A stretch of DNA of 64,000 bases from Methylobacterium nonmethylotrophicum (GTDB lineage: Bacteria > Pseudomonadota > Alphaproteobacteria > Rhizobiales > Beijerinckiaceae), in NCBI RefSeq assembly GCF_004745635.1, contig NZ_SRLB01000005.1, forward strand, positions 248,001 to 312,000, given 5' to 3'. The notes below the pieces were generated by a model. That model was given only the letters and a program-made list of their open reading frames with translations, was not told the origin of the DNA and made no database searches. Shown here in pieces: positions 1 through 64,000 of this stretch (positions are counted from its first letter, which is position 1; the number at the start of each line of letters is the position of its first letter). The translations under genes were made by a program, and so were the position numbers.

Positions 1-142
1 CGGGGGGCAGGCCCATGCCGAGGAGCTCGCCCAGTTCCGCATGGTGGCCGAGGCGGGCATACTGAAACACCCGGCCCGCGAAGGCGATCGTGTCCTCGTC
101 CAGCGTCGGTCGCGCCGGGGCACCCGGCTCCTCGTTCTGCAT
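1..142 (-). CDS. Ankyrin-repeat protein, N-terminal fragment (runs off the window)
   Basis: Read on the minus strand, an ATG at 142 opens a frame of 47 codons that is still open at base 1. It begins MQNEEPGAPARP and continues with TIAFAGRVFQYARLGHHAEL and then a leucine-rich GELLGMGLPP. The helix-turn-helix pattern with ARLGHHAELGELLGMGL is the usual first ankyrin repeat of small bacterial ankyrin proteins. Ankyrin repeats bind proteins; the partner is unknown. Only the start is visible, so length and repeat number cannot be given. It is divergent from the gene at 334, with about 190 bases between them. Confidence 0.6.
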   Translation of the reverse strand, partial: MQNEEPGAPARPTLDEDTIAFAGRVFQYARLGHHAELGELLGMGLPP

Positions 143-333
143 CGCGCTCGCGTCCGTTCCTCGTCGCTGCGGGATATCGGGCGCGGGCGCCGCCCGCCAA
201 GGGGAATGGCCGGAACGGTCGCCGCCGGCCGGTGCGGGCGCCCAGCGTTAAGGTGCATTTTACTACGCGGAACGGAATCGCTCGCCGGCTCCAAGGGACG
301 ACAAGGATCTTCACCACTGCCGGCGCACCTAGC

Positions 334-2739
334 ATGGCGACAACGCCCGGGAGCGAGACGCAAGTCGTGAGAGCCCTCTACGATTGTATTGCCGGAAGTC
401 ACGACCTCAAGCTGGTCTTGCTCGCAGCAGTTGTATGCAACCTCGCTGCGGCGACCAGCCTGACTCTCCTCGATCACGCCCGCATCAGTGCCGGCAAGGC
501 GCGCCGGCTGTGGCTGTCGAGCGCCGCCCTGGCGGGCGGGACCGGCATCTGGGCGACGCATTTCATCGCCATGCTGGCCTTCGCGCCCGGCCTCGCCTCG
601 GCCTACGATCTCGGCCTGACCGGCCTGTCCCTGCTGATCGGCGTGGTCATGACGGCGGCCGGGTTCTGGATCGCCCTGCGGCCGGGCTTTCCCGGCGCGG
701 CCTGGCTCGGCGGCGCGCAGATCGGCCTCGGCGTCGGGGCGATGCACTTCACCGGCATGGCGGCCTTCGAGGTCGCGGGCCGCGTCGCCTGGGATCCGGG
801 CCTCGTCGCTGCGGCGCTGGCGGCCGGGACCGTGCTGGGCAGCCTGGCGCTCGCCACGACGCTGCGGGACGGCTCGGTGCGGGTGAAGCTGGCGGGGGCC
901 GGCCTGATGGTGCTGGGCATCTGCGGGCTGCACTTCACCGCCATGAGCGCCGCCGTGATCGTGCCGGATCCCGCGGTCGCCCTGTCGGGCACCGCGGTGC
1001 CGGCGGAGATGCTGGCCGTGGCGGTGGCGGTCGCCAGCATCACGATCCTGGTCCTGGCCTTCGCGGGGCTGTGGCTGCACCTGCGCGACGAGCGCCGCTC
1101 GGTCCTCGAGGGCGACCGGATGCGGGGGCTCGCCAATGCCGCGGTCGAGGGCCTGGTGGTCTGCGACGGCGACCGGATCGTCACCGTCAACGACAGCTTC
1201 GCCGACCTCGTCGGCCGACCGGCCGAGACGCTGGCCGGCGAGGCCCTGTCGGGCTTCCTCGGCGAGCCGACGGAGCCCGGCGCGAGCGACCTCGCGGAGG
1301 CCCCCGAGGCGCAGCTGCGCCGGGCCGACGGCAGCCTCGTGCCGGTGGAGGTGATCCGCCGCGTCATCGACTTCGCCGGTCGGCCGCACGCGGCGGCGGC
1401 GGTCCGGGACCTCCGGGCGCGCAAGCGCGCCGAGGCGCGCATCGCGTACCTCGCCCATCACGACGCCCTCACGGGGACGCCGAACCGCACCAGCTTCAAC
1501 CGCCGGCTCGAGCAGGAGATCGCGCTGGCGCGTGCCGCGGGCCGGCCGCTGGCGGTCCTGTGCGCCGACCTCGACCGCTTCAAGGAGGTCAACGACCTCT
1601 TCGGCCACGCCGCCGGCGACGCGCTGCTGCGCGCGGTCTGCGCGGCGATCACCGCGGTGCTCGGCCCCGGCCAGATGCTGGCCCGCCTCGGCGGCGACGA
1701 GTTCGCGGTGCTGGCCCCGAACCTCGACGCGGCGGCCGCCGAAGCCCTCGGCGAGGCGATCCTCGCCGCCCTGCGGGGGGCCGAGACCGGGCCGGCCGGC
1801 GCGATCGCGGCGGCGAGCCTCGGCATCGCGCTCTACCCGCATGACGGCGAGGAGCCCGAGACCCTGATGATCCAGGCCGATACCGCCCTCTACCGGGCCA
1901 AGCAGGAGGGCCGCGGGCGGCTGCGCTTCTACGAGGCCCGCATGGGCGTGCAGGTCCGCGAGCGTCGCCGGCTCGAGCACGATCTGCGCCATGCCGTCGA
2001 GCGGGGCCAGCTGCGGGTCGTCTACCAGCCGCAGACCCGCATCGACAGCGGCGAGACGGTCGGGTTCGAGGCGCTGCTGCGCTGGCATCATCCGGAGCGC
2101 GGCACGGTGCCCCCGAACCTGTTCATCCCGATCTCCGAGGAGACCGGCAGCATCCTGGGCATCGGCGAGTGGGTGCTGCGCGAGACCTGCCGCGAGGCCG
2201 CCTCCTGGGAGAAGCCGCTGCGCATCGCCGTCAACGTCTCGGCGGTCCAGCTCCACGCCCCGGGCTTTTCCGAGCTCGTCCACGAGATCCTGTTCACCAC
2301 CGGCCTGGCGCCGGCCCGGCTCGAGCTCGAGATCACCGAGACGGCGCTGATCCGCGACCTGCCGCGGGCGCTCGCGACCCTCAGGCGGGTCAAGGCCCTC
2401 GGCGTGCGGATCGCGATGGACGATTTCGGCACCGGCTACTCGTCGCTGTCGAACCTGCGGGCCTTCCCGTTCGACAAGATCAAGATCGACGCCTCCTTCA
2501 CCCGCGCGGTCGATTCGAGCGAGCAGGCGGCCACGATCGTCCGCACGGTGCTCGGCCTCGGGCGGGGCCTGGGCCTGCCGGTCCTGGCCGAGGGCGTCGA
2601 GACCCGGGGCGAGCTCGCCTTCCTGGACGCCGAGGCCTGCCACGAGGCGCAAGGCTACCTGTTCGGCCGCCCGGCCCCGATCGACACCTTCCGGCACCTG
2701 ACGACGAAAGCGCCGCGCACCGCCGAGGACGCCGCGTGA
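334..2739 (+). CDS. MHYT-PAS-GGDEF-EAL cyclic-di-GMP signalling membrane protein
   Basis: An 801-residue inner-membrane protein that may make and/or break cyclic-di-GMP. The N-terminal MHYT sensor has about seven membrane helices and three conserved motifs around residues 74-80 (ATHFIAML), 136-142 (AMHFTGM) and 198-204 (GLHFTAM). These are thought to bind a metal and sense a gas or redox signal. A PAS-like region follows at about 265-360. The GGDEF domain carries an intact GGDEF at 453-457, with no RxxD inhibitory site just before it. The EAL domain has an intact EAL at 579-581 plus the later DDFGTGYSS motif. Both catalytic motifs look functional, so the net activity cannot be told from sequence. 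I prefer ATG 334 because MHYT proteins start shortly before a LYDCIAGSHDLKLV-like stretch; GTG 367 is possible, and an upstream start at 232 adds an unlikely basic tail. Confidence 0.93.
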   Translation: MATTPGSETQVVRALYDCIAGSHDLKLVLLAAVVCNLAAATSLTLLDHARISAGKARRLWLSSAALAGGTGIWATHFIAMLAFAPGLASAYDLGLTGLSLLIGVVMTAAGFWIALRPGFPGAAWLGGAQIGLGVGAMHFTGMAAFEVAGRVAWDPGLVAAALAAGTVLGSLALATTLRDGSVRVKLAGAGLMVLGICGLHFTAMSAAVIVPDPAVALSGTAVPAEMLAVAVAVASITILVLAFAGLWLHLRDERRSVLEGDRMRGLANAAVEGLVVCDGDRIVTVNDSFADLVGRPAETLAGEALSGFLGEPTEPGASDLAEAPEAQLRRADGSLVPVEVIRRVIDFAGRPHAAAAVRDLRARKRAEARIAYLAHHDALTGTPNRTSFNRRLEQEIALARAAGRPLAVLCADLDRFKEVNDLFGHAAGDALLRAVCAAITAVLGPGQMLARLGGDEFAVLAPNLDAAAAEALGEAILAALRGAETGPAGAIAAASLGIALYPHDGEEPETLMIQADTALYRAKQEGRGRLRFYEARMGVQVRERRRLEHDLRHAVERGQLRVVYQPQTRIDSGETVGFEALLRWHHPERGTVPPNLFIPISEETGSILGIGEWVLRETCREAASWEKPLRIAVNVSAVQLHAPGFSELVHEILFTTGLAPARLELEITETALIRDLPRALATLRRVKALGVRIAMDDFGTGYSSLSNLRAFPFDKIKIDASFTRAVDSSEQAATIVRTVLGLGRGLGLPVLAEGVETRGELAFLDAEACHEAQGYLFGRPAPIDTFRHLTTKAPRTAEDAA

Positions 2740-2774
2740 GGCGGGCTGGCCGCCGGGGGAAAGAGGCGGCATAA

Positions 2775-4448
<1,674 letters not shown>

Positions 4449-4754
4449 GGAACGGTCTCCCGTTTCCCCAGTCGAGCGCGACTCCCCCCCTCGGGAAGGG
4501 GCGTCCCGCGCTCGCGTTCGACGATCTCTGCCCCGCACGACCCGGCTCAGCGTCCCACACGATCCGCGACGTCCGGACACCGGGAGTCGCGCGTCCGAGC
4601 CGGGCCGGCGCGACCCGTCCCGTAAGCGGGCGCCCGGCGATGCGCGTCCGGTCCGGCGATGATCCCGGCCTTTACCGCAGCGTCCGCTCCCGTAAGCTCG
4701 GGCGGCAAGAACGCGAAGACGGCACGGCGCGGAGCGGTGCGTGGGGAGGGCAGC
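4449..4754. other. Intergenic stretch, 306 bases, no gene seen
   Basis: Between pgm and the CaiB-family gene. An imperfect stem (GGGAACGG at 4448-4455 against CCGTTTCCC at 4460-4468, with a bulge) just after pgm could be a weak terminator. A purine-rich GGGGAGGG ribosome binding site precedes ATG 4755. I see no other structure or convincing small gene. Confidence 0.5.
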
Positions 4755-5972
4755 ATGGTCAAGATCCTGGCGGGTCTGCGCATCGTCGAGGGGTCGGCCT
4801 TCGTGGCGGCTCCCCTCGCCGGCATGACGCTGGCGCAGATGGGTGCGGACGTGATCCGCTTCGACCGCATCCGCGGCGGGCTCGACCACGCGCGCTGGCC
4901 GGTGACCGACCAGGGCCGCAGCCTGTTCTGGGCGGGGCTGAACAAGGGCAAGCGCAGCCTCGCGGTCGACATGGCCACGCCGCGCGGCCAGGAGGTGGTG
5001 ACCCGCCTCATCTGCCAGCCCGGCGAGGGCAACGGCATCTTCCTCACCAACCTGCGCGTGCGCGGCTGGATGGATTACGACGCGCTGCGCAAGCACCGCG
5101 AGGACCTGATCATGATGTCGGTCACCGGCGACCGCCACGGCGGTCCGCAGGTCGACTACACGGTCAATCCCGCGGTGGGCTTTCCCGGCGCCACCGGGCC
5201 GGAGGGCTCGTCCGAGCCGGTCGGGCACGTGCTGCCGGCCTGGGACTGCATCACCGGCCAGCAGGCGGCCCTCGGCATCCTGGCGGCCGAACGCCATCGC
5301 CGCCTCACCGGCCGCGGCCAGGTGGTCGAGCTCGCGCTCAAGGACATGGCGCTCGCCATGCTGGGCAACCTCGGCATCATCGGCGAGGTGACGGTGAACG
5401 GCGTCGACCGCCCCAAGGTCGGCAATGCGCTCTACGGCGCCTACGCCCAGGATTTCACCTGCCGCGACGGCGAGCGCGTCATCGTGGTGGCCCTGACGCA
5501 GCGGCAATGGGACAACCTGCAGGCGGCGACCGGCACCAGGGACGAGATGGAGGCGCTGGCCGCGCGCCTCGGCGCCGACCTGCGGCGCGAGGGCGAGCGC
5601 TATCTCCACCGCCACGCCATCACGGCGGTGCTGGCCCCGTTCTTCGCCGCCCGGCGGCTGGAGGAGTTCGCGGCGGACTTCCAGGCCCGGAGCGTCACCT
5701 GGTCCCGCTACCGCTCCTTCCGCCAGGTGGTCGAGGAGGATCCGGACTGCTCGACCGACAACCCGATGTTCTCCCGCCTGGAGCATCCCGGGATCGGCGC
5801 CTACCTGACCCCCGGCAACCCCATCGTCTTCTCGGACGTGGAGCGCGTCCCCCCGACGCGCGCGCCGAGCCTGGGGGAGAACACCGACGAGATCCTGGCC
5901 GAGATCGGCTACAGCGACGGGGAGGTGGCGCGCCTGCACGACGACGGGGTGGTGGCCGGGCCGCGCCCATGA
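4755..5972 (+). CDS. mct: CaiB/BaiF family protein, probable 2-methylfumaryl-CoA isomerase (Mct-like)
   Basis: 405 residues of the class III CoA-transferase fold. From memory, it follows Chloroflexus Mct closely along its length: the start (LRIVEGSAFVAAPLAGMTLA), WPVTDQGRSLFWAGLNKGKR, VDYTVNP, VLPAWDCITGQ, AAERHRRLTGRGQ, DPDCSTDNPMF and HPGIGAYLTPGNP. Mct moves CoA within mesaconate (mesaconyl-C1-CoA to C4-CoA) in the 3-hydroxypropionate bicycle. In a methylobacterium, mesaconyl-C1-CoA is an ethylmalonyl-CoA-pathway intermediate, so this enzyme would open a side route toward citramalyl-CoA. That route is inference: no hydratase or citramalyl-CoA lyase gene lies in the window. A strong GGGGAGGG site 7-14 bases upstream decides the start. 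It converges with the EamA gene. Formyl-CoA transferase is the main alternative, but fits the motifs less well. Confidence 0.75.
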   Translation: MVKILAGLRIVEGSAFVAAPLAGMTLAQMGADVIRFDRIRGGLDHARWPVTDQGRSLFWAGLNKGKRSLAVDMATPRGQEVVTRLICQPGEGNGIFLTNLRVRGWMDYDALRKHREDLIMMSVTGDRHGGPQVDYTVNPAVGFPGATGPEGSSEPVGHVLPAWDCITGQQAALGILAAERHRRLTGRGQVVELALKDMALAMLGNLGIIGEVTVNGVDRPKVGNALYGAYAQDFTCRDGERVIVVALTQRQWDNLQAATGTRDEMEALAARLGADLRREGERYLHRHAITAVLAPFFAARRLEEFAADFQARSVTWSRYRSFRQVVEEDPDCSTDNPMFSRLEHPGIGAYLTPGNPIVFSDVERVPPTRAPSLGENTDEILAEIGYSDGEVARLHDDGVVAGPRP

Positions 5973-6021
5973 CGGCAGCGGCTCCGAATCGCCGCGCGCG
6001 CCGCCGCGGGTGACCTCCTGC

Positions 6022-6924
6022 TCACGCCGCGCCCTCCTCTTCCGGCGGCGTGATCCGCGGGCGCTCCTGGTACAGCAGGTACAGCCCCGAGGCGGCCACC
6101 ACCGCGCCGCCGATCACCGTCCAGCGATCCGGCAGGTGGCCGAAGATCAGGACGCCCAGCAGCACCGCCCAGAGCAGGTGGGCGTAGGCAAAGGGCGCCA
6201 GGGTCGAGGCGGGCGCCCGGCGGTGGGCGAGGATCAGCAACCAGTGCCCCAGCGCCCCGAAGAAGCCGACCGAGGCGATGCCGAGCCAGGGCGCGGGCTC
6301 GGCCGGCGTCTCCCACAGGAACGGCAGGGCGGGCGCGGTCAGCACCGAGCCGACGAGGCCGGTATAGAACATCGTGGTCTCGGGCGGGTCGTGGGCGGCG
6401 AGCATCCGGGTCACCACGATGTAGACGCCGTTGACGAGGGCGGTGACGACCGCCAGCAGGGCCGCCGGATGCATGCCGGAGACGCCCGGGCGGCTCACCA
6501 CCAGCACGCCCGAGAACCCGACCAGCACCGCCGCCGTCCGCCGCCAGCCGACCCGCTCGCCGAGCAGGGGACCGGCGATCAGCGCCACCACCAGGGGCGA
6601 CGCGAAGGTGATCGAGGTCACCTGCGCCAGCGGCAGGTAGCGCAGGGCCACGAACGAGCATAGCGTCGCCGTCACCAGGCAGAGCGAGCGCAGCACCTGC
6701 AAGCCGGGCTTTCGGGTGCGCATCAGCCCGACGATGTCGCGCCGCCACGCCAGAGCCGCCGCCACGATGACGAAGCTGACGACGTAGCGCACGGCGACGA
6801 TCAGCAGCGGATTCATGGTCCCGCTCAGGAACTTCGCCGAGGCGTCGATGCCGGCGAAGCCCGCCACCGCGCTCACCATCAGGGCGATGCCGATCAGGGT
6901 CTCCCGCTGGCCCGTCCCGCGCAT
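6022..6924 (-). CDS. EamA/DMT-family membrane transporter
   Basis: 300 residues with ten predicted membrane helices in two EamA halves, the layout of drug/metabolite exporters. The first half carries the typical RYVVSFVIVAAALAWRRD and PLAQVTSITFASPLVVALIA; the second carries HWLLILAHRRAPASTLAPFAY. The substrate cannot be told from sequence; relatives export amino acids, nucleotides or drugs. ATG 6924 is preceded by GGGGAGGG and gives a short basic N-terminus before helix 1; an upstream frame start at 7098 would overlap the divergent IclR gene and is rejected. It is divergent from the IclR gene (92 bases), which may control it as well as the pca operon. Confidence 0.88.
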   Translation of the reverse strand: MRGTGQRETLIGIALMVSAVAGFAGIDASAKFLSGTMNPLLIVAVRYVVSFVIVAAALAWRRDIVGLMRTRKPGLQVLRSLCLVTATLCSFVALRYLPLAQVTSITFASPLVVALIAGPLLGERVGWRRTAAVLVGFSGVLVVSRPGVSGMHPAALLAVVTALVNGVYIVVTRMLAAHDPPETTMFYTGLVGSVLTAPALPFLWETPAEPAPWLGIASVGFFGALGHWLLILAHRRAPASTLAPFAYAHLLWAVLLGVLIFGHLPDRWTVIGGAVVAASGLYLLYQERPRITPPEEEGAA

Positions 6925-7015
6925 GTCCGCCCTCCCCGTCCGGCACCCTGGCTCTTGACTTAGACCGGAACCTCGTTCAAATCCAGAACTGCGTTCCATA
7001 TTTGAGCGAAGACAG
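6925..7015. promoter_or_regulatory. Divergent promoter region with an IclR-site-like dyad
   Basis: The 91 bases between the EamA gene and the IclR gene contain a TTGACT box at about 6956-6961 and a TCAAAT ... ATTTGA dyad spanning roughly 6979-7005. IclR-family regulators often bind such partly symmetric AT-rich sites next to their own gene. No regulator footprint can be shown from sequence, so this is a candidate only. Confidence 0.35.
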
Positions 7016-7834
7016 ATGGCCGGCTCCCTGCTGCGGCGCGTCCTGGACTTGGTGGAATTGCTCGCGAACCATCCGCGCGGGCTTCCCCTCCAGGCCATCG
7101 CCGAGACGCTGGATATCCCGAAGAGCGGCGCCCACCGGCTGCTGGCCGAGCTCGCCGAGCACGCCTACGCGGTGCAGGACGCCGAGACCGGCCGGTATCT
7201 CCTCACCACCCGGTTCGCGACGCTCGGCCTCAAGCACCTCTCGCGCACCGGCGTGGTCGACATCGCCCAGGCGGTGCTCAACCGTCTGGCCGATCTCAGC
7301 GGCGAGCTGGCGCGCCTCGCGGTCGTCGATTACCCGCGCCTCGTCTGGGTGGCGAAGGCGCAGGGCGCCCGCACCGGCCTGCGCTACGACGGCGACATGG
7401 GGGCGGAGGCGCGGCTCTCGACCACCTCCACCGGCATCGCCTGGCTCGCCAGCCTCTCGGACGAGGAGGCGCTGGAACTCGTGATGCGGCAGGGCCTGGC
7501 GACCGGCGAGAGCGGCCCCAACGCCCCGCGCACGGTCGCCGAGCTGATGGCGCTGGTGAACCAGGCCCGCGCCCGCGGCTACGCCTGGGTGCAGGAGACC
7601 AACACCGCGGGCGCCGCCGCGATGGCGGCCAACGTTCTGCATCCGCAGACCGGCCGGGCGGTCGGCAACCTCAGCGTCGCCGGCCCGAGCCTCCGGCTGA
7701 CCGAGGCGCAGCGCGACGCCATCGCCCCGGATCTGCTGGCGGCCGCCGCCGAGCTGTCCTCGGTCGGCGCCTTCTCAGAGTATCTCGGGGCGCTGGGCGG
7801 CCGGGCGAGGGCGAGCCGCCCCGCCATGTCCTGA
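7016..7834 (+). CDS. IclR-family transcriptional regulator, likely of the pca operon
   Basis: 272 residues. The N-terminal winged helix covers residues 1-65 ([20 protein letters not shown], then [15 protein letters not shown] as the recognition region). The C-terminal IclR effector domain covers about 80-255 ([19 protein letters not shown], then the [12 protein letters not shown] end). IclR proteins such as PcaR and PobR respond to aromatic acids or beta-ketoadipate. It sits 157 bases upstream of pcaH on the same strand and next to no other catabolic gene, so control of this operon is the simplest reading. The inducer is unknown. ATG 7016 gives a normal IclR N-terminus. Confidence 0.88.
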
Positions 7835-7991
7835 CGCCCCCTCTGCCCGAAATGGCCCGCCATCCGGGAAGGTGATACGCCTCCGGCCGTGCGGCGAGCG
7901 ACCGGGCCGAAGAGCCACGACGGACGTCCCCACGGGGCGATCCTCGCATGACCGCACTGCGCCTCCGGAAGGAGCGCACAAGGAGGAGACG

Positions 7992-8720
7992 ATGACCCAC
8001 GCCGACAGCGAGTTCCTGCAGCGGGACCGCTCGATCCACCCGCCGGCCTTCACGCCGGACTACAAGACCAGCGTGCTGCGCTCGCCGCGCCGGGCGATGA
8101 TCTCGCTGCAATCCTCGCTGTCGGAGGTCACCGGCCCCGCCTTCGGCCATTCCGAGCTCGGCCCGCTCGACAACGACCTGATCCTCAACTACGCCCGCGA
8201 GGGCGAGCCGATCGGCGAGCGGATCTTCGTCCACGGCCATGTCCGCGACGAGAACGGCCGCGGCATCCCCAACACCCTCGTGGAGTTCTGGCAGGCCAAT
8301 GCGGGCGGGCGCTACCGCCACCGCAACGACCGCTACCTCGCGCCGATCGATCCCAACTTCGGCGGCTGCGGCCGGACGATCACCGACGAGACCGGCTTCT
8401 ACTACTTCCGCACGATCAAGCCCGGGCCCTATCCCTGGCGCAACAACCTCAATTCCTGGCGCCCGGCGCATATCCACTTCTCGGTGTTCGGCACCGGCTT
8501 CGCCCAGCGCCTCATCACCCAGATGTATTTCGAGGGCGATCCGCTGATCTGGCGCGACCCGATGGTGCTCGGGATTCCCGATCGCTCCGCCGCCGAGCGG
8601 CTGATCGCGCCCCTCGACCTCGGTGCCGCGGTGCCGCTCGACATGCTCGCCTACAAGTTCGACATCGTGCTGCGCGGCCGCCAGCAGACGCTGTTCGAGA
8701 ACAAGCTCCAGGGGAACTGA
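7992..8720 (+). CDS. pcaH: Protocatechuate 3,4-dioxygenase beta subunit
   Basis: 242 residues. With PcaG it forms the cytoplasmic intradiol dioxygenase that opens protocatechuate to 3-carboxy-cis,cis-muconate using non-heme Fe(III). The four iron ligands are in place: Tyr108 (GGRYRH), Tyr147 (GPYPWR), His160 and His162 (RPAHIHFS). This spacing agrees with the Pseudomonas beta subunit (408/447/460/462 in its numbering). ATG 7992 sits behind a near-perfect AAGGAGGAG ribosome binding site, which rules out the longer frame beginning at 7872. The next gene, pcaG, begins 4 bases after the stop, so the subunits are co-translated. Confidence 0.97.
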
Positions 8721-8724
8721 GCCC

Positions 8725-9360
8725 ATGGTCCAGCCGCTTCCCGTCCGTCTCCAGGAGACGCCGTCCCAGACCGCGGGTCCCTACGTCCATATCGGGCTGA
8801 TCCCGCACCAGGCCGGCTTCGACATCTTCGAGACCAACTTCACCAACGTGCTCGCCGGCCCCGACACGAAGGGCGAGCGCATCCGGATCGAGGGCCGGGT
8901 CTTCGACGGCGCCGGCGTCCCGGTGCGCGACGTGCTGGTCGAGATCTGGCAGGCCAACGCCGCCGGCCGCTACAACCACCCCGCCGACCGCCAGGAGGGC
9001 AAGCCCCTCGACGAGGGTTTTCGGGGTTGGGGCCGCACCGGCTCGGATTTCGAGACCGGATTGTGGCACTTCGAGACGGTGAAGCCCGGCCCGGTCGTCG
9101 GCCGCAAGGGCCACCGCCCGATGGCGCCGCACATCAACCTCTGGATCGCCGCCCGCGGCATCAATATCGGCCTGCAGACCCGGCTCTACTTCGCCGACGA
9201 GGCGGATGCGAATGCCAACGACCCGGTCCTGAACCTCGTCGAGCGCGGCCAGCAGCGCGACAGCCTGCTGGCGAAGCGCGAGGAGCGCGACGGCAAGGCC
9301 GTCTACGTCTTCGACGTCACCCTGCAGGGGCCGAACGAGACCGTGTTCTTCGACGTGTGA
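8725..9360 (+). CDS. pcaG: Protocatechuate 3,4-dioxygenase alpha subunit
   Basis: 211 residues, the standard alpha-subunit length. It pairs with PcaH and shapes the substrate pocket but does not hold the iron. It shows the family N-terminus (QETPSQTAGPYVHIGL), the shared intradiol core VEIWQANAAGRYNHPAD and the end LQGPNETVFFDV. The iron-ligand histidine pair of PcaH is replaced here by HINLWIAARG, as expected for an alpha subunit. The start lies 4 bases after the pcaH stop. A palindromic repeat follows immediately and separates it from the next pathway gene by 293 bases. Confidence 0.97.
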   Translation: MVQPLPVRLQETPSQTAGPYVHIGLIPHQAGFDIFETNFTNVLAGPDTKGERIRIEGRVFDGAGVPVRDVLVEIWQANAAGRYNHPADRQEGKPLDEGFRGWGRTGSDFETGLWHFETVKPGPVVGRKGHRPMAPHINLWIAARGINIGLQTRLYFADEADANANDPVLNLVERGQQRDSLLAKREERDGKAVYVFDVTLQGPNETVFFDV

Positions 9361-9415
9361 GATCGTTAACTCATACGATTTCCGCTTGATTCCACCGAGT
9401 AAAGATGGAGCACAT

Positions 9416-9582
9416 CTCCCCTCTCCCGTGTGGGAGAGGGGCCGGGGGTGAGGGTGCTACGGTTCTGAGTCTGGCTTCGACCGTTCCGCTGCCAGCACCA
9501 CAGTTCGAGCTTTACACGGAACCGTGTCACCCTCACGCGGGATCTTCGATCCCCTACCCCTCTCCCACACGGGAGAGGGGAT
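9416..9582. repeat. Composite palindromic repeat inside the pca operon
   Basis: Two copies of a 24-base palindrome face each other: CCCCTCTCCC-GTGT-GGGAGAGGGG at 9418-9441 and CCCCTCTCCC-ACAC-GGGAGAGGGG at 9557-9580. Inside them a second inverted pair (9449-9467 against 9517-9535) matches at 16 of 19 positions. The whole is therefore a large inverted repeat with hairpins at both ends. A third copy of the core occurs at 14188-14211. It behaves like a dispersed intergenic repeat and could also fold in the mRNA between pcaG and the following gene. Confidence 0.8.
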
Positions 9583-9653
9583 CCCGCGCTTTACTGGTAT
9601 CGGATCAGGTCAAGCGGACATCGCATCACGATAGCAACAATCAGGAGACCCCC

Positions 9654-10487
9654 ATGAACCCCGTCGTCATCGCGGTTGCGATCACCGGCTCCGTGCCGCG
9701 CAAGAAGGACAACCCGGCGGTGCCCACCACCGTCGCCGAGCAGATCGAATCCACGCACCAGGCCTTCGAGGCCGGCGCCACCCTCGTCCACATCCACGTC
9801 CGCAACGACGACGAGTCGCCCTCGTCCGACCCCGACAAGTTCGCCGCCGTGCAGGAGGGCGTGCGCAAGCACTGCCCCGGCATGATCGTGCAGTTCTCGA
9901 CCGGCGGCCGCGGCCGCGATCCGAGCGCGCGCGGCCTCTCGCTGGTGCACCGGCCCGACATGGCCTCGCTCTCGACCGGCTCGGTGAACTTCCCGACCAT
10001 CGTGTACGAGAACCACGCGATGCTGGTGAACGACCTCGCCGGGTCGATGCGCGAGAACGGCATCCGGCCCGAGATCGAGATCTTCGATCTCTCGCACATC
10101 CACGGCGCCAAAAGGCTGATTGAGGAAGGGCTGATGGACGCCCATCCGCACGTGCAGTTCGTGATGGGCGTGAAGAACGCGATGCCGGCAGACGAGCACC
10201 TGCTCGACATCCTGCTCGCCGAGACCCGCCGGGTGATCCCGGGAGCCACCTGGACCGCCGCCGGCATCGGCCGCGAGCAGGCCCGCGTCATGGGCTGGGC
10301 GCTCGCCCGCGGAGCGGACGCCGTGCGCACCGGGCTCGAGGACAACATCCGGGTGACCAAGGACCGCTTGGCGGCGAGCAACGCCGAGCTGGTCTCGCTC
10401 GCCGCCGAGATGGTGACGCGCCACAACCGCAAGGTCGCGACCCCGGCGGAGGCCCGCGCCCTCCTCCACCTGAAGCCCGCGGCCTGA
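9654..10487 (+). CDS. Beta-keto acid cleavage enzyme (BKACE, DUF849)
   Basis: 277 residues. BKACE enzymes condense a beta-keto acid with acetyl-CoA and release acetoacetate plus a CoA ester, using a zinc held by two histidines and a glutamate. The motif LVHIHVR gives His46 and His48; the third ligand is probably Glu229 (RTGLEDNI). The start is TGSVPRKKDNPAVP-like, as in the founder 3-keto-5-aminohexanoate cleavage enzyme Kce. Placed between pcaG and pcaB, the likely substrate is beta-ketoadipate, giving succinyl-CoA and acetoacetate. That would replace pcaIJ and pcaF, which are not in the cluster. The substrate is inferred from context only. AGGAGA before ATG 9654 fixes the start. Confidence 0.88.
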   Translation: MNPVVIAVAITGSVPRKKDNPAVPTTVAEQIESTHQAFEAGATLVHIHVRNDDESPSSDPDKFAAVQEGVRKHCPGMIVQFSTGGRGRDPSARGLSLVHRPDMASLSTGSVNFPTIVYENHAMLVNDLAGSMRENGIRPEIEIFDLSHIHGAKRLIEEGLMDAHPHVQFVMGVKNAMPADEHLLDILLAETRRVIPGATWTAAGIGREQARVMGWALARGADAVRTGLEDNIRVTKDRLAASNAELVSLAAEMVTRHNRKVATPAEARALLHLKPAA

Positions 10488-10491
10488 TCCG

Positions 10492-11850
10492 ATGACCCTC
10501 TCGGCCCTCGACTCCGCCCTGCTCGGGCCCCTCTTCGCCACGGACGCGATGCGCGCCGTCTTCGCCGACGAGGCCCGGGTGGCGGCGATGCTGCGGGCCG
10601 AGGCGGCCCTCGCCCGGGCGCAGGCCGAGGCCGGCCTGGTGCCGGCCTCCCTCGCCCCCGCCATCGCGGCGATCGACGCGAACGACCTCGACCCCTCCGC
10701 CCTCGGCCGGCGCACCGCCGTGTCGGGCGTGCCGGTGATCCCGTTCGTGAAGGCGGTGCAGGGGGCGCTTCCCCCTGAGCTCGAGCCCGCCTTCCACAAG
10801 GCCACGACCACCCAGGACATCGCCGACACCGCCCTGGTGCTGCAGGTCCGCGACGCCCTCGACCTCGTCGCGGCCGATCTCCGGGCGATCCTCGACGGGC
10901 TTTCCGGCCTCGCCCGGAAGCACCGCGAGACGCCCTGCGTCGGGCGCACCTACGGCCAGCACGCCGCACCCGTGACCTTCGGCTTCAAGGCGGCGATCTG
11001 GGCGCTCGGCATCGCCGAGGTGGCGGCCCTGCTGCCCGCCTTGCGCGATCGGGTGCTGACCGCCTCCCTCGGCGGCCCGGTCGGGACCCTCGCGGGCCTG
11101 GGCGAGAAAGCGGAGGCCGTGGGCGACGGATTCGCCGCCGCGCTCGGCCTGCACCCGGACCTCGCGCCCTGGCACACCCGCCGCGCCCGCATCGCCGAGA
11201 CCGGCTCGTGGCTCGCCCTGCTGACGGGGGCGCTCGCCAAGTTCGCCACCGACGTCGCGCATCTCGCCACCACCGAGGTCGGTGAGGTGGCCGAGCCCTA
11301 CGTGCCGGGCCGCGGCGGCTCCTCGGCGATGCCGCACAAGCGCAATCCCGTCTCCTCGACGGTGATTCTTGCGGCCTTCGGCGCCGCCAAGGGCGTGAGC
11401 CTCACCCTCCTCGACGGGATGGCGGCGGCCCACGAGCGCCCAGCCGGCGCCTGGCACGCCGAGTGGCACGCCCTGCCGACCCTGTTCGGCCTCGCCTCCG
11501 GAAGCTTGCGCGAGGCGCGCGGCCTCGCGCAGGGGCTTGTGCCCGACCCCGACCGGATGGCCCGCAACCTCGACCTGACGAAGGGCCTGCTCTTCGCCGA
11601 CGCCGCCGCGGGAAGGCTCAGCCCCGTGATCGGCGCCAAGGCCGCCCACGCCCTGGTGGAAGAGGCCGCCGGCGCGGTGCGCGACGGGCAGGGCTCGCTC
11701 CGCGAGGTGCTGCGCGCCCGCCCCGAGACGGCTGGCTCCGACCTCGATTCCGCCTTCGACTTGAGCCCCGCCATCCGGGCCGGGGCCCGCACCGCCGACC
11801 GGGCGCTCGCCGAGGTCTCGCGCCTCGCCGCCTTCCTGCATTCCGCCTGA
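10492..11850 (+). CDS. pcaB: 3-carboxy-cis,cis-muconate cycloisomerase
   Basis: 452 residues of the fumarase/aspartase superfamily. It cyclises 3-carboxy-cis,cis-muconate to 4-carboxymuconolactone in the protocatechuate branch. The superfamily signature GSSAMPHKRNP is present around residue 277, and the first conserved region (TTTQDIADTALVLQVRDAL) near residue 102. The start is 4 bases after the BKACE stop, so the two are surely co-transcribed. C-terminal length and the EVSRLAAFLHSA end are as in rhizobial PcaB. Nothing looks broken. Confidence 0.95.
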   Translation: MTLSALDSALLGPLFATDAMRAVFADEARVAAMLRAEAALARAQAEAGLVPASLAPAIAAIDANDLDPSALGRRTAVSGVPVIPFVKAVQGALPPELEPAFHKATTTQDIADTALVLQVRDALDLVAADLRAILDGLSGLARKHRETPCVGRTYGQHAAPVTFGFKAAIWALGIAEVAALLPALRDRVLTASLGGPVGTLAGLGEKAEAVGDGFAAALGLHPDLAPWHTRRARIAETGSWLALLTGALAKFATDVAHLATTEVGEVAEPYVPGRGGSSAMPHKRNPVSSTVILAAFGAAKGVSLTLLDGMAAAHERPAGAWHAEWHALPTLFGLASGSLREARGLAQGLVPDPDRMARNLDLTKGLLFADAAAGRLSPVIGAKAAHALVEEAAGAVRDGQGSLREVLRARPETAGSDLDSAFDLSPAIRAGARTADRALAEVSRLAAFLHSA

Positions 11851-11877
11851 CCGCTTTTCCGTTTCCCCGAGGATCCC

Positions 11878-13059
11878 ATGCCCCAGATCGAGGCCAACGG
11901 CACGCTGCTGAACTACGAGCTCTCCGGCCCGAGCGGCGCTCCGGTGGTGGTGTTCTCCAACTCCCTCGGCACCACGCTGGCCATGTGGGACCCGCTGGTG
12001 CCGCATCTGCGCGGCCGCTACCGGGTGCTGCGCTACGACACCCGCGGCCATGGCGCCTCGCAGGTGCGCGACGCGCGCGCCGAGGTCGAGGACTTGGCCG
12101 ACGACCTGATCGGCCTGCTCGATGCCCTGAACATCCCCCGCGCCCACGTGGTCGGGCTGTCGCTCGGCGGCATGACCGGCCAGGCGGCGGCGAGCCGCCA
12201 CCCCGACCGGGTCATCAGCCTGACCCTGATGGCGACCGCCGCCTTCATGCCGAGCGAGGCGTCGTGGAACGAGCGCGCCGAGACGGTGCGGGCCAAGGGC
12301 ACGGCGGCGATCGTCGAGGCCACGATGGGCCGCTGGTTCACGCCCGGCTTCCCGGCCTCGAACCCCGACGCGGTGGCGCCGGTGCGCCGGCAATTCGTCG
12401 ACACGGATGCCGCCGGCTACGCGGTGTGCTGCAACGCCATCGGCCGCATGGACCTGCGCCCGGTCCTCGACCGCATCACCGCCCCCACCCTGGTGATCGC
12501 CGGCCGCGACGACCCGGCGACGCCGCCCGCCATGTCGGAGGAGATCTGCGCCGGCATCCCCCACGCCGAACTCGTGATCCTGCCGAAGGCCGCGCACCTC
12601 CTCTCCGTCGAGCAGCCGGCCGCCACCGCCGCCCATCTCCTCGGCTTCCTCAACCGGCACCGGGAGGCCGCCGACACCGCGACCGGCGCGGTGGCGTTCG
12701 AGTCAGGCCTCGCCAACCGCAAGAGCGTGCTCGGCGACGCGCATGTCGAGCGCTCGCTGAGCGCCGCGGGCAGCTTCGCCGGGCCGTGGCAGGACTTCAT
12801 CACCCGCACCGCCTGGGGCGAGGTCTGGGGTGACCCGCGCATCCCGTGGAAGACCCGCTCCTTCGTGACGCTCGCCATGATGGTGGCGCTCGGCCGCGAG
12901 GAGGAGTTCAAGCTCCATGTCCGCCCGGCCCTGCGCAACGGCGTCACCGTGCCGGAGTTGCAGGCCCTTCTGATCCAGACCGCGATCTATGCCGGTGTGC
13001 CGGCGGCGAACGGCGCCTTCCGGTGGGCGCGCGAGGTGCTGGGCGACGAAGTCGCCTGA
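11878..13059 (+). CDS. pcaL: Fused 3-oxoadipate enol-lactonase / 4-carboxymuconolactone decarboxylase
   Basis: 393 residues joining two pathway steps. Residues 1-260 are an alpha/beta hydrolase (PcaD) with nucleophile Ser95 in GLSLGG, an acid in RDDPAT (Asp211/212) and His240 in KAAHLLS. Residues 270-393 are PcaC, with SFVTLAMMVALGREEEF and HVRPALRNG. Together they decarboxylate 4-carboxymuconolactone and hydrolyse the enol-lactone to beta-ketoadipate. Such fusions are known as PcaL. It follows pcaB by 27 bases with a GAGGATCCC ribosome binding site. After this step beta-ketoadipate must be split, which points to the BKACE gene upstream. Confidence 0.95.
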   Translation: MPQIEANGTLLNYELSGPSGAPVVVFSNSLGTTLAMWDPLVPHLRGRYRVLRYDTRGHGASQVRDARAEVEDLADDLIGLLDALNIPRAHVVGLSLGGMTGQAAASRHPDRVISLTLMATAAFMPSEASWNERAETVRAKGTAAIVEATMGRWFTPGFPASNPDAVAPVRRQFVDTDAAGYAVCCNAIGRMDLRPVLDRITAPTLVIAGRDDPATPPAMSEEICAGIPHAELVILPKAAHLLSVEQPAATAAHLLGFLNRHREAADTATGAVAFESGLANRKSVLGDAHVERSLSAAGSFAGPWQDFITRTAWGEVWGDPRIPWKTRSFVTLAMMVALGREEEFKLHVRPALRNGVTVPELQALLIQTAIYAGVPAANGAFRWAREVLGDEVA

Positions 13060-13176
13060 GCCGGGGCGACGAGGTCGCCGGGTGTTGGCGAGGGATTGAA
13101 CCAACGGGAGGACGGGTGCGCCGGGGCGGCCGGGATGGTAGAGCAGCGCCGTCCCGCCGCCCGTCGTTGTTCGATC

Positions 13177-13824
13177 ATGGACGCCGCCACGCCCCGCGCC
13201 TCCCCCCGTACCAAGGATCCCGAGCGGACCCGGGCCGACATCCTGGCGGTCGCCCGGGAAGAATTCTCTGCCTTCGGGCTCAGCGGCGCCCGGGTCGACG
13301 CCATCGCGGAGCGCACCCGCACCTCGAAGCGGATGATCTACTACTACTTCGGCAGCAAGGAGGGCCTGTACCTCGCGGTGCTGGAGAAGGCCTATGCCGA
13401 CATCCGCCAGGTCGAGGCCGATCTCGACCTCGGCAACCTCGCGCCGGCGGAGGCGATCCGGCGGCTGGTCGAGTTCACCTTCGAGTACGACGAGGCGCAT
13501 CCCGACTTCATCCGCCTCGTCACGATCGAGAACATCCATCGGGCCGAGCACCTGTCGGGCTCGGAGACGATCCGCGGGCTGAACCTCGGGGTGATCCAGA
13601 CCATCACCGACATCATCGCCCGCGGGCAGGCCGACGGCTGTTTCCGCGCCGATGTCGATCCCCTCGACGTGCACATGATGATCAGCGCGCTCTGCTTCTT
13701 CCGGGTCTCGAACCGCCACACCTTCGGGGCGATCTTCTCCGTCGACCTCGACGCGCCGGCCTTGCGGGCGCGTCACAAGCGGATGATCGGCGACGCGGTG
13801 CTGGGGATGCTGGCGATCCGGTGA
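13177..13824 (+). CDS. TetR-family transcriptional regulator
   Basis: 215 residues. The N-terminal helix-turn-helix is clear at about 15-65 (RTRADILAVAREEFSAFGL, then TRTSKRMIYYYFGSKEGLYL). A larger C-terminal ligand domain follows, of the type seen in regulators of aromatic and fatty-acid genes. It is the last gene of the pca run and shares its direction, about 117 bases after pcaL, so it may add a second layer of control to the IclR regulator. The ligand is not deducible. ATG 13177 is chosen because the sequence before it (back to 13096) is not conserved in TetR N-termini. Confidence 0.85.
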   Translation: MDAATPRASPRTKDPERTRADILAVAREEFSAFGLSGARVDAIAERTRTSKRMIYYYFGSKEGLYLAVLEKAYADIRQVEADLDLGNLAPAEAIRRLVEFTFEYDEAHPDFIRLVTIENIHRAEHLSGSETIRGLNLGVIQTITDIIARGQADGCFRADVDPLDVHMMISALCFFRVSNRHTFGAIFSVDLDAPALRARHKRMIGDAVLGMLAIR

Positions 13825-13897
13825 CCGTTGCGGGAACCGGATCCGGCGCCGGGCCATTTCTCCTCACGACTGCACGCAACCTTCGGAGGAGAGCCCG

Positions 13898-14140
13898 ATG
13901 ACCAGGGGCACCAGCCGTCTCATCATGCTCGCCGTCCTGGCCGCCGCGCCGGTGGTGGCGCAGGTGACGGACACGCCGCAGCGCAGCCGCGAGCAGGCGC
14001 CGAACATGCCGCCCAGCCATGAGACCCTGCCCGAGCGCGTCCGCCCCGGCGACACCGACGCCACCGGCACCGTGCGCCCGAGCGCGCCGGCACCGGACCC
14101 GAGGACCGGCGACGGGGTCCTGCGGCCGCAGAAGGGGTGA
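13898..14140 (+). CDS. Small secreted proline-rich protein, unknown function
   Basis: 80 residues. A probable signal peptide (RLIMLAVLAAAPVVAQ) is followed by a polar, proline-rich tail (PPSHETLPERVRPGDTDATG). GGAGGAGAG before the ATG supports translation. No domain is recognised. It ends 37 bases before a perfect 20-base-arm hairpin and converges on the TonB receptor gene. Confidence 0.6.
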   Translation: MTRGTSRLIMLAVLAAAPVVAQVTDTPQRSREQAPNMPPSHETLPERVRPGDTDATGTVRPSAPAPDPRTGDGVLRPQKG

Positions 14141-14177
14141 GGATCCCCAACCCTGCAAAGCAAAGCCATCAACAATC

Positions 14178-14221
14178 GAAGCACATTCCCCTCTCCCACA
14201 CGGGAGAGGGGAATGTGCTTC
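14178..14221. terminator. Perfect 20-bp hairpin between convergent genes
   Basis: Arms 14178-14197 and 14202-14221 are exact complements with an ACAC loop. The core (14188-14211) is the same CCCCTCTCCC palindrome found twice at 9.4-9.6 kb; here an extra 10 pairs (GAAGCACATT/AATGTGCTTC) lengthen it. It lies between two converging genes, the place for a bidirectional terminator, although there is no long T run. Confidence 0.75.
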
Positions 14222-14257
14222 ATCTTGAAACGTTGACCTCCGCGGTAATTTGAGACT

Positions 14258-16408
14258 TCAGAACCGCGCCGTCAGGAACACCCGCACGTTCCGCCCCGGC
14301 AGCACGATCTCGTCCTTCTTGAACGAGGCCGAGTTGCGGATCACGTCGTTGAGCAGGTTCGTGCCCTGCACCCCGAGCGTCACCTCGCTCCACCCCGTCA
14401 CCGCCGGATCGAACGCCTTGGTGTAGCTCACCTCGGCCCGGAGGTTGTCGTAGCCCCGCGTCAGCGTCTCGTAGGGCGCCGTCTCGGTATGGGCGAAGGC
14501 GTGGAGCAGGTTCACCCGGGCGTACCAGCCGTCGGCCCGCAGGAAGACGCCGCCGCCGACCCGGTGCGGCGGGATGCGGGGCACGAAGGTGCCGTCGTCG
14601 AAGGTGGCGCGCACGAAGTCGTACTGGGCCTCCACGCCGGCGAATCCGTTGCCGACGGGCAGGAGATCGAGCTGCGAGGCGATCTCGGCGCCGTAGAAGG
14701 TCGCGTTCTGTTGCGCGTAGACGACCTGGGCGAGTTCGTCGCCGCTGCCGCAGCTGGCAAAGTCGTCGCCGCAGCGCAGGCCCGTCAGGCGCTTGTAGAT
14801 GAAGCCGGTGTAGCGGGTGTAGTAGCCGGTGGCGTCGAGGCGGAACGGGCCTTCCGCGCGACGGATGCTCGCCTCGATGGTGCGGGCGCGCTCCTTCTTC
14901 AGGTTCGGGTCGCCGATCTCGAAGGTCTCCGTGGCGTCGTGCGGCCCGCGGGAATAGAGCTCGAAGGCGGAGGGCGCCCGCTCGACGTACTGGCCGGAGA
15001 GGCTGGCGACGAAGCCGTCGGGCAGGTCCTGCAGCACGCCGAAGCTCGCGCTCTTCGGGGCGAAGCGCCGGCGGCGGCCATACGACAGCGGATCCTCGCC
15101 GTCGACCGGGACGTAGTCGCCCGGGAACAGCGTCGCGGTGCCGGTGGAGCGCGCGCCCTCGATCCGCCCCGCCGCCTGGAGCCGCAGGCCCCGCTCCAGG
15201 CGCAGCTCCTCGAACAGGTAGAGGGCGGTGCTGCGCGAATCGGTCGGCGCCAGCAGGCTCCCGGCCTCGCCCGAGGTGCCGATCAGCCGCCGGTCGGTCT
15301 GCAGGCCGAGCGCGCCGGTGAGCGTGCCGAGGCTGGTCGCCACCGGTACGTGCTGGACCTCGAGCCGCCCCTCCGCCTCGCGGCTCTTGAAGGTCGCCTG
15401 GACGCCGTCGATCCCGTTCTCGCCGATGCCGATCTCGTTGTGCTTGTAGGTCGAGCCGCCGAGCCAGAAGCGGATCACCTCGATCGGCCCGTCGACCGGC
15501 CGGTACTCGCCCTTGGCCTGGACCTTGTCCTGGGTCGGGTCGAGGCGGGTGCGGCTCTGGGCGGCCTCCCCGCCCGGGATCTGGTAGAGCGCGTCGTAGT
15601 GGCTGAACGACAGGCCGACGAAGCCGCGGTCGAACAGGTACGACATCCCGACCGCGCCGCCCTGCGATTCGTTCGCGGAGTTGCGCTGGATGCCGAGCGG
15701 CGTGGCGTAGCTGTCGGCGGCGCTCCGGAACGCGTCGGCGTGGAACGCCACCGATTGCCCGCCGGCATCGACCGTCGCGGCGGCGTTGCGGCCGTTGTCG
15801 ACCGCGGAATAGCCGGTGGTGACCCGGCCCGCGATGCCGTTCGGCGGGATATAGGTCGGGATGCGGTTGTTCTCGGCCGAGACCACGCCGCCGATCGCCT
15901 GGCTGCCGTAGCGCAGGGAGGCGGGGCCGCGGATCACCTCGATCCGGTCGGCGACGAGAGGGTTGATCGGCACGGCGTGGTCCTCGCCGAGATCCGAGAC
16001 GTCGTGGACGCCGATGCCGTTCTCCTGGATCCGCACCCGGCTCGTGTCGAGGCCGCGGATGATCGGCCGGCTCGCGGCGCCCGGCGCGTAGGTGGTGGCC
16101 GAGAGGCCCGGCCGGTCGAACAGCGCGTCGCCGAGGGTGCGCGGCTGCTGGCGCACGATATCGGCCTGGGTCACCACCGTGACCGGCGAGAAGGTGGTCG
16201 TCACGACCGGCAGAACGCCGGCCGGAAAGGTGCCCGGGACAGCAGCCCCGCCGGAAGGCGGGGTCACGATCGGGCTCGGCGAGGCGACATCGATCGTGTC
16301 GAGGGCGATGTCCTCCGCCCGGGCCGCCGAGCCGGCGAGGGCGAGGGCCGCCGCCAGCAGCGCCGGACCCGCCCCGAATGCACCCGCGCCCGATCCCATC
16401 CCATTCAT
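14258..16408 (-). CDS. TonB-dependent outer-membrane receptor, ZnuD-like
   Basis: 716 residues. A signal peptide (about 1-30, ending ARAED) precedes the plug domain, with DVSDLGEDHAVPINPLVADR and GPASLRYGSQAIGGVVSAEN. A 22-strand barrel follows, ending in NLLNDVIRNSASF, LPGRNVRVFLTARF and a C-terminal Phe. These stretches resemble ZnuD-type zinc receptors more than siderophore receptors, but there is no histidine-rich loop, so the metal is uncertain. ATG 16408 is preferred over 16435: it has GAGGGGCG as ribosome binding site, a clean signal peptide, and leaves a GTAATAAC operator-like dyad outside the coding region. Import of zinc or another metal under metal-responsive control is inferred. 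Confidence 0.85.
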   Translation of the reverse strand: MNGMGSGAGAFGAGPALLAAALALAGSAARAEDIALDTIDVASPSPIVTPPSGGAAVPGTFPAGVLPVVTTTFSPVTVVTQADIVRQQPRTLGDALFDRPGLSATTYAPGAASRPIIRGLDTSRVRIQENGIGVHDVSDLGEDHAVPINPLVADRIEVIRGPASLRYGSQAIGGVVSAENNRIPTYIPPNGIAGRVTTGYSAVDNGRNAAATVDAGGQSVAFHADAFRSAADSYATPLGIQRNSANESQGGAVGMSYLFDRGFVGLSFSHYDALYQIPGGEAAQSRTRLDPTQDKVQAKGEYRPVDGPIEVIRFWLGGSTYKHNEIGIGENGIDGVQATFKSREAEGRLEVQHVPVATSLGTLTGALGLQTDRRLIGTSGEAGSLLAPTDSRSTALYLFEELRLERGLRLQAAGRIEGARSTGTATLFPGDYVPVDGEDPLSYGRRRRFAPKSASFGVLQDLPDGFVASLSGQYVERAPSAFELYSRGPHDATETFEIGDPNLKKERARTIEASIRRAEGPFRLDATGYYTRYTGFIYKRLTGLRCGDDFASCGSGDELAQVVYAQQNATFYGAEIASQLDLLPVGNGFAGVEAQYDFVRATFDDGTFVPRIPPHRVGGGVFLRADGWYARVNLLHAFAHTETAPYETLTRGYDNLRAEVSYTKAFDPAVTGWSEVTLGVQGTNLLNDVIRNSASFKKDEIVLPGRNVRVFLTARF

Positions 16409-16425
16409 GATCGCCCCTCGCGAAC

Positions 16426-16438
16426 GTAATAACATTGC
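16426..16438. promoter_or_regulatory. Operator-like dyad proximal to the TonB receptor gene
   Basis: GTAATAACATTGC is a near-palindrome (GTAAT-AAC-ATTGC, one mismatch) 17 bases upstream of the preferred start of the receptor gene. It shares the core GTAATAAC, in opposite orientation, with the dyad at 16505-16517. Fur-family repressors (Zur, Fur, Mur) bind AT-rich dyads of this size; the regulator is not shown. Confidence 0.5.
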
Positions 16439-16504
16439 AATCGCGCGGCGGAGGACAGGCTGGCAAGCGCGAAGCCGGCGCGTCCCGCATGAGGCGTGCC
16501 GACC

Positions 16505-16517
16505 GTAACGTTATTAC
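16505..16517. promoter_or_regulatory. Operator-like dyad distal to the TonB receptor gene
   Basis: GTAACGTTATTAC (GTAAC-GTT-ATTAC, one mismatch) is the partner of the site at 16426-16438, with centres 79 bases apart. Both lie in the 120-base gap upstream of the receptor gene. It begins the AT-rich patch where a promoter for that gene would be expected. Confidence 0.5.
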
Positions 16518-16531
16518 AACACGGAGGAGCC

Positions 16532-17317
16532 TCAGCGTCCGGCGAGATCCCGCCGCAAGGTCGGCAGCCCGATGCCGGCCGCGTCGAAGCCGCCGTCGAC
16601 CGCGAGGGTCTGGCCGGTGACGTAGCTCGCCCGCGCCCCGCACAGATAGACGACGGCGTCGGCGATCTCGCGCTCGAGGCCGTAGCGGTTGAGCGGCACC
16701 GCGTCGTGGTAGTCGGCCCGGATCGCCGGGCTGTGGACCGCCTTGGCCATCGCGGTGTCGACCGGGCCCGGCGCGACCGCGTTGACCCGGATGCCGAGAT
16801 GCGCGAGCTCGACCGCCTGCTGCTTCGTCAGGTGCTTGAGCGCCGCCTTGCTGGTCCCGTAGGCGACCCGCAGGGTCGAGGCGCGCTGGCCCGAGATCGA
16901 CGTGATGTTGACGACCGCGCCGCCGCCGCCCCGCGCCATCACGGGCGCGGCCGCCTGCACGCACAGGAACGGCCCGGTCAGGTTCACGGCAAGGACCCGA
17001 GCCCATTCGGCATGGCTCGTGTCGAGGAGCGGCTTGAACACCGCGGTGCCGGCATTGTTGACGAGCGCGTCGAGGCGGCCGAACCGGGCATCGACCGCGG
17101 CGACGGCCGCCGTGACCGCTTCCGGGTCGGCGACGTCGCCGGTGAGCGCCAGGGTGTCGTCGGGCCGGCCGAGCGCGGCCACGGCCTGCTCCTGCGCCGC
17201 GCCGTCGATGTCGAGGAGGGCGACGCGCCAGCCCTCCTCCAGGAAGACTTGCGCCGTCGCGAGCCCGATCCCCCGCGCCGCGCCCGTGACCAGCGCCACC
17301 TTGCCGTCACCCGTCAT
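16532..17317 (-). CDS. Short-chain dehydrogenase/reductase
   Basis: 261 residues, a classical SDR. The cofactor loop is TGAARGIG (residues 11-18), NNAG stands near 86, the catalytic serine lies in NITSISGQR, and YGTSK carries the Tyr-Lys pair. An acidic residue after beta-2 (LLDIDG) suggests NAD rather than NADP. Many relatives are annotated as 3-oxoacyl-ACP reductase or sugar dehydrogenase, but the substrate cannot be set. It lies upstream of the TonB receptor in the same direction, but the 120-base gap with dyads suggests separate promoters. The cupin gene at 17370 is transcribed the same way, 52 bases upstream. Confidence 0.87.
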   Translation of the reverse strand: MTGDGKVALVTGAARGIGLATAQVFLEEGWRVALLDIDGAAQEQAVAALGRPDDTLALTGDVADPEAVTAAVAAVDARFGRLDALVNNAGTAVFKPLLDTSHAEWARVLAVNLTGPFLCVQAAAPVMARGGGGAVVNITSISGQRASTLRVAYGTSKAALKHLTKQQAVELAHLGIRVNAVAPGPVDTAMAKAVHSPAIRADYHDAVPLNRYGLEREIADAVVYLCGARASYVTGQTLAVDGGFDAAGIGLPTLRRDLAGR

Positions 17318-17369
17318 GCCGTCGCCTCCCGCTGTTATGCCCCGTGCATCGCGGCCGGGGCCCGGGAGG

Positions 17370-17816
17370 TCAAGCCGGATCGGAGGCCGCGTTGCGGGCC
17401 ATGAAGCTCTCGGCCGTGCCGGTAGCCGGATCGACGAAGATCACGTCGGTCGGCGCGCGCCGGGGCGTGTCGACGGAGAGGAACACCACCGGCTCCTCAA
17501 GGAGTTGCGGCATCGCGTGGACGAGGCCGCGCTCGAAGAACAGCAGCTGGCCGGGGCCGAACTCCGCCTCGTCGGAGGGATCATCGATCCAGAATGTGCC
17601 GCGGCCGGAGAGCACGTAGAGGTACTCGTCGCAGCCCGCGTGGTAATGGGCCGGCGTCGGCCGGTAGACGCGGAAGACCCGTGCGCTCGCCGCCGGCCGG
17701 TCGGTCAGATAGGTGTCGACCAGCATCGTGGCGGCGCTCTCGGGAAGGGCGGCGGCGATCGCCCCGACGTCGAAGCGGCCCCGCGTCGGCGCCGGTTCCG
17801 GATCGGTGTCGGCCAT
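17370..17816 (-). CDS. Small cupin-domain protein
   Basis: 148 residues with one cupin barrel. Motif 1 reads HYHAGCDEYLYVLSGRGTFW (His, His, Glu metal positions) and motif 2 reads LFFERGLVHAMPQL. Such single cupins bind a metal and may be sugar-acid isomerases, dioxygenases or binding proteins; the reaction is unknown. GTG/ATG choices exist upstream, but ATG 17816 has AAGGGAGAG eight bases before it and gives a normal length. It is probably co-transcribed with the SDR gene downstream. Confidence 0.78.
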   Translation of the reverse strand: MADTDPEPAPTRGRFDVGAIAAALPESAATMLVDTYLTDRPAASARVFRVYRPTPAHYHAGCDEYLYVLSGRGTFWIDDPSDEAEFGPGQLLFFERGLVHAMPQLLEEPVVFLSVDTPRRAPTDVIFVDPATGTAESFMARNAASDPA

Positions 17817-18072
17817 CGGGCGCTCTCCCTTGCTGAACAGGACAACCCTCGAATCTAGCGCGACCCGGCCCGCCGCGGGAGGGGGCTGGACGCTAGATGG
17901 GAGTGCATTCGTCGCGGGCGATTTTCCGCCGCGCGTTCCTCCCGGATCTTGACGAGGCACCGGTGCGGGCTACCCTCGTGGGCAATTCGCCGCCAAAAGG
18001 CGAAGCTCTTCCGGAGGGAGGTGAATGGATGTTCGCGTCCATGTCGCGTCTTGACGCCGAGACGGCAGCGCC

Positions 18073-18522
18073 ATGCCGTTGAAGAGGCGTCTGTTTTATT
18101 GGACGAACAGCGTGGCCGTTGCGGTGGCTCTAGGCTGCGCGCCGGCGATCGCCGGCGACATCGACGTGCTGCATGCTTCCGTGGCTGCCACGGACAGGGT
18201 CGGCGCCGACATACCCCTGCATCTGACGGTCATGAACCGCGCCGCCGAGGCCGACGCGCTGGTCCGGTTCCGCTGCCCCTTCGCGAATTTCAGCGAGCGG
18301 GTCACGGTGGACAAGGGCGGCGAGGGCCCGCCCTCGAAGCGCCCCGTCCAGACGATCGCCCTCAAGGCCTCGGGCGAGACCGCGCTGACGCCGGAGGGCA
18401 TGCACGTGATGCTGCTCCAGACCCGCCAGCCGCTGGTGGCGGGCGAGCGCTTCACCTGCCAGGCGAGCTTCCGCAAGGCCGGCGCGCTCGACGTGCCGGT
18501 GGATGTCCGCGCCGGCCCCTGA
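18073..18522 (+). CDS. Secreted PCuAC-like protein lacking the copper ligands
   Basis: 149 residues with a signal peptide (VAVAVALGCAPAIAGD). The rest follows the PCu(A)C copper-chaperone fold: PLHLTVMNRAAEADALV, then LTPEGMHVMLLQTRQPLVAG and FRKAGALDVPVDV at the end. True PCu(A)C proteins bind Cu(I) with an H(M)X10MX21HXM pattern. Here the first His/Met positions are lost (FANFSERVTV), leaving only the MHVM region. It may bind another metal or none. It lies 194 bases upstream of the PQQ alcohol dehydrogenase on the same strand, so a periplasmic role connected with that enzyme or its metal is possible but unproven. Confidence 0.65.
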   Translation: MPLKRRLFYWTNSVAVAVALGCAPAIAGDIDVLHASVAATDRVGADIPLHLTVMNRAAEADALVRFRCPFANFSERVTVDKGGEGPPSKRPVQTIALKASGETALTPEGMHVMLLQTRQPLVAGERFTCQASFRKAGALDVPVDVRAGP

Positions 18523-18716
18523 TCATCGTTCCGCCGGCCGGATCAGGCCGCTGACGCCGCGGTCGCCGGTCGCGGGAATGATGCAAGAGCAAGAGGTCGA
18601 GCAGAGTGGCTTTGCGCAACGTCGCTTGAACGACACTGCAATCGTCGACGCCCGGTCGCGAGGCTGCCCGCGCCGCGGCGAGCAATCCCAATGACGGCCG
18701 CCTGGAGGAGACCACC

Positions 18717-20486
18717 ATGACGACGTCCCGCACGGCGCGGCGCATCCTCGCCGCGACCTCCCTTGCCGCCCTGACGGCCGGCGCTCTGCCCGCTTCCCCA
18801 GCGCTTGCCGCCGATGCCGGCGTCACGCAGGAACGCCTGCTGAACGCCGACAAGGAGGAGGGCAACTGGATCCATCACCACAAGAACTTCGCCGGCCACC
18901 GCTACTCGACGCTGACCCAGATCAACAAGGGCAACGTCAAGACCCTCAAGGTCGCCTGGACGATGCATCTCGGCGGCATCGAGGGCGGCGGCATCTGGAG
19001 CCACGGCGGGCTCGAGGGCACGCCGATCGTCGAGAACGGCATGATGTACGTCACCGACGGCTGGGGCTCGGTCTACAAGATCGACACCCGCGGCGGCGAG
19101 GGCAAGCTGATCTGGAAGATGGACCCCAAGACCGACCGGGAATGGGCCGGCGCGGTCGCCTGCTGCGGCGTCAACAACCGCGGCGTCGCGCTCTGGGGCG
19201 ACCTCGTGGTCAGCCACACCCTCGACGGGCGCCTGATCGCCACCAACAAGGAGACCGGCCAGGTCGCCTGGCAGCGCCAGGTCGCCGATCCCGACAAGGG
19301 CGAGACGATCACCGGCGCGCCGCTCATCGTGAAGGGCATGGCGATCTCGGGCGTCGGCGGCGCGGAGTACGGCATCCGCGGCTGGATCGCCGCCACCGAC
19401 CTGAAGACCGAGAAGGAGGTCTGGCGCACCCATACCATCCCGGGCAAGGGCGAGCCGGGCTACGAGACCTGGAAGGGCCCGAACAACGCCGCGGTGAGCG
19501 GCGGCGGCTCGACCTGGGTCACCGGCACCTACGACCCCGACACCGACACCATCGTGTGGGGCGTCGGCAATCCGGGCCCGGACTGGGACAACGCCTACCG
19601 CCCCGGCGACAACCTCTACACCGACTCGACGCTGGCCCTCGACGCCACGACCGGCAAGATCAAGTGGCACTTCCAGCACACGCCGAACGACCCCTACGAC
19701 TATGACAGCGTGTCGGAGAACCTGCTGGTCGATGTCGGCGGTCGCAAGCTGGCGATCGAGGCCGACCGCAACGGCTTCGGCTACGCCGTCGACCGCACCA
19801 CCGGCCAGTTCGTCTGGGCGACGCCGTTCGTCAAGAAGGTGACCTGGACCAAGGGCATCAACCCCGATACCGGCAAGCCGTTCGAGTACGACCCGACCAA
19901 GGACGTGCAGCGCTACATCCCGTCGGCGACGCCCTCGGCCGAGAACAAGAACGCCGATTTCTGCCCCGGCAACATGGGCGGCAAGAACTGGCCGCCGACC
20001 GCTTACAATCCGAACCTGCAATACTGGTACATCCCGGTCATCGAGAGCTGCAACCGCGTCACCCACGAGGCGATGACGACGGCGAGCCTGAAGCCGCGGG
20101 AGTTCTTCACCGGCGGCGGGCCGAGCCAGCCGTTCCGGATCACCGGCAGCGTGACGGCGATCGACGTGAAGACCGGCAAGGTCGCCGGCAAGCACGAGAC
20201 CCAGTTCCCGCTGCTCGGCGGCATGCTGGCGACGCCGGACCTCGTCTTCACCGGCGAGCCCTCCGGCGGCGTGATGGCGCTCGACGCCAAGAGCCTCGAC
20301 AAGCTGTGGGAGTTCCGCACCGGCGGCGGCGTCAACGCCCCGCCGATGACCTTCACGGTCGACGGCAAGCAGTACCTGGCGATCCTGGTCGGCCTCGGCG
20401 GCGCCTGGGACAAGTGGTTCATCGACTCGACCCCGGAGCTGAAGAACATCCAGACCGGCTCGATGCTCTACGTCTTCGCGCTCTGA
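18717..20486 (+). CDS. PQQ-dependent alcohol dehydrogenase, lanthanide-type
   Basis: 589 residues, exported (signal peptide about 1-32, ending ALAAD). It is an eight-blade quinoprotein that oxidises alcohols in the periplasm and passes electrons to a cytochrome c. The vicinal cysteine pair of PQQ enzymes is Cys149-Cys150 (VACCGVNNRG). The catalytic aspartate is Asp328 in DPYDYDSVSEN, and Asp330 two places on is the residue that marks lanthanide-binding enzymes (XoxF, ExaF, PedH) as opposed to the calcium form. The sequence looks closer to ethanol-dehydrogenase types than to MxaF/XoxF methanol dehydrogenases. A cytochrome c gene follows 52 bases later. Substrate range and metal need testing; the family call is secure. 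Confidence 0.93.
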   Translation: MTTSRTARRILAATSLAALTAGALPASPALAADAGVTQERLLNADKEEGNWIHHHKNFAGHRYSTLTQINKGNVKTLKVAWTMHLGGIEGGGIWSHGGLEGTPIVENGMMYVTDGWGSVYKIDTRGGEGKLIWKMDPKTDREWAGAVACCGVNNRGVALWGDLVVSHTLDGRLIATNKETGQVAWQRQVADPDKGETITGAPLIVKGMAISGVGGAEYGIRGWIAATDLKTEKEVWRTHTIPGKGEPGYETWKGPNNAAVSGGGSTWVTGTYDPDTDTIVWGVGNPGPDWDNAYRPGDNLYTDSTLALDATTGKIKWHFQHTPNDPYDYDSVSENLLVDVGGRKLAIEADRNGFGYAVDRTTGQFVWATPFVKKVTWTKGINPDTGKPFEYDPTKDVQRYIPSATPSAENKNADFCPGNMGGKNWPPTAYNPNLQYWYIPVIESCNRVTHEAMTTASLKPREFFTGGGPSQPFRITGSVTAIDVKTGKVAGKHETQFPLLGGMLATPDLVFTGEPSGGVMALDAKSLDKLWEFRTGGGVNAPPMTFTVDGKQYLAILVGLGGAWDKWFIDSTPELKNIQTGSMLYVFAL

Positions 20487-20538
20487 GCTGATGTCGTCAG
20501 GGCGGGGCGCCGACGGTGCCCCGCCGCCCAAGAGGTTC

Positions 20539-21057
20539 ATGCGGATGCGGAAACTGTTGCTGCCGGCGCTGCTCGCCGGCCTCCTCGCCTCCCCGGCCTG
20601 GGCGCAGGGCGCCCGGACCGGGGGCGGCGAGGGCGATCTCGCGGTGTTCAAGAAGGCCTGCTCGGGCTGCCACAAGTGGCACGGCGGCGGCGGCGGGGGT
20701 TACGGGGGCGAGGCCCTGTCCCTGCGCAAGACCCAGCTCGACAAGGAGCAGGTCGCCGAGGTGGTGCGCTGCGGCCGGCCCGGCACCGGCATGCCCTACC
20801 ACCTGCGCGGCGCCTACGACACGGTGAAGTGCTACGATTCTCTCAAGGCCGATATGGGGTCGAGCATGCCGCCGGAGACGGCGGTGTTCCTGCGCCCGCC
20901 GGAGATCGACGCGGTGGCCACTTACGTCGTCACCCAGCTCAAGGGCAAGGGCGAGCCGACGCTCGAGGAATGCACGACGTTCTTCGGCGCGACCTCCCGG
21001 GCCTGCGACATCTACCGCAAGAAGGAGGGCTCCGATGCCCCGACGGCTTCGCATTGA
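20539..21057 (+). CDS. Periplasmic c-type cytochrome, partner of the alcohol dehydrogenase
   Basis: 172 residues with a signal peptide (LLLPALLAGLLASPAWAQG) and one heme site, CSGCH at Cys41-Cys44-His45. A glycine run (HGGGGGGYGG) follows the heme site. A distal ligand may be a Met in GTGMPYHL or SSMPPETA. Three more cysteines (CYDS, CTTF, CDIY) could form disulfides. It follows the dehydrogenase gene directly, the usual place for its electron acceptor, similar to cytochromes beside ExaA/ExaF genes. ATG 20539 or 20545 gives the best signal peptide behind AAGAGG; a start at 20491 adds an unneeded polar stretch. Confidence 0.88.
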   Translation: MRMRKLLLPALLAGLLASPAWAQGARTGGGEGDLAVFKKACSGCHKWHGGGGGGYGGEALSLRKTQLDKEQVAEVVRCGRPGTGMPYHLRGAYDTVKCYDSLKADMGSSMPPETAVFLRPPEIDAVATYVVTQLKGKGEPTLEECTTFFGATSRACDIYRKKEGSDAPTASH

Positions 21058-21661
21058 GCGGACGGCGCTGCTCGCGCTCCTCTGCACCGGACCGGCCCTG
21101 GCGGCCGGGCCCGACCTGCCCGACCTGCGCGACCTCAGGGTCGGCATGCCGGTCTCGGAGATCTCGCCCACCGGCTACGGCGACCTCGCCTGCCGGGAGG
21201 GCCCGGCCCGGACGCTGTCGGGCTGGGGCGACTGGCGCGCCTGCCCGGCGGACGCGAAGGGCCAGCGCGCCATCGGCTTCGCCTACGCCGACGGCACGAC
21301 CCGCAACGGCACCCGGGTCGCCGGCCACCCGGCGCGCCTGACGCTGCTCGTCGGCGACGATGCCCGGATCGGCGGGCTGGTGATCGAGACCGACGACGCG
21401 GTGCCGCTCTACCTGCGCAAGAAGGGCCATCTCCTGGGCTTGCAGGCCCGCGGCCACTGGGGCGAGGACGGCTGGACCTGCGCCGAGCGGAAGCCCACCG
21501 GCGACGAGACGCCGCTGGGCGAGACATTCGTCAAGGAGGAATGCCGCAAGGCCTTGGGGAATCGCAGCGTGACGGTGAACCGCGACCTCTACGGCCACCA
21601 GGGTGCGGATCCGCGGGCCTTCGTCAGCCGGACCCGGATCGTGGTGGCGGCGACGAAGTAG
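21035..21661 (+). CDS. Exported protein of unknown function downstream of the cytochrome
   Basis: 208 residues with a likely signal peptide (TALLALLCTGPALAAG). The mature part starts DLPDLRDLRVGMPVSEI and holds cysteines that could pair (LACREGP, WRACPAD, WTCAERK, EECRKA). No known domain is recognised. The gene overlaps the end of the cytochrome gene by 23 bases, so it is translationally coupled, and it may serve the alcohol dehydrogenase in the periplasm. Confidence 0.75.
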   Translation: MPRRLRIERTALLALLCTGPALAAGPDLPDLRDLRVGMPVSEISPTGYGDLACREGPARTLSGWGDWRACPADAKGQRAIGFAYADGTTRNGTRVAGHPARLTLLVGDDARIGGLVIETDDAVPLYLRKKGHLLGLQARGHWGEDGWTCAERKPTGDETPLGETFVKEECRKALGNRSVTVNRDLYGHQGADPRAFVSRTRIVVAATK

Positions 21662-21802
21662 GGGATCTCGCGGCGGAGCATCCGCCGCCACCCTGTCAGT
21701 TCCACAACACCGGCTTCAGCTGCAGTTCAACGCCGACGCGCGAGGTTGGCGACATGCCGGCGGTCACCACCGCCCCGCGTCGCCAATCAAGAGTTGTCCG
21801 CC

Positions 21803-22147
21803 ATGACCGCGCGTTCCTCGCGCTCTCTCCTCCTCGGCGCCCTCGCGCTCCTCGCCCTCGCAGGGCCGGTCGCTGCCGCCGACCTCGACGAGCCGCCGCC
21901 CCGGTTCGAGGGACGGGGCGACTGGCGCCCGGCACCCCCTCCCCCGCCCCGCTACGTTGAGGCGCCCGAGACCTGCCGGGTCTTCGTCAAGCGCCGCATC
22001 GATCCCGACGACGACGAGGTGGTGCGCCGGGTCCGGGTCTGCGACGAGGCTCCCGGATACCGGGACGGCTATCGCGATGGTCCCCGCTGGGGCTGGGCCC
22101 GGCGCCACCGCCACTGGGACGACGAGCCGGGGCCCGGCCGCTGGTAG
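21803..22147 (+). CDS. Small secreted proline- and arginine-rich protein
   Basis: 114 residues. The signal peptide (SRSLLLGALALLALAGPVAA) is followed by proline-rich spacers (DEPPPRF, APPPPPRYVEAP) and a tail with two cysteines (TCRVFVKRR, RVCDEAPGY) and many Arg, Trp and Asp residues. Similar small periplasmic proteins are common in Methylobacterium and Bradyrhizobium; no function is known. The convergent sfsA gene ends 4 bases away. Confidence 0.65.
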   Translation: MTARSSRSLLLGALALLALAGPVAAADLDEPPPRFEGRGDWRPAPPPPPRYVEAPETCRVFVKRRIDPDDDEVVRRVRVCDEAPGYRDGYRDGPRWGWARRHRHWDDEPGPGRW

Positions 22148-22151
22148 GAGT

Positions 22152-22856
22152 TCAGACGATCGGGATCTCCGTCCCGATCGTCACCGCGGTGGCGTCGATC
22201 CGGCACGTGAAGGCGTGCGCCGCCACGCCCGCCGCCCGGGCCCGGCCGAAGGCCGCGGCGAAGCCCGGATCGAGGTCGCCCGCGACCGCGAAGCGCTCGG
22301 CCCGCATCTGCACCACCCAGATCACCATCGCGCGCCCGCCGAGGCGGACCACCTCGGCGAGCTCGTCCATGTGGCGGGCGCTGCGGGCGGCGACGCAGTC
22401 CGGGAACTCGGCGAGGCCGGCCTGCCGCATCAGGTGGCAGTTCTTCACCTCGACATGGATCGGGCCGGCCGCGTCGCCGGCCAGGAAATCGACGCGGCTC
22501 GCACGGCCGTATGCGACTTCCGCCCGCCAGGACGTTGCGCCCATGAGCGGCGGCAGGCGCCCCTCGCGAAACGCCTCGGCCACCAGCGCGTTCGGCCGGG
22601 CGGTGTTGATGCCGACCCATTGCGGCCCGCCGGGCAGGTCCGCCTCGACCAGCTCCCACGACCAGGCGAGCTTGCGGGCCGGGTTGGTCGAGGCCGAGAG
22701 CAGCACCGGCCGGCCTGCCTCGACGAGCCCCAGCATCGCGCCCGGATTGGCGCAATGGGCGGTGACGAGGGAGCCGTCGGGCAGCGCCACGTCGGCGAGG
22801 AAGCGCTTGTAGCGGCGCACCAGCCGCCCCTCGGTCAGCGGGCCGGGGAAGCGCAT
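22152..22856 (-). CDS. sfsA: SfsA family protein
   Basis: 234 residues, the full family length. The motifs are typical: RRYKRFLADV, HCANPGAMLGL, SRVDFLA, HVEVKNCHL, EFPDCVAARSARHMDEL. The acid residues and EVKN lysine fit a nuclease-like PD-(D/E)XK fold; E. coli SfsA binds DNA and affects maltose use, but the role elsewhere is unclear. ATG 22856 is chosen because the family begins MRFPGPL-like; an extension to 22976 is not conserved. It is divergent from the molybdopterin-binding gene. Confidence 0.93.
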   Translation of the reverse strand: MRFPGPLTEGRLVRRYKRFLADVALPDGSLVTAHCANPGAMLGLVEAGRPVLLSASTNPARKLAWSWELVEADLPGGPQWVGINTARPNALVAEAFREGRLPPLMGATSWRAEVAYGRASRVDFLAGDAAGPIHVEVKNCHLMRQAGLAEFPDCVAARSARHMDELAEVVRLGGRAMVIWVVQMRAERFAVAGDLDPGFAAAFGRARAAGVAAHAFTCRIDATAVTIGTEIPIV

Positions 22857-22987
22857 CGGGGAAAGGCGATGTCGGTGGGCATTCCCGGCGCTTACCCCGG
22901 AGGGGGCCGGAGTGTCACGCTTGAGCGGCCGGCAGCGCCGCGATAAGGCGATTCCCAACCCTGCCAGCGCCGCCACGAGGACGCCCG

Positions 22988-23740
22988 ATGCCTGACGCCA
23001 GCCCCGCCCCGGTCACGGCCGCCATCCTGGTCATCGGCGACGAGATCCTGTCCGGGCGCACCAAGGACAAGAACATCGGCTACATCGCCGAGTACCTCAC
23101 CAATTCGGGCATCGACCTGCGCGAGGTGCGGGTGGTGCCGGACGTGGCCGAGGAGATCGTCGGGGCGGTCAATGCGCTTCGCGCGCGCTACACCTACCTG
23201 TTCACCACCGGCGGCATCGGGCCGACGCACGACGACATCACGGCCGATTGCGTGGCGCAGGCGGTCGGGGTCGGGATCGACGTCGATCCGCGGGCGAAGG
23301 CGATGCTGCTCGAGCGGATCAAGCCGGAGGACCTCAACGAGGCCCGCCTGCGCATGGCGCGCATCCCGTTCGGGGCCGAGCTGATCGAGAACCCGATCTC
23401 GAAGGCGCCGGGCTTCATGATCGAGAACGTGATCGTGATGGCGGGCGTGCCCTCGATCATGCAGGCGATGCTGGATTCGGTCGCTCCGCGGCTGAAGACC
23501 GGCGCCCGGGTGATCGCCGAGACGATCGAGGCCGGCAACCTGCCGGAGGGCGGCTACGCCGAAGGGCTCGCGGCCATCGCCAAGGCGCATCCGGGCGTCT
23601 CGATCGGCTCCTACCCGTCGATGACCCCGGCGGGCTTCCGCAACCAGATCGTGGTGCGCGGGCGCGAGCCGGAGGCGCTGGCGGCGGCCCGCAGCGCGAT
23701 CGAGGCGCTCGTGGCGCGCCTCCAGGCCGAGCGGAACTGA
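22988..23740 (+). CDS. MoaB/CinA-type molybdopterin-binding domain protein
   Basis: 250 residues. It holds one MoCF-binding domain (residues 8-170): [19 protein letters not shown], then [19 protein letters not shown]. This domain binds molybdopterin in MogA/MoeA and nucleotides in CinA. The nicotinamide-nucleotide amidase domain of full-length CinA is absent. The stand-alone form is widespread in alphaproteobacteria and its substrate is not settled. The next gene begins 8 bases on, so they form an operon with xanthine phosphoribosyltransferase. Confidence 0.87.
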
Positions 23741-23748
23741 GGACGATC

Positions 23749-24255
23749 ATGGCTGCCCCGAGCGACAAGGCTTTCCCCGTTTCCTGGGACCAGTTCCACC
23801 GCGACGCCCGGGCGCTGGCCTGGCGGCTCGCCGGCGCAGGTCCCTTCGAGGCCATCGTGTGCATCACCCGCGGCGGGCTGGTGCCGGCCGCGATCGTGGC
23901 GCGCGAGCTCGGCATCCGCCTCGTCGAGACCGTCTGCGTGGCGAGCTATCACGACTACCAGGAGCAGGGCGCCCTCACGGTGCTCAAGGACGTCGCCCCG
24001 AGCATCCGGGCGATCGGCGACGGTCGCGGCCGCGGCGTGCTGGTCCTCGACGACCTCACCGATACCGGCAAGACCGCCCAGGTGGTGCGCGCGATGCTGC
24101 CGGAGGCCCACTTCGCCACGGTCTACGCCAAGCCGGCTGGCCGGCCGCTGATCGACACCTTCGTCACGGAGGTGAGCCAGGACACCTGGATCTATTTCCC
24201 GTGGGACATGGGCCTGTCCTACCAGGCGCCGATCCAGCCCGGAACGTCCGGTTAA
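23749..24255 (+). CDS. gpt: Xanthine phosphoribosyltransferase
   Basis: 168 residues. The PRPP-binding motif reads [14 protein letters not shown], and the N-terminal [18 protein letters not shown] and the C-terminal end [10 protein letters not shown] are typical of bacterial Gpt. It salvages xanthine and guanine to nucleotides with PRPP in the cytoplasm. ATG 23749 lies behind GAGGACG and starts [19 protein letters not shown], the usual N-terminus. It probably shares a transcript with the upstream gene. Confidence 0.93.
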
Positions 24256-24431
24256 GGTCACCCGCCCCCTAACGCCAGCTGCGGCTTTTGTCGGAACAGT
24301 TGAGCGTGGTCTTGGGCCTGTTCTCGGGCCCCGACACCGGGCGGGCCGATCGATAAAATTGCGCGGATCCATTTCAGCGCGGCCGAGCGGTTCGGCGGCC
24401 ATTCTCCTTCGTAACGAAGGGGATGGCACCG

Positions 24432-25082
24432 ATGACCACGGGTTTCGGACGAGCGGTGAAGCGGGTTCTGGTCGGCGCGGCGATGGTCTCGGCGGCGTTT
24501 CTGACGGCCCAGGGCGGTGGCGCGGCGGCCCAGACGCTGGCGGCCCTGCCGATGCCGAGCAGCGGCGCCCAGGAGCTGGGCCAGGCCCGCCCGATCGTCG
24601 GCTGGGTCGAGTTCTGCGCCCGCTACGCCCAGGAATGCGCGGTCGACGTGTCCGAGCCGGCGCAGATCTCCCTGACGCCCCGGCTCTGGCAGACGATCAC
24701 GACCGTCAACCGTCAGGTCAACACCTCCCTGCGGGCCGTGACCGACCAGGAGCACTGGGGCGTGCCGGACCGCTGGGACCTCGCCGAGGACGGATCGGGC
24801 GATTGCGAGGACTTCCAGCTCCTCAAGCGCAAGCTCCTGGCCGAGGCCGGCCTGCCGCGCCGCGCCATGCGGATGACCGTGGTGATCGACGAGAAGGGCG
24901 AGGGCCACGCCGTCCTGATGATCCGCACCGACCGCGGCGATCTGGTCCTCGACAACAAGACCAGCGCCGTGCTGCCCTGGCACCGCACCGGCTACACCTT
25001 CATCAAGCGCGAATCGCAGGAGGCGGCGGCCTGGGTGTCCCTCGGCGGCGCCACCGCCCCGACCGTGACGGCCAACCGGTGA
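24432..25082 (+). CDS. Transglutaminase-like cysteine peptidase (BTLCP), first tandem copy
   Basis: 216 residues, exported (signal peptide about 1-35). The domain has a Cys-His-Asp triad: Cys125 (GDCEDFQLLKR), His159 (GEGHAVLM) and Asp174 (LDNK). BTLCP proteins (e.g. LapG) are periplasmic and cut adhesins in some bacteria. This short form is common in Rhizobiales and its target is unknown. ATG 24432 is preferred because the AAGGGG site abuts the alternative ATG 24423. A close paralog lies 145 bases downstream. Confidence 0.88.
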   Translation: MTTGFGRAVKRVLVGAAMVSAAFLTAQGGGAAAQTLAALPMPSSGAQELGQARPIVGWVEFCARYAQECAVDVSEPAQISLTPRLWQTITTVNRQVNTSLRAVTDQEHWGVPDRWDLAEDGSGDCEDFQLLKRKLLAEAGLPRRAMRMTVVIDEKGEGHAVLMIRTDRGDLVLDNKTSAVLPWHRTGYTFIKRESQEAAAWVSLGGATAPTVTANR

Positions 25083-25118
25083 GCCGGCGAATCAGCTAAG
25101 AAATCTGCGTATCGAATT

Positions 25119-25143
25119 GGAACCAAAGTGCGGCAGGGGCGTT
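25119..25143 (+). promoter_or_regulatory. EcfG-type general stress promoter
   Basis: GGAAC (25119-25123), 16 bases, CGTT (25140-25143): an exact match to the alphaproteobacterial EcfG consensus GGAAC-N16/17-CGTT. It sits 84 bases upstream of the start of the second BTLCP gene and points at it. A NepR-sigma factor fusion is encoded at 55.2 kb in this window. Confidence 0.8.
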
Positions 25144-25226
25144 TACCAGGGTTTAAATTTTTCGGTTGAGCACCGTCCGTCCCCGTGGCAGCTTGGATGC
25201 AAGAACCAAGCTAGGTCGATGGGGCA

Positions 25227-25934
25227 ATGCGGGCAGTGATGGACGGCCTCGGCCGGGCGAGCCATGTCGATGCGCGGCATGTCGATCGCCAGAGCCTCCT
25301 GATGCGCGGCGCCCGGGCGGCGCAGCTGGGACTTCTCGGGACGCTGCTGCTGATCGGCGGCGCCACCACGCAGGGACAGACGCAGACCCTCGCGTCCCTG
25401 CCCGACGCCAGCGTGGCGATCGAGCGCGGCGGCGCGGCGCGGCCCGTCAGCGCCTGGACCGATTTCTGCAACCGCTACCCCGCGGAATGCGCCGTCGACA
25501 CGCGCGAACCGACGGTGCTGGCGATGACGCCGGCCCTGTGGCGGACGCTCACGGCGGTGAACCGGCGCGTCAACAGCCGCATCCGGCCGATGATCGACCA
25601 GGACCATTGGGGCGTGGTCGACCGCTGGGACTTCCCGGACGACGGCATGGGCGATTGCGAGGATTACCAGCTCCTCAAGCGCCGGATGCTGGTGGAGCGC
25701 GGCCTCGCCCGCCGGGCCCTGCGCATGACCGTGGTGATCGACGAGATCGGCGAGGGCCACGCGGTGCTGATGGTCCGCACCGACCGGGGCGACTACATCC
25801 TCGACAACAAGACCAACACCATCCTGCCCTGGCAGCGCACGGGCTATACCTACGTGAAGCGCGAGGGCCAGGACGGCCTCGCCTGGGTGTCGCTCAACGG
25901 CATCGCCTCGCCGATCACCACGGCGAATCGCTGA
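25227..25934 (+). CDS. Transglutaminase-like cysteine peptidase (BTLCP), second tandem copy
   Basis: 235 residues, with the same domain order as the upstream paralog: an exported N-terminus (QLGLLGTLLLIGGATTQGQ), then GDCEDYQLLKR, GEGHAVLMVRTDRGDYILDN. The triad residues are kept, and core sequence (MTVVIDE, LPWQRTGYTYVKRE) is nearly identical, so the pair arose by duplication. Unlike the first copy it has its own EcfG promoter, which suggests expression under general stress. The N-terminal 25 residues (VMDGLGRASHVDARHVD) are polar, so a downstream start is possible. Confidence 0.87.
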   Translation: MRAVMDGLGRASHVDARHVDRQSLLMRGARAAQLGLLGTLLLIGGATTQGQTQTLASLPDASVAIERGGAARPVSAWTDFCNRYPAECAVDTREPTVLAMTPALWRTLTAVNRRVNSRIRPMIDQDHWGVVDRWDFPDDGMGDCEDYQLLKRRMLVERGLARRALRMTVVIDEIGEGHAVLMVRTDRGDYILDNKTNTILPWQRTGYTYVKREGQDGLAWVSLNGIASPITTANR

Positions 25935-25952
25935 GGGCGCGAGGGCGCCCCC

Positions 25953-26282
25953 TCAGACGCCCGAGACCAGGTGCGCGAGATCGAGCACCACGCGCCCCGA
26001 GACCAGGCTCCAGCCGCAGGCCAGCATCGTCGCCAGCATCACGAACGGGATCGGCCGGCCCTCGAGCCGACGGCCGCGCACGGTGTTGCGCAGGATGATG
26101 AAGGGCGCCCCGAAGGCGAGGAGCGGCAGGGACGCGATCGCCACGAGGCCGCCGCTCTGGAGCAGGCGGAAGCTCGCCCGCCGCGCCGTCGCCCACTCGA
26201 AGGCGCTGGCCAGGAGGCCCGCGAAGGCGAGGCCGAGCACCAGGGTCTGGAGGTTCTCGAGGGCGGAGGGCGACAGGTTCAT
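25953..26282 (-). CDS. Small inner-membrane protein, three helices
   Basis: 109 residues. Hydrophobic segments lie at about 13-29 (LVLGLAFAGLLASAFEW), 42-60 (SGGLVAIASLPLLAFGAPF) and 78-95. A charged loop (NTVRGRRLEGR) separates the second and third. It resembles hypothetical proteins kept in Rhizobiales next to BTLCP or DUF genes; no function is known. It converges on the second BTLCP gene and diverges from the gene at 26536. Confidence 0.7.
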   Translation of the reverse strand: MNLSPSALENLQTLVLGLAFAGLLASAFEWATARRASFRLLQSGGLVAIASLPLLAFGAPFIILRNTVRGRRLEGRPIPFVMLATMLACGWSLVSGRVVLDLAHLVSGV

Positions 26283-26479
26283 GGGAGGTTAAGCTCCTGC
26301 GGGCACGTTCGTCCCACCCTGCGCCAGGGGCGATTTCCGGTTATGGTTAATCTTTCGTTATCCACAGGTCTCTGACGCCGGTCCCGTTGCGGGAATCCCC
26401 TCGGCATGGGGCGTCGGCGCCACAATAATCCCGGTCGCGCACCCGCTCCGGTAAGGGGCCGTTAACGGTCGCAGCCGAA

Positions 26480-26518
26480 CGTTCGCGGGACATGCCCTTG
26501 TCGGGCATCGAGCGAACG
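26480..26518 (+). other. Two-tier hairpin in the leader of the 26.5-kb gene
   Basis: An outer stem CGTTCGC/GCGAACG (26480-26486 with 26512-26518) encloses an inner stem ATGCCC/GGGCAT (26492-26497 with 26503-26508). It lies directly before the GGAGGCGGG ribosome binding site of the gene starting at 26536, so it would form in the 5' leader of that mRNA. No riboswitch family fits. Confidence 0.5.
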
Positions 26519-26535
26519 AATCGGAGGCGGGCGCC

Positions 26536-27243
26536 ATGGGGCCTGCACTGAGCGCCGCAGCGGCGCGGATGGAACGGGACGCGGTGCGGTCGATGCGCGC
26601 CGGCCGGCCGGCCCCGCCCGTCGTGACGGGCCGCCCGATCGACCGGCGCCTGATGCTGGCGGCGGCCCTCGGGCTCGCCGGTGCGCTCGGCCTCACCGGG
26701 ATCGTCGCCGCCTGGCTCGCCCGTCCGCCAGCGCCGGCCGGGCCGGTGGTGGTGAGCGCGCTCACCGCCCGCCCCCTGGTGCTGCCGGCGGCCTGGCTCG
26801 TGCGGCCCGGTGCCGCCGCCGAGGCGGTGCCCGACCGGATCGACCTGGCGATTCCCTGGAGCGATCTGACCGACAGCCGCCTTCCCGGCCTGATGCGGGT
26901 GACGGCCACCCGGGCGCCCGAGACCGAGGCCCCCTTGAGCCCGGCCCGGCGCTACGCCCGCTTCCTCACCGCGGAGGCGCAGCCGTTGCCCGAGGGCCTG
27001 ATGCGCCGGCGCTTCCGCGCCGGGACGCCGTTCGAGGGTGAGGATCTCTACCTCGCGCAGGGCGAGGGCAGCCGGTTCGCCGCGCGCTGCGCCACCGGCC
27101 CGAGTCCTGAGCCGGATGCAGCCTGCCTCTCCGAGATCCGGATCGGCAACCTCGCCCTGCGGCTGCGCTTCTCGGCCGAGCGGCTGCCGTCCTGGAGCAC
27201 CGGTCTCGCCGGGCTGGAGCGGCTGTTCGGCTCCAGCCCGTGA
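26536..27243 (+). CDS. Membrane-anchored protein of unknown function
   Basis: 235 residues. A basic N-terminal tail (1-38) precedes one membrane helix (LMLAAALGLAGALGLTGIVAAW), and the rest lies in the periplasm. The soluble part has paired cysteines (FAARCATGPSPEPDAACLSE) and no known domain. The N-in anchor with long periplasmic part is common in inner-membrane accessory proteins. It starts behind GGAGGCGGG and is preceded by a leader hairpin. The neighbouring DUF3126 gene converges on it. Confidence 0.75.
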   Translation: MGPALSAAAARMERDAVRSMRAGRPAPPVVTGRPIDRRLMLAAALGLAGALGLTGIVAAWLARPPAPAGPVVVSALTARPLVLPAAWLVRPGAAAEAVPDRIDLAIPWSDLTDSRLPGLMRVTATRAPETEAPLSPARRYARFLTAEAQPLPEGLMRRRFRAGTPFEGEDLYLAQGEGSRFAARCATGPSPEPDAACLSEIRIGNLALRLRFSAERLPSWSTGLAGLERLFGSSP

Positions 27244-27268
27244 CGGTCCCGGGACGACCCGTCCCGAA

Positions 27269-27481
27269 CTACTCGTCCAGGTCGGTGTCGAGGATCGCCA
27301 TCGAGAAGTTGAACGAGCGGTCGCCGTCCTCGTCGTCGACAGACAACACGCCGATGAACTCCTCACCGATATAGACCTCGGCCGAGTCCGTCTTCTTGGG
27401 ACGGGCGACGAGCCGGATGTTGTGGTTCGCGAACGTGCGGCGAAGATAGCCTTCCACCTTCGTCATCTCGGTCTTGTTCAC
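27269..27481 (-). CDS. DUF3126 family protein
   Basis: 70 residues beginning with a GTG codon (NKTEMTKVEGYLRRTFANHN). AAGAGG stands 6 bases before GTG 27481 and decides the start over the internal ATG. The family is a small alphaproteobacterial protein with the motif KVEGYLRRTF...IRLVARP and the end FNFSMAILD, often beside cysE, as here. Function unknown. It lies 254 bases downstream of cysE on the same strand; I see no gene in that gap. Confidence 0.9.
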   Translation of the reverse strand: MNKTEMTKVEGYLRRTFANHNIRLVARPKKTDSAEVYIGEEFIGVLSVDDEDGDRSFNFSMAILDTDLDE

Positions 27482-27735
27482 GCTGGCCTCTTCACGCGCT
27501 TGGCGGGGCAGCGACCGCGCCCGGAGCGGGACGCGGCGCGTGCCGCCTTCAACGAGGACCCCGAGGCCGCAGGCGGGCTCCGGGATGCGACGACGCCCCC
27601 TCCCCGCCGGGCGTGCCGCGGCGGTCCCGGGGACGGGACGCCCCGCCTTGCCACGGCGGGGACGAGCGGGCAAGGCGGCGGCTTGGCGTCGACGGCTGCA
27701 CCATGACGCCTTTGACGTGACGCCTTGGCCGTGCG

Positions 27736-28680
27736 TCAGATCCCGTCCATCAGGTGGATGAATTGATCCATGGCGCGGGCCGGGTCGGAGCAGCCGGCCG
27801 AGCCGACCACGCGGGCGGGCACGCCCACCACCGTGGTGCAGGGCGGCACCGCCTGCAGCACCACCGAGCCGGCGGCGACGCGGGCCCGGGCGCCGACCTC
27901 GATGTTGCCGAGGATCTTGGCGCCGGCGCCGATCATCACGCCCTGGCGGATCTTCGGGTGGCGGTCGCCGCCATGCTTGCCGGTGCCGCCGAGGGTGACG
28001 TCGTGCAGCATCGAGACCTCGTCCTCGATCACCGCCGTCGAGCCGACCACGAGGCCGGTGGCGTGGTCGAGGAAGATGCCGCGGCCGATCCGGGCCGCCG
28101 GGTGGATGTCGGTCTGGAAGACCTCGGAGGAGCGGCTCTGCAGGTAGAGCGCGAGGTCGCGCCGGCCGCGGGTCCACAGCCAATGGCTCAGGCGGTGGGC
28201 CTGGATGGCGTGGAAGCCCTTGAAGTACAGGACCGGCTCGATCGCCCGCCCGGCGGCCGGGTCGCGGTCGATGACCGCGCCGATATCGGCCCGGAACGCC
28301 TGGCCGATGCCGGGATCGTCCGCCACCGCCTCGCCGAAGCTCTGGGCGATCAGGTCGGCGGTGAGCGCCGGGTGGCCGAGCCGCGAGGCGACCCGGTGTG
28401 CCACCGCCGATTCGAGGGTGGCGTGGTTGAGCACGCTGGCGAACAGGAACGAGGCGAGGCGCGGCTCGTCGCGCATCACGGTCTCGGCCTCCTGGCGCAG
28501 CCGCCGCCAGACCGGATCGACGATGCCGGCGACCGGATCGGCGCCGGAGAGGGTGGGAGCGGGGCTGGACGACAACGGCCTTCTCCTCGGCAGGGCTGGC
28601 GGGCGCACGACGCTCCGCCCGCCGCTCATACGCGCGACGGCATTCTCCCGGAATAGCGTGGAGAGACATCCCCCATTCAT
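27736..28680 (-). CDS. cysE: Serine O-acetyltransferase
   Basis: Up to 314 residues. CysE makes O-acetylserine from serine and acetyl-CoA, the first step of cysteine synthesis. The N-terminal helical domain carries DPVWRRLRQEAE and the C-terminal left-handed beta-helix carries DIHPAARIGRGIFLDHATG, then DVTLGGTGKHGGDRHPKI. His in FLDHATG and the GGTGK loop are catalytic/CoA-binding parts. The start is unclear: ATG 28680 follows a G run, and ATG 28629 (MSGGRSVVRPP) would give 297 residues. DUF3126 lies downstream and may share the transcript. Confidence 0.93.
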   Translation of the reverse strand: MNGGCLSTLFRENAVARMSGGRSVVRPPALPRRRPLSSSPAPTLSGADPVAGIVDPVWRRLRQEAETVMRDEPRLASFLFASVLNHATLESAVAHRVASRLGHPALTADLIAQSFGEAVADDPGIGQAFRADIGAVIDRDPAAGRAIEPVLYFKGFHAIQAHRLSHWLWTRGRRDLALYLQSRSSEVFQTDIHPAARIGRGIFLDHATGLVVGSTAVIEDEVSMLHDVTLGGTGKHGGDRHPKIRQGVMIGAGAKILGNIEVGARARVAAGSVVLQAVPPCTTVVGVPARVVGSAGCSDPARAMDQFIHLMDGI

Positions 28681-28733
28681 CAAGCCCCCCGGCCGCGGGG
28701 CTGTCCCTCAATCCTTGCCCTCGATCCTCGCCC

Positions 28734-29465
28734 TCAATCCCCGTCGGGCCGAAACACGTAGCCCATCCCGCGGACGGTCTTGATGAAGCGCGGGTTGGCC
28801 GGATCGGGCTCGACCTTCTTGCGGATGCGGTTGATCCGCACGTCGATCGCCCGGTCGAAGGCCTCGGGGTCGCGGGCATCCGCGAGGTCGAGCAGGCGTT
28901 CCCGGGTCAGCACGCGCTTCGGGTTGTCGAGAAAGGCCTTGAGCAGGGCGTATTCGGAGCGGGTCAGGATCTGCTCGGTGCCGGCCTCGTCGCGCAGGCG
29001 AAGGGTCTCGGTGTCGACGATCATCCGGCCGAAGCGGACGCCGCCCTCGGGGCGCGGCGGGGCCGCCGGCTCGGCCGGGGCCGCCCTGGCCTGCGCCGCC
29101 CGGCGCAGCACCGAGCGGATGCGGGCCACGAGCTCGCGCAATTCGCAGGGCTTCGGCAGGTAGTCGTCGGCCCCGAGTTCGAGGCCGACCACGCGGTCGA
29201 TCGGGCTTGCCGTGGCGGTGAGCATGATGATCGGCACGCTCGAGCGCCCCTTGAGGTCGCGCACGATCGAGAGCCCGTCCTCCTCCGGCATGTTGAGGTC
29301 GAGGACGATCAGGTCCGGCACGACCTCGGCCAGGCGCCGCCGCAGGGCGGAGCCGCCGTCGCACAGGCTGACCTCGAAGCCGTGCATGCGCAGGTAGTCG
29401 CCCACCATGGCGCGGGCATCGGCCTCGTCGTCCACCACGACGACGTGCGGAGCGGCGCCCGTCAT
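28734..29465 (-). CDS. OmpR/PhoB-type response regulator
   Basis: 243 residues. The receiver domain has the acidic pair VDDE at 11-14, phospho-acceptor Asp56 (LIVLDLNMP), and the conserved Lys in LPKP. A winged helix follows (ILTRSEYALLKAFLDN, then IDVRINRIRKKVEPD, ending FIKTVRGMGYVF). It binds DNA after phosphorylation. No partner kinase is adjacent on the same strand; the receiver-kinase at 30320 lies 0.9 kb away and is divergent, so it might be the partner. Start chosen at ATG 29465; 29477 is also possible. Confidence 0.92.
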   Translation of the reverse strand: MTGAAPHVVVVDDEADARAMVGDYLRMHGFEVSLCDGGSALRRRLAEVVPDLIVLDLNMPEEDGLSIVRDLKGRSSVPIIMLTATASPIDRVVGLELGADDYLPKPCELRELVARIRSVLRRAAQARAAPAEPAAPPRPEGGVRFGRMIVDTETLRLRDEAGTEQILTRSEYALLKAFLDNPKRVLTRERLLDLADARDPEAFDRAIDVRINRIRKKVEPDPANPRFIKTVRGMGYVFRPDGD

Positions 29466-29750
29466 CGCATCGCCCATGCGTGGGGAGCTTCGGGCGCGGT
29501 CGGTCCGGTCGTGCCGCCCCGCGCGGCGCCCCACGCCGCGCGGGCACGCGGCGCGAGGTCCTGACAGAGCCGCCCAGCCAGCCCTTCACCCCCGCGTCGC
29601 AGCCTCGCCATCATCCCGCGATCCCGTGCCGGAACGGCCCCGCGGCCCGGGGCGCTGGCGACGACAATGACGCGCCGGACGCGTCCCGTCCACGTGTCGC
29701 ACCTAACCGTGAGGGTGCGGCGCTTGACTTGTCCTCACCTCATCGTGGCG

Positions 29751-30017
29751 TCAGGCCCGGCCGCCTTCCGACCGGGCGAGGATGCCCGCGAGCCGCTCGG
29801 CGATCCGGGCACGGGAGGCGGCCGAGAGGGCGCCGGGCGCCTCGGCCTCGATCAGGGCGGCGATCTGGGCCCGGCTCGGGCCGCGCGGGCGAGAATCCTG
29901 CAGCAGCGTGTTCAGGGCGTCGAGATCCTGCCGCCAGGGCGGGTCCTGTCGCCAGGGCGCATCCTCCGGCAGGGGAGCGGCGGTCGCGCCGGCATGTCCC
30001 GGGACCACGTGAAGCAT
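29751..30017 (-). CDS. Small hypothetical protein near the two-component genes
   Basis: 88 residues. It holds a short repeat (PWRQDPPWRQDLD), then LLQDSRPRGPSRAQIAALIE, an amphipathic helix, and ends LAGILARSEGGRA. No signal peptide or membrane helix. Coding bias is acceptable but no family is recognised, so it is a modest call. It sits 286 bases upstream of the response regulator in the same direction and diverges from the kinase gene. Confidence 0.45.
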   Translation of the reverse strand: MLHVVPGHAGATAAPLPEDAPWRQDPPWRQDLDALNTLLQDSRPRGPSRAQIAALIEAEAPGALSAASRARIAERLAGILARSEGGRA

Positions 30018-30319
30018 GGCCTGTCTCCCTCGTCAGCAAGCGTGGCGCTTGTAGGGGCGATCTGTTGCTCGAACATTGCGTCCTGATCGGCGCCGTCCGG
30101 GATGTGCTCTCGCGCACAAGACGTGACCTCCGGCTGTTCGCGCCTGCTCCCATCGTCCGGCTGTCGCGGCAAGATGCCGCCGGCGCCGTGGCGGACGGCG
30201 CCGGGCGGCGCGGAGCACCTCATCTGCCGCGATCTTGTCCTCGCGCCCCTTCGCCGCCACGTTGCGGGGCATCAGCCTTGCCGGCCGGCCCCGGGCCGGG
30301 CCCTTCTCGCGGACGGTCG
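30018..30319. other. Intergenic stretch, 302 bases, upstream of the kinase gene
   Basis: Divergent region between the small gene at 30017 and the kinase at 30320. It must hold their promoters. I see short GC-rich partial dyads (GCGCCG around 30180-30210) but no clear operator, EcfG box or gene. Confidence 0.4.
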
Positions 30320-32065
30320 ATGAGCGACGACGACATCCTCTTCCTGATGCCGGACGACGAACCCGGCGAGGGCGCCGCGGCGGCCACCTGGCCCGTCCTC
30401 GTGGTGGACGACGACCCCGCCGTGCACGAGGGCACCCGCTTCGCGCTGTCGGGCTACCGCCTCGACGGGGCGCGGCTGGAGCTCGTCTCCGCCTATTCGG
30501 CGGCCGAGGCCAGGACCCTGCTGGCGCGCCGGGGCGGCGTCGCGGTGATCCTGCTCGACGTGGTCATGGAGACCGACGACGCCGGCTTGCGGCTGGTCGA
30601 TTTCGTGCGGCGCGAGCTGAAGGACGACACCGTGCGCATCATCCTGCGCACCGGCCAGCCCGGTCAGGCGCCGGAGCGGCGGGTCATCGTCGACTACGAC
30701 ATCAACGACTACAAGGCGAAGACCGAGCTCACCGCCGACAAGCTGTTCACCAGCCTCACCGCGGCCCTGCGCGCCTACCAGCAGCTCAAGCGCTTGGAGG
30801 AGACGCGGCGCGGGCTCGAGATCATCATCGACGCCGCCCCGATGCTGCTCGACTACAAGTCGATGCAGCGCCTGGCCGAGGGCGTGCTGACGCAGGTCGC
30901 GTCGCTGCTCAACGTCGCCTGCGAGGGCATCCTGGTGCTGCGCGACCATACCGGTCCCCAGGACGCGGTCAGCGTGCTGGCGGGCTCGGGCTGCTACCAG
31001 CACCTCGTCGGCGAGGACGGGCGGCCCCTCGACGCCGACGTGCGGGCGATCGTCACCCGGGCCTTTGCGGAGCGGCGCCACACCTTCGGCGACCAGTGGT
31101 CGACCCTCTACGTCCATACCGCGAGCGGCAGCGAGATCGTCGCCCTGCTCAAGGCCGACCGCTCGCTCGCCGAGACCGACCGGGCCCTGATCGCGCTGTT
31201 CACCTCGCGCCTGTCGGTCGCCTTCGACAACGTGATCCTCTACGAGCAATTGCAGCGGGCCAATATCGGCCTGGAGCAGCGGGTGGTGGAGCGCACCGCC
31301 GAGCTGATGCGGGCCAACCGCCGGCTCGCGATGCAGCGCTCCGACCTGCGCCGCGCCAACCAGCTCAAGACCGAGATCCTGGGAACGGTCGCCCACGACC
31401 TGAAGAACCCGCTCGCCGTCATCCTCGGCCGGGCCGAGATGCTGGGCGACATGATCGACGCCCGGCCCCAGCCGGCGGAGGCGATGCATGCCCAGATCGG
31501 GCACATCCGCGACACCGCCCGGCGCCTCACCGGCATGATCGAGACGCTGATCGCCGACGCGATGAACGACGCCCTCGACATCACGCTGCGGCGCGAGCCG
31601 GTCGATTTCGCCGGCCTCGCCCGGGAGGTGTCGCAGGCCAATGTCCCGCTCGCCGAGACCAAGCGGCAGACCCTGCGCTCGGAGATCCCCGACAGCCTCT
31701 ATCTCTGCGGCGACGCCGAGCGCCTGCGCGAGGCGATGGACAACCTGATCTCGAACGCCATCAAGTACTCGCCGGTCGGGGCCGAGATCGTCGTCACGGT
31801 GGCCCGCGACGACGTGGACACGATCTACGCCGTGCGCGACCACGGGCCGGGCCTGTCGCCCGAGGACACCGCGCGCCTGTTCGGCCGCTTCCAGCGCCTC
31901 TCCGCCAAGCCCACCGCCGGCGAGGGCTCGACGGGCCTCGGCCTCTCGATCGTCAAGCGCATCGCCGAATTGCATGGCGGCCGCGCCACCGCCGAGACGC
32001 ACGCGGACGCGCCGGGCTCGACCTTCGCGATCCGGCTGCCGAACATCGCCGTGGAGGTGATGTGA
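30320..32065 (+). CDS. Receiver-first histidine kinase with DUF3369
   Basis: 581 residues, soluble. A receiver domain comes first (VLVVDDDPAVHEGTRFAL, phospho-acceptor Asp80 in VILLDVV). A DUF3369 region follows at about 155-320 (LEETRRGLEIIIDAAPMLLD). A coiled-coil and a histidine kinase with His359 (VAHDLKNPLAV) then lead to the ATPase core (DNLISNAIKYS, GSTGLGLSIVKRI). DUF3369 kinases are thought to sense an intracellular signal; the ligand is unknown. The arrangement suggests it receives a phosphate from another kinase and passes it on. It diverges from the OmpR-type gene. ATG 30320 is preferred to a much longer frame to the left. Confidence 0.92.
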   Translation: MSDDDILFLMPDDEPGEGAAAATWPVLVVDDDPAVHEGTRFALSGYRLDGARLELVSAYSAAEARTLLARRGGVAVILLDVVMETDDAGLRLVDFVRRELKDDTVRIILRTGQPGQAPERRVIVDYDINDYKAKTELTADKLFTSLTAALRAYQQLKRLEETRRGLEIIIDAAPMLLDYKSMQRLAEGVLTQVASLLNVACEGILVLRDHTGPQDAVSVLAGSGCYQHLVGEDGRPLDADVRAIVTRAFAERRHTFGDQWSTLYVHTASGSEIVALLKADRSLAETDRALIALFTSRLSVAFDNVILYEQLQRANIGLEQRVVERTAELMRANRRLAMQRSDLRRANQLKTEILGTVAHDLKNPLAVILGRAEMLGDMIDARPQPAEAMHAQIGHIRDTARRLTGMIETLIADAMNDALDITLRREPVDFAGLAREVSQANVPLAETKRQTLRSEIPDSLYLCGDAERLREAMDNLISNAIKYSPVGAEIVVTVARDDVDTIYAVRDHGPGLSPEDTARLFGRFQRLSAKPTAGEGSTGLGLSIVKRIAELHGGRATAETHADAPGSTFAIRLPNIAVEVM

Positions 32066-32122
32066 CGCGCGCTCGACCGTGTTGACTGCCGGTCAGTGGG
32101 CCATACAATTCGACCCTGGAGT

Positions 32123-32150
32123 GGAGCGAGGAGCTCCCGCTCCTCGCTCC
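32123..32150. terminator. Strong 11-bp hairpin after the kinase gene
   Basis: Arms 32123-32133 and 32140-32150 (GGAGCGAGGAG / CTCCTCGCTCC) are exact complements with a CTCCCG loop, followed by TTTCGGGG. It lies 57 bases after the kinase stop, in a gap with the convergent fdsD gene, so a terminator is the simplest reading. Confidence 0.7.
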
Positions 32151-32178
32151 TTTCGGGGCTACTCTAGCCGAGTTGGAC

Positions 32179-32209
32179 GCGGAGGATCAGAGTCACGCTG
32201 GTCCTCCGC
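32179..32209. terminator. Second hairpin in the kinase-fdsD gap
   Basis: GCGGAGGATCAG / CTGGTCCTCCGC, 12 pairs with one G-T wobble and a 7-base loop (AGTCACG). With the hairpin at 32123-32150 it forms a tandem pair 28 bases apart. It may stop transcription from the fds side or belong to a small RNA. Confidence 0.5.
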
Positions 32210-32418
32210 ACTCGTTTGTAGACCACCGAAACGCGAAAGCGTGGCAGAAACCACACCATCGACGCCTCCAAGGTTCGTGATCGGCGAGGCTCTCGCCCGA
32301 GACGCCCGGCCGCTCGCCGGACGTGGGGCCGTGACGCCCTGGCGCTTTCCGCTCGATCACCCTTTCAGCTGACCATAGGTCAATTCCGCCGGCAAGCATG
32401 TGCCGGTGGCGAGCCGCC

Positions 32419-32709
32419 TCATCCCGCGTCGCTCGCCCCCAGCCCCTGCTCCTGCGGATCCGCGACTGCGTCCGGGATCGGGCTGCGCGCCCGCGGCACG
32501 ATCTTCAGGGCGGTCAGCGCCAGGGGGTCGAGGCCGTGGTCGCCGTCCTCGCAATACGTGACGAGCTGGTCGCGCATGCGCGGGGTCCAGAACGCCGTGA
32601 CGTGCTTGTGGATGCCCGCCACCGCCTCGTCCTGCGGGTAGGCGCGGAAGAAGGCGGCGATCTGGTTCGCCATGCGGACGAGCTTCTCGTTGGGATCGAC
32701 GGCGCTCAT
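32419..32709 (-). CDS. fdsD: Formate dehydrogenase delta subunit
   Basis: 96 residues. The family pattern is present: KLVRMANQIAAFFRAYPQDE, then HVTAFWTPRMRDQLV. FdsD is a small soluble subunit needed to form active NAD-linked formate dehydrogenase, probably in cofactor insertion or assembly. It is last in the fdsGBA-fdhD-fdsD series and begins 24 bases after fdhD ends. The tail (ALKIVPRARSPIPDAVADP) is longer than in some relatives. Confidence 0.92.
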   Translation of the reverse strand: MSAVDPNEKLVRMANQIAAFFRAYPQDEAVAGIHKHVTAFWTPRMRDQLVTYCEDGDHGLDPLALTALKIVPRARSPIPDAVADPQEQGLGASDAG

Positions 32710-32733
32710 TGCGACACACTCACGGCGGAGGAC

Positions 32734-33555
32734 TTACGGAACGGTCAGGCGCTCGGGGGCGGTGAACAGGGTGACGGTGTCGCGCCGCGCGATCGCCGCC
32801 AGCGTCAGGCCGTGCAGGGCGGCGCGCTCGACCGCGAGCGAGGTCGGGGCCGAGATCGCCACCAGCACGGCGGCGCCGAAGCTCGCGGCTTTCTCGACCA
32901 TCTCGAACGAGCAGCGGCTGGTGATGACGAGGAAGCCGTCCTCCGGCCGGGTGCCGGTGCGCATCAGCGCGCCGATCAGCTTGTCCAGGGCGTTGTGGCG
33001 GCCGACATCCTCGCGCACAGCCAGGATGTCGCCCTCGCGGGTCGCCCAGGCGGCGGCGTGGACCGCCCGCGTCGCGCGGCCGAGCACCTGGAGGTCGTCG
33101 AGGGCCTGCACCGCCCGCTCGACCGCCGCGAGGGAGACCGTGACGCCCTTCGCCGAAGCCCGCTCGGCCCGGGGGATGTCCTTCAGGTCGTCGATGCCGC
33201 AGACGCCGCAGCCGGTGCGGCCTGACAGCGCCCGCTTGCGGGCGAGGTGCTCGCGCAGGCGCCCCGGAGCGAGGTCGACGACGAGGCGCAAGCCCCCCTC
33301 CCCGGCCTCGACCACCGCGCCGCGGATCTCGTCGGCACCAGCCACGATGCCTTCGGTCAGGCTGAAGCCGTAGGCGAAATCCTCGAGGTCGGCCGGCGTC
33401 GTCATCATGACGGCGTAGGGCACGTCGCCGTAGACGACGTTCACCGGCATCTCGACGGCGAGCGGACGGTCCTCCGCCCGCGCCGCGCCGCGCCCGTAGG
33501 CGACGATCCGCGTCGGGACGGGACGACTCGTCGCGACACCGCTACTCGGCGGCAT
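32734..33555 (-). CDS. fdhD: Sulfurtransferase FdhD for formate dehydrogenase
   Basis: 273 residues, also called FdsC in fds operons. FdhD moves sulfur from a desulfurase to the molybdenum cofactor and so activates the enzyme. The active-site pair CGVC is in RTGCGVCGIDDL; other motifs are DLEDFAYGFSLTEGI, REDVGRHNALDKLIG and VITSRCSFEMVEKAA. ATG 33555 overlaps the last codons of fdsA, so they are translationally coupled; ATG 33597 is the alternative. Confidence 0.94.
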   Translation of the reverse strand: MPPSSGVATSRPVPTRIVAYGRGAARAEDRPLAVEMPVNVVYGDVPYAVMMTTPADLEDFAYGFSLTEGIVAGADEIRGAVVEAGEGGLRLVVDLAPGRLREHLARKRALSGRTGCGVCGIDDLKDIPRAERASAKGVTVSLAAVERAVQALDDLQVLGRATRAVHAAAWATREGDILAVREDVGRHNALDKLIGALMRTGTRPEDGFLVITSRCSFEMVEKAASFGAAVLVAISAPTSLAVERAALHGLTLAAIARRDTVTLFTAPERLTVP

Positions 33556-36403
33556 CGAGGGTCTGACTGATGCGGGTGAGGGAGATGTCTTCCTCATAGA
33601 ACCGGGCCTGCCAATCGGACGGCCGGTTCGTACGCCGAACCTGCACCGCCGTCACCTTGTACTCGGGGCAGTTCGTCGCCCAGTCCGAGTAGTCGGTGGT
33701 GATGACGTTGGCGCCGGTCTTGGCATGGTGGAAGGTGGTGTAGACCACGCCCGGCTGCATCCGCTCGGTGACCCGGGCCTTGAGCGCGATGTCGCCCGAC
33801 CGGCTCTCCAGGCTGACGAGGTCGCCGTCGACGATGCCGCGGCTCTCGGCGTCGAAAGGGTGGATCTCCAGCACGTCCTCGGGGTGCCACAGGGAGTTCG
33901 CCGTGCGCCGGGTCTGCGCCCCGACATTGTACTGCGACAGGATCCGACCCGTGGTCAGGATCAGCGGGAACTTTCGCGTGGTGCGCTCGTCGGACGGCAC
34001 GAACTCGGTGAGCATGAACCGGCCGAGACCGCGCACGAAGCGGTCGACATGCATCATCGGCGTGCCCTGCGGCGCCTTGTCGTTGCAGGGCCACTGGATC
34101 GAGCCGAGCTCCTCGAGCTTGGCGTAGGAGACGCCGGCAAAGCTCGGGGTCAGGCCTGCGATCTCGTCCATGATCTCGGACGGGTGGGTGTAAGTCATCG
34201 GGTAGCCGAGCGCGTTCGAGAGCAGCATCGTGCCCTCCCAGTCGCCGTAGCCGCCCAAGGGCGCCATCACCTTCCGCACCCGGCTGATCCGCCGCTCGGC
34301 ATTGGTGAAGGTGCCGTCCTTCTCCAGGAACGAGGCGCCCGGCAGGAAGACGTGGGCGTATTTCGCGGTCTCGTTGAGGAACAGGTCCTGGACGACGATG
34401 CACTCCATCGCACGCAAGCCCGCCGTGACGTGGTGCGTGTCGGGATCGGACTGGGCGATGTCCTCGCCCTGGATGTAGAGGCCCTTGAAGGTGCCGGCGA
34501 CGGCCTCGTCGAGCATGTTGGTGATGCGCAGGCCCGGATTGGGCGAGAGCTGCGCGCCCCACAGGGCCTCGAAGGTCTCGCGGGTCGCGTCGTCGGAGAC
34601 GTGGCGGTAGCCGGTCAGCTCGTGCGGGAACGAGCCCATGTCGCAGGAGCCCTGGACGTTGTTCTGGCCCCGCAGCGGGTTCACGCCCGCCCCCGGCTTG
34701 CCGATGTTGCCGGTCGCCATGGCGAGGTTCGCCATGCCCATCACCATGGTCGAGCCCTGGCTGTGCTCGGTGACGCCGAGGCCGTAATAGATCGCCGCGG
34801 CCCCGCCGGTGGCGTAGAGCCGGGCGGCCGCCCGCACCTCGGCCGGGTCGCAGCCGGTCAGTTCCTGCACCGCCTCCGGCGCGTGGCGCTCGTCGGCGAT
34901 GAAGCGGGCCCAGATCTCGAAATCCTTCAGGTCGCAGCGCGCGCGGACGTAAGATTCGTCCACCAGGCCTTCCGTCACGACGACGTGGGCGAGCGCGTTG
35001 ATGACCGCCACGTTGGCGCCGGGCTTGACCGGCAGGTGATGCGCCGCCCGGATATGGGGCGATTGCACGAGGTCGATCCGGCGCGGGTCGATGACGATCA
35101 GCTTGGCGCCCTGGCGCAGGCGCTTCTTCATCCGCGAGCCGAAGACCGGGTGGCCGTCGGTCGGGTTGGCGCCGATCACCAGGATCACGTCGGCCTGCTC
35201 GACCGACTTGAAGTCCTGGGTGCCGGCGGAGGTGCCCAGCGTCGACATCAGGCCGTAGCCGGTCGGCGAGTGGCAGACCCGGGCGCAGGTATCGACGTTG
35301 TTGTTGCCGAACCCGGCCCGCACCAGCTTCTGGACGAGGTAGGCCTCCTCGTTGGTGCAGCGCGACGAGGTGATGCCGCCGATCGCGTCGCGGCCGTACT
35401 GCGCCTGGATGCGCTTGAAGGCGGTGGCCGCGTGCTGGATCGCCTCCTCCCAGGACACCTCGCGCCAGGGATCGGTGATCCTGTCCCGCACCATCGGCTT
35501 CGTGATGCGGTCCCGGTGGGTGGCGTAGCCGTAGGCGAAGCGGCCCTTGACGCAGGAATGGCCCTCGTTCGCCTTGCCGTCCTTGTAGGGCACCATGCGG
35601 ACGATCCGGTCGCCCTGCATCTCGGCCTTGAACGAGCAGCCGACGCCGCAATAGGCGCAGGTCGTCACCGCCGAATGCTCCGGCTGGCCCATGGCGATGA
35701 CGGATTTCTCCTGCAAAGTCGCCGTCGGGCAGGCCTGCACGCAGGCGCCGCAGGACACGCATTCGGAGTTGAAGAAGTCGGTCGGCCCCGCCGCCACCCG
35801 CGAATCGAAGCCGCGGCCCGCGATGGTCAGCGCGAAGGTGCCCTGCACCTCCTCGCAGGCCCGGACGCAGCGGTTGCAGACGATGCACTTCGACGGATCG
35901 TAGGCGAAGTACGGGTTCGACTCGTCCTTCGGCAGGTAGAGCTCGGAATTCTTCGAGACGTGGTTGGCGCCGTCATGGCCGTAGCGGACCTCGCGCAGGC
36001 CGACCGTGCCGGCCTGGGTCTGCAATTCGCAATCGCCGTTGGCCGAGCAGGTCAGGCAGTCGAGGGGATGGTCGGAGATGTAGAGCTCCATCACCCCCTT
36101 GCGCAGGCGCGCGAGCTTGTCCGACTGGGTGTGCACCACCATGCCGTCCTCGGCCGGCGTGGTGCAGGAGGCCGGCGTGCCGCGCCGCCCGTCGATCTCG
36201 ACGAGGCAGAGCCGGCAGGAGCCGAACGGCTCCAGCGAATCGGTGGCGCAGAGCTTCGGGATCGCGGTGCCGGCCTGCATCGCCGCCGCCATCACCGAGG
36301 TGCCGGAGGGCACGGTGACGGACTTGCCGTCGATCGTCAGCGTCACGGTCTTGTCCGAGACGCGGATCGGGGTGCCGTAGTCGATTTCCTTGATGAGGGC
36401 CAT
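33542..36403 (-). CDS. fdsA: NAD-dependent formate dehydrogenase alpha (catalytic) subunit
   Basis: 953 residues. It oxidises formate to CO2 at a molybdenum bis-MGD site. N-terminal [2Fe-2S] cysteines lie at about 52-80 (CATDSLEPFGSCRLC), then a NuoG-like iron-sulfur region (CLTCSANGDCELQ), two [4Fe-4S] clusters (CIVCNRCVRAC, CVSCGACVQAC) and the catalytic domain (CAYCGVGC). The molybdenum ligand is Cys377 (ARVCHSPTG), so no selenocysteine is needed. It matches FdsA and Methylobacterium Fdh2A. ATG 36403 starts MALIKEIDYGTPI, the usual N-terminus; it lies 11 bases after fdsB. Confidence 0.96.
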   Translation of the reverse strand: MALIKEIDYGTPIRVSDKTVTLTIDGKSVTVPSGTSVMAAAMQAGTAIPKLCATDSLEPFGSCRLCLVEIDGRRGTPASCTTPAEDGMVVHTQSDKLARLRKGVMELYISDHPLDCLTCSANGDCELQTQAGTVGLREVRYGHDGANHVSKNSELYLPKDESNPYFAYDPSKCIVCNRCVRACEEVQGTFALTIAGRGFDSRVAAGPTDFFNSECVSCGACVQACPTATLQEKSVIAMGQPEHSAVTTCAYCGVGCSFKAEMQGDRIVRMVPYKDGKANEGHSCVKGRFAYGYATHRDRITKPMVRDRITDPWREVSWEEAIQHAATAFKRIQAQYGRDAIGGITSSRCTNEEAYLVQKLVRAGFGNNNVDTCARVCHSPTGYGLMSTLGTSAGTQDFKSVEQADVILVIGANPTDGHPVFGSRMKKRLRQGAKLIVIDPRRIDLVQSPHIRAAHHLPVKPGANVAVINALAHVVVTEGLVDESYVRARCDLKDFEIWARFIADERHAPEAVQELTGCDPAEVRAAARLYATGGAAAIYYGLGVTEHSQGSTMVMGMANLAMATGNIGKPGAGVNPLRGQNNVQGSCDMGSFPHELTGYRHVSDDATRETFEALWGAQLSPNPGLRITNMLDEAVAGTFKGLYIQGEDIAQSDPDTHHVTAGLRAMECIVVQDLFLNETAKYAHVFLPGASFLEKDGTFTNAERRISRVRKVMAPLGGYGDWEGTMLLSNALGYPMTYTHPSEIMDEIAGLTPSFAGVSYAKLEELGSIQWPCNDKAPQGTPMMHVDRFVRGLGRFMLTEFVPSDERTTRKFPLILTTGRILSQYNVGAQTRRTANSLWHPEDVLEIHPFDAESRGIVDGDLVSLESRSGDIALKARVTERMQPGVVYTTFHHAKTGANVITTDYSDWATNCPEYKVTAVQVRRTNRPSDWQARFYEEDISLTRISQTLDAAE

Positions 36404-36414
36404 CAGGTGCGTCC

Positions 36415-37977
36415 TCACTCGGCGGCCAGCGGCAGCCGGGCGCCGCGGCCGGAAAAATCTTCCGGGAAATGGGTGAGCGCGCTCATCACCGGCACGGGCG
36501 TCAGCCCGCCCATGGCGCAGAGCGAGCCGTCGGTCATGACTTCGCAGAGGTCGGCGACGAGGGCGAGGTTCTCGCGGGGCGACTCGCCGGCGATCACCTT
36601 GTCGATCGTCTCCAGCCCGCGCACGGCGCCGATCCGGCACGGCGTGCACTTGCCGCAGGATTCGGCGGCGCAGAATTCGAAGGCGAAGCGGGCCTGACGC
36701 GCGAGGTCGACGGTGTCGTCGAACACCACGATGCCGCCGTGGCCGAGCAGGCCCTTCTTGGCCGCGAAGGCCTCGTAATCGAGGGGCGTGTCGAGGAGCG
36801 CTTCGGGGAAATAGGCCCCGAGCGGCCCGCCGACCTGCACCGCGCGGAAGGGCCGGCCCGACGCCGTGCCGCCGCCGAACTCCTCGATCACCTCGCGAAG
36901 CGTCAACCCGAAGGCGGTCTCGATCAGGCCGCCGCGCCTGACGTTGCCGGCGAGCTGGATCGGCAGGGTGCCGAGCGACCGACCCATGCCGTAGGCGGCG
37001 TAGGCCTCACCCCCGTGCTCCAGGATCCACGGCACGGCGGCGAAGGAGAGCACGTTGTTGACGAGCGTCGGCCGGCCGAACAGCCCCTTGAGGGCCGGGA
37101 TCGGGGGCTTGGCCCGCACGATGCCCCGCTTGCCCTCCAGGCTCTCGAGGAGCGAGGTCTCCTCGCCGCAGATATAGGCGCCCGCCCCCAGGCGCGCCTC
37201 GAGGTGGAAGGCCTTGCCGGAGCCCATCACGTCGGCGCCGAGACAACCGGCCCGCTCGGCCGCCGCGATGGCGGTGTTCAGCGCCGCGAAGGCGTGCGGG
37301 TATTCGGAGCGGCAATAGATGTAGCCGCGCGTGGCGCCGACCGCGACCGCCGCGATCGTCATGCCCTCGATCAGCGTGAGCGGATCGCCCTCCATCAGCA
37401 TCCGGTCGGCGAAGGTGCCGGAATCGCCCTCGTCGGCGTTGCAGACCACGTATTTCTGCGCGGCCTCCGCCCGCATCACCGTGTTCCACTTGATGCCGGT
37501 CGGGAAGCCGGCACCGCCCCGGCCGCGCAGGCCGGAGGCCTTCACGGCATCGACCGTGGCCTCCGGGCCGGCCGCCAGCGCGGCTTCGAGCCCGCGATAG
37601 CCGCCATGGGCGCGGTAGGCGTCGACGGAAGCCGGATCGACGATCCCGCAGCGGCCGAAGGTCAAGCGCTGCTGGCGCGCGAGGTAGGGATGCTCCTCCG
37701 GACGGCCGATCCGCAGGGGATGGGCGCCGCCGTCCGCCAGCACGGCCTCGAGCAGGGGCTCGACGTCGCCCGGCCGCACCGGCCCGTAGGCGATGCGCCC
37801 CTCCGGCGTGGCGACCTCGAGCATCGGCTCGAGCCACAGCATCCCGCGCGAACCCGTGCGCACCAGGGTGAGGGCGAGGCCCCGCGCCTCGGCCGCCCGC
37901 GTCAGGGCCTTCGCGACCCGGTCGGCCCCAAGGGCGAGGCTGGCGGCATCCTTCGGGAGGTAGACGGTCAGGCTCAC
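36415..37977 (-). CDS. fdsB: NAD-dependent formate dehydrogenase beta subunit
   Basis: 520 residues, NuoF-like with an N-terminal extension. It carries FMN and NAD sites (GLRGRGGAGFPTGIKW, CNADEGDSGTFADR, GAGAYICGEETSL) and a [4Fe-4S] site in ESCGKCTPCRIG. It passes electrons from FdsA to NAD. The start is GTG 37977 inside the fdsG stop (GTGA overlap), which ties the two subunits in translation. The end (GRGARLPLAAE) is normal. Confidence 0.95.
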   Translation of the reverse strand: MSLTVYLPKDAASLALGADRVAKALTRAAEARGLALTLVRTGSRGMLWLEPMLEVATPEGRIAYGPVRPGDVEPLLEAVLADGGAHPLRIGRPEEHPYLARQQRLTFGRCGIVDPASVDAYRAHGGYRGLEAALAAGPEATVDAVKASGLRGRGGAGFPTGIKWNTVMRAEAAQKYVVCNADEGDSGTFADRMLMEGDPLTLIEGMTIAAVAVGATRGYIYCRSEYPHAFAALNTAIAAAERAGCLGADVMGSGKAFHLEARLGAGAYICGEETSLLESLEGKRGIVRAKPPIPALKGLFGRPTLVNNVLSFAAVPWILEHGGEAYAAYGMGRSLGTLPIQLAGNVRRGGLIETAFGLTLREVIEEFGGGTASGRPFRAVQVGGPLGAYFPEALLDTPLDYEAFAAKKGLLGHGGIVVFDDTVDLARQARFAFEFCAAESCGKCTPCRIGAVRGLETIDKVIAGESPRENLALVADLCEVMTDGSLCAMGGLTPVPVMSALTHFPEDFSGRGARLPLAAE

Positions 37978-38447
37978 GCGGCGGCCTCCGTCAGGGCGTC
38001 CTCGAGGGCGTCGAGGTCGAGGCGGCCGACCGGCGCGCCGTCGACGAGGGCCGCGGGGCCGCAGGCGCAGAGGCCGAGGCAGAAGACCGGCTCCACCGTC
38101 ACCCGTCCGTCGCGGGTGGTGCCGTGCCAGGCGACGTCGTAGCGGTGCAGGACCTCGTCGTGCAGCGCGTCGGCGCCGACAGCCTGGCAGGCCTCGGCCC
38201 GGCACAGCTTCACGGTGTGGCGGCCCGCCGGCTCGCTGCGGAAATCGTGGTAGAAGGTGAGGCAGCCGTGAACTTCCGCCCGGGACAGGTTCAGCGCCTC
38301 GGCGATGAGCGGCACCGCCTCGCGATCGACGTAGCCGAAGGTCTCCTGCAGGGCGTGCAGGATCGGCAGCGTCGCGCCCTCGCGGCGGGCATGCCCGGCG
38401 ATGATTGCGGCCGCCCGATCGACGTTCCAGGGGTCGTAGCCCGGCAT
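37974..38447 (-). CDS. fdsG: NAD-dependent formate dehydrogenase gamma subunit
   Basis: 157 residues, NuoE-like with one [2Fe-2S] cluster. Four cysteines are in place: CRAEACQ and CLGLCACGP. The N-terminal ILHALQETFGYVDREAV is typical. It opens the fdsGBACD operon. ATG 38447 gives the family N-terminus (MPGYDPWNVDRAAAII). The 424-base gap upstream is the likely promoter region. Confidence 0.95.
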   Translation of the reverse strand: MPGYDPWNVDRAAAIIAGHARREGATLPILHALQETFGYVDREAVPLIAEALNLSRAEVHGCLTFYHDFRSEPAGRHTVKLCRAEACQAVGADALHDEVLHRYDVAWHGTTRDGRVTVEPVFCLGLCACGPAALVDGAPVGRLDLDALEDALTEAAA

Positions 38448-38871
38448 GTTCCCAGCCCAGATCGTTCTCGTTCTAGGCTGGAGCCTGGGCGGTCCGGTCC
38501 GTCCGATCAATCGCACGGTTCAGTGGTGCGACAAGGAATTTTTGTTGAAACAGGCCGTCACGAGGGGGAAAGGTTGAGCAAGCGGTGACGCATGCGACGA
38601 AAGTCTCGGCCCCGATCGCCGCTCGACAGCGGTGGCCGCAAAGCCATGGCCGCCGGAGGACGCGTCGACCGCCCGTCCCGCTATGTCGTCCCGGGCGCGC
38701 CGGAGGCGATTGTGCGGGACCCTGCATGCCGATGAGGCGGACGATGGCGATCCGGTTTCCACATCAGCCGGCACCGTCAGCGGCTCCGGGTCCCGGGTTC
38801 CGCTTTCGCAGCCCCGGGATGGCCGCGGTGCATGGGTGGACGGCACCGGCGATCGGTAACGACCCTCCCCG
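38448..38871. promoter_or_regulatory. fds operon upstream region with a 21-base dyad
   Basis: Gene-free stretch of 424 bases between fdsG and the chemoreceptor gene. At 38511-38531 TCGCAC and GTGCGA are exact complements around 9 bases, 64 bases before the fdsG start. LysR-type regulators bind dyads of this sort, and a LysR gene lies at 40.7 kb. An AT-rich run (TTTTTGTTGAAA near 38540-38550) could hold promoter elements. No gene is seen. Confidence 0.45.
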
Positions 38872-40575
38872 TCAGGCCGCCCGCACCGTGGCCAGGAACC
38901 GCTGGACTTCGGCGTCGAGGTGCTCGGACTGGCGCGACAGCTCGGTGGAGGAGGACAGGACCTGGCTTGCCGCAGCGCCGGTCTCCTCCGAAGCGTGGGC
39001 GACGCCCACGATGTTGGTCGTCACCTCGCCGGCGCCGGTCGCGGCCTGGTTCACGTTGCGGACGATCTCCTGGGTCGCCGCACCCTGCTGCTCCACGGCC
39101 GCGGCGATCGAGGCCGCCACGCTGTTGATCTCGCGGATCCGCCCGGTGATGCCGCCGATCGCTGCCACCGCTCGATCGGTCACGCCCTGTACCTCGCCGA
39201 TCTGGCGCGAGATCTCCTCCGTCGCCCGGCCGGTCTGGTTGGCGAGTTCCTTGACCTCGGCGGCCACCACCGCGAAGCCGCGGCCCGCCTCGCCGGCCCG
39301 TGCCGCCTCGATCGTGGCGTTGAGCGCCAGCAGGTTGGTCTGGCTGGCGATGGTGGCGATCATCCCGACCATGTCGCCGATCCGGCCCGAGGTCTGGCGC
39401 AGCACCTGGACCAGCTGGCCGGTCTGGTCGGCCTCGGCGACGGCAGCCTGGGCGAGCTGGGCCGAGCCCTGCACCTGCCGGCCGATCTCCTGCACCGAGG
39501 CGCCGAGTTCCTCGGCCGCGGCCGCCACGGTGTTGACGTTGGCGCTCGCCTCCTCGGCGGCAGCGGCCACGGTGGTCGACTGGCTCGCGGCCTCGGCGGC
39601 GGTCGCGGTCATCTGCCGGGCGGTGGCCTGCAGTTCGGTCGCCGAGGACGAGACCTGCCGCACGATGCTCCCGACCGCCCGCTGGAAGCCGTCGGCGAGG
39701 TCAAGCATCGCCTGCCGGCGCGCCGAGGCCGCCGCGTCGTCGGCGCGGTGGCGGATCTCCGCCTCGTCCGCCGCCTTGCGGGCGACCATCGCCTTGATGC
39801 CCTCGACCGCACGGGCCACGGCCCCGATCTCGTCGCGGCGCGAGGCTTCGCGGATGTCGGCGTCGCTGTCACCCCGTGCCATCCCCTCCAGCACGCCGAC
39901 GAGGCGGTGCAGCGGCCGCGTGATGCCGAAGACGGAGACGAACGCCGCCGCGGCGAGGCCGAGCAGGACGGCGACCGCGCTGACGGCGACGAGGACGTGC
40001 CGCGTCGCGTCGGTCTCGCCGTGGAGCAGGCCGGCGCCGTCCTCGAGGTAGCGTTCGAGGTCGTCGGCGAGGCGGGAGCCCTCCTCGACCATGGGACCGA
40101 AGATCGGATCGACCGTGCGGTGGACGAGGTCCACCGCTTCGGCGTTTCGGTTCAGCCGTCCGAGGCGGCGGACCTCGGCGACGCTCCTCACGAAGGTCTC
40201 GACGCTGACAGCCTGCGCCTCGACCCGGTGCGAGAAGGTCGGCGCCTGGGCGCGCAGGGCGGTAATCGCCTTCGCGACATGGCGCAGGGCCGCCTCGAAG
40301 CCCGCATTGGCCGCGTCCATCTGGCCGTCCTCGGTCTCGGCGATGAGGCGATAGACCCAGTAGTTCAGCTCGAAGATCAGCCGGTTCAGCCTGCGGGCGT
40401 TCGTCGCCGCCTTGCCCTCGCGCAGCACGAAGGTTCCGTAGGTTTCGTCGATCGACGACATATGCGACTGCGCGTACCAGACGCTCGTCGCCGTGATGGC
40501 GCCGATCATCAGGACGATCCCCACGAGTTTAGATAAAATTCCTATATTCGATAATTTAAGCATGAGGGCCACCAT
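38872..40575 (-). CDS. Methyl-accepting chemotaxis protein, first copy
   Basis: 567 residues. Two membrane helices (about 10-30 and 190-215) flank a periplasmic sensing region of mostly helical type. A HAMP domain follows, then the signalling coil with the conserved hairpin tip ([20 protein letters not shown]). The end [11 protein letters not shown] has no CheR-binding pentapeptide. The ligand is unknown. It lies between the fds operon and the LysR gene on the same strand. ATG 40575 used; 40563 (MLKLSNIG) is also good. The second copy is at 61.9 kb. Confidence 0.9.
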
Positions 40576-40716
40576 GAACGGCTCGTCGGCGCCTCACGAT
40601 GGAGAGGCAAAGACATTAATTAGCAACGAAACCGCGCGCCTTTAACGGGTAAAATGAACCTGCGCGAACCAGCAGGATCCCAGAGGAATGGGATTGTGTC
40701 CCGCCGCGATGACAGC

Positions 40717-41625
40717 TCAGAGCGCCGCTACCTCTGCGGCAAGCCCCGGGGCGATCGCCCGCGCCTCGGCCAGGAAGGCGGCGACGAGGGGGGTCATCGG
40801 GTCGCGCTCCGGGACCACGAGGCCGATCGTGTGGCTGACGTCCGGGTCGACGATCGGCACCGCCCGCACCCGCTCGGTGAGGCGGAAGGTCTCGGCGAGC
40901 GCCGCCGGCATGATGCTCGCCCACTTGGCGGTGCGCACATGCGTCACCAGCACGATCATCGAGTTCGATTCGAGGATCGGCGCCGGGTCGGCCCCGGCGG
41001 CGCGCAGGTGGCGGTCGATGATGCGCCGGTTCTGCATCGCGGGCGTCAGAAGGCAGAGCGGGATGCGCCCGACCTCGGCCCAGGTCACGCTCGCACGCGC
41101 GCCGTAGATCCCGTCGGCGGCGGTCAGCAGCCGGTATTGCTCGCGGTAGAGCGGAAGCGCCGTGACGCGCCCGAGGGGCTCGTTCTCCAGGTAGGTGAGC
41201 CCGGCATCGAGCTCGAGATTGGCGAGCTGGCGGGTGATCTCGTGCGAGGTCGAGGACTGCACCGTGAAGCGCACCGCCGGATGCCGGGCGCGGAACGGGG
41301 TCGTGAGCGCCGCCACCATCGGGGTCGCGGTCGGCACCGCCGCCATCCTGAGCGTGCCCGAGAGGCCGCGGCGCAAGGCCGCCACCTCCTGGCGCATGGC
41401 GCGCGCGTCGCCGACGATGCGCCGCGCCCAGTCGAGCACCCGCTCGCCCTCCGGGGTGAAGCCCTGGAAGCGCGAGCCGCGTTGCACCAGGAGCACACCC
41501 AGGCGCTCCTCGAGCTGCTTGACCCCGGCCGAGAGGGTCTGCTGCGACACCCCGCAGGCCTGGGCGGCGCGGCCGAAATGCTGCTCGCGGGCGAGAGCCA
41601 GGATGAACTCGAGGCGTTCGATCAT
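40717..41625 (-). CDS. LysR-family transcriptional regulator
   Basis: 302 residues. The winged helix is at 1-65 (LALAREQHFGRAAQACGVSQQTLSAGVKQLE) and the effector domain runs from about 90 to the end (STSHEITRQLANLELDAGL). LysR proteins of this type are found beside fds operons (FdsR of Cupriavidus controls formate dehydrogenase), so it is a candidate regulator of the fds genes, though the chemoreceptor lies between. It also faces ctaC across a 299-base divergent gap. The effector is unknown. Confidence 0.85.
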   Translation of the reverse strand: MIERLEFILALAREQHFGRAAQACGVSQQTLSAGVKQLEERLGVLLVQRGSRFQGFTPEGERVLDWARRIVGDARAMRQEVAALRRGLSGTLRMAAVPTATPMVAALTTPFRARHPAVRFTVQSSTSHEITRQLANLELDAGLTYLENEPLGRVTALPLYREQYRLLTAADGIYGARASVTWAEVGRIPLCLLTPAMQNRRIIDRHLRAAGADPAPILESNSMIVLVTHVRTAKWASIMPAALAETFRLTERVRAVPIVDPDVSHTIGLVVPERDPMTPLVAAFLAEARAIAPGLAAEVAAL

Positions 41626-41924
41626 GCAGAGGGTCGCGGCGTGTCGGGCCGTCGGCGGCGGCGGCGCGGGGTTCGACGCCGTAGGGCGGAATCATTCGAG
41701 CCTCAGGACGAATGTCCAGTGCCGCCACGCGAATTCCCCGCGCCGATGCGACGCCAACGCCGTTGCGCTTGGGGCGCCATTGTGGTGAGAGACGCCGACC
41801 GGGTCTCGGCCGGCATCCGGCCGCCGGGCGGCAGGCCGGCATCGCGCGGCCGAAACTGACGGCGCTCCCGCCGGGCGGGCAGCCGTTGCCGGCACACAGC
41901 CTGTTGGGGAGCATCGAGGGCACC

Positions 41925-42812
41925 ATGGGGATGGCGAGGGCGCAAGAGACGCCGGCGAAGGGTCGGCGGTTGGGCCGGGGCTTCTGGGGATGCGCCGCGG
42001 CGCTGGCAGCGACCGGGCTCCTCGGCTCCGCCACGGCCGCGATGGCGGCAGGCGTGGGCCAGCCGGTGCCGTGGCAGATGGATCTGCAGCGGCCCGTGAC
42101 CGAGGTGGCGACGGAAATCTACAATTTCCACCACCTGCTGAACTGGATCATGCTCGTCATCGTCCTGTTCGTGCTCGGCCTGCTGATCGCCGTGGTGGTG
42201 AAGTTCAACGAGCGCGCAAACCCGACGCCGTCGCGCACCACCCACAACACGATGCTCGAGGTGGCCTGGACGATCGTCCCGGTGCTGATCCTGGTGGCGA
42301 TCGCGATCCCGTCGTTCCGGGTGCTGCGCACGCAGCTCTCCGACCCGAAGGCCGACCTGATGGTCAAGGTCATCGGCCACGCCTGGTACTGGTCGTACGA
42401 GTACCCGCAGGAGGTCGGCGGCTTCAAGTTCGACGCCAACCTGCTCGAGGGCGACGACCAGGTGAAGTCCGGCCAGCCCAAGCTCCTCGCCACCGACAAC
42501 GAGGTGGTGGTGCCGGTGAACAAGATCGTGAAGGTCCAGGTCACCGCCGCCGACGTGATGCATTCCTGGGCGGTGCCGTCCTTCGGCTTCAAGATCGACG
42601 CCATCCCGGGCCGCCTCAACCAGTTCTGGTTCAAGGCCGAGCGCGAGGGCACCTATCACGGCCAGTGCTCCGAGCTGTGCGGCCAGCGCCACGCCTACAT
42701 GCCGATCACCATCAAGGTGGTGAGCGAGCAGGCCTTCCAGGCCTGGACCGCCGAGGCCAAGACCAAGTTCGCCCGCACCGACGGCGGCGCGAAATTCGCG
42801 GAAGCCAAGTAA
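41925..42812 (+). CDS. ctaC: Cytochrome c oxidase subunit II
   Basis: 295 residues. A signal peptide ends near residue 38 (TAAMAAG), followed by two membrane helices (LLNWIMLVIVLFVLGLLIAVVV and AWTIVPVLILVAIAIP). The periplasmic CuA domain has HSWAVPSFGFK and CSELCGQRHAYM (two Cys, His, Met). It takes electrons from cytochrome c to subunit I of the aa3 oxidase. It is the first gene of the oxidase operon. ATG 41925 has GAGGG six bases before it; 41931 is an in-frame alternative. Confidence 0.95.
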   Translation: MGMARAQETPAKGRRLGRGFWGCAAALAATGLLGSATAAMAAGVGQPVPWQMDLQRPVTEVATEIYNFHHLLNWIMLVIVLFVLGLLIAVVVKFNERANPTPSRTTHNTMLEVAWTIVPVLILVAIAIPSFRVLRTQLSDPKADLMVKVIGHAWYWSYEYPQEVGGFKFDANLLEGDDQVKSGQPKLLATDNEVVVPVNKIVKVQVTAADVMHSWAVPSFGFKIDAIPGRLNQFWFKAEREGTYHGQCSELCGQRHAYMPITIKVVSEQAFQAWTAEAKTKFARTDGGAKFAEAK

Positions 42813-42913
42813 GCGATCGCGGCCGCCCGCCTGCATCCTCCGCGGGGTGACGCGCCGGGCGTCCCCCGCCCCACTCGACAGACCGACCGAGACATACCTC
42901 GAAGAGGCTGACC

Positions 42914-44542
42914 ATGGCTCAAGCCGTCACGGCAGGGCACGACCACGCCCACGACCACACCCCACCGTTCTTCCAGCGCTGGTTCAACTCGACGAACCAC
43001 AAGGACATCGGCACCCTCTACCTGCTGTTCGCCTTCTCGGCGGGCATCGTGGGCGCCTTCCTGTCCTTCGGCATCCGGATGGAGATGGAGGCCCCCGGCC
43101 TGCAGTACTTCTCCAATCCGCAGACCTACAACGTGTTCGTGACCGGCCACGGCCTCATCATGGTGTTCTTCATGGTGATGCCGGCGCTCATCGGCGGCTT
43201 CGGCAACTGGTTCGTGCCGCTGATGATCGGGGCGCCCGACATGGCGTTCCCGCGCATGAACAACATCTCGTTCTGGCTGACGGTCGCGGGCTTCATGAGC
43301 CTCGTCTGCTCGCTGTTCGTCGAGGGCGCCCCGGGCGCGGTCGGCGCCGGCACCGGCTGGACCGTCTACCCGCCGCTCTCCACCGCCGGCCATCCCGGCC
43401 CGGCGGTCGACTTCGCGATCTTCGCCCTGCACCTGTCGGGCGCGGGCTCGATCCTCGGCGCGATCAACTTCATCACCACCATCCTGAACATGCGCGCGCC
43501 GGGCATGACCCTGCACAAGATGCCGCTGTTCGCCTGGTCGATGCTGGTGACCGCGTTCCTGCTGCTCCTGTCGCTCCCGGTGCTCGCCGGCGCGATCACG
43601 ATGCTGCTCACCGACCGCAACTTCGGCACGACCTTCTTCGACCCGGCCGGCGGCGGTGACCCGATCCTGTACCAGCACCTGTTCTGGTTCTTCGGCCACC
43701 CCGAAGTCTACATCATGATCCTGCCGGCCTTCGGCATCGTCTCGCACATCATCGCGACCTTCTCGAGGAAGCCCGTCTTCGGCTACCTGGCGATGGCCTA
43801 CGCGATGGTGGCGATCGGCGTCGTCGGCTTCGTGGTGTGGGCCCACCACATGTACACGGTCGGCCTCACGCTTCAGACCCAGTCCTACTTCGTGTTCGCC
43901 ACCATGGTGATCGCGGTCCCCACCGGCGTGAAGATCTTCTCCTGGATCGCCACGATGTGGGGCGGCTCGATCCGCTTCACCGCCGCCATGCACTGGGCCG
44001 TCGGCTTCGTGTTCCTGTTCACCGTCGGCGGCGTCACCGGCGTGATCCTGGCCAACGCCGCGGTCGACCGCTACCTGCACGACACCTACTACGTCGTCGC
44101 GCACTTCCACTACGTGCTGTCGCTCGGCGCCGTGTTCATCATCTTCGCCGGTGTCTACTACTGGTTCCCGAAGATGACCGGCCGCATCATCCCGGAATGG
44201 GCCGGCAAGCTGCACTTCTGGCTCGCCTTCATCGGCGCCAACGTGCTGTTCTTCCCGATGCACTTCCTGGGCCTCGCCGGCATGCCGCGGCGCTATGCCG
44301 ACTATCCGGAGGCCTTCGCGGGCTGGCACTGGGTGGCCACCATGGGCGGCCACATCTTCGCCCTCGGCATGGTGGTGTTCGTGATCGGCGTCGTCCTCGC
44401 CTTCCGCTCCAAGGAGCGGGCCGCGGACAACCCGTGGGGCGAGGGTGCCACCACCCTCGAATGGACCCTGTCCTCGCCCCCGCCGTTCCACCAGTACGAG
44501 ACCCTGCCGGTGATCGTGGACGAGCCGTCCCACGCCCACTGA
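42914..44542 (+). CDS. ctaD: Cytochrome c oxidase subunit I
   Basis: 542 residues with 12 membrane helices. It is the heme-copper core that reduces oxygen. Visible motifs: [15 protein letters not shown] (start), [13 protein letters not shown] (Glu and CuB His-Tyr), [11 protein letters not shown] (CuB histidines) and [10 protein letters not shown] (heme histidines). It is preceded by GAAGAGGCTGACC and follows ctaC by 101 bases. A hairpin follows 12 bases after the stop and may lower transcription into ctaB. Confidence 0.97.
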
Positions 44543-44554
44543 CACGAGACCTAA

Positions 44555-44582
44555 GGTCCGCCGCACGACATCGCGGCGGACC
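44555..44582 (+). terminator. Hairpin between ctaD and ctaB
   Basis: GGTCCGCCGC / GCGGCGGACC, 10 exact pairs with an 8-base loop, no T run after it. It lies within a 194-base gap of an otherwise single operon, so it may act as a partial terminator or protect the ctaD 3' end. Confidence 0.6.
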
Positions 44583-44736
44583 AACAGAGAGTGGAGACGG
44601 GCCCCGGCTTTCCTGGCACGTCTCACCGGAGGACCGCCGGACGGGGGACATCCTGCCCGGCTTTCCTCGCTCTTCCCCCGAGCGCCGAAAGGGCGTTCCG
44701 GCGAGGAGCGCGACACCTCAGGAACCCCACGAGACG

Positions 44737-45705
44737 ATGGCCGCGACACCCAGCATGACCACCCTGTCGAACAGCGCGATCTCCGACCGTAGCTTCGCGG
44801 AAGCCGGCACCTCCGGCGGCGAGGTCGCGGATTACTTCGCGCTCCTGAAGCCCCGGGTGATGGCGCTGGTGATCTTCACCGCCCTCGTCGGCATGACGGT
44901 GACCCCGTCGCACGTGAACCCGGTGATCGGGGCGATCTCGCTCCTGATGATCGCGGTCGGGGCCGGCGCCTCGGGCTGCCTCAACATGTGGTGGGACGCC
45001 GACGTCGACGCCGTCATGACTCGCACCCGCACCCGGCCGATCCCGGCCGGGCGGATCCGGCCGGGCGAGGCGCTGTCCTTCGGCCTCACCCTCTCGGTCG
45101 GCTCGGTGCTGGTGCTCGGGCTCGCGGCGAACTGGCTCGCGGCAGGGCTGCTCGCCTTCACCATCGTGTTCTACGCCGTCATCTACTCGATGTGGCTGAA
45201 GCGCGCGACGGCGCAGAACATCGTGATCGGCGGCGCCGCCGGCGCCCTGCCGCCGATGATCGGCCAGGCCGTCGTGACCGGCTCGATCGGGCTCGAGGGC
45301 ACGGTCCTGTTCCTGATCATCTTCGTCTGGACGCCTCCGCATTTCTGGGCGCTGGCGCTCGTGAAGGCCGGCGAGTACGCCCGGGCCGGCATCCCGATGA
45401 TGCCGAACGTCGCCGGGCCCGACTCGACGCGCCGCCAGATCCTCGCCTACTCGGTCCTGCTGGCGCCGCTCGGCCTCGCCCCGGTCGTCCTCGGCTTCGG
45501 CGGGCTGATCTACGGCCTCGTCGGTCTCCTCGGCGGTCTCGGCATGGTGGCTCTCAGCGTCCAGGTGCTGCGCCGGCGCGAGGGCGAGGCGGCCAACAAG
45601 GCGGCGATGAGCCTGTTCGGCTTCTCGATCCTCTACCTGTTCCTGCTCTTCTCCGCCCTCCTGGCGGAGCAGGGCCTCGGGCTCTTTCGGCCGGTCCTCG
45701 GCTGA
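44737..45705 (+). CDS. ctaB: Protoheme IX farnesyltransferase (heme O synthase)
   Basis: 322 residues, a multi-helix UbiA-type prenyltransferase. It adds farnesyl to heme B to give heme O, the first step of heme A for the oxidase. Motifs: [29 protein letters not shown] (Asp-rich site), [17 protein letters not shown] and [14 protein letters not shown] 44737 used; 44755 would drop six residues. It sits between ctaD and the small gene at 45731, as in most alphaproteobacteria. Confidence 0.95.
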
Positions 45706-45730
45706 CGGCCTCCCTTCGGTTGATCCAGTG

Positions 45731-45886
45731 ATGAGTGCGGTGCCCCAGCCATTGACCCCCGAAGAGCTCCAGCGCCGGCGCAAGCGCTCCGTCGCGATCG
45801 CGCTGGTCCTGGCCGCCCTGGTGGCGATCTTCTACGTGCTGACGATCGCCAAGCTCGGCCCCCAGGTCCTCAACCGGCCGCTGTGA
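45731..45886 (+). CDS. Small single-helix protein of the oxidase operon (CoxF-like)
   Basis: 51 residues, too short for most gene callers. ATG 45731 gives MSAVPQPLTPEELQRRRKRS, then a membrane helix (VAIALVLAALVAIFYVLTI) and a conserved end AKLGPQVLNRPL. Basic residues before the helix predict the N-terminus inside the cell. Similar small proteins sit between ctaB and ctaG in many alphaproteobacteria. The role is unknown, perhaps assembly. It begins 25 bases after ctaB and ctaG begins 19 bases after it. Confidence 0.85.
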   Translation: MSAVPQPLTPEELQRRRKRSVAIALVLAALVAIFYVLTIAKLGPQVLNRPL

Positions 45887-45905
45887 CCGAGGAGGCGAAC
45901 CCGTC

Positions 45906-46511
45906 ATGACCGATCCGCGCTCCCGGACGCAGAAGCAGGCCCGCAACACGGCGCTCGCCTGCCTCGGACTCGTCGTCGGGATGACGGCGCTCGCCTTCGC
46001 GTTCGTGCCGCTCTACGACCTGTTCTGCAAGGCGACCGGCTACGACGGCACGCCGCTGCGGGGTGCGGCCGCCAGCGGCCCGGCGAGCCAAGGCAGCCAG
46101 CAAGGCACGATGGTGGTCCACTTCGACACCAACGTCGCGCCCGGCCTGCCCTGGCGTTTCGTGGCGGAGACCCGCCAGGTCGAGGCGCAGCTCGGGGCCA
46201 CCAAGACGGTGTTCTTCCGCGTCACCAACACCGGCAGCGTGCCGAGCACCGGCATCGCCACCTTCAACCTGCAGCCGGGGCTGACCGGCGGCTACTTCGT
46301 CAAGGTGCAGTGCTTCTGCTTCAACGAGCAGACCTTGGCCCCGGGCGAAACCATGGACTTCCCGGTGGTGTTCTACCTCGAACCGGGCATCAAGACCGAC
46401 CCGAACACCCGGGACCTCACCGAGATGACCCTGTCCTACACCTATTTCGCGTCGAAGAACGGCCAGCCGCAGGCCGCGCTCGCGACGCCCGCGGGGACGA
46501 AAGCCAATTGA
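45906..46511 (+). CDS. ctaG: Cytochrome c oxidase assembly protein (Cox11)
   Basis: 201 residues. A membrane anchor (residues 17-40, LACLGLVVGMTALAFAFVPLYDLFC) precedes the copper-delivery domain. The copper-binding VQCFCFNEQTLAPGE carries the Cys-x-Cys pair. It inserts CuB into subunit I. GAGGCGAAC precedes the ATG. The 165 bases after it, before ctaE, contain no further gene. Confidence 0.95.
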   Translation: MTDPRSRTQKQARNTALACLGLVVGMTALAFAFVPLYDLFCKATGYDGTPLRGAAASGPASQGSQQGTMVVHFDTNVAPGLPWRFVAETRQVEAQLGATKTVFFRVTNTGSVPSTGIATFNLQPGLTGGYFVKVQCFCFNEQTLAPGETMDFPVVFYLEPGIKTDPNTRDLTEMTLSYTYFASKNGQPQAALATPAGTKAN

Positions 46512-46676
46512 CGAGGTGACAACCGCGCGAGGGCCGGATTAAAGCGTGACCGTGTGGCGCTGACGGCGGAGGACGCCGAGGCCGCCCGCGGACGGCGCCC
46601 GCCCCGCGAAGACCAAGATCCACGGCCGGCGCGGGGGGCGCGACCGGTCAAAAGACCAGGCAGGAGACCCGACACG

Positions 46677-47534
46677 ATGGCCGAGGCGCACGGGAAGCAC
46701 CACGACTACCACCTCGTCAATCCGAGCCCGTGGCCGCTCGTCGGCTCGATGAGCGGGTTCCTGATGACCTCAGGTGCCGTGCTGTGGATGAAGAGCCTGA
46801 CCATCGCCAACCTGGCGCTCGGTCCCTACATCTTCTTCGCCGGCGTCATCGGCGTGCTCTACACCATGCTGAGCTGGTGGCGCGACGTCGTGCACGAGGC
46901 CAATACCGGCGACCACACCCGGGTGGTGCAGCTCTCGCACCGCTACGGCATGATGATGTTCATCGCCTCCGAGGTGATGTTCTTCGTCGCCTGGTTCTGG
47001 GCCTATTTCGAGGCGGCGCTGTATTCCGGCGACCCGATCCAGGCCTCGCGCGTGGACTTCACCGGGGGCCTGTGGCCGCCGAAGGGCGTCGAGGCGTTCG
47101 ACCCCTGGCACCTGCCGCTGCTCAACACCCTGATCCTGCTCACCTCGGGCACCACGATCACCTGGGCCCACCACGCCCTGCTCAACGGCGACCGCAAGGG
47201 CGTCAAGTACGGCCTGTGGCTGACCATCGCGCTGGGCGCGCTCTTTTCCTGCGTCCAGGCCTACGAGTACGGCCACGCCCATTTCGGCTTCTCGGGCAGC
47301 ATCTACTCGGCCACCTTCTTCATGGCGACCGGCTTCCATGGCGCCCACGTGCTCATCGGCACGATCTTCCTGGCGGTCTGCCTGTACCGGACCTATCTCG
47401 GCCAGTTCACGCCCAAGCAGCATCTCGGCTTCGAGTTCGCCGCCTGGTACTGGCACTTCGTCGACGTCGTGTGGCTGTTCCTGTTCGCCGCCATCTACGT
47501 CTGGGGCTCGGGCGCCGGCCACGCCGCGCACTGA
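46677..47534 (+). CDS. ctaE: Cytochrome c oxidase subunit III
   Basis: 285 residues with seven membrane helices. It starts KHHDYHLVNPSPWP, has HRYGMMMFIASEVMFFVAWF in helix 3, and ends AAWYWHFVDVVWLFLFAAIYVWG, the family hallmark. It stabilises the oxidase core. The preferred ATG 46677 follows CAGGAGACCC and gives the family start; an earlier frame start at 46554 is not conserved. A clear terminator follows. Confidence 0.96.
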   Translation: MAEAHGKHHDYHLVNPSPWPLVGSMSGFLMTSGAVLWMKSLTIANLALGPYIFFAGVIGVLYTMLSWWRDVVHEANTGDHTRVVQLSHRYGMMMFIASEVMFFVAWFWAYFEAALYSGDPIQASRVDFTGGLWPPKGVEAFDPWHLPLLNTLILLTSGTTITWAHHALLNGDRKGVKYGLWLTIALGALFSCVQAYEYGHAHFGFSGSIYSATFFMATGFHGAHVLIGTIFLAVCLYRTYLGQFTPKQHLGFEFAAWYWHFVDVVWLFLFAAIYVWGSGAGHAAH

Positions 47535-47562
47535 CGGCGCGCCACCGCGTCGGGAACATGAG

Positions 47563-47586
47563 AGGGCGGCGCAAGCCGCCCTTTTT
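47563..47586 (+). terminator. Rho-independent terminator after ctaE
   Basis: AGGGCGGC-GCAA-GCCGCCCT, 8 pairs around a GNRA loop, followed by TTTTC. This is the best classical terminator in the window and splits the oxidase genes from DUF983-surf1, which probably have their own promoter or rely on read-through. Confidence 0.85.
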
Positions 47587-47641
47587 CTTGGGGCGCAGCA
47601 GCCCCAGATCGCGGAATCTCACCGCGTTCAGGAGTAGGCCC

Positions 47642-48010
47642 ATGGACACCAACCGCACCGTCGACTCGCCCGCCACCGTGGGCCTGCGCGGCCGCTGCCC
47701 GCGCTGCGGCGAGGGGCACCTGTTCAAGGGCTATCTCAGCTTCCGCCCCGCCTGCGAGGTCTGCGGGCTCGATTACCGCTTCATCGATTCCGCCGACGGC
47801 CCGGCCTTCTTCGTGATGTCGATCGTCGGCATCGTGGTGGTGGCCTTGGCGATGTGGGTCGAGTTCGCCTACGAGCCGCCGATGTGGGTGCACGCCGCCC
47901 TGTGGGTGCCGCTCTCGGTCGGCTTGAGCCTGATCCTGGTGCGGCCGCTCAAGGGCATGATGGCGGCGCTGCAATATTCCAACAAGGCCCAGGAGGGGCG
48001 CTTCCGGTGA
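47642..48010 (+). CDS. DUF983 family protein (CtaF-like)
   Basis: 122 residues. A zinc-ribbon-like N-terminus has two CxxC pairs (RCPRCGEG, ACEVCGLD), then two membrane helices (MSIVGIVVVALAMWV and MWVHAALWVPLSVGLSLILV). DUF983 proteins are encoded next to surf1 and oxidase genes in many alphaproteobacteria and are presumed assembly or scaffold factors. It overlaps surf1 by 4 bases (GTGA), a sign of translational coupling. Confidence 0.9.
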   Translation: MDTNRTVDSPATVGLRGRCPRCGEGHLFKGYLSFRPACEVCGLDYRFIDSADGPAFFVMSIVGIVVVALAMWVEFAYEPPMWVHAALWVPLSVGLSLILVRPLKGMMAALQYSNKAQEGRFR

Positions 48011-48813
48011 GCGCGGCGGCCGGTCCGGCGGAGCGGCGCTCCGCCCTGCGCGACCTCCTGGCCCCGGCGCTGGCGAGCCTGGTCTGTCTGGCGATTCTGA
48101 TCGGCCTCGGGGTGTGGCAGCTCGAGCGCAAGGCCTGGAAGGAGGCGCTGATCGACCGGATCGTCGCCCGCTCGCGGATCGAGCCGCCGGCCCCGCTGCC
48201 GGCCTTCGATCGTTTCGATCCGGCCCGGGACGAGTTCATGCGCGTGCGCGCCACCGGCCGCTTCCTCCAGGACAGGGAGACGCTGGTCCACGGCCTCGCG
48301 CCCGGCGAAACGCCCGGCCGGGCGCTGCAGGGCTACTACGTCGTCACCCCCTTGAGGCTCGACGACGGTCGCACCGTGCTCGTCAACCGCGGCTTCGTGC
48401 CGACCGAGCTCAAGGACAAGGGCCGCCGCGCCGCCGGCCAGGTCGAGGGGGAGACGACGGTCACCGGCATGCTGCGCCAGAGCGAGGCGCGGGCGATGTT
48501 CGTGCCCGCCCCGAACCCGCAGACCGGCGAGTGGTTCAACCGCGATATCCCGGGCATCGCCGCCGCCAAGGGGCTGACGGATGTCGCCCCCTACCTGATC
48601 GAGGCGGATGCGACGCCCAATCCCGGCGGCTGGCCGAAGGGCGGGCAGCTCCGGGTCGACCTGCCGAACAACCACCTGCAATACGCCTTCACGTGGTTCG
48701 GGCTGGCGCTGTGCCTCGTCGGCGTGTTCGCGGCCTTCGCGCTGCGGCGCCTGCGGGGCGAGGCTGTGGAGAGCATGCCCCCGCCGGCCGGCGCGTCCCC
48801 GCCCCGTCCTTAA
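48007..48813 (+). CDS. SURF1-family cytochrome oxidase assembly protein
   Basis: 268 residues with a membrane helix at each end: LVCLAILIGLGVWQLERKAWK near the start and HLQYAFTWFGLALCLVGVFAAF near the end, with a periplasmic middle. The GVWQLERKAWK and NNHLQYAFTWFG motifs define the family. It helps to insert heme A. GTG 48007, inside the DUF983 stop, is the start; the 11-base spacing to a purine-rich tract (AGGAGGGG) supports it. Confidence 0.93.
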   Translation: MSAAAGPAERRSALRDLLAPALASLVCLAILIGLGVWQLERKAWKEALIDRIVARSRIEPPAPLPAFDRFDPARDEFMRVRATGRFLQDRETLVHGLAPGETPGRALQGYYVVTPLRLDDGRTVLVNRGFVPTELKDKGRRAAGQVEGETTVTGMLRQSEARAMFVPAPNPQTGEWFNRDIPGIAAAKGLTDVAPYLIEADATPNPGGWPKGGQLRVDLPNNHLQYAFTWFGLALCLVGVFAAFALRRLRGEAVESMPPPAGASPPRP

Positions 48814-48905
48814 AACAGCCGCGTTGTCGATGTCCCCTCAGCCATGTCCGGTTCAGGCCGCCGGGCGCTTCCTGCCGCCGGCGCCTCCCCGGCCCTTGGT
48901 CACCG

Positions 48906-51890
<2,985 letters not shown>

Positions 51891-51909
51891 ACCAGCAGGA
51901 CCATTCCCC

Positions 51910-52944
51910 GTGCGTGACAGCCTGACGGCGCGCCTGCGCCTCTCCTCGCTCGTGCTCGCCGCGTCCCTCGCGGCCTCCCCGGCGCTGGCCGAGTACCGCA
52001 CCAGGGACGTGCCGGCGGTGGCGGGCCTCGACCCGGGGGCGATCGCCCCCAACACCATCGCGTTCACCGATCACCGCGACAACCCGGCGAGCCCGGAGAG
52101 CGGGCTCGTGCCGTTCACGGAATGGGGCAAGCGCAGCCCGGCCCAGAAGGCTTTGCTCTCCCCCCACCCGGCCTACGCCGAGCCGGACTACACCCAGACG
52201 GTGAACGGCGTCGCGAAGCCCCGGCACGAGGCGCTGAAGGTCTACGTCGCCGAGGCGCGGTTCATCGTGCCGCGCCCGGCCGACCGGATCGACCTGAAGC
52301 GCTTCGCCACGATCCCGTTCGTGGCGCGGATGGACCCGGCGATCAAGCACAAGCCCCTGAGCCCCGCCGACGCCACTCCCACGAAGGACCCGGCCGCCGC
52401 CTTCGCCCGCCGGCCCGACCGGCCGTGGTGCGTGGCGCCCGACACGACCTGCATCGAGTCGCGCTACGACCTCGAGGGCAAGCTGCCGCTCGGCGTGAAG
52501 CTCGCCAACAAGCTCGAGGACGGGGCCAAGAAGATCGCCGAGTTCGTCTCGTTCCAGAGCGAGCTGCGGGTGCTGCCGGCGGACGAGGCGGGCAAGCTCG
52601 TCCAGCTGACGAAGATCGAGGCGCCGGTCGCCGGCGCGATGGAGCAGAACATCTTCTGGGTCAACCAGATCCTGCGCTTCGGCAAGTTCCTGGCGGTGAT
52701 GCAGCCGGTGGCGACCGATCCGGGGAAGACGGTGGTGACCGCCTACATGACGCTCGGCATCAAGGCCGACGTGCTCGACCGCAAGAAGGAGTACGAGCGC
52801 GTGCCGGTCCTGCGCAACCTGCTGCCGGCCCAGGTGCTGATGGGCAACTCCTCCTTCAACACCGGCACCTCGATCAGCGCCGGCCTGCCGACCTACGCCC
52901 GCAACCGCATCGCGGCCTTCGCGGATGCGCTGGCGAAGGAGTGA
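51910..52944 (+). CDS. Exported protein of unknown function, 344 residues
   Basis: Begins with GTG 51910 (CAGGA eight bases upstream). A signal peptide (SSLVLAASLAASPALAEYR) is followed by a soluble domain with AEARFIVPRPADRIDLKRF, then CVAPDTTCIESRYDLEG (two Cys), and near the end TAYMTLGIKADVLDRKKEYE and NSSFNTGTSISAGLPTYARN. No known family is recognised. It follows the penicillin-binding protein by only 20 bases and is likely co-transcribed, so a link to the cell envelope is possible. Confidence 0.78.
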   Translation: MRDSLTARLRLSSLVLAASLAASPALAEYRTRDVPAVAGLDPGAIAPNTIAFTDHRDNPASPESGLVPFTEWGKRSPAQKALLSPHPAYAEPDYTQTVNGVAKPRHEALKVYVAEARFIVPRPADRIDLKRFATIPFVARMDPAIKHKPLSPADATPTKDPAAAFARRPDRPWCVAPDTTCIESRYDLEGKLPLGVKLANKLEDGAKKIAEFVSFQSELRVLPADEAGKLVQLTKIEAPVAGAMEQNIFWVNQILRFGKFLAVMQPVATDPGKTVVTAYMTLGIKADVLDRKKEYERVPVLRNLLPAQVLMGNSSFNTGTSISAGLPTYARNRIAAFADALAKE

Positions 52945-52950
52945 ACGCGG

Positions 52951-54198
52951 TCACCCGTAGCGCCGCGCCGCCTCCACGGTGAGCCCCAGACCGACCGACC
53001 CGAAGGTGTCGCCCTCGACCACCCGGGCCTCCGGCGCCGCCGCCAGGATGGCGGCCCGGACCGGGGCGAGGCGGGTCGAGCCGCCGGTGAGGAACAGGGC
53101 GTCGATGGCGCCCGGTGCCACCCCGGCCTCGGAGAGGCAGCGCGCGATGCAGGCGCCGATCCGCCGGGCGAGGTCGGCGGAATGCCGGGCGAGGTCGGGG
53201 CGGCCGATCTCGGCGCGAAGGCCGGGCTCGACCCAGCCGAGGGGCAGGGCGATCCGCTCGACCTCCGACAGGGCGATCTTGGCGTCCTCGACCTCCATCG
53301 CCAGCGTATGGCCGCGCTCGGCCTCGATCACCGCGGCGAGGCGATCGATCAGCTCCGGCCGGGCCGCCTCGCGCCGCAGGGAGCGCAGCTCGCGCAGGGT
53401 CCGGCCGTCGTAGAGCCGGTTGATCTGCGACCAGGTGGCGAGGTCGTGGTAATAGGCCGAGGGCACGTCGAGGCCCGGACGGCGCATCGGGCTGCCGAGG
53501 CCGAGGAGCGGCATCACCTGCCCGACGCTGAGCGTCCGGTCGAAGTCGGTGCCGCCGATCCGCACGCCGTCATTGGCCAGGATGTCGCCCGCCCGCTCCA
53601 CCGCCCGGTGCCGCTCCGGGCTCAGGCGCACCACCGAGAAGTCCGAGGTGCCGCCGCCGATATCGGCGATCAGCGCCACCTCCTCGCGGGAAAGCCCGCG
53701 CTCGTAGTCGAGCGCCGCGGCGATCGGCTCGTACTGGAACGACACCTGCGAGAAGCCGACCTCCCGGGCGATGCCGGCCAGCGCCTCCTCGGCCCGGCGG
53801 TCGCCGTCGGTGTCGCCGTCGACGAAGTGGACCGGGCGGCCATGCACCACCTGCGTCAGCGCCTCCCCGGCCTGCGCTTCGGCCCGCGCCTTCACGGCGG
53901 CGAGGTAGCGGGCGATCACCGCCCGGAACGACAGCCGGCGGCGCCCGATCGGGGTGGTCTCGTCGAGGAGCGACGAGCCGAGCACCGATTTCAGGCTGCG
54001 CATCAGCCGCCCCGGATTCCCCTCGACATAGGCGCCGATCGCGGCCCGGCCGATCGCCGCCTCGCCGGCCGGCGGGAAGAAGATCGCGCTCGGGATCGTG
54101 ACCGCCTCCCCTTCCAGTCGCGCCAGCGCGAGCCCGCCGCCCCCGAGGAGCCCGAGGGTGGTGTTCGAAGTGCCGAAATCGAGGCCGCAGGCCGCCAT
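52951..54198 (-). CDS. Hsp70/YegD-like ATPase without substrate domain
   Basis: 415 residues, only the actin-fold ATPase part of Hsp70. It has GLDFGTSNTTLGL (phosphate 1), ADIGGGTSDFSVV (phosphate 2) and ALFLTGGSTRLAPV (adenosine). The substrate-binding domain and lid of DnaK are missing, so it is a YegD-type protein, not a general chaperone. Such proteins are poorly studied. It converges on the exported protein gene and lies upstream of the csbD promoter. ATG 54198 is preferred over 54324. Confidence 0.88.
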   Translation of the reverse strand: MAACGLDFGTSNTTLGLLGGGGLALARLEGEAVTIPSAIFFPPAGEAAIGRAAIGAYVEGNPGRLMRSLKSVLGSSLLDETTPIGRRRLSFRAVIARYLAAVKARAEAQAGEALTQVVHGRPVHFVDGDTDGDRRAEEALAGIAREVGFSQVSFQYEPIAAALDYERGLSREEVALIADIGGGTSDFSVVRLSPERHRAVERAGDILANDGVRIGGTDFDRTLSVGQVMPLLGLGSPMRRPGLDVPSAYYHDLATWSQINRLYDGRTLRELRSLRREAARPELIDRLAAVIEAERGHTLAMEVEDAKIALSEVERIALPLGWVEPGLRAEIGRPDLARHSADLARRIGACIARCLSEAGVAPGAIDALFLTGGSTRLAPVRAAILAAAPEARVVEGDTFGSVGLGLTVEAARRYG

Positions 54199-54317
54199 GC
54201 CGATTCTCTGCCGTGCCGGGAGGGAGCGCGACCTAGCGGGTTCCGCCGCGCCGGTCCAGCCCGGCCGCGGGCCCCTCTCCCAGCACCCGAGACCGCGACC
54301 CGGCCGTCTGTCGCAAC

Positions 54318-54342
54318 GGAACAATGTGCCGCCTCACCGGTT
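54318..54342 (+). promoter_or_regulatory. EcfG-type promoter of the csbD gene
   Basis: GGAAC (54318-54322), 16 bases, GGTT (54339-54342), or 17 bases and GTT. One base differs from the perfect EcfG box (GGTT for CGTT). It points at the CsbD gene, whose start is 48 bases downstream, so a leader of normal length would result. Confidence 0.7.
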
Positions 54343-54389
54343 CGTCTGGCCTGAGCAGTCGATGAACTGCAGAAAACGAGGAGCTTCCC

Positions 54390-54593
54390 ATGAGCAGCAC
54401 AACCGACAAGATCAAGGGCCTCGCCAACGAGGCGGTCGGTAACATCAAGCAGGGCATCGGCAGCGCCACCGGCAACGAGAAGCTGCAGGCGGAGGGCAAG
54501 GCCCAGGAGCTGAAGGGAGAGGCCCAGAAGACCGCCGGCGACGTCAAGGACGGCATCAAGAACGCCGCCGACACGGTGAAGAGCAAGCTCTAA
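54390..54593 (+). CDS. CsbD family stress protein
   Basis: 67 residues. It is the typical small, polar helical CsbD protein: TDKIKGLANEAVGNIKQGIG and ATGNEKLQAEGKAQELKGE. In B. subtilis and many proteobacteria csbD is part of the general stress response; its molecular role is unknown. AGGAGCTTCCC precedes the ATG. The EcfG-type box upstream fits stress control. A hairpin follows 9 bases after the stop. Confidence 0.93.
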   Translation: MSSTTDKIKGLANEAVGNIKQGIGSATGNEKLQAEGKAQELKGEAQKTAGDVKDGIKNAADTVKSKL

Positions 54594-54601
54594 CGAGCGC
54601 G

Positions 54602-54624
54602 CGGGCCGGCACCGCGCCGGCCCG
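54602..54624 (+). terminator. Hairpin after the csbD gene
   Basis: CGGGCCGGC / GCCGGCCCG, 9 exact pairs around ACCGC, just behind the csbD stop and before an A-rich stretch. No T run. Confidence 0.6.
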
Positions 54625-54653
54625 ACCCTCAAAGGAACACCCAGGGAATACCG

Positions 54654-54695
54654 GGCCGGTCCTCGCCTCTCGGGTGGGAGACCGGCCTTTGCTTT
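54654..54695 (+). terminator. Second hairpin in the csbD-54.7 kb gap, with T-rich tail
   Basis: GGCCGGT (54654-54660) pairs with ACCGGCC (54681-54687), with inner CTC/GAG, followed by TTTGCTTT. It resembles a rho-independent terminator and lies between csbD and the next stress gene. Confidence 0.6.
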
Positions 54696-54717
54696 GCGCG
54701 AACCGACGGAGACCGCG

Positions 54718-55089
54718 ATGAACAGGGACCAGATCGAGGGCGGCCTGCACAACCTCAAGGGGCGCGGTCAGACCGCCCTCGGCGCCGTTTCCGGCCGGGC
54801 CCGGCCGCAGGCGGAAGGGGCGCTCAACCAGGTCATCGGCGGCGCGCAATACGCCTATGGCCGCGGCCGTCGCGTCGCCGAGGAGCTGTCGCATGACGGT
54901 GCGGCGCTGGCCGGCGAGATCGAGAAGCGCGGGCGCCACGCCTATGCGCGCGGCCGCGAGGTCTACGGCGAGGCCCGCCACCGCGGCCGCAAGGCCCTGC
55001 GCCGCGCTGAGACGCATCCGACCGAGACGCTGCTCGCGGTCGCGGGCCTCGCCTTCGCGGCCGGCTGGTTGCTGAAGGGCCGCCGCTGA
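54718..55089 (+). CDS. CsbD-like protein with C-terminal membrane helix
   Basis: 123 residues. The start is CsbD-like (MNRDQIEGGLHNLKGRGQTA), the middle is rich in Arg/Gly/Glu (EIEKRGRHAYARGREVYGEA), and the end is a membrane helix (LLAVAGLAFAAGWLLKGRR) as in ElaB/YqjD proteins. It could tie a stress protein to the inner membrane. No EcfG box stands upstream. ATG 54718 is chosen because the MREPTETA extension is not CsbD-like. Confidence 0.75.
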   Translation: MNRDQIEGGLHNLKGRGQTALGAVSGRARPQAEGALNQVIGGAQYAYGRGRRVAEELSHDGAALAGEIEKRGRHAYARGREVYGEARHRGRKALRRAETHPTETLLAVAGLAFAAGWLLKGRR

Positions 55090-55244
55090 GGCCGGGACGC
55101 GGCGCCGCTGCCGGCATGGAGTGCCGCTTCCGCCACGCGGCGGCGCTTCGTGCTGCACTGCAGCATGAAGCGCCGGCTTCGCCCTCGCCTCCGGGCTGCT
55201 TATGGTCTAGCTTAGGGTCGTCCCCGCGCCAGCCGAACGACCCG

Positions 55245-56024
55245 ATGACCCAGAGCACGCCCCCAGGTCCGACCAAGGCCGCTCCGAGCAAGGCCGCTCC
55301 GACCACCGCTCCGACCAAGACCGCTCCTGCCCTGCCCCTCTCGGTGCAGGAGCACCTCGGCGAGCGGCTTCGCGCCCACTACGCGGCGGTCGAGGAGGTG
55401 GAGGCGCCCGCCGCCTTCGCGGAGCTTCTCGCGCGCCTCGAGCAGGCGCTCGCCATCATGGGCGCGCCGAAGAAGGACGGGTTCCGGGACGAGCTGCTGG
55501 CGGCGGCCCCCGCCTTGCGCCGCTTCGCCCTGACGCTCACCGCCAACCCCGCCCGCGCCGACGACCTGGTGCAGGACACGATGCTGAAGGCCTGGCAGAA
55601 CCGCGACCGGTTCGAATCCGGCACCAACCTCAGCGCGTGGCTGTTCACGATCATGCGCAACGCCTTCTACTCGGAGCACCGCAAGCGCGCCCGCGAGGTC
55701 GAGGACGGCGAGGGCGTGTACTCGGCCCGCCTGACCACCGCTCCCAACCAGGGCGACCGCCTCGACGTGCAGGACCTGCAGGCGGCGCTCAACAAGCTGG
55801 TGGCCGAGCAGCGCGAGGCCCTGATGCTGGTTGCCGTCGGCGACCTCTCCTACGAGGACGCCGCCGTGCTGATGCAGTGCAAGGTCGGTACCGTGAAGAG
55901 CCGGGTCTGCCGGGCCCGCGACAAGCTCGCGGAACTCCTGGGCTATACCGGCGGCGAGCTCGGCGCCGACCGGCTCACCCGCTCCGCCATGGAACACGCC
56001 GGCGCGATGGTGCTCGACGGCTGA
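55245..56024 (+). CDS. EcfG-type sigma factor with N-terminal NepR-like anti-sigma domain
   Basis: 259 residues. After a Pro/Ala/Thr/Lys-rich tail (1-32) comes a short NepR-like helical stretch at 36-69 (LGERLRAHYAAVEEVEAP, AFAELLARLEQAL), which fits the NepR pattern G..LR..Y..V...P..F..LL..L. A sigma-2 region follows at about 81-150 (ARADDLVQDTMLKAWQNRDR, AWLFTIMRNAFYSEHRK) and sigma-4 at 175-232 (LSYEDAAVLMQCKVGTVKSR). NepR is normally a separate protein that holds EcfG inactive until phosphorylated PhyR displaces it. Here both appear to be one chain, so inhibition would be in cis or between copies. No phyR lies in the window. EcfG boxes at 25.1 and 54.3 kb are possible targets. Confidence 0.75.
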   Translation: MTQSTPPGPTKAAPSKAAPTTAPTKTAPALPLSVQEHLGERLRAHYAAVEEVEAPAAFAELLARLEQALAIMGAPKKDGFRDELLAAAPALRRFALTLTANPARADDLVQDTMLKAWQNRDRFESGTNLSAWLFTIMRNAFYSEHRKRAREVEDGEGVYSARLTTAPNQGDRLDVQDLQAALNKLVAEQREALMLVAVGDLSYEDAAVLMQCKVGTVKSRVCRARDKLAELLGYTGGELGADRLTRSAMEHAGAMVLDG

Positions 56025-56643
56025 GGGCTCCTCGCCGAGGGATGGGCCGAAAGTCCTAACTCTCATGGTCCATGACGGAACATCACGGCACCGCGCCTGT
56101 TTCGGCTTGGTGGGCGCGGCCATGCGTGGCGGTCAGTGTCGACACGTCACGGGCAGGACGTGAAGAGACAGTTTGCCCAGGGGCAGGCAAGACGATGGCC
56201 AGACCTCGCACGATCCGGCCTCGATGCAGAAGCAGACTTCCTGGCCGGGATATGCGATAACGTCATGACATCCGTCACATGGCCGGATGAGTGTTCTTCC
56301 TCTTGCATGCTGCATGTCCGCGAGATGATCGGTCGACTGACGCGCCGGCGTCGATGCTCCGCCTTGTTCTCTGCCGCATGCGGGATCTGACCGAGAGCTC
56401 AAGTGCCTAGGACGTAAGGACAGTTGCGCCAGTGTTGCGATACCGATAAACCCTTCTTCAAATAATCCTAGGCATTCCTTGTCGGACATCGTTGATCTTC
56501 TGCGCCGGGCACAAGACGCGAATTGAGCGGGACTGAATGTTGCCCGCTGGGAAAGCGCGAGATCGGTGAACTGGAATAGGCCATAATCAATAGAGAAATG
56601 TCAGAAAAACGACAGACGAGAGGCTATCCTACCGTTAGATCAA
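56025..56643. other. Gene-poor AT-richer stretch, about 620 bases
   Basis: Between the sigma factor and the Crp-type gene. GC content is lower than around it, and open frames on both strands (e.g. 56133-56489 minus) lack sensible start sites and protein-like composition. It probably carries the promoters for the Crp gene. It could be a remnant of transferred DNA, but no repeat or integrase supports this. Confidence 0.5.
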
Positions 56644-57552
56644 ATGACAACTCGCTCCCGTCCCGAGGATGTGCGAGTGCCGTGCGGCGATCGCCCGCCT
56701 GGAATGGCCGACCCCTCCGGTCGGCTCCGCACGGCGAGTTCCTGGCTTCCGGAGACCCTGACCTTGATTGTGCCGGACGAGTCGCAGGCCCCTGAGGCCA
56801 GCCTTTTCGCGGGAAACCTCCTGCTCGAGGCCCTCGGCGTGAGCGACCGCGCCCTGTTGGCACCGCATCTCGAGCGCGGCCACCGGACCCGCGGGGCGGT
56901 GCTGTTCCGCGCCGGCGAGGACGTCTCGTACGTCACCTTCCCGCTCCATCAGACCGCCGTGACGCTGGTCTCGCGCATGCGCGACGGGCGCATGGTCGAG
57001 ACCGCGACCGTGGGGCACGAGGGCGCGATCGGCGGCGTCGTCAGCCACGGCTATCTCCCGGCCTTCAGCGAGGCGGTGGTGCAGGTCTCCGGCCCGGTGC
57101 TGCGCCTCGACGCCGAGCGCCTGACCCAGGCGAAGCTGGCCTCGCCGTCGTTGCGCGACCTGTTCGTGCGCTACGCCGATTGCCTGTTGGCGCAGGTGCT
57201 GCAGTCGGTGGCCTGCAACGCCGTCCACCCGATCGAGGAGCGCTGCCTGCGCTGGCTGCTCACCTTCCAGGACCGGCTCGGCACGCCCGTCCTGCCGGTG
57301 ACGCAGGAGATGCTGGCCGAGATGCTCGGCGTGCGCCGCACCTACCTCACCGGCGTGCTCGGGTCGCTGCAGCGCCGCGGCCTGATTTCCGTGCGCCGCG
57401 GCCAGATCACCATCCTGGACCGGCCGAAGGCCGAGCAATCCGCCTGTGAGTGCTACGGCAAGGTCCGGCATCACTTCCGCACCGTGCTCGGGGCGGTCTA
57501 CGCCGAGAACGGCGCCATCGTGGCGGTCGACCCGACCCAGGGTCACGACTGA
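56644..57552 (+). CDS. Crp/Fnr-family transcriptional regulator
   Basis: 302 residues. An N-terminal tail of about 55 residues (start not certain; internal ATG 56704 is possible) precedes a cyclic-nucleotide-type effector domain (LFAGNLLLEALGVSD, TVGHEGAIGG) and a Crp-type helix-turn-helix (VTQEMLAEMLGVRRTYLTGVLGSLQRRGLI). No Cys cluster is seen, so FNR-type oxygen sensing is not expected; the ligand is unknown. It converges with the gdx/sugE gene. The 3' part (QSACECYGKVRHHF) is variable in the family. Confidence 0.88.
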   Translation: MTTRSRPEDVRVPCGDRPPGMADPSGRLRTASSWLPETLTLIVPDESQAPEASLFAGNLLLEALGVSDRALLAPHLERGHRTRGAVLFRAGEDVSYVTFPLHQTAVTLVSRMRDGRMVETATVGHEGAIGGVVSHGYLPAFSEAVVQVSGPVLRLDAERLTQAKLASPSLRDLFVRYADCLLAQVLQSVACNAVHPIEERCLRWLLTFQDRLGTPVLPVTQEMLAEMLGVRRTYLTGVLGSLQRRGLISVRRGQITILDRPKAEQSACECYGKVRHHFRTVLGAVYAENGAIVAVDPTQGHD

Positions 57553-57560
57553 CGTCGCCG

Positions 57561-57875
57561 TCACGCGACGAGCTTGAGCCCGAGGATGCCGAGGACGATC
57601 AGGCCGATGCAGGCGAGGCGCGCGGCCGTGGCGGGCTCGCCGAACAGCGCGATGCCGAGGAGCGCCGTGCCGACGGTGCCGATCCCGGTCCACACCGCGT
57701 AGGCGGTGCCGACCGGCAGCGACCGCAGGGCGAGGCCCAGCAGCCCGACGCTCGCCACCATGCTGAGGCCGGTCACCAGCGAGGGCAGCGGCCGGGTGAA
57801 GCCCTCGGTGTATTTGAGGCCGATCGCCCAGCCGATCTCGAGCAGGCCGGCGAGGAGGAGGAGAATCCAGGCCAC
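57561..57875 (-). CDS. sugE: Small multidrug resistance exporter, Gdx/SugE type
   Basis: 104 residues with four membrane helices, the standard SMR size. It has the essential glutamate in [15 protein letters not shown], plus [17 protein letters not shown] and GLKLV at the end. The sequence is closer to SugE/Gdx guanidinium exporters than to EmrE ([13 protein letters not shown]). It would exchange guanidinium for protons. The start GTG 57875 has CAGGA six bases upstream. A candidate guanidine-II riboswitch lies directly upstream, which supports guanidinium as substrate. Confidence 0.9.
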
Positions 57876-57892
57876 GGGTTTTCCTGTCGCAG

Positions 57893-58002
57893 GCAGGGCC
57901 GTCCCTGCGGGTTCGCGGCCCCGCTTCGCGAGGTTCTCGCCCGAGCATTCCGCCACGCATCCTGCGACGCGATGGGTGAAGGCCGGCCGGGCCGTCCCGG
58001 CC
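57893..58002 (-). promoter_or_regulatory. Candidate guanidine-II (mini-ykkC) riboswitch in front of sugE
   Basis: Two hairpins with ACGG loops are read on the minus strand. The first is GGCCGGG-ACGG-CCCGGCC (57985-58002, 7 pairs) and the second is GCAGGG-ACGG-CCCTGC (57893-57908, 6 pairs). Paired hairpins with ACGR loops define the guanidine-II riboswitch. The second hairpin lies 7 bases before the AGGA ribosome binding site of the exporter gene, the correct spacing for translation control. The linker is 76 bases, long for this class. The downstream gene is a guanidinium exporter, the expected partner. Confidence 0.7.
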
Positions 58003-58307
58003 ACGCCCAGATGGGGCTCCTCATCGTGCGCGGCAATCGCTGCCGTCCCGCATCGTCGCCCCTCCGGCGTCTCATGCCGGCTGGGCACGTTTCGCAAAAA
58101 CTGGCCGTCGGTTCGGCGACAATAGCCTGCGGCAAAACCAAAAACCTAAGCGGACGAAGCGTTGGCCTGCCAACGCAAGGCTGCTTAGCAGGCTCTGAAG
58201 ACTGCAACGCTGCCATGCGGCCTGCGCCGTTTGACAGCGCGCCTCGCCTCACCGAACATCCATATTACGGACGGTTCGTCCACGATATGGACAACGGGAG
58301 GGACATC

Positions 58308-58862
58308 ATGGACGCTGCCACGACCGCCTACCCCGCCGCCGGGCTCGACGCCGACGCGCTGCGGCGGATGCCCTACCAGCGGCCGCAGCCGGCGGAGATC
58401 CGGCCCGACCTCGTGGTCGCGCCGGCGATTCCGCAGGACGACCGGATCTGGGTGCCGCAGGCCGACAACGTCTGGTTCCGGCCGCTCTGCCTGAACATCT
58501 CCGCCGGCTACTGGATGAACCTGCTCAAGGTCCGGAAGTCCGGCATCCTCAGCCGCCACCGCCATCCCGGCCCGGTCCACGCCTTCGTGCTCAAGGGCTC
58601 GTGGCGCTACCTCGAGCACGACTGGGTGGCGAGCGAGGGCGCCTACGCGTTCGAGCCGCCGGGCGAGACCCACACCCTCGTGGTCGACGAGGGCGTGGAG
58701 GAGATGATCACTTACTTCCAGGTCAACGGCTGCATGTACTACGTCGACCCGTGGGGCCGGCACACCGGCTACGAGGACGTCTTCACCAAGGTCGACATGT
58801 GCCGGGCGCATTACGAGGCGGTGGGGCTGGGCCGGGATTACGTCGACCAGTTCATCCGCTGA
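58308..58862 (+). CDS. Cupin-type oxygenase, 2,4'-dihydroxyacetophenone dioxygenase-like
   Basis: 184 residues. The cupin carries GILSRHRHPGPVHAFVLKGS and a second half FEPPGETHTLVVDEG, giving a His3-type site for Fe(II). It resembles 2,4'-dihydroxyacetophenone dioxygenase, which splits a C-C bond beside the carbonyl, but substrate and reaction are not proven. ATG 58308 has GGGAGGG in front and yields a normal length. It starts a co-directional run with MFS, SDR and IclR genes (52-base gap to the MFS gene). Confidence 0.8.
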   Translation: MDAATTAYPAAGLDADALRRMPYQRPQPAEIRPDLVVAPAIPQDDRIWVPQADNVWFRPLCLNISAGYWMNLLKVRKSGILSRHRHPGPVHAFVLKGSWRYLEHDWVASEGAYAFEPPGETHTLVVDEGVEEMITYFQVNGCMYYVDPWGRHTGYEDVFTKVDMCRAHYEAVGLGRDYVDQFIR

Positions 58863-58913
58863 TCGTCCGCGAATTGCATCTCAAAGTCGAACAGAGTGGG
58901 AGGACCGGAGCGC

Positions 58914-60245
58914 ATGCCGTCCGGCCAAATGCGTAACCCTGTGTCATTGGACAAGTCGCAACGCCTGCGCCGCATCCAGTGGATCGCCGTCGCGTTCCTG
59001 ACGGCGGCGGGCATCATCAACTACGTCGACCGCTCGGCGCTCTCGATCGCCAACACGGCGATCCGGGACGAGATGGCGCTCACGCCGGCCGAGATGGGCT
59101 GGCTGCTGTCCGCCTTCTCGCTCGCCTACGCGTTCTCGCAGCTGCCGGTGGGCGCGCTCCTCGACCGGCTCGGCTCCCGGATCATGCTCGGGGCCGGGAT
59201 GTTCTTCTGGTCGCTGGCGCAGCTCGTCTCCGGCTTCGTCGGCAGCTTCCGGCAATTCGTGCTGGCGCGGGCGATCCTCGGCCTCGGCGAGGCGCCGCAA
59301 TTCCCCGCCGGCGCCAAGACGGTCAGCGAGTGGTTCTCACTTCGCGAGCGCGGCACGCCGACCGGCATCTTCATCGCCTCGTCCTGCATCGGGCCGTGCA
59401 TCGCCCCGCCGCTGCTGACCGCCCTGATGGTGCTCCTCGGCTGGCGCTGGATGTTCGTCGCCACCGGCCTCGTCGGCATCGTGGTCGCGGTCGGCTGGTA
59501 CCTGGTCTACCGCAACCGCGCCGAGGTGACGCTGACGCCGGAGGAGACCGCCCATCTCGACGAGGGCGCGGCGCCCGAGCCGCCGGCCCGGCGCATGACC
59601 TTCGCGGAGTGGCGCGGCCTGTTCGGCCACGCCACGACCTGGGGCATGATCCTCGGCTTCATGGGCGTCATCTACATGGTCTGGCTCTACCTGACCTGGC
59701 TGCCCTCCTACCTCGAGCACGAGCGGGGCCTCAGCGTCGCCCGCACCGGCTGGGTGGTGGCGATCCCCTACGTCTTCGGCACGCTCGGCATGCTCTGCGC
59801 CGGACAGGCCGCCGACCGGCTGCTCGCCCGCGGCGCCGGCATCGTCGCCAGCCGCAAGTGGCCGGTCTGCATCGGGCTCCTCGGCGGCGGCATCTTCACG
59901 GTGCCGGCGGCCTATACCCCGAGCGTGACGCTCGCGGTGGTCTATATCTGCCTGGCGATGTTCTTCATCAACATGGCGAGCGCCGCCGCCTGGATGATGG
60001 TGAGCGTCGCGGTGCCCAAGCGCCAGGTCGCCTCCCTCGGCAGCATCCAGAACTTCGGCGGCTACTTCGCCGGCTCGTTCGCGCCGGTGATCACCGGCTA
60101 CGTCGTCCAGGGCACCGGCTCCTACGTCGACGCGCTGCTCGCCGCCGCGGCCGTCGCGGTGCTGGCGGCGGTCGCCTACATCGCCCTCGTGCGCAAGCCC
60201 CTCGAGGGCAGCGAGAGCCTGATCCCGACGGAGCGCCCGGCATGA
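58914..60245 (+). CDS. MFS transporter of the anion:cation symporter type
   Basis: 443 residues, 12 membrane helices. The start INYVDRSALSIANTAIRDE and LGLGEAPQFPAGAKTVSEWF are typical of ACS-family sugar-acid and aromatic-acid permeases (hexuronate, galactonate, 4-hydroxyphenylacetate types). It probably imports the compound degraded by this operon. ATG 58914 follows GGGAGGA with a 9-base spacer. The SDR gene overlaps its stop (ATGA). Confidence 0.9.
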   Translation: MPSGQMRNPVSLDKSQRLRRIQWIAVAFLTAAGIINYVDRSALSIANTAIRDEMALTPAEMGWLLSAFSLAYAFSQLPVGALLDRLGSRIMLGAGMFFWSLAQLVSGFVGSFRQFVLARAILGLGEAPQFPAGAKTVSEWFSLRERGTPTGIFIASSCIGPCIAPPLLTALMVLLGWRWMFVATGLVGIVVAVGWYLVYRNRAEVTLTPEETAHLDEGAAPEPPARRMTFAEWRGLFGHATTWGMILGFMGVIYMVWLYLTWLPSYLEHERGLSVARTGWVVAIPYVFGTLGMLCAGQAADRLLARGAGIVASRKWPVCIGLLGGGIFTVPAAYTPSVTLAVVYICLAMFFINMASAAAWMMVSVAVPKRQVASLGSIQNFGGYFAGSFAPVITGYVVQGTGSYVDALLAAAAVAVLAAVAYIALVRKPLEGSESLIPTERPA

Positions 60246-60967
60246 CCTTCGCCCCCGACCTGCTCACCGGCAAGACCGCCCTCGTCACCGGCGGCACCTC
60301 CGGGATCGGCGCCGGCATCGCCGAGGCGCTGGCCCGCCTCGGCGCCCGGGTGCTGGCGGCCGGGATCGGCGCGGCCTCGTCCGGGATCCCGGCCGACCTC
60401 GCGCTCACCGCGCACGAGCTCGACGTCACCGACGGCGCCGCGGTGGCGGCCCTCGTCCAGGCCTGCCCACGGCTCGACATCGTGGTCAATTGCGCGGGCG
60501 TCATCCGCCGCGGCGACGAGCACCGCCCCGAGGTGTTCGAGGAGGTGCTGGCGGTGAACCTCACCGGCACGATGCGGGTCTGCGCCGCGGCGCGGCCGCG
60601 TCTGGCGGAGACCGGCGGCACGATCGTCAACACCGCCTCGATGCTGTCGTTCTTCGGCGGCGGCCTGGTGCCGGGCTACAGCGCCAGCAAGGGCGGGGTG
60701 GCGCAGCTGACGAAGTCGCTCGCCATCGCGTACGCCGCCGATGGCATCCGGGTGAACGCCGTGGCGCCGGGCTGGATCGCCACGCCCCTGACCCAGGCAT
60801 TGCAGGACGACCCCGCCCGGGCGGGCCCGATCCTCGCCCGCACGCCGCTCGGGCGCTGGGGCACGCCCGCCGACGTCGCGGCGGCGGTGACCTTCCTGGT
60901 GAGCCCGGCCGCCGCCTTCGTGACCGGGGTGGTGCTGCCGGTCGACGGCGGCTACCTCGTCGCCTGA
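60242..60967 (+). CDS. Short-chain dehydrogenase/reductase of the catabolic operon
   Basis: 241 residues. Cofactor motif TGGTSGIGAGIA, NCAG near residue 82 (IVVNCAGV), the serine in NTASMLSFFG and the YSASK pair are intact, so it should be active. The substrate is probably a hydroxy/keto intermediate of the imported compound. It overlaps the MFS stop by 4 bases and the IclR gene begins in its stop (TGATG), so all are translated in series. Confidence 0.9.
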   Translation: MTFAPDLLTGKTALVTGGTSGIGAGIAEALARLGARVLAAGIGAASSGIPADLALTAHELDVTDGAAVAALVQACPRLDIVVNCAGVIRRGDEHRPEVFEEVLAVNLTGTMRVCAAARPRLAETGGTIVNTASMLSFFGGGLVPGYSASKGGVAQLTKSLAIAYAADGIRVNAVAPGWIATPLTQALQDDPARAGPILARTPLGRWGTPADVAAAVTFLVSPAAAFVTGVVLPVDGGYLVA

Positions 60968-61809
60968 TGGGCTCCGACGCGGCGTCACCTCCCGGGACCG
61001 GGGCGACCTCGCGCCCCGAGGTTCCGGGCACGGCCGCCTTCGGCAAGTTCATGCGGGTGCTCCAGGCGGTGGCAGACGCGCAGGGCGAGGCGCACCAGGG
61101 GCCGAGCATCGCCCGCCTCGTCCGCGCGACGGCGTTGCCGCGGCCGACCGTGCACCGCATCGCCGCCGCCCTGGTGGCGGAGGGCCTGCTCACCGAGGAG
61201 GACGGGGCCCTGCACCTCGGGCCCCGCCTCGTCAGCCTGGCCTTCCGGTCCTGGGACGGCTCGCTCCTGCGCCAGGCGGCGCGGGAGCCGCTGCTGCGCC
61301 TGCGCGACAGCCTCGACGAGACGGTGCACCTCGCGGTGCCGGATTTCGGCGAGATGGTCTACATCGACAAGCTCGAGAGCCACCGCACCGTCCGCATGGC
61401 CTCGCGCATCGGCACAAGGGTGTCGCTGCACACCAGCGCGGTCGGCAAGGCGTGGCTGGCGACCCTGCCGGAGCACGAGCTGGAGCCGCTGCTCGACCGG
61501 ATGGAGCGGCCGGCGCACACGCCCCACAGCATCACCGATCCCGCGCGCCTGCGCCGCGAGATCGCCGAGACGCGCCAGCGCGGCCATTCCCTCGACCTGC
61601 AGGAGAACGAGCTCGACATCTGCTGCTACGGGCAGGCCCTGCGCGGGGCGGGAGGCCGCGTCCTCGGCTGCATCAGCGTCAGCCTGCCGAAATACCGCTT
61701 CGAGGCGCTCGCCCCCGGGACGGTGCTGGCGGCGATGCGGGCCTGCGCCGAGGCCGTGGCGCAGGTCGCCGGGGCGGTACGCCCCGAGGGATTGATGCCA
61801 ACGGCCTAA
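60967..61809 (+). CDS. IclR-family transcriptional regulator of the catabolic operon
   Basis: 280 residues. An extended N-terminus (1-25) precedes the winged helix (GPSIARLVRATALPRPTVHRIAAALVAEGLL) and the effector domain (RIGTRVSLHTSAVGKAWLATL, ending LGCISVSLPKYRF). It is the last gene of the cupin-MFS-SDR operon and overlaps the SDR gene by one base, so it likely controls these genes through their substrate. A 23-base-arm hairpin follows 28 bases after the stop. Confidence 0.9.
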   Translation: MGSDAASPPGTGATSRPEVPGTAAFGKFMRVLQAVADAQGEAHQGPSIARLVRATALPRPTVHRIAAALVAEGLLTEEDGALHLGPRLVSLAFRSWDGSLLRQAAREPLLRLRDSLDETVHLAVPDFGEMVYIDKLESHRTVRMASRIGTRVSLHTSAVGKAWLATLPEHELEPLLDRMERPAHTPHSITDPARLRREIAETRQRGHSLDLQENELDICCYGQALRGAGGRVLGCISVSLPKYRFEALAPGTVLAAMRACAEAVAQVAGAVRPEGLMPTA

Positions 61810-61837
61810 GGTGCCGACGCATCAGGCCGTCGAGTCA

Positions 61838-61886
61838 TCTCGACTTTTCGATGCCAAGCCTCTGGCTTGGCATCGAAAAGTCGAGA
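61838..61886. terminator. Perfect 23-bp hairpin between convergent genes
   Basis: Arms 61838-61860 and 61864-61886 are exact complements with a 3-base TCT loop. It lies 28 bases after the IclR gene and 47 bases before the end of the chemoreceptor gene, in a convergent gap. The T and A runs (TTTT/AAAA) in each arm suit a bidirectional terminator. The arm length is unusual. Confidence 0.8.
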
Positions 61887-61933
61887 ACGGAACCAAAGGT
61901 CATTTTCAATTGACCGATGGTATGCGTCCCCCA

Positions 61934-63649
61934 TCAAGCCGCCCGTACGGTCTCGAGGAACCGGCCGACCTCCGCCGTCAGGGTCTCGGATTGCCGCGAC
62001 AGCTCGGACGCCGAGGCCAGAACCTGCGAGGCGGCGGCGCCCGTCTCCTCCGCGGCGCCGGCGACGCCGGCGATGTTCGCCGTCACCGCGCCCGTCCCGG
62101 CCGCGGCCTGCGAGACGTTGCGGACGATCTCCTGCGTGGCGGCGCCCTGCTCCTCCACTGCCGCAGCGATCGAGGTGGCGACGGCCGAGATCTCGCGGAT
62201 GCGTCCGCCGATCGCCCCGATCGCCCCGACCGCCTGCTCCGTCGAGCCCTGGATGCGCCCGATCTGGGCGGTGATCTCCTCGGTCGCCTTGGCGGTCTGG
62301 CCGGCCAGTTCCTTGACCTCGGCGGCCACGACCGCGAAGCCGCGGCCGGCCGCCCCGGCGCGCGCCGCCTCGATGGTGGCGTTGAGCGCGAGCAGGTTGG
62401 TCTGGCCGGCGATCGACGAGATCAGCCCGACCACGTCGCCGATGCGCGAGACCGCGCTGCTCAGCTCCTGCACCAGGGTGCCGGTCCGGTCGGCTTCCGT
62501 TACGGCAGACCGGGCGAGCTCGGCCGAGCCGTCGACCTGGCGGCCGATCTCGGCCACCGAGGCGCCGAGCTCCTCGGCCGCGGCCGCGACCGTGCCGACA
62601 TTGCTCGCCGCCTCGTCGGCGGCGGCGGCTGCCGTCGCGGATTGTCCGGCCGTCTGGGTGGCCGTCGCCGTCATGGTCCGGGCCGTGGCCTGCAGTTCGG
62701 CGGCGGAGGCGGCGACCCGGCCGACGATGCCGCCGACGGCCTGCTCGAAGGCGTGGGCCATCTGGCGCATGCCGGCCCGGCGCTGCTCCTCCGTCGAGGC
62801 GCGCGACAGGGCCGCCTCCTCCTCCAGCGCGCGGCTGCGGATCAGGTTGTCCTTGAACACCTGGACAGCCTGCGCCATCCGGCCGACCTCGTCGCGCCGC
62901 TGCGTGCCGGTGACCGCCACCGCGGTGTCGCCGGCGGCGAGTCGCTCCATGGTGCGCGCCATGGCGACGACCGGCCCGGCGACGCCGCGCTGCAGGATCA
63001 GCCAGGCGAGGACGAGCGCCACGGCGCAGGACGCGCTCGCGACCACGACCGTGGTGACCCGGGCGCTCTCGCCCGCCGCCGCCGCGGTCTCGCTCGCCTG
63101 CCGCGTCATCGCCTCGGCGTTCGACTCGATCTCGGTGAGGGTGCGCCGCGCCGCGACGAGCGCCGGATCGACGCGCTCGCGGCCGACCTTGAGGGCCTGG
63201 TCCTGCTGGCTGCCGAAGGTCTTGGTGATGACGTCGTCGGTGGCCTCGAACGCCTGGTTGAACTGGGCGAGGACCCGGTCCGCGCCGCCCCCCGCCTCGG
63301 GCATCAGGCTCTTGAGCCGGTCGAGCCGGACCGGCAGCGCGGCGGCGATCGCCTTGGTCTCCTTCTCGAGGGCGTCGAGCTCGGTCATCGAGCTTTCCGA
63401 GACGATCCGGTTCACGACCGCCCCGTAGCGCGCCAGCTCGAGCTGGACCTCGGAAGCCGCCCGCCCCGCCGCCACCTCGCGGCCGAGCACGTCCTGGTAG
63501 GTCTGGGCAATGAGGCTCATGCGCGACAGGGCGAAGCCGCACAGGCCGGCCAGCATCACCAGCAGCAGGCCGACCGGGATCGAGGCCTTCCCGAGGATGC
63601 GCATGTTGTCGAGGCGCGAACGAGGCACGATGCCGCTCCGGTGAGGCAT
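61934..63649 (-). CDS. Methyl-accepting chemotaxis protein, second copy
   Basis: 571 residues. The plan is the same as the 38.9-kb copy: a membrane helix near the start (IPVGLLLVMLAGLCGFALS), a periplasmic helical region, a second helix (VVVASASCAVALVLAWLIL), a HAMP domain and the signalling coil tip ([20 protein letters not shown]). The end VGRFLETVRAA matches the first copy, without a CheR pentapeptide. The sensory region differs between the copies, so ligands probably differ. ATG 63649 used; 63604 (MRILGKASIP) is as plausible. Confidence 0.9.
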   Translation of the reverse strand: MPHRSGIVPRSRLDNMRILGKASIPVGLLLVMLAGLCGFALSRMSLIAQTYQDVLGREVAAGRAASEVQLELARYGAVVNRIVSESSMTELDALEKETKAIAAALPVRLDRLKSLMPEAGGGADRVLAQFNQAFEATDDVITKTFGSQQDQALKVGRERVDPALVAARRTLTEIESNAEAMTRQASETAAAAGESARVTTVVVASASCAVALVLAWLILQRGVAGPVVAMARTMERLAAGDTAVAVTGTQRRDEVGRMAQAVQVFKDNLIRSRALEEEAALSRASTEEQRRAGMRQMAHAFEQAVGGIVGRVAASAAELQATARTMTATATQTAGQSATAAAAADEAASNVGTVAAAAEELGASVAEIGRQVDGSAELARSAVTEADRTGTLVQELSSAVSRIGDVVGLISSIAGQTNLLALNATIEAARAGAAGRGFAVVAAEVKELAGQTAKATEEITAQIGRIQGSTEQAVGAIGAIGGRIREISAVATSIAAAVEEQGAATQEIVRNVSQAAAGTGAVTANIAGVAGAAEETGAAASQVLASASELSRQSETLTAEVGRFLETVRAA

Positions 63650-63781
63650 AACTCAACCCGAGGATGGTCCGATATGATTGTCGTTGGGTTAACGAACCGG
63701 CGCCCTGTCCTGCGGGTCGACGGCCTGCGCTCGGGGTTCATGACGGAAGCCGGTCGGGAGCGCGTGGCGCGGCCGTAAACG

Positions 63782-64000
63782 ATGCGGCTGTCGCAGCACC
63801 GCGCGGTGCAGGAGGCCGCCCGCTCCGACCAGGCTGAGATCAACCGCGGCAATGCCGTCCGGCTGATCCGAGAAGCCGCACGAAACCCGGCGGAGCCGGA
63901 GCGGATCATGCTCCCGACGCGATCAGCCGGTGATCTGCGCCGTCGTCGGCTGGCGGCCATCCGTGAGACGGGCCACGGGCGGCGGACGCAGTTCCTCGCC
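63782..64000 (+). CDS. Possible start of an unrecognised gene at the right edge
   Basis: ATG 63782 opens a frame that is still open at the window end (73 residues). It starts MRLSQHRAVQEAARSDQAEI and has charged helical composition (RLIREAARNPAEPER), but no ribosome binding site and no known family. A gene is possible; so is a chance open frame in GC-rich DNA. Confidence 0.25.
   Translation, partial: MRLSQHRAVQEAARSDQAEINRGNAVRLIREAARNPAEPERIMLPTRSAGDLRRRRLAAIRETGHGRRTQFLA

Follow-up and report, generated by a model that had tools for sequence, protein, structure and literature searches.

We found that the window, a 64,000-nucleotide stretch of Methylobacterium nonmethylotrophicum DNA, carries on its forward strand (55245..56024) a gene whose product is confirmed by sequence matches as a complete EcfG/ECF15 sigma factor with an N-terminal NepR-like helix pair. 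We give roughly even chances to the reading that this extension is a weak intramolecular NepR, which folds onto its own sigma domains, competes with free NepR and tunes the sigma factor rather than locking it. The sequence-only reading had treated the fusion as a departure from the known scheme, in which it was overtaken by the literature: the architecture is already known for the Methylobacteriaceae and was described in 2016 (PMC4814048, as far as its available text goes). According to the same text, EcfG proteins of Methylobacterium extorquens bear at the N-terminus a NepR-like extension some 55 residues long, which among the Alphaproteobacteria is confined to the Methylobacteriaceae and whose role was called unknown by its describers. 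EcfG1-6 of strain AM1 thus resemble the window protein in having this extension before an ECF15 sigma factor, and their genome resembles the window genome in holding multiple paralogues (PMC4814048, in part).

With the architecture in print, the gene is no discovery in itself. What our analysis adds is a fused copy in 111 of 111 genus genomes, a one-change split of the sigma-part tree, the contrast between helices and loop, and a constraint weaker than that on free NepR. The role of the extension bears on why Methylobacterium keeps several EcfGs with different NepR sensitivity. PMC4814048 cites a still earlier account of the extension (its reference 4), reportedly Francez-Charlot 2009 in PNAS.

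A NepR-like segment precedes a complete sigma factor

The gene was delimited by its Pfam matches, its match to 5uxx_A and the starts of its orthologues, and it encodes 259 residues followed by a stop codon at 56022-56024. In the alignment, the start at 55245 is common to the window gene and 18 orthologues, with an MTQ or MTD start. An alternative ATG for the frame lies upstream at 55116; because the 19 loci align at 55245 and a conserved promoter-like element lies between the two ATGs, we consider 55245 to be the right start. Sigma region 2 (55479..55694, forward strand; residues 79-150) and sigma region 4 (55770..55946, forward strand; residues 176-234) were placed by the Pfam matches to Sigma70_r2 (PF04542, residues 88-150, 68.9 bits) and Sigma70_r4_2 (PF08281, residues 177-228, 55.7 bits) and by the match to 5uxx_A, which is the closest solved sequence (E 6.7e-51) and represents the sigma factor bound to NepR in the complex from Bartonella quintana. 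The sigma chain of this canonical NepR-EcfG pair is 52% identical to the sigma part of the window protein, and the pair consists of two chains, whereas the window protein is one chain.

The NepR-like segment (55332..55457, forward strand; residues 30-71) was placed by PF18557, by predicted helices at residues 32-49 and 56-71 and by conservation. PF18557 matched the whole protein at residues 35-68 with 29.2 bits (E 6.9e-7) and residues 26-77 alone with 32.8 bits, both above the Pfam cut-off of 25.7, while the NepR chains of 5uxx and 4qic matched residues 32-69 only weakly (E 0.078 and 0.12). The earlier claim that one frame joins a NepR-like helix pair to a complete EcfG-type sigma factor therefore stands, with the 29.2-bit NepR match and both sigma regions present; the check proposed for it, a profile search of the N-terminal residues, returned the match above cut-off, and the helices on which the claim had also been staked are predicted. 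The residues of the pattern G..LR..Y..V...P..F..LL..L read before sigma region 2 are there, but V49 and P55 are separated by five intervening residues rather than three. The two closest orthologues (P0001 and P0002) are named 'NepR family anti-sigma factor' in public records, a name that presumably comes from the short N-terminal segment and misleads, the protein being a complete sigma factor.

Other sigma factors also carry an anti-sigma element on the same chain, among them members of ECF36 and IutY/ECF243, which in the available part of PMC8999054 involve membrane helices or proteolysis; the element of the window protein is a short NepR-like segment.

The fusion occurs throughout the genus

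A fused copy is present in all 111 genus genomes searched, as judged in most of them by the extent of the match rather than residue by residue. The listed match starts at query residue 28 or earlier, hence within or ahead of the extension, in 110 of these genomes, and the remaining one (G346) is also fused. Where the best match contained an internal stop (G336, G343, G349 and G359), the DNA showed that the stop is the gene end, and all are fused. The window copy is a paralogue for which 19 of the 111 genomes, counting the one it comes from, have a full orthologue (at least 80% identity), or 20 with one cut piece; by this measure it differs from the AM1 EcfG1-6 set. According to named records, the fusion occurs in Methylobacterium, Methylorubrum and Microvirga.

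A search of 60 wider-family genomes gave, from outside the genus, two matches that started at residues 18 and 23 (G036 and G032, respectively). G032 is a true fusion, Microvirga-like in form, while a fusion in G036 was rejected on its DNA, where nepR is separate and a stop precedes ecfG. Two further family matches started at residue 39 without the NepR motif (G042) and at residue 53 (G019). Across the class, 45 of 240 genomes had a match, our own included. The only one outside the genus that covered much of the segment (G073, starting at residue 21) was rejected for its stop and lack of a NepR motif, and the matches in G205 and G212 started at residues 49 and 52.

In Mesorhizobium, Rhizobium, Aminobacter and others, matches run from residue 7-35 onward among the 80 loci retained out of 573. 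A fusion in these genera, as well as in Nitratireductor, Martelella, Aurantimonas and others, was rejected on the DNA of 12 such loci, since the genes are separate and adjoining. At 11 of the 12, nepR shares the frame of ecfG and a lone stop codon parts the two; at the twelfth, in Martelella (L095), a motif search found no nepR. The one-frame order of nepR, stop and ecfG is seen in other Hyphomicrobiales at L074, L078, L080-L082, L084, L085, L088, L089, L096 and L125. A single in-frame stop means that the loss of one stop could have produced the fusion, and also that translated searches mistake such gene pairs for fusions.

In a sigma-part tree of 90 rows, one change separates the fused (33 rows) from the unfused (57 rows), which fits a single fusion event, as far as a quick tree without bootstrap or inferred root can indicate; the branch of the unfused group had an SH-aLRT of 92 in an earlier version. 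For this tree two Methylobacterium loci were treated separately: L064 was dropped because it is cut by a contig end and L119 was recoded as fused (E replaces G39); and L102 and L134 were omitted because they gave no reading frame by the rule used.

The helices are conserved and the loop is eroded

We then compared the fused homologues, of which 349 of 365 proteins were kept (16 were left out for gaps). G39 and L42 were each kept in 341 of the 349, Y/F46 in 335 and L/I/V65 in all 349. Since these helix positions are kept in 335-349 of 349 homologues, the likeness of the segment to NepR is, by its residues, more than chance similarity. The loop between the helices behaves differently. In the window protein it reads EAPAAF, not the QP[VI]P of the genus's free NepRs, and among the 349 fused proteins P55 occurs in 189, P53 in 31 and PxP[DE]R in four. 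QP[VI]P was found in 30 of 30 free NepRs, none with sigma motifs in frame; these were the best-scoring NepR loci, a selection that favours the canonical loop, and the motif is a trait of the genus's free NepRs rather than a published family definition. In sequence terms, then, the fused segment combines conserved helices with an eroded loop, QPxPDRF in the free NepRs of the genus, and by this loop the window protein differs from the canonical pair.

Selection on the segment is intermediate. Over 19 loci, the N-tail had a dN/dS of 0.58 and the NepR-like segment one of 0.40, against 0.10 in sigma region 2 and 0.05 in sigma region 4 (19 of 20 loci were counted, the window's included, with one left out at a contig end; L199 and L200 are near copies). 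In the same seven genomes and over 39 codons each, the fused segment had a dN/dS of 0.38 versus 0.18 for the core of free NepR. Because the helix positions are kept and dN/dS lies between those of free NepR and the N-tail, the segment is maintained, though under looser constraint than free NepR.

These values bear on the possibility that the extension is a leftover, kept for folding or stability and without a regulatory role. Its dN/dS of 0.40 is well above that of the sigma domains, its loop and tail are variable, and only one of the six fused copies of the genome, the window's, exceeds the Pfam NepR cut-off. However, G39, L42, Y/F46 and L/I/V65 are kept beyond the needs of an idle tail, and in the available part of PMC4814048 the extension alters NepR binding; we regard the leftover account as unlikely. 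The combination of kept helices, eroded loop and a constraint between free NepR and the N-tail leaves a testable choice between a shield, a lock and a leftover.

The extension may dock on its own sigma domains

The published binding data give the extension a possible function. Within the accessible sections of PMC4814048, only extension-less EcfG1 bound NepR in vitro, and in two-hybrid assays only extension-less EcfG1 and, more weakly, EcfG5 did so (section 21). This makes an in-cis action of the NepR-like extension, as the sequence-only reading had supposed, plausible, as binding by extension-less forms only is expected if the extension covers the NepR site. In vivo, NepR interacts with both EcfG1 isoforms, of which one is shorter by just the first 14 residues (section 17 of the same source), so that any shielding would be incomplete. 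The reading of a weak intramolecular NepR joins this published masking with helices that are kept, a loop that is lost and the loss of about half of the constraint. The extension would dock weakly, in cis, on the sigma factor of the same chain, the docked form would compete with free NepR for the sigma factor, and each paralogue would thereby gain its own sensitivity to free NepR.

A stricter form of in-cis action, and the idea behind the sequence-only reading, is an autoinhibitor: the extension would prevent the sigma domains of its chain from engaging RNA polymerase until it is removed by phosphorylated PhyR, as a one-chain partner switch. The conserved NepR-type helices and helix residues, the phyR gene present in the genome and the published masking of the NepR site (PMC4814048, in part) agree with it. 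Against it, free NepR's QPxPDRF loop has mostly disappeared, the constraint is weaker than on free NepR, and AM1 EcfG2, an extension-bearing form, is described as apparently constitutively active in the Discussion of PMC4814048, which makes a full lock opened by PhyR less likely. Structure prediction, described next, also gave no such arrangement, and we judge the autoinhibitor to be quite unlikely. Its extended version, according to which fused EcfGs are one-chain switches whose NepR helices clamp sigma2/sigma4, phosphorylated PhyR removes the clamp and loop erosion sets paralogue-specific PhyR thresholds, seems to us very unlikely.

AlphaFold models of the chain alone, built with 116 and 144 sequences, gave the two helices at residues 32-49 and 56-71, with pLDDT block means over residues 31-80 of 72 to 90 in the first model and 81 to 95 in the second. 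The NepR-bound arrangement of sigma2/sigma4 was not seen in either model: pTM was 0.41 and 0.52, with no confident domain arrangement, and across both sigma domains the two models deviated by 16 to 19 A rmsd from 5uxx, in which NepR is bound. NepR chains were absent among the listed fold matches of the models, whose aligned ranges start at residue 52 at the earliest.

Residue couplings were calculated with 233 of 245 proteins (12 were left out for gaps). R43-E191 and L30-L228 each reached a z of 6.5, above the shuffle maximum of 5.4, and Y46-T97 reached 4.9, below that maximum; L30-L228 rests on very few changes and was not used. Inter-domain couplings were not enriched in this set, with 14 in the top 50 versus 18.1 expected if uniform and 24 in the top 100 versus 36.1. 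With the 349 proteins, the strongest coupling (4.8) was below the cluster-shuffle maxima at 70% (5.0) and 80% (5.9), and the mean of the top 20 (3.67) was above the maxima at 60% (2.78) and 70% (3.44) and below that at 80% (3.87). Of the 266 rows with a basic residue (R/K) at 43, 261 have an acidic one (D/E) at 191; of the 83 with a non-basic 43, 16 have a non-acidic 191. Tree-aware sign tests of R43-E191 gave a median p of 0.125 and 0.25. The coevolution signal for docking is suggestive at best.

Taken together, we counted in favour of the weak intramolecular NepR the profile match, the predicted helices, the conserved positions, dN/dS, the 43/191 pairing and the masking in the available text of PMC4814048; counted against it were the pTM and rmsd of the models, the unenriched couplings, the sign-test p values and, from the same text, the binding of NepR by EcfG1 isoforms in vivo.

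A probable general-stress neighbourhood

Upstream of the fusion gene lie a csbD gene (54390..54593, forward strand; 67 aa, PF05532 67.7 bits, cut-off 40) and, directly before the fusion gene, a second CsbD-like gene (54718..55089, forward strand; 123 aa), whose PF05532 score of 30.8 bits is below the cut-off of 40. By the criterion used for the EcfG/ECF15 promoter type (GGAAC-N16,17-CGTT-type), an EcfG-type site, GGAAC-N16-CGGTT, was identified at 54318..54342 on the forward strand, where it starts 72 bases ahead of the ATG of csbD. Chance alone would give 1.03 occurrences of the bare pattern per window, but sites of this kind occur upstream at 16 of 19 orthologous loci, counting that of the window, and their spacers vary; none is present at L199, L200 and L201, which are the three loci without a detected CsbD-like frame. 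As the site is kept at 16 of 19 loci and missing where the CsbD-like frame is missing, the neighbourhood is likely part of the general stress response, and csbD next to the fusion gene is a likely, putative EcfG target.

No EcfG-type site was found directly before the fusion gene itself, a trait that it shares with AM1 EcfG1-6; in the consulted part of PMC4814048 (section 17), the M. extorquens ecfG genes are likewise without such a site directly upstream. A promoter-like element, TTCGCC-N17-TATGGT followed by CTAGCTT, lies at 55178..55206 on the forward strand within upstream sequence conserved at 19 loci. Either TGGTCTAGCTT or TGCTCTAGCTT occurs upstream of the start at 19 of 19 loci, the window's included, where it overlaps TTCGCC-N17-TATGGT; this count covers TGGTCTAGCTT/TGCTCTAGCTT and not the TTCGCC half of the element. 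TTCGCC-N17-TATGGT is likely a putative housekeeping promoter of the fusion gene. The fusion gene would thus be read from a likely housekeeping promoter, with the upstream csbD as a likely EcfG target.

Downstream of the fusion gene we observed another EcfG-promoter-like site, GGAAC-N17-TGTTT, at 56077-56102. The other 18 orthologous loci have no equivalent at the same distance (three of the 18 have one elsewhere within 700 bases), and for this reason the site is perhaps there by chance.

Separate nepR and phyR genes elsewhere in the genome

The sequence-only reading had noted that no nepR or phyR is a neighbour of the gene. This holds for the neighbourhood and the window's contig, where profile searches found no further NepR or PhyR match, but not for the genome (7.83 Mb in 102 contigs), in which the proposed search for separate genes located both. 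phyR is at C39:26179 (86.6 bits), and nepR adjoins it divergently on the opposite strand at C39:25774 (56.9 bits). No ecfG is listed beside phyR on contig C39, only nepR itself, and the absence of ecfG beside phyR is common to AM1 (PMC4814048, in part) and the window genome. An unfused nepR-ecfG pair lies on C1 (C1:90495-91210; L002 and L019), with the nepR match at 91112-91210 and the ecfG match at 90495-91019; the stop codon of one gene overlaps the start codon of the other in the letters ATGA, and six fused copies are present in the same genome. The AM1 EcfG1-6 set differs from the window genome in this pair. The six fused EcfG copies are the window's and those on C24, C38, C1:215703, C25 and C21. 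In the genome search the window's copy scored 32.2 bits against the NepR profile and the others 24.9, 23.4, 15.5, 13.4 and 13.1 (cut-off 25.7). If the extension is a weak intramolecular NepR, PhyR control would act mainly via free NepR, whose genes lie in other parts of the genome.

The extension might instead act in trans, as a decoy or cross-inhibitor that binds PhyR or further EcfG proteins. Two NepR homologues of M. extorquens co-precipitate PhyR and show no EcfG binding in two-hybrid assays (PMC4814048, in the part available), indicating that NepR-type modules can serve PhyR alone. Nevertheless, the data of this analysis contain no sign of a trans partner, and we give this explanation a slim chance.

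NepR-like segments were also observed on other kinds of chains. A hybrid histidine kinase of the genus, with PAS, HisKA, HATPase and two receivers (L174 and L182), has a NepR-like tail, SLAEIGRQLR..YA....EPVPG.LQGLI, directly after the last receiver. In our own genome the match is at C32:38752-38847 (L182; 17.2 bits), at the end of an 806-aa open frame, and the other loci with this tail are L172-L176 and L178-L181. Nine hybrid-kinase loci exceeded the NepR cut-off in a six-frame search (26.9 to 31.8 bits), including L174, whose whole protein scored 25.6 bits, slightly below 25.7. Receiver helix 5 may account for part of the match. Among the papers listed by a literature search, we found no mention of 'NepR domain' or 'C-terminal NepR'.

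A NepR-like segment also precedes a receiver-like domain on one chain at C16:51287-51385 (L183, in our own genome), at L184:770-1381 and at L177. The 204-aa open frame of L184 matched NepR with 25.9 bits and Response_reg with 45.6 bits, while L183 scored 29.1 bits for NepR in one search and 25.3 in another, its receiver half having no Pfam match. This NepR-receiver chain is the mirror image of PhyR, which joins a sigma-like part to a receiver.
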